Below, one piece after another: positions 1 through 8,255 of a stretch of 8,255 bases of DNA. The DNA comes from Candidatus Mcinerneyibacteriota bacterium (GTDB taxonomy: Bacteria > Macinerneyibacteriota > Macinerneyibacteria > Macinerneyibacteriales > DSCS01). Where the stretch lies: NCBI GenBank assembly GCA_016937175.1, contig JAFGWL010000043.1, positions 1 to 8,255 on the forward strand. Direction: 5' to 3'. Numbering within the stretch: the first letter of the stretch is position 1; every line of letters begins with the position of its first letter. A program made the translations under genes and the position numbers. Below the pieces are notes generated by a model that did not search any database, was not told the origin of the DNA, and worked only from the letters and a program-made list of their open reading frames with translations.

Positions 1-235
1 CCAGCCTCAGGTAAGCCCAGGCGGTTCCCACGGCTGCTTCTCTGCCCCACTCATCGGAGCCCGCCGCCTCACTGAAAGAATCCAGCGCGTCATTATACGA
101 CGCCGTTTCATAAAAATCCCATCCCTGATTCACATAGTCCTCCGCTGTCATGGGTTCCGGGCCGCTGGAACTGTCCTTCCCGCAACCGGCCATGACAAGA
201 AGGATAATGAGTCCGATAACCCACGATCGCTTCAT
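1..235 (-). CDS. Putative lipoprotein with TPR-like repeat (3' end outside window)
   Basis: The 78 visible residues begin MKRSWVIGLIILLVMAGC: a basic N-terminus, a hydrophobic stretch at about residues 5-16, and a lipobox-like VMAGC with Cys18 as the likely lipidated residue. The -3 Met is a tolerated but less common lipobox residue. After a Ser/Gly/Pro linker, residues 31-60 fit one TPR repeat (Gly38, Tyr42, Tyr47, Ala50-Leu51, Phe54 and Ala57-Ala58 at TPR spacing), and residues 66-78 look like the start of a second. The product is probably anchored in the periplasm or outer membrane and used for protein contacts; no more exact role can be read. The ATG at 235 is preceded by GGGAGG at good spacing, and a promoter lies at 301-329. 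The gene runs off the window edge, so total length and repeat number are unknown. Confidence 0.8.
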   Translation of the reverse strand, partial: MKRSWVIGLIILLVMAGCGKDSSSGPEPMTAEDYVNQGWDFYETASYNDALDSFSEAAGSDEWGREAAVGTAWAYLRL

Positions 236-300
236 ACGCCCTCCCTTTTCCATGTCCCTGTTGATAACCAACAATCAAAAACCGAAGTATTATTCTCTTC

Positions 301-329
301 ATTATAAATCAATAATAAACATCAGACAA
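301..329 (-). promoter_or_regulatory. Predicted sigma70-type promoter of the lipoprotein gene
   Basis: Read on the minus strand, a perfect -10 box TATAAT (301-306) follows a -35 box TTGTCT (324-329) at the ideal 17-bp spacing. The start point would be near base 294, giving a leader of about 59 bases to the ATG at 235. The rest of the 236-386 gap is AT-rich. Just after the transferase stop it shows only a 4-bp stem (TCGG/CCGA, about 363-374) without a U-tract, so no terminator is claimed. Confidence 0.6.
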
Positions 330-386
330 GGTAGAGTCGATACAATTTAGTGTTTTCGCTCGGAAAGCCGATTCAAGAGATTAAAG

Positions 387-1799
387 TTACTGCCCTTTTC
401 CCCCAAGCATGATGGCAATGGTACGGATGACGATCTTGAAGTCCAGGATAAAAGAGCGGTATTTGATGTAATAGAGGTCATACTGGAGCTTGTAGAGAGC
501 GTCTTCGATATTTTCCCCGTACGGGTAGTTGACCTGGGCCCAGCCGGTGATCCCGGGGCGCACGATATGGCGCTGCTGATAGAAGGGGATCTCCTTTTCA
601 TACTCTTTGACCAGCTCGTCCCATTCCGCCCGGGGGCCGATAAGGTTCATCTCCCCCCGTAACACATTGATAAACTGGGGGAGCTCATCGATTCTCAGCT
701 TCCGGATCAAAGCGCCGAACCGGGTCACACGGGGGTCTCCTTTGATAGAATATCTGGAAAATATTTTAGGATCGTGGTTCCTCATGCTCCGGAATTTATA
801 GAGGATGAAGGGCTTGCCGTAACGGCCTACCCGGGTTTGCTTGAAAAAGACAGGCCCTTTTGACTCCATAACGATGATAAGTGCAACGAGAGCAAAAAGA
901 GGTGAAAGTATGAGGAGAGCGATAAGAGACGAGGAAAGATTGAAAAACCTGTTCAAAATACGATAGAGAGAAAACTCATTCTGCTTCTTTTCTATCTCCC
1001 GGAAAATGTGATAAAAGTACTGTTTGTCCATATGAAGGAGAGGCATCCGCCGGCTGATCAGCTCAAAGATCTCATCGACATAGTAGACCCGGACATCGGC
1101 ATGGCGCAGAGTGTTGAGCGCCCTGACCAATCCACTGCTCATCTCGTAATCTTTGGCGACGATAAGATGCCGGACTCTTCGCCTAATAGTCTCTTCGACG
1201 GCTTCTACCTCTTCTCCGAGCCAGGGGATCCGCCCTAAGACTTTCTCTTTATCCTCTTTCACCTCGTCGCCGTCATAGATGATCATCTCGTTTTTTTTGG
1301 TGTCACTGAAAAACCCTTCGATCTGAACATTGAGGATACGGCTTCTGAGGATCTCCCGCGCGACAGCCCTCCCTGTAAAACCTCCGCCCACGATGACGAC
1401 CCGCCCGTTATCCTGGCGCAGGAAATAGATCCCGGTAAGGCAGGCGGTAAGCACCAGAAGAATGAAGATGATCACATTTTTATAGAGGTCGATGCTCCAT
1501 CCCGTAAGCGAGCCCTGATAAAGATACCGCGAAAGAAGAGTAATTCCGAAGACGACACAAAAAGAGTTCACAAGTGAGCGGCAGAAATCACCGCTGAGCT
1601 TCAGATCCCTTATGACAAAAAACTTAAAATAGTAGAGACTCAGTACCCAGAGAATGGCATGGCTGCCATAATCGAGCCAATGCTCCGGGGACAAAAGCCC
1701 TTCATGAAAAAGATAACGGCTCAGTACCGTGGCAACAAAGATGTCCACAGCAGTGATGATAAACAAAAAATACTTATACTCTTTGATCTGGTTGATCAT
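387..1799 (-). CDS. Polyprenyl-phosphate sugar-1-phosphate transferase (WcaJ/WbaP type, exopolysaccharide initiation)
   Basis: This 470-residue inner-membrane protein should move a sugar-1-phosphate from a UDP-sugar to undecaprenyl phosphate, the first membrane step in building a polysaccharide repeat unit. The N-terminal half has four hydrophobic segments (about 10-30, 46-64, 75-93, 105-127), then a Rossmann-like domain starting at VVIVGGGFTGRAVARE (134-149). The catalytic domain covers about 280-470: a membrane segment at 286-310, then PVFFKQTRVG (316-325), KFRSM (335-339), the Asp371-Glu372 dyad in the IDELPQ motif, GEMNLIGPRAE (382-392) and RPGITGWAQVNYPYG (414-428). The YPYG and KLQYDLYYIK (437-446) variants resemble transferases of exosortase/PEP-CTERM-linked loci, but no other gene of such a system is visible. 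Its ATG overlaps the galE stop by four bases, indicating coupled translation. The sugar is not readable; hexose or N-acetylhexosamine are both possible. Confidence 0.93.
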   Translation of the reverse strand: MINQIKEYKYFLFIITAVDIFVATVLSRYLFHEGLLSPEHWLDYGSHAILWVLSLYYFKFFVIRDLKLSGDFCRSLVNSFCVVFGITLLSRYLYQGSLTGWSIDLYKNVIIFILLVLTACLTGIYFLRQDNGRVVIVGGGFTGRAVAREILRSRILNVQIEGFFSDTKKNEMIIYDGDEVKEDKEKVLGRIPWLGEEVEAVEETIRRRVRHLIVAKDYEMSSGLVRALNTLRHADVRVYYVDEIFELISRRMPLLHMDKQYFYHIFREIEKKQNEFSLYRILNRFFNLSSSLIALLILSPLFALVALIIVMESKGPVFFKQTRVGRYGKPFILYKFRSMRNHDPKIFSRYSIKGDPRVTRFGALIRKLRIDELPQFINVLRGEMNLIGPRAEWDELVKEYEKEIPFYQQRHIVRPGITGWAQVNYPYGENIEDALYKLQYDLYYIKYRSFILDFKIVIRTIAIMLGGKGQ

Positions 1800-2809
1800 A
1801 GAAGCCCGTCTTCACTCCGTTTCTTTTCCCAATCCCAAGCTGAGGTGACCATCTCTTCCAGAGAACGTTCGGCCTTCCAGCCCAGCTCTTTCCCTGCCTT
1901 TTCCGACGATGCGATGAGAACAGGCGGGTCCCCCGGACGACGCCCCTCTTCAAGAATACGGAATCGGGAGCCGGTCACTCTTTGCACCGTCTCGAGGACT
2001 TCCCGGACTGAATAGCCCCGTGCGCTCCCCAGGTTCACCGTCAGCGGCTCATTCTCTTTTCTGATCTTTTCAAAAGCCGCCCAGTGGGCCCGACAGAGGT
2101 CCGTCACATGGATATAATCCCTGACAGCGGTCCCGTCAGGAGTCGGATAGTCGGTCCCGAAAAGGGCCAGATGATCCCGTAGGCCCAGGGCTGTCTTGAC
2201 GGCAATGGGGATCAGATGGGTCTCGGGGTCGTGACACTCTCCCACCAACATCTCCTCATCTGTCCCGGCAACGTTGAAATAGCGCAAAGAGGCATAGACA
2301 AGATCTTCGCGCCCGGAAAGCGCTTCCATGACTTCTTCTATCATGGCTTTTGTCTTTCCGTAATGATTGATAGGTTTCCGCTCCGCCTCTTCAGTGATGG
2401 GGGTCTTTTCCGGAATACCGTAGACTGCAGCTGAAGAAGAAAAGACAAAGTGACGGATCTCATGCTCAAGAATGATCTTGAGAAGCGAAAGGGTCCGGGC
2501 CACATTATTGTAATAGTATTTCATGGGGTCGTATTGGGACTCTCCCACCAGGCTGAATGCGCCGAAATGAAAGACTCCGTCAACAGCCCTCTTATGAAGG
2601 TAAGGATGGAGTTTTTCCGGGTCCCCCAGATCCGACTTAAGGAAAACGATCCGGCTCCCGTAGCGCCCTTTGAGGCTCTCTACAACCTCAGACCGACCTG
2701 TAGAGAGATTGTCGAGAAGTGTCACCTCATGATCACTTGTATCCATAAGATACTTGATAAAATTGGAACCGATATAACCGGCTCCGCCTGCGACAAGAAA
2801 ATGGCTCAT
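1796..2809 (-). CDS. galE: UDP-glucose 4-epimerase
   Basis: At 337 residues this is almost the size of E. coli GalE (338). It is a cytoplasmic NAD-dependent short-chain dehydrogenase/reductase enzyme that interconverts UDP-glucose and UDP-galactose, possibly also the N-acetylated forms. Visible marks are the NAD-binding GGAGYIG (8-14), Asp33 after strand 2, HFGAFSLVGES (81-91), SSSAAVYG (124-131) with catalytic Ser126, and the Tyr150/Lys154 pair in HYGKTK. It also has the family's substrate-side motifs RYFNVAGTD (176-184), DGTAVRDYIHVTDL (225-238) and GRRPGDPP (289-296). Position 298, equivalent to E. coli Tyr299 which gates the sugar pocket, is Leu. The downstream transferase overlaps by ATGA, so galE probably supplies its UDP-sugar. 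The start codon follows a run of G (CGGGGGGCT) that is a poor but usable ribosome site; the NAD fold begins directly after it, so a later start is unlikely. Confidence 0.95.
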   Translation of the reverse strand: MSHFLVAGGAGYIGSNFIKYLMDTSDHEVTLLDNLSTGRSEVVESLKGRYGSRIVFLKSDLGDPEKLHPYLHKRAVDGVFHFGAFSLVGESQYDPMKYYYNNVARTLSLLKIILEHEIRHFVFSSSAAVYGIPEKTPITEEAERKPINHYGKTKAMIEEVMEALSGREDLVYASLRYFNVAGTDEEMLVGECHDPETHLIPIAVKTALGLRDHLALFGTDYPTPDGTAVRDYIHVTDLCRAHWAAFEKIRKENEPLTVNLGSARGYSVREVLETVQRVTGSRFRILEEGRRPGDPPVLIASSEKAGKELGWKAERSLEEMVTSAWDWEKKRSEDGLL

Positions 2810-2828
2810 AGCCCCCCGTTCTTCTCTC

Positions 2829-2856
2829 AGTATACCGTTCGGTTGAAATTATTCAA
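2829..2856 (-). promoter_or_regulatory. Predicted promoter of the galE-transferase operon
   Basis: On the minus strand TTGAAT (-35, 2851-2856) and TATACT (-10, 2829-2834) are separated by 16 bp. Transcription would start near base 2822, about 13 bases before the galE ATG. A 5-bp inverted repeat TTGAA/TTCAA (2843-2847/2852-2856) overlaps the -35 region. No terminator was found in this 66-base gap, so read-through from the racemase gene is also possible. Confidence 0.5.
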
Positions 2857-2875
2857 GTTGCAAAATATTGATTTA

Positions 2876-3586
2876 TCACTTTTTTAAAGGCGTATACTCT
2901 TCCAGGGCGAAGTCCACTACCGCTTGAGCATGGATCTCCAGGGTGTTGAAAAGAGGGATCTCCGGTTTCCATTTTTTGATCAAAAGCGGGATCTCGGTAC
3001 ATCCCAGGACGATCCCGCGCGCCCCCCTTGAGACAAGCTTTCCCATCACTTCTTCCAGGAATACGCGGGACTCTTTTTTGAATTCGTTTTTCAACAGTTC
3101 TCCTGAGATGATCCGTTGGATCTCATTTCGGTCTTTTTCAGCCGGAACGATGACCTCGATGCCCTTCTGTTTCAATCTCTTTATATAAAAATCCATCTCC
3201 ATTGTCTGCTTGGTCCCCAGAAGGCCGCATTTTTTTATTCCCGACTCCTTCATCACGCGTCCGACAGCATCTGCAATATGAATGATGGGGACTGTCACAA
3301 TTGATTCCAGACGGTCGCTGAACTGATGTAGTGTATTGGCACAAAGGACGATCCCGTCAGCACCCCCTTTTTCCAGTTTCAGAGCGGCTTCTTCCACAAG
3401 GCGGTAGACGCCCTCCCGGTTCCCTGTCCTGTTCAAAGTTTCGATGTCCCCGTAGTTGAGAGAATAGAGGAGAAGCTTGGCAAATCTCAGGTCCCCCAGG
3501 CGCTGATTACTCTTTTCATTGATCAGACGGTAGTACTCCGCTGTAGAGACCCAACCTGTCCCCCCCACTAGTCCGGGAATTTTCAC
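2876..3586 (-). CDS. Aspartate/glutamate racemase family protein
   Basis: This 236-residue cytoplasmic enzyme belongs to the PLP-independent Asp/Glu/hydantoin racemase superfamily, where two cysteines at the domain interface remove and return the alpha proton. Both are present: Cys82 in LCANTLH (81-87) and Cys196 in GCTEIP (195-200). The N-terminus GLVGGTGWVSTAEYYRLIN (5-23) and TMEMDFYIKRL (128-138) match the aspartate-racemase/YgeA branch rather than MurI glutamate racemase. The substrate could be aspartate, glutamate or another amino acid; sequence alone does not settle this. The start is GTG, chosen because GGAGGTG lies four bases upstream and the glycine-rich first strand begins at once. 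It follows the unknown gene by 12 bases and is almost certainly cotranscribed with it. Length is normal and the gene looks intact. Confidence 0.9.
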   Translation of the reverse strand: MKIPGLVGGTGWVSTAEYYRLINEKSNQRLGDLRFAKLLLYSLNYGDIETLNRTGNREGVYRLVEEAALKLEKGGADGIVLCANTLHQFSDRLESIVTVPIIHIADAVGRVMKESGIKKCGLLGTKQTMEMDFYIKRLKQKGIEVIVPAEKDRNEIQRIISGELLKNEFKKESRVFLEEVMGKLVSRGARGIVLGCTEIPLLIKKWKPEIPLFNTLEIHAQAVVDFALEEYTPLKK

Positions 3587-3590
3587 AATA

Positions 3591-3597
3591 CACCTCC
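3591..3597 (-). promoter_or_regulatory. Strong Shine-Dalgarno site fixing the GTG start of the racemase gene
   Basis: Minus-strand GGAGGTG is nearly a full complement to the 16S rRNA 3' end. It lies four bases before GTG (3586-3584) and begins just after the stop codon of the upstream gene. No in-frame ATG occurs near the N-terminus, so this site decides the start. Confidence 0.85.
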
Positions 3598-3598
3598 A

Positions 3599-4570
3599 TC
3601 ATTCAGGAATTGTAATGGCAAAACGGCAACGCTCATCCCCCGTGAGAACAGATTCGACGACTCTTACTGTTGTGGGTTTTTCAAATATAACATCAAACAG
3701 ATGTTTATTAAAGCCGCCTGAACAGGCACACCACAAACGGGGGATCTCTGCTGTCCCGTCAATGATCGCCGAACGGGCAAAACCGCAGTGGCAGGCATGA
3801 TACCTTTTCAGGAGAGGGTCTTTCTCCCGAAGATACGCCGGAGCATTAAAGGGAAATTTGGTCACAAAGATCTCTTTCCCCTCCCTTACCCCGCCAAGGA
3901 CTTCGGGATTATCATTGACAAAATCCACGACCTCCCGGGTGATCACCGTCTCATACCAGAGCTTGTTCTCCCTCCTGCAGCTGTCCAGCTCCTCGACTTT
4001 TCTCTTGTGATGATCTTTCAAAAAAGCATCGATATCCCGGCCCAATTCGATAAAGCGGTCCCGCTCTCCCCATTTTGACTCATCGGGAATCTCATGATGG
4101 TTCCCCGCCATGATGCGCCAGGCTGTCTTTTCATCGACAGTTTGATTCATCTGTTCCATCAACCGCTGGACCAGGGGAGGATACTTTTCGTAGGGAGTCC
4201 CGGTGGGAAGAGGGCCGATATTCTCAAACATCTTTCCTGCAGCTTCTTCTCCGGCAATTTCCATTGCGCTCTTTTTGATATGCTCCAGGACACCCAGAGT
4301 CCCGGCCAGTGTCAGGATATAGGTGATGAGATCCTTCTCATCTAAAAAGGATAAGTACCGGACAAGGGCCACCAGTCTCAGAAAAGCATCATCCTTTCCG
4401 GCGACTTTCTCCTGAAGATACCCCTTTAACGCCTGCCCCTTTTCCTCGGAGTCTCCCTCAAGGGATACACTTGCCGAAAAATCATCTGCGATAGTTACAA
4501 AAAATTCGAATCTTTCTTTTTCCTGGGGACGTTTCTCTAAAAATTCACGAAATTCTTTTTCTCTGTGCAT
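3599..4570 (-). CDS. Conserved-looking protein of unknown function with Cys/His-rich C-terminus
   Basis: I do not recognise this 323-residue protein with confidence. It has no signal peptide or membrane segment and should be cytoplasmic. The first two thirds look mostly helical and charged (a clear helical stretch at about 60-115), with the motif WRIMAGNHHEIPDESKWG at 151-168 carrying two adjacent histidines. The C-terminal part (about 255-323) holds HACHCGFA (258-265), WCACSGGF (280-287) and a final SVLTGDERCRFAI (307-319). His258, Cys260, His261, Cys262, Cys281 and Cys283 could form a metal site. The ending '-S-x-L-x-G-D-x-x-C-x-F-x-I-' recalls the C-termini of ATC (L-2-amino-thiazoline-4-carboxylate) hydrolase-like and V4R-like domains; this is a weak resemblance from memory, not an assignment. 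The ATG at 4570 has GGAGG six to seven bases upstream and a strong promoter. It forms an operon with the racemase 12 bases downstream. Confidence 0.85.
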   Translation of the reverse strand: MHREKEFREFLEKRPQEKERFEFFVTIADDFSASVSLEGDSEEKGQALKGYLQEKVAGKDDAFLRLVALVRYLSFLDEKDLITYILTLAGTLGVLEHIKKSAMEIAGEEAAGKMFENIGPLPTGTPYEKYPPLVQRLMEQMNQTVDEKTAWRIMAGNHHEIPDESKWGERDRFIELGRDIDAFLKDHHKRKVEELDSCRRENKLWYETVITREVVDFVNDNPEVLGGVREGKEIFVTKFPFNAPAYLREKDPLLKRYHACHCGFARSAIIDGTAEIPRLWCACSGGFNKHLFDVIFEKPTTVRVVESVLTGDERCRFAITIPE

Positions 4571-4575
4571 AGCCG

Positions 4576-4581
4576 ACCTCC
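4576..4581 (-). promoter_or_regulatory. Shine-Dalgarno site of the unknown-function gene
   Basis: Minus-strand GGAGGT lies a few bases upstream of the ATG at 4570, which supports that start. With the predicted start point near 4584, the whole leader is only about 14 bases and consists of little more than this site. Confidence 0.75.
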
Positions 4582-4590
4582 ATAGACTAA

Positions 4591-4619
4591 ATCATACGAC
4601 GGCCCTCTGCACCTGTCAA
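4591..4619 (-). promoter_or_regulatory. Near-consensus promoter of the unknown gene-racemase operon
   Basis: On the minus strand a perfect -35 TTGACA (4614-4619) and a -10 TATGAT (4591-4596, one mismatch) are 17 bp apart. This is the best-scoring promoter by eye in the window and suggests strong basal expression. The MarR-type palindrome at 4701-4712 lies more than 80 bp upstream of its -35, so direct repression by that site is not expected. A 5-bp inverted repeat AATGA/TCATT (4633-4637/4645-4649) sits just upstream of the -35 and is unexplained. Confidence 0.7.
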
Positions 4620-4695
4620 TGAGCAAAAAAAGAATGATACCATTTCATTATTGGCTTAAAAGGTACGATTTTTAGAATTGTTTTTATATCAATGC

Positions 4696-4723
4696 TTGAC
4701 AAATTACAATTTAGGTTTAATAT
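4696..4723 (+). promoter_or_regulatory. Predicted promoter of the MarR-family gene
   Basis: TTGACA (4696-4701) and TAATAT (4718-4723) are 16 bp apart. The start point would fall at about 4730, on or next to the ATG, implying a leaderless or nearly leaderless mRNA. An alternative -10, TACAAT at 4705-4710, lacks a good -35 at the right distance. The operator-like palindrome at 4701-4712 fills the spacer. Confidence 0.55.
4701..4712. promoter_or_regulatory. Operator-like palindrome 1 (upstream of the MarR gene)
   Basis: AAATT-AC-AATTT is an inverted repeat with 5-bp arms and a 2-bp centre. It starts at the last base of the -35 box and lies in the promoter spacer, a position suited to repression. 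With one more base (4713) it shares 13 identical bases with the kinase-gene site at 5381-5398. MarR-family dimers typically bind short AT-rich palindromes at such positions; binding here is inferred. Confidence 0.55.
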
Positions 4724-4729
4724 TTACTT

Positions 4730-5224
4730 ATGAAAACGAAAAATTTAAATTACCCGTTAACAGACAGGCTAAACATGAAAGTCGTAACCGAGATGGGCAA
4801 TGTAGCTGCGCTTATCGAAGAGATCCTTAAGCCCATGCTTCGGCCCCACAACATGGGGATTTATCAGTTCCGCGTCCTGGAAGCGCTTTTCCTTGAGGGT
4901 GACCTCCGTATAGGCGACCTGACGGAAATGACGCACACTACCGGGGGCAACATGACGGTTGTTTTGAGGAAACTGGATAAATCCAACCTCATCACGCGTG
5001 TGGTGGATCCCGATGATGGAAGGGCCTTCAATATAAGCCTTTCCAAAAAAGGGACCGCTGTCATCGAGAAACTTTATCCGGAGTATCTGAAACAGCTGGA
5101 AGAGAAGTTTTCCCCTCTTATCCGCAGTGAACGCGAAGAGTTGGGAAACCTTCTCAATAAGATCGCCGAGCCTCCGGTAAAAGAGACAGCGAAGCGGAAA
5201 ACCGGACGCAGACGTAAAGCCTGA
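4730..5224 (+). CDS. MarR-family transcriptional regulator
   Basis: This 164-residue protein has the dimeric winged-helix layout of MarR. An N-terminal dimerisation helix spans about 17-38. The helix-turn-helix spans about 58-86, with recognition helix TTGGNMTVVLRKLDKSNLI at 70-88. The wing carries DPDDGRAFNISLSKKG (93-108), matching the family's D-x-R wing signature. C-terminal helices follow at about 109-146, then a very basic tail (KRKTGRRRKA) that may add nonspecific DNA contact. Such proteins usually repress their own gene and neighbours and release DNA on binding a small ligand. Palindromes in front of this gene and of the kinase gene are the expected targets. The ATG at 4730 has no Shine-Dalgarno sequence. 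Met16 (codon at 4775) has a weak AGG six bases upstream and would still keep the fold, so the start is uncertain. The gene diverges from the racemase operon. Confidence 0.9.
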   Translation: MKTKNLNYPLTDRLNMKVVTEMGNVAALIEEILKPMLRPHNMGIYQFRVLEALFLEGDLRIGDLTEMTHTTGGNMTVVLRKLDKSNLITRVVDPDDGRAFNISLSKKGTAVIEKLYPEYLKQLEEKFSPLIRSEREELGNLLNKIAEPPVKETAKRKTGRRRKA

Positions 5225-5228
5225 CTTT

Positions 5229-5310
5229 CAGGAAGATGTCTCATCTTCTGCCGAGAGAAGACTTATTAATAGGGTAACGGATGTTTATACCCCGAAGTCT
5301 TTTCTTCCTG
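5229..5310 (+). repeat. Nested inverted repeats in the 3' region of the MarR gene
   Basis: Four inverted repeats are packed here: CAGGAAGA (5229-5236)/TCTTCCTG (5303-5310); AAGACTT (5258-5264)/AAGTCTT (5295-5301); GGGTA (5272-5276)/TACCC (5288-5292); and a local hairpin GAAGATG (5232-5238)/CATCTTC (5242-5248) with loop TCT. The first three nest into one long stem, while the local hairpin competes with the outer arm. None is followed directly by a U-tract, so a classical intrinsic terminator is not supported. The element may slow transcription or protect the mRNA 3' end. Confidence 0.4.
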
Positions 5311-5364
5311 CAAAAAGATGTTATCCAATACTGCTAAATTTTACGGCGCCTTTTTCTTTTTATC

Positions 5365-5393
5365 TTGAAAAACTCTAAATTTTAAATTACAAT
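5365..5393 (+). promoter_or_regulatory. Predicted promoter of the hybrid sensor kinase gene
   Basis: TTGAAA (-35, 5365-5370) and TACAAT (-10, 5388-5393) are 17 bp apart, each one mismatch from consensus. Transcription would start near 5400, about 12 bases before the ATG. The -10 box lies wholly within the 18-bp palindrome at 5381-5398, so a protein on that palindrome should block RNA polymerase. Confidence 0.6.
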
Positions 5394-5398
5394 TTAAA
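5381..5398. promoter_or_regulatory. Operator-like palindrome 2 (upstream of the hybrid kinase gene)
   Basis: TTTAAATT-AC-AATTTAAA is a perfect inverted repeat with 8-bp arms and a 2-bp centre covering the -10 box. It contains the 13-base sequence found at the MarR promoter. It is the longest and most symmetrical palindrome noticed in the window and the best candidate for a binding site of the adjacent MarR protein. It is flanked by CTCTA (5373-5377) and TAGAG (5400-5404), which are also complementary. Confidence 0.65.
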
Positions 5399-5400
5399 CT

Positions 5401-5405
5401 AGAGG
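5401..5405 (+). promoter_or_regulatory. Shine-Dalgarno site of the hybrid kinase gene
   Basis: AGAGG lies six bases before the ATG at 5412 and supports that start. Its first four bases are the right half of the CTCTA/TAGAG repeat, so a transcript coming from upstream could hide it in a stem. Confidence 0.7.
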
Positions 5406-5411
5406 TAAACT

Positions 5412-8231
5412 ATGATATCAAGGCGCTTGTTCATCTTTATCATCTTTTTGATGGCTCTTCTTCTGTCATCTTCCCCCTCCCTGTCTGCCCGGGCGCAAAG
5501 TCAGCCTGTCCGTGTGGGCGTCTATGAAAACAGGCCCCAGGTCTATACTGATAAAGAGGGAGAGATCAAAGGAATCTACATCGATCTTCTGAAACACATC
5601 GCCGAAGCGGAAGGCTGGCAGCTTGTCCTGGTTCACGGGACCTGGGAAGAGGGGCTGGCCCGTCTGAGAGAGGGAAAGATAGACATCATGACCAGCATCG
5701 CCTACACCAAGAGCCGTGAAGCCTACTTTTTCTTCTCTGATGAGACCGTCTTTGTCAACTGGGGGCAGGTCTTTGTCCAGGGGCCCGGAATCGAAGGATT
5801 CCCCGATCTGGAAGGCAAGACAATTGCTGTCATCAAAAAGGACATATACAATTCCGGAGAGAACGGGATACGGGACCTTCTACAAAAATTTAATATTCCC
5901 GCCACTTTTATCGAGGTAGATGATTATGTCGACGCTTTTATCGCCGTTGACAAGCAGAAGGCCGATGCAGCAGTGGTCAACCGCCTTTTCGGGGCCCTTT
6001 ATAAAGACCGTTTTTCACTTCGGGAGACAGCCATGATCTTCCACCCCAGCGAGATGCACTTCGCCTTCCCACGGGTTGGTGCACGAACACCGGCAATGAA
6101 AAAAGTGATTGATGATCACCTGCGCCGCCTTAAAGCCGATAAATCATCTGTCTATTACACAACTATAGCTCACTATATGAACCTGCCTTCCAGGACTCTC
6201 CTCTTTTCACCTCAGGCCATGAAGGTATTCTTCTTTATCAGCGCTCTGGCCCTGGCCCTACTGGCCATGATCTTTTTTATGCGACATCAGGTCAATATAC
6301 GGACAAGACAACTCAAAGAGAATGAGCAGCGTCTTGCCATGGCTCTCCAGGGGACCAACGCCGGCCTCTGGGACTGGGATATGAAGACCAATATTCTTAC
6401 GACTAACAGGATCTGGAGCGAGCTTATCGGCTACGAACCCGAAGAACTGATGCCCTTCACCATTGATACCTGGGAACGCCTGACCCATCCGGACGACCTG
6501 AAAAAAGCTCGGGAAAATCTTGCCCGCCATTTTCAGGATGAAAATATCCCTTACGACCTGGAGATCCGGATGAAACACAAGGACGGCTACTGGGTCTGGC
6601 TTATGGACCGCGGGAAGGTGGTCACCCGGGACAAGTCCGGCCGCCCCCTGCGCATGATCGGCACTCACATGGACATCAGCCAGTGGAAACATACCGAAGA
6701 AGCCCTCCTGGAAAGCGAACAGCGCTATCGCAGCCTTTTTGAAAACAATCATGCCGTGATGCTTCTTCTTGACCCCGACACCGGGAAGATCTTCGAAGCT
6801 AATCCCGCGGCAGTGCGTTTCTACGGCTATGCCCGGGAGACCCTGATCGGGATGAACATTAATCGAATCAATATACTTACTCCGGAAGAGATCCGGAAGG
6901 AGATGAACCTGGCCCGCTATTTCAAAAAAAGTTTTTTTGAGTTCAAACACCGCCTGGCTTCAGGGGAGATCCGCGATGTGGAAGTCTACAGCGGCCTGAT
7001 TCACTATGAAAACAAAAAACTCCTCTACTCCATCATCCATGATGTGACCGGCAAGAAGGAGATGGAGCAGGAAAAGGAGAGGCTGGAAACACAACTCAGA
7101 CGTTCCCAGCGTCTGGAGACAATCGGGACGCTGACTGGAGGGATCGCCCATGACTTCAATAATATCCTTTTGCCTATCATCGGTTATACCGATATGGCCC
7201 TCCAGAAGATCTCCGATGAAAAAGTCAAGGGATATCTCTCAGCAGCTTTGGCGGGGGCCAACCGAGCCAAAGACCTGGTCCGTCAGCTCCTGACCTTCAG
7301 CCGCCAGGCGGAACATGACAAGGCCCCGGTGGACATCTGCGAGATCGTCCGGGATTCGGTCCATTTGCTCAAGTCCCTTATCCCCTCTTCTATTACAATA
7401 AAACTAGATATCCCGAAGCAATGTAAATATATCTTTGCCGACCGGACTCAGATCCATCAGGTCATCGTGAACCTTTGTACCAACGCCGCCCACGCCATGG
7501 AAGAGACAGGCGGAACCCTCACCCTGTCAGTAGGCCATCGTCTCTTCACCACAGAGGCACAGACCCCCGCTGAAGGAATCGAACCCGGGAAAGAGTATCT
7601 GATCATCACTGTGACAGACACCGGCATCGGGATGACCGATGATGTCATGGAACATATCTTCGAGCCCTTCTTCACGACTAAAAGCATGGACAAGGGCACA
7701 GGAATGGGTCTTTCCATCGTACACGGGATCGTGACCAGTCACGAAGGCATCATCCAGGTCTCCAGCAGGCCGAATGAAGGCTCTTCTTTCACCCTCTATT
7801 TTCCTGTGGTCGATGCCATCTCCCCTTCAGAAAAGGAGCAACTGCCCCAGGCCAGGGGAGGATCAGAACGGCTTCTTCTTGTCGATGATGAAGAGGTCAT
7901 CACCCTGATGCTTAAAGAAGCCCTGACAAAACTGGGCTACCGGGTGACAAGTTTCTCAAAAAGCAGGGATGCTTTGGACGCTTTTGAAAAAGACCCCGGC
8001 CGTTTTGACCTTCTTCTCACAGACCTGACGATGCCGGAAATGACCGGCCTTACCTTGGCGAAGCATCTCCGTGACAAGAACCCGGGACTGCCGGTGATCA
8101 TTATGACCGGTTACGGAACTCTTCCGGAGGAAGAGTTTCCGCAGGGTCTCTCTAAAAACATCATCAGAAAGCCTTTTGAGCTCAATGAGTTGACAGAGCT
8201 GCTCCGGACTCTTCTGGATGGAAAAGTATAG
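5412..8231 (+). CDS. Membrane hybrid histidine kinase: SBP_bac_3-PAS-PAS-HisKA-HATPase-receiver
   Basis: This 939-residue inner-membrane sensor has a signal peptide or first membrane anchor (about 5-27). A periplasmic domain like type-3 solute-binding proteins (about 33-257) follows, with the Arg102 that normally grips an amino-acid carboxylate in TKSREAYFFFSD (99-110). A second membrane helix (272-290) leads to two PAS domains (about 306-426 and 436-546). The kinase core has phospho-acceptor His580 in GGIAHDFNN (576-584), N box Asn687/Asn691, G1 box DTGIGM (736-741), F box FEPFF (750-754) and G2 box GTGMGL (762-767). The C-terminal receiver (about 819-937) carries Asp825/Asp826, phospho-acceptor Asp871, Thr899 and Lys920. 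All residues needed for phosphorelay are present. No HPt domain, DNA-binding domain or partner regulator is visible, so output lies elsewhere. Binding of a small solute outside probably controls His580 phosphorylation. Expression is probably controlled by the upstream MarR protein. Confidence 0.95.
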   Translation: MISRRLFIFIIFLMALLLSSSPSLSARAQSQPVRVGVYENRPQVYTDKEGEIKGIYIDLLKHIAEAEGWQLVLVHGTWEEGLARLREGKIDIMTSIAYTKSREAYFFFSDETVFVNWGQVFVQGPGIEGFPDLEGKTIAVIKKDIYNSGENGIRDLLQKFNIPATFIEVDDYVDAFIAVDKQKADAAVVNRLFGALYKDRFSLRETAMIFHPSEMHFAFPRVGARTPAMKKVIDDHLRRLKADKSSVYYTTIAHYMNLPSRTLLFSPQAMKVFFFISALALALLAMIFFMRHQVNIRTRQLKENEQRLAMALQGTNAGLWDWDMKTNILTTNRIWSELIGYEPEELMPFTIDTWERLTHPDDLKKARENLARHFQDENIPYDLEIRMKHKDGYWVWLMDRGKVVTRDKSGRPLRMIGTHMDISQWKHTEEALLESEQRYRSLFENNHAVMLLLDPDTGKIFEANPAAVRFYGYARETLIGMNINRINILTPEEIRKEMNLARYFKKSFFEFKHRLASGEIRDVEVYSGLIHYENKKLLYSIIHDVTGKKEMEQEKERLETQLRRSQRLETIGTLTGGIAHDFNNILLPIIGYTDMALQKISDEKVKGYLSAALAGANRAKDLVRQLLTFSRQAEHDKAPVDICEIVRDSVHLLKSLIPSSITIKLDIPKQCKYIFADRTQIHQVIVNLCTNAAHAMEETGGTLTLSVGHRLFTTEAQTPAEGIEPGKEYLIITVTDTGIGMTDDVMEHIFEPFFTTKSMDKGTGMGLSIVHGIVTSHEGIIQVSSRPNEGSSFTLYFPVVDAISPSEKEQLPQARGGSERLLLVDDEEVITLMLKEALTKLGYRVTSFSKSRDALDAFEKDPGRFDLLLTDLTMPEMTGLTLAKHLRDKNPGLPVIIMTGYGTLPEEEFPQGLSKNIIRKPFELNELTELLRTLLDGKV

Positions 8232-8255
8232 ACATTCTTTTTTTCTTGCTTATTA

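Follow-up and report, generated by a model that had tools for sequence, protein, structure and literature searches.

Genes and promoters of the MarR-kinase locus

The analyzed window, i.e. the whole stretch of 8,255 nucleotides (contig JAFGWL010000043.1 of assembly GCA_016937175.1, from a Candidatus Mcinerneyibacteriota bacterium), carries a gene for a MarR-family regulator, followed on the same strand by a gene for a hybrid sensor histidine kinase and preceded by a divergent gene. The relatives compared were one congener (G001; DSCS01000005.1, isolate SpSt-1200, labelled Bacillota) and one order-level relative (G002). The features of the locus are listed below.

3599-4570, - strand: divergent gene with weak resemblance to DUF6144; adjoins the MarR gene in the congener too (68%)
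4677-4693, + strand: block ATTGTTTTTATATCAAT, just upstream of the MarR -35 box; 16 of 17 bases are the same in the congener
4696-4723, + strand: MarR promoter TTGACA-16-TAATAT (-35 at 4696-4701, -10 at 4718-4723), kept in the congener
4701-4713, + strand: copy 1 of the 13-mer AAATTACAATTTA, filling the -35/-10 spacer of the MarR promoter
4714-4729, + strand: alternative candidate operator GGTTTAATATTTACTT, on the MarR -10 box (9.0 bits, P about 0.055)
4730-5224, + strand: MarR-family regulator, 164 aa (Pfam PF01047/PF12802/PF22381)
5232-5248, + strand: hairpin GAAGATG-TCT-CATCTTC, just past the MarR stop codon, with no U run
5365-5393, + strand: kinase promoter TTGAAA-17-TACAAT (-35 at 5365-5370, -10 at 5388-5393), with a very short leader
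5381-5398, no strand: imperfect palindrome TTTAAATT-AC-AATTTAAA with 8-bp arms and an AC centre (8/9 pairs)
5384-5396, + strand: copy 2 of the 13-mer, over the kinase -10 box
5412-8231, + strand: hybrid sensor histidine kinase, 939 aa (SBP_bac_3 - PAS - PAS - HisKA - HATPase - receiver)

The MarR winged-helix domain of the regulator scored above the curated cut-offs (PF01047, 36.5 bits with a cut-off of 24.6; PF12802, 34.2 with a cut-off of 27), and MarR relatives with solved structures (9qdr, 2a61 and others) were found at E-values of 1e-9 to 1e-10. The protein is HpaR-like, yet its 53.2 bits against TIGR02337 lie below the equivalog cut-off of 121.2, and HpaR membership was rejected. The kinase has the HisKA, HATPase_c and receiver domains of a hybrid kinase together with an extracytoplasmic SBP_bac_3 sensor. 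A second kinase in the assembly (G000:C44:26971-29391) has the same SBP-PAS-kinase-receiver layout at 36-37% identity, and the congener encodes a corresponding kinase (G001:C17). The assembly yielded no SSU rRNA.

The divergent gene starts with an ATG (4568-4570) with GGAGG upstream, and the aligned codon in the congener is ATA (L031, about 4700-4720). The divergent ORF of the congener opens further in, pointing either to an unusual start codon or to a different start site there. An Asp/Glu racemase gene (2876-3586), located between the divergent gene and galE, is missing from the otherwise collinear locus of the congener.

Both promoters lie where the preliminary description of this DNA had placed them. 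The MarR -10 box ends 6 bp before the ATG, there is no Shine-Dalgarno sequence, and the spacing is identical in the congener; judged by this spacing, the MarR mRNA is probably leaderless. Leaderless genes seem to be frequent in this genome, since 17 of 140 ORFs without a Shine-Dalgarno sequence (about 200 aa or more, from crude ORF calls in 400 kb of sampled genome stretches) have a promoter with the -10 box about 5-8 bp from an ATG. The block at 4677-4693 is a candidate activator site, UP-element or second operator. Its ATTG-N9-CAAT pattern was rejected as a palindromic operator, the symmetry not being above chance (column shuffling, P 0.71).

The kinase gene has, as read from the two sequences, separate transcription signals in both species: a predicted promoter of its own and hairpins after the MarR stop codon. 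The hairpin in the congener is far stronger, with a 14-bp stem, a z-score of -5.6 for the stretch and no U run (L002, 1442-1472, - strand). No Rfam match to RNA elements was obtained.

A 13-mer shared by the two promoters

The preliminary description had reported one and the same 13-mer at both promoters, and AAATTACAATTTA is indeed present as two exact + strand copies, at 4701-4713 and 5384-5396. A whole-assembly search found no further exact copy in the rest of the 1,879,816 bases, and the symmetric core AAATTNNAATTT likewise occurs in just these two places. Copy 1 had been described as overlapping the MarR -35 box. It does so by a single base, while the bulk of the word sits in the -35/-10 spacer. 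Its symmetry is that of a 12-bp palindrome with 5-bp arms (core 4701-4712). Copy 2 covers the kinase -10 box TACAAT at 5388-5393, as had been stated, but the surrounding sequence at 5381-5398, TTTAAATTACAATTTAAA, is not the perfect 18-bp palindrome claimed, because its AC centre is non-palindromic. Since the placement differs, spacer in one case and -10 box in the other, the 13-mer is not merely a shared promoter box.

A wider regulon was considered and rejected: besides the lack of further exact copies, a search for TTAAATTNNAATTTAA with two mismatches gave only five matches, none with the exact core. The order-level relative has a resembling word, CAAATTACAATTTAAA, which was judged to be a chance occurrence: it lies in non-coding DNA past an hflX-like gene, on the 3' side, the genome is AT-rich, and no MarR ortholog accompanies it.

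When both intergenic regions were shuffled with dinucleotide composition preserved, a shared exact word of at least 13 bases was obtained in 17 of 5000 trials, and when the AT-rich promoter-proximal parts alone were shuffled, in 44 of 5000. Among real promoter-type intergenic regions of the same genome, taken from the 400 kb sample, 0.37% of random pairs share a word of at least 13 bases, and in the 48 neighbouring pairs no shared word exceeds 11 bases. The sharing is thus above chance (P about 0.003-0.01 per promoter pair, uncorrected, in AT-rich DNA). Palindromes as good as the kinase copy are found in about 6% of shuffles. The repetition had been called unlikely by chance, and so it is for a given pair; it is unusual rather than extreme, because many possible coincidences had been scanned. 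The choice was made post hoc after a scan of the whole window, for which we estimate that a correction of perhaps tenfold is due.

Comparison with related loci

Two scans of genome contigs for further orthologous MarR-kinase pairs returned the same congener alone, and viral contigs gave none. The divergent, MarR and kinase genes follow one another in the congener as they do in the window, with identities of 68, 73 and 65%, respectively, and both core promoters are retained. Identity is 87.5% over 64 bp for the MarR promoter and 68% over 65 bp for the kinase promoter, which reads TTGTCA-17-TATACT in the congener.

The palindromes, on the other hand, which the preliminary description had expected to persist in relatives that keep both genes, have diverged in this one congener. 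At the MarR promoter AAATTACAATTTA is replaced by AAATTACAAATAA, with loss of the right palindrome arm. At the kinase promoter TTTAAATTACAATTTAAA is replaced by TTCAAATTATACTTGAAA, where three of the eight arm pairs no longer match, and the aligned place holds TTTCAAATTATACTTGAAA, whose symmetry axis is displaced by half a base. Only AAATTAYA is retained at both sites in both species. The two promoters of the congener, taken alone, share no 13-bp word above chance (P 0.25), their best match lying elsewhere, and the joint two-species signal for a shared word (P 0.013) stems from the window species alone. Column shuffling gave no significant palindrome conserved in both species at either promoter. 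One would expect a strict operator to have been kept, because the MarR recognition-helix core THTTGGNMTV, like the RVVDPDD stretch, is identical in window species and congener. As far as the aligned sequences of a single relative go, the comparison mostly runs against a shared operator.

The 100 bp upstream of 21 MarR genes from other phyla were also scanned for a common palindrome. The encoded proteins are about 34% identical to the MarR protein of the window, and the genes lie beside YceI genes where checked. Most of the 21 carry an upstream palindrome near ATAGTTTAACRTTAAACGAT, found de novo, with summed motif scores of 263-304 versus 154-162 in shuffles (widths 18-22); the comparison thus yielded a clear operator motif for the MarR-YceI subfamily. 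The motif sits mostly 10-20 bp upstream of genes of the MarR-YceI type, in several phyla. A literature search joining MarR, YceI, palindromic and operator found no paper.

Measured against this operator, near AGTTTAAYRTTAAACT, subfamily members reach +10 to +19 bits and the two 13-mers -28 and -32, and the 13-mers were rejected as instances of it. Its best match in the window is instead GGTTTAATATTTACTT at 4714-4729, a rival operator candidate by sequence. The match is marginal (in the congener 4.5 bits, P 0.38), and it abuts the MarR start codon, where subfamily members tend to have their site as well.

Proposed control of the kinase by MarR and its alternatives

The most likely single reading, which we hold tentatively and at somewhat less than an even chance, is that the 13-mers are shared operators through which MarR controls itself and the kinase, with coincidence ranking next. 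From the arrangement we infer binding and repression by MarR, a ligand and an effect on sensing, as follows. The MarR protein, whose gene lies between the two words, would use both as AT-rich operators of low symmetry. In its own promoter, with a probably leaderless transcript, a dimer bound between the -35 and -10 boxes would cause autorepression, and a dimer on the longer-armed copy over the kinase -10 box would repress the kinase; at both positions RNA polymerase would be occluded. A ligand would free the DNA of MarR, and both genes would then be relieved together.

This reading is favoured because the exact repetition is confined to two places in 1.88 Mb, with a chance of 0.003-0.01 per pair, because the regulator gene is of the MarR family, because the congener keeps the MarR-kinase order, both promoters and AAATTAYA at both sites, and because an imperfect promoter palindrome of 12-18 bp fits known MarR operators, MarR-type proteins commonly binding palindromes of 16-20 bp (PMC10458429). 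It is disfavoured because the congener loses an arm at the MarR site and shifts the axis at the kinase site despite the identical helix core, because the mutual match of the congener promoters does not exceed chance, because the distant MarR relatives use an operator that the 13-mers do not resemble, and because the two regions are rich in AT and the coincidence was chosen post hoc. Of the earlier proposal that MarR sets the level of the kinase, the family assignment and the restriction of the word to two promoters thus stand, while the palindromes did not hold in the congener. Since only the AAATTAYA half is common to the sister species, the site, if real, would be either loosely specified or recently sharpened.

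A serious contender, though not one to which we would give even chances, is chance combined with ordinary promoter constraint: the match would be coincidental, MarR would repress only its own gene through 4714-4729 or 4677-4693, and the kinase would be free of MarR. The failure of the repeat and palindromes to persist in the congener, the frequency of equally good palindromes in shuffles (about 6%), the preference of the distant-relative operator for 4714-4729 over the 13-mer and the conservation of 16 of 17 bases at 4677-4693 all argue for it. However, it is uncommon for two neighbouring promoters to have in common a 13-mer that the rest of the genome lacks, and the match at 4714-4729 is marginal (P 0.055), weak in the congener (P 0.38), drawn from MarR proteins that are only about 34% identical, and overlaps the -10 box, which favours a match anyway.

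It is improbable that the 13-mers serve as operators for another regulator, or as sites for a nucleoid or AT-binding protein, that co-controls MarR and the kinase, e.g. a response regulator acting downstream of the kinase. In favour of this, the word stands at the two promoters only, the hybrid kinase lacks an output domain within the window and needs a partner to act, and many other kinase and receiver proteins are encoded in the assembly. A regulator encoded elsewhere, however, usually has some further genomic copies of its site, the first of them at its own gene, and here there are none; nor does independent evidence point to a particular protein. Still less probable is control of the kinase by MarR through read-through or non-identical sites, e.g. 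TTTYAA-N7-TTKAAA at 5380-5398, with the exact 13-mer being incidental. The MarR and kinase genes are collinear neighbours in both species, and a 19-bp axis at the kinase -10 box holds 6/9 and 7/9 pairs in the two species. Yet the two-species conservation of this palindrome was not significant by column shuffling, TTTNAA-N7-TTNAAA is common (13 and 29 places in the two genomes), and hairpins follow the MarR stop codon in both species while the kinase has a promoter of its own.

The proposal of shared MarR control can be carried further, and becomes rather doubtful in that form: a local MarR protein, through an operator pair used nowhere else, would set its own level and that of the kinase, one signal would gate the sensing of another, and the operator would turn over fast despite an unchanged helix. 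The gating of sensing by a ligand is purely conjectural here. If true, the locus would show in compact form, and in a little-studied lineage, how a one-component regulator gates a two-component sensor, and it would be a case of operator turnover between sister species.

Two-component loci under MarR-type control are already on record, and the gain would be one more example with a putative ligand. HpaR of Xanthomonas campestris, of the MarR type, controls the two-component locus vgrRS (PMC10458429), and SarA of Staphylococcus aureus, of the SarA type, controls agr (PMC10332168). As in the arrangement proposed here, these are one-component winged-helix proteins that act directly on a two-component locus; in contrast, targets and operators are others, the genes are not adjacent pairs, and binding was experimentally shown. 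PchR (YvmB), a MarR-family protein of Bacillus subtilis, binds a 14-bp palindrome at its own promoter and at others (PMC4992311). It resembles the present proposal in that short palindromes lie on its own promoter and on those of neighbouring or other genes, but its operator is GTTYMMYMGTAAAC, demonstrated by gel shift and fusions, and its targets are biosynthetic genes and the gene for a Spo0A-P phosphatase rather than a sensor kinase (PMC4992311). The closest distant relatives found are the MarR-YceI proteins, which share about 34% identity and a similar recognition helix, [ST]GGN[LIM]T; where checked, however, a YceI gene rather than a kinase gene adjoins them, and their promoters have AGTTTAAYRTTAAACT, not AAATTACAATTTA.
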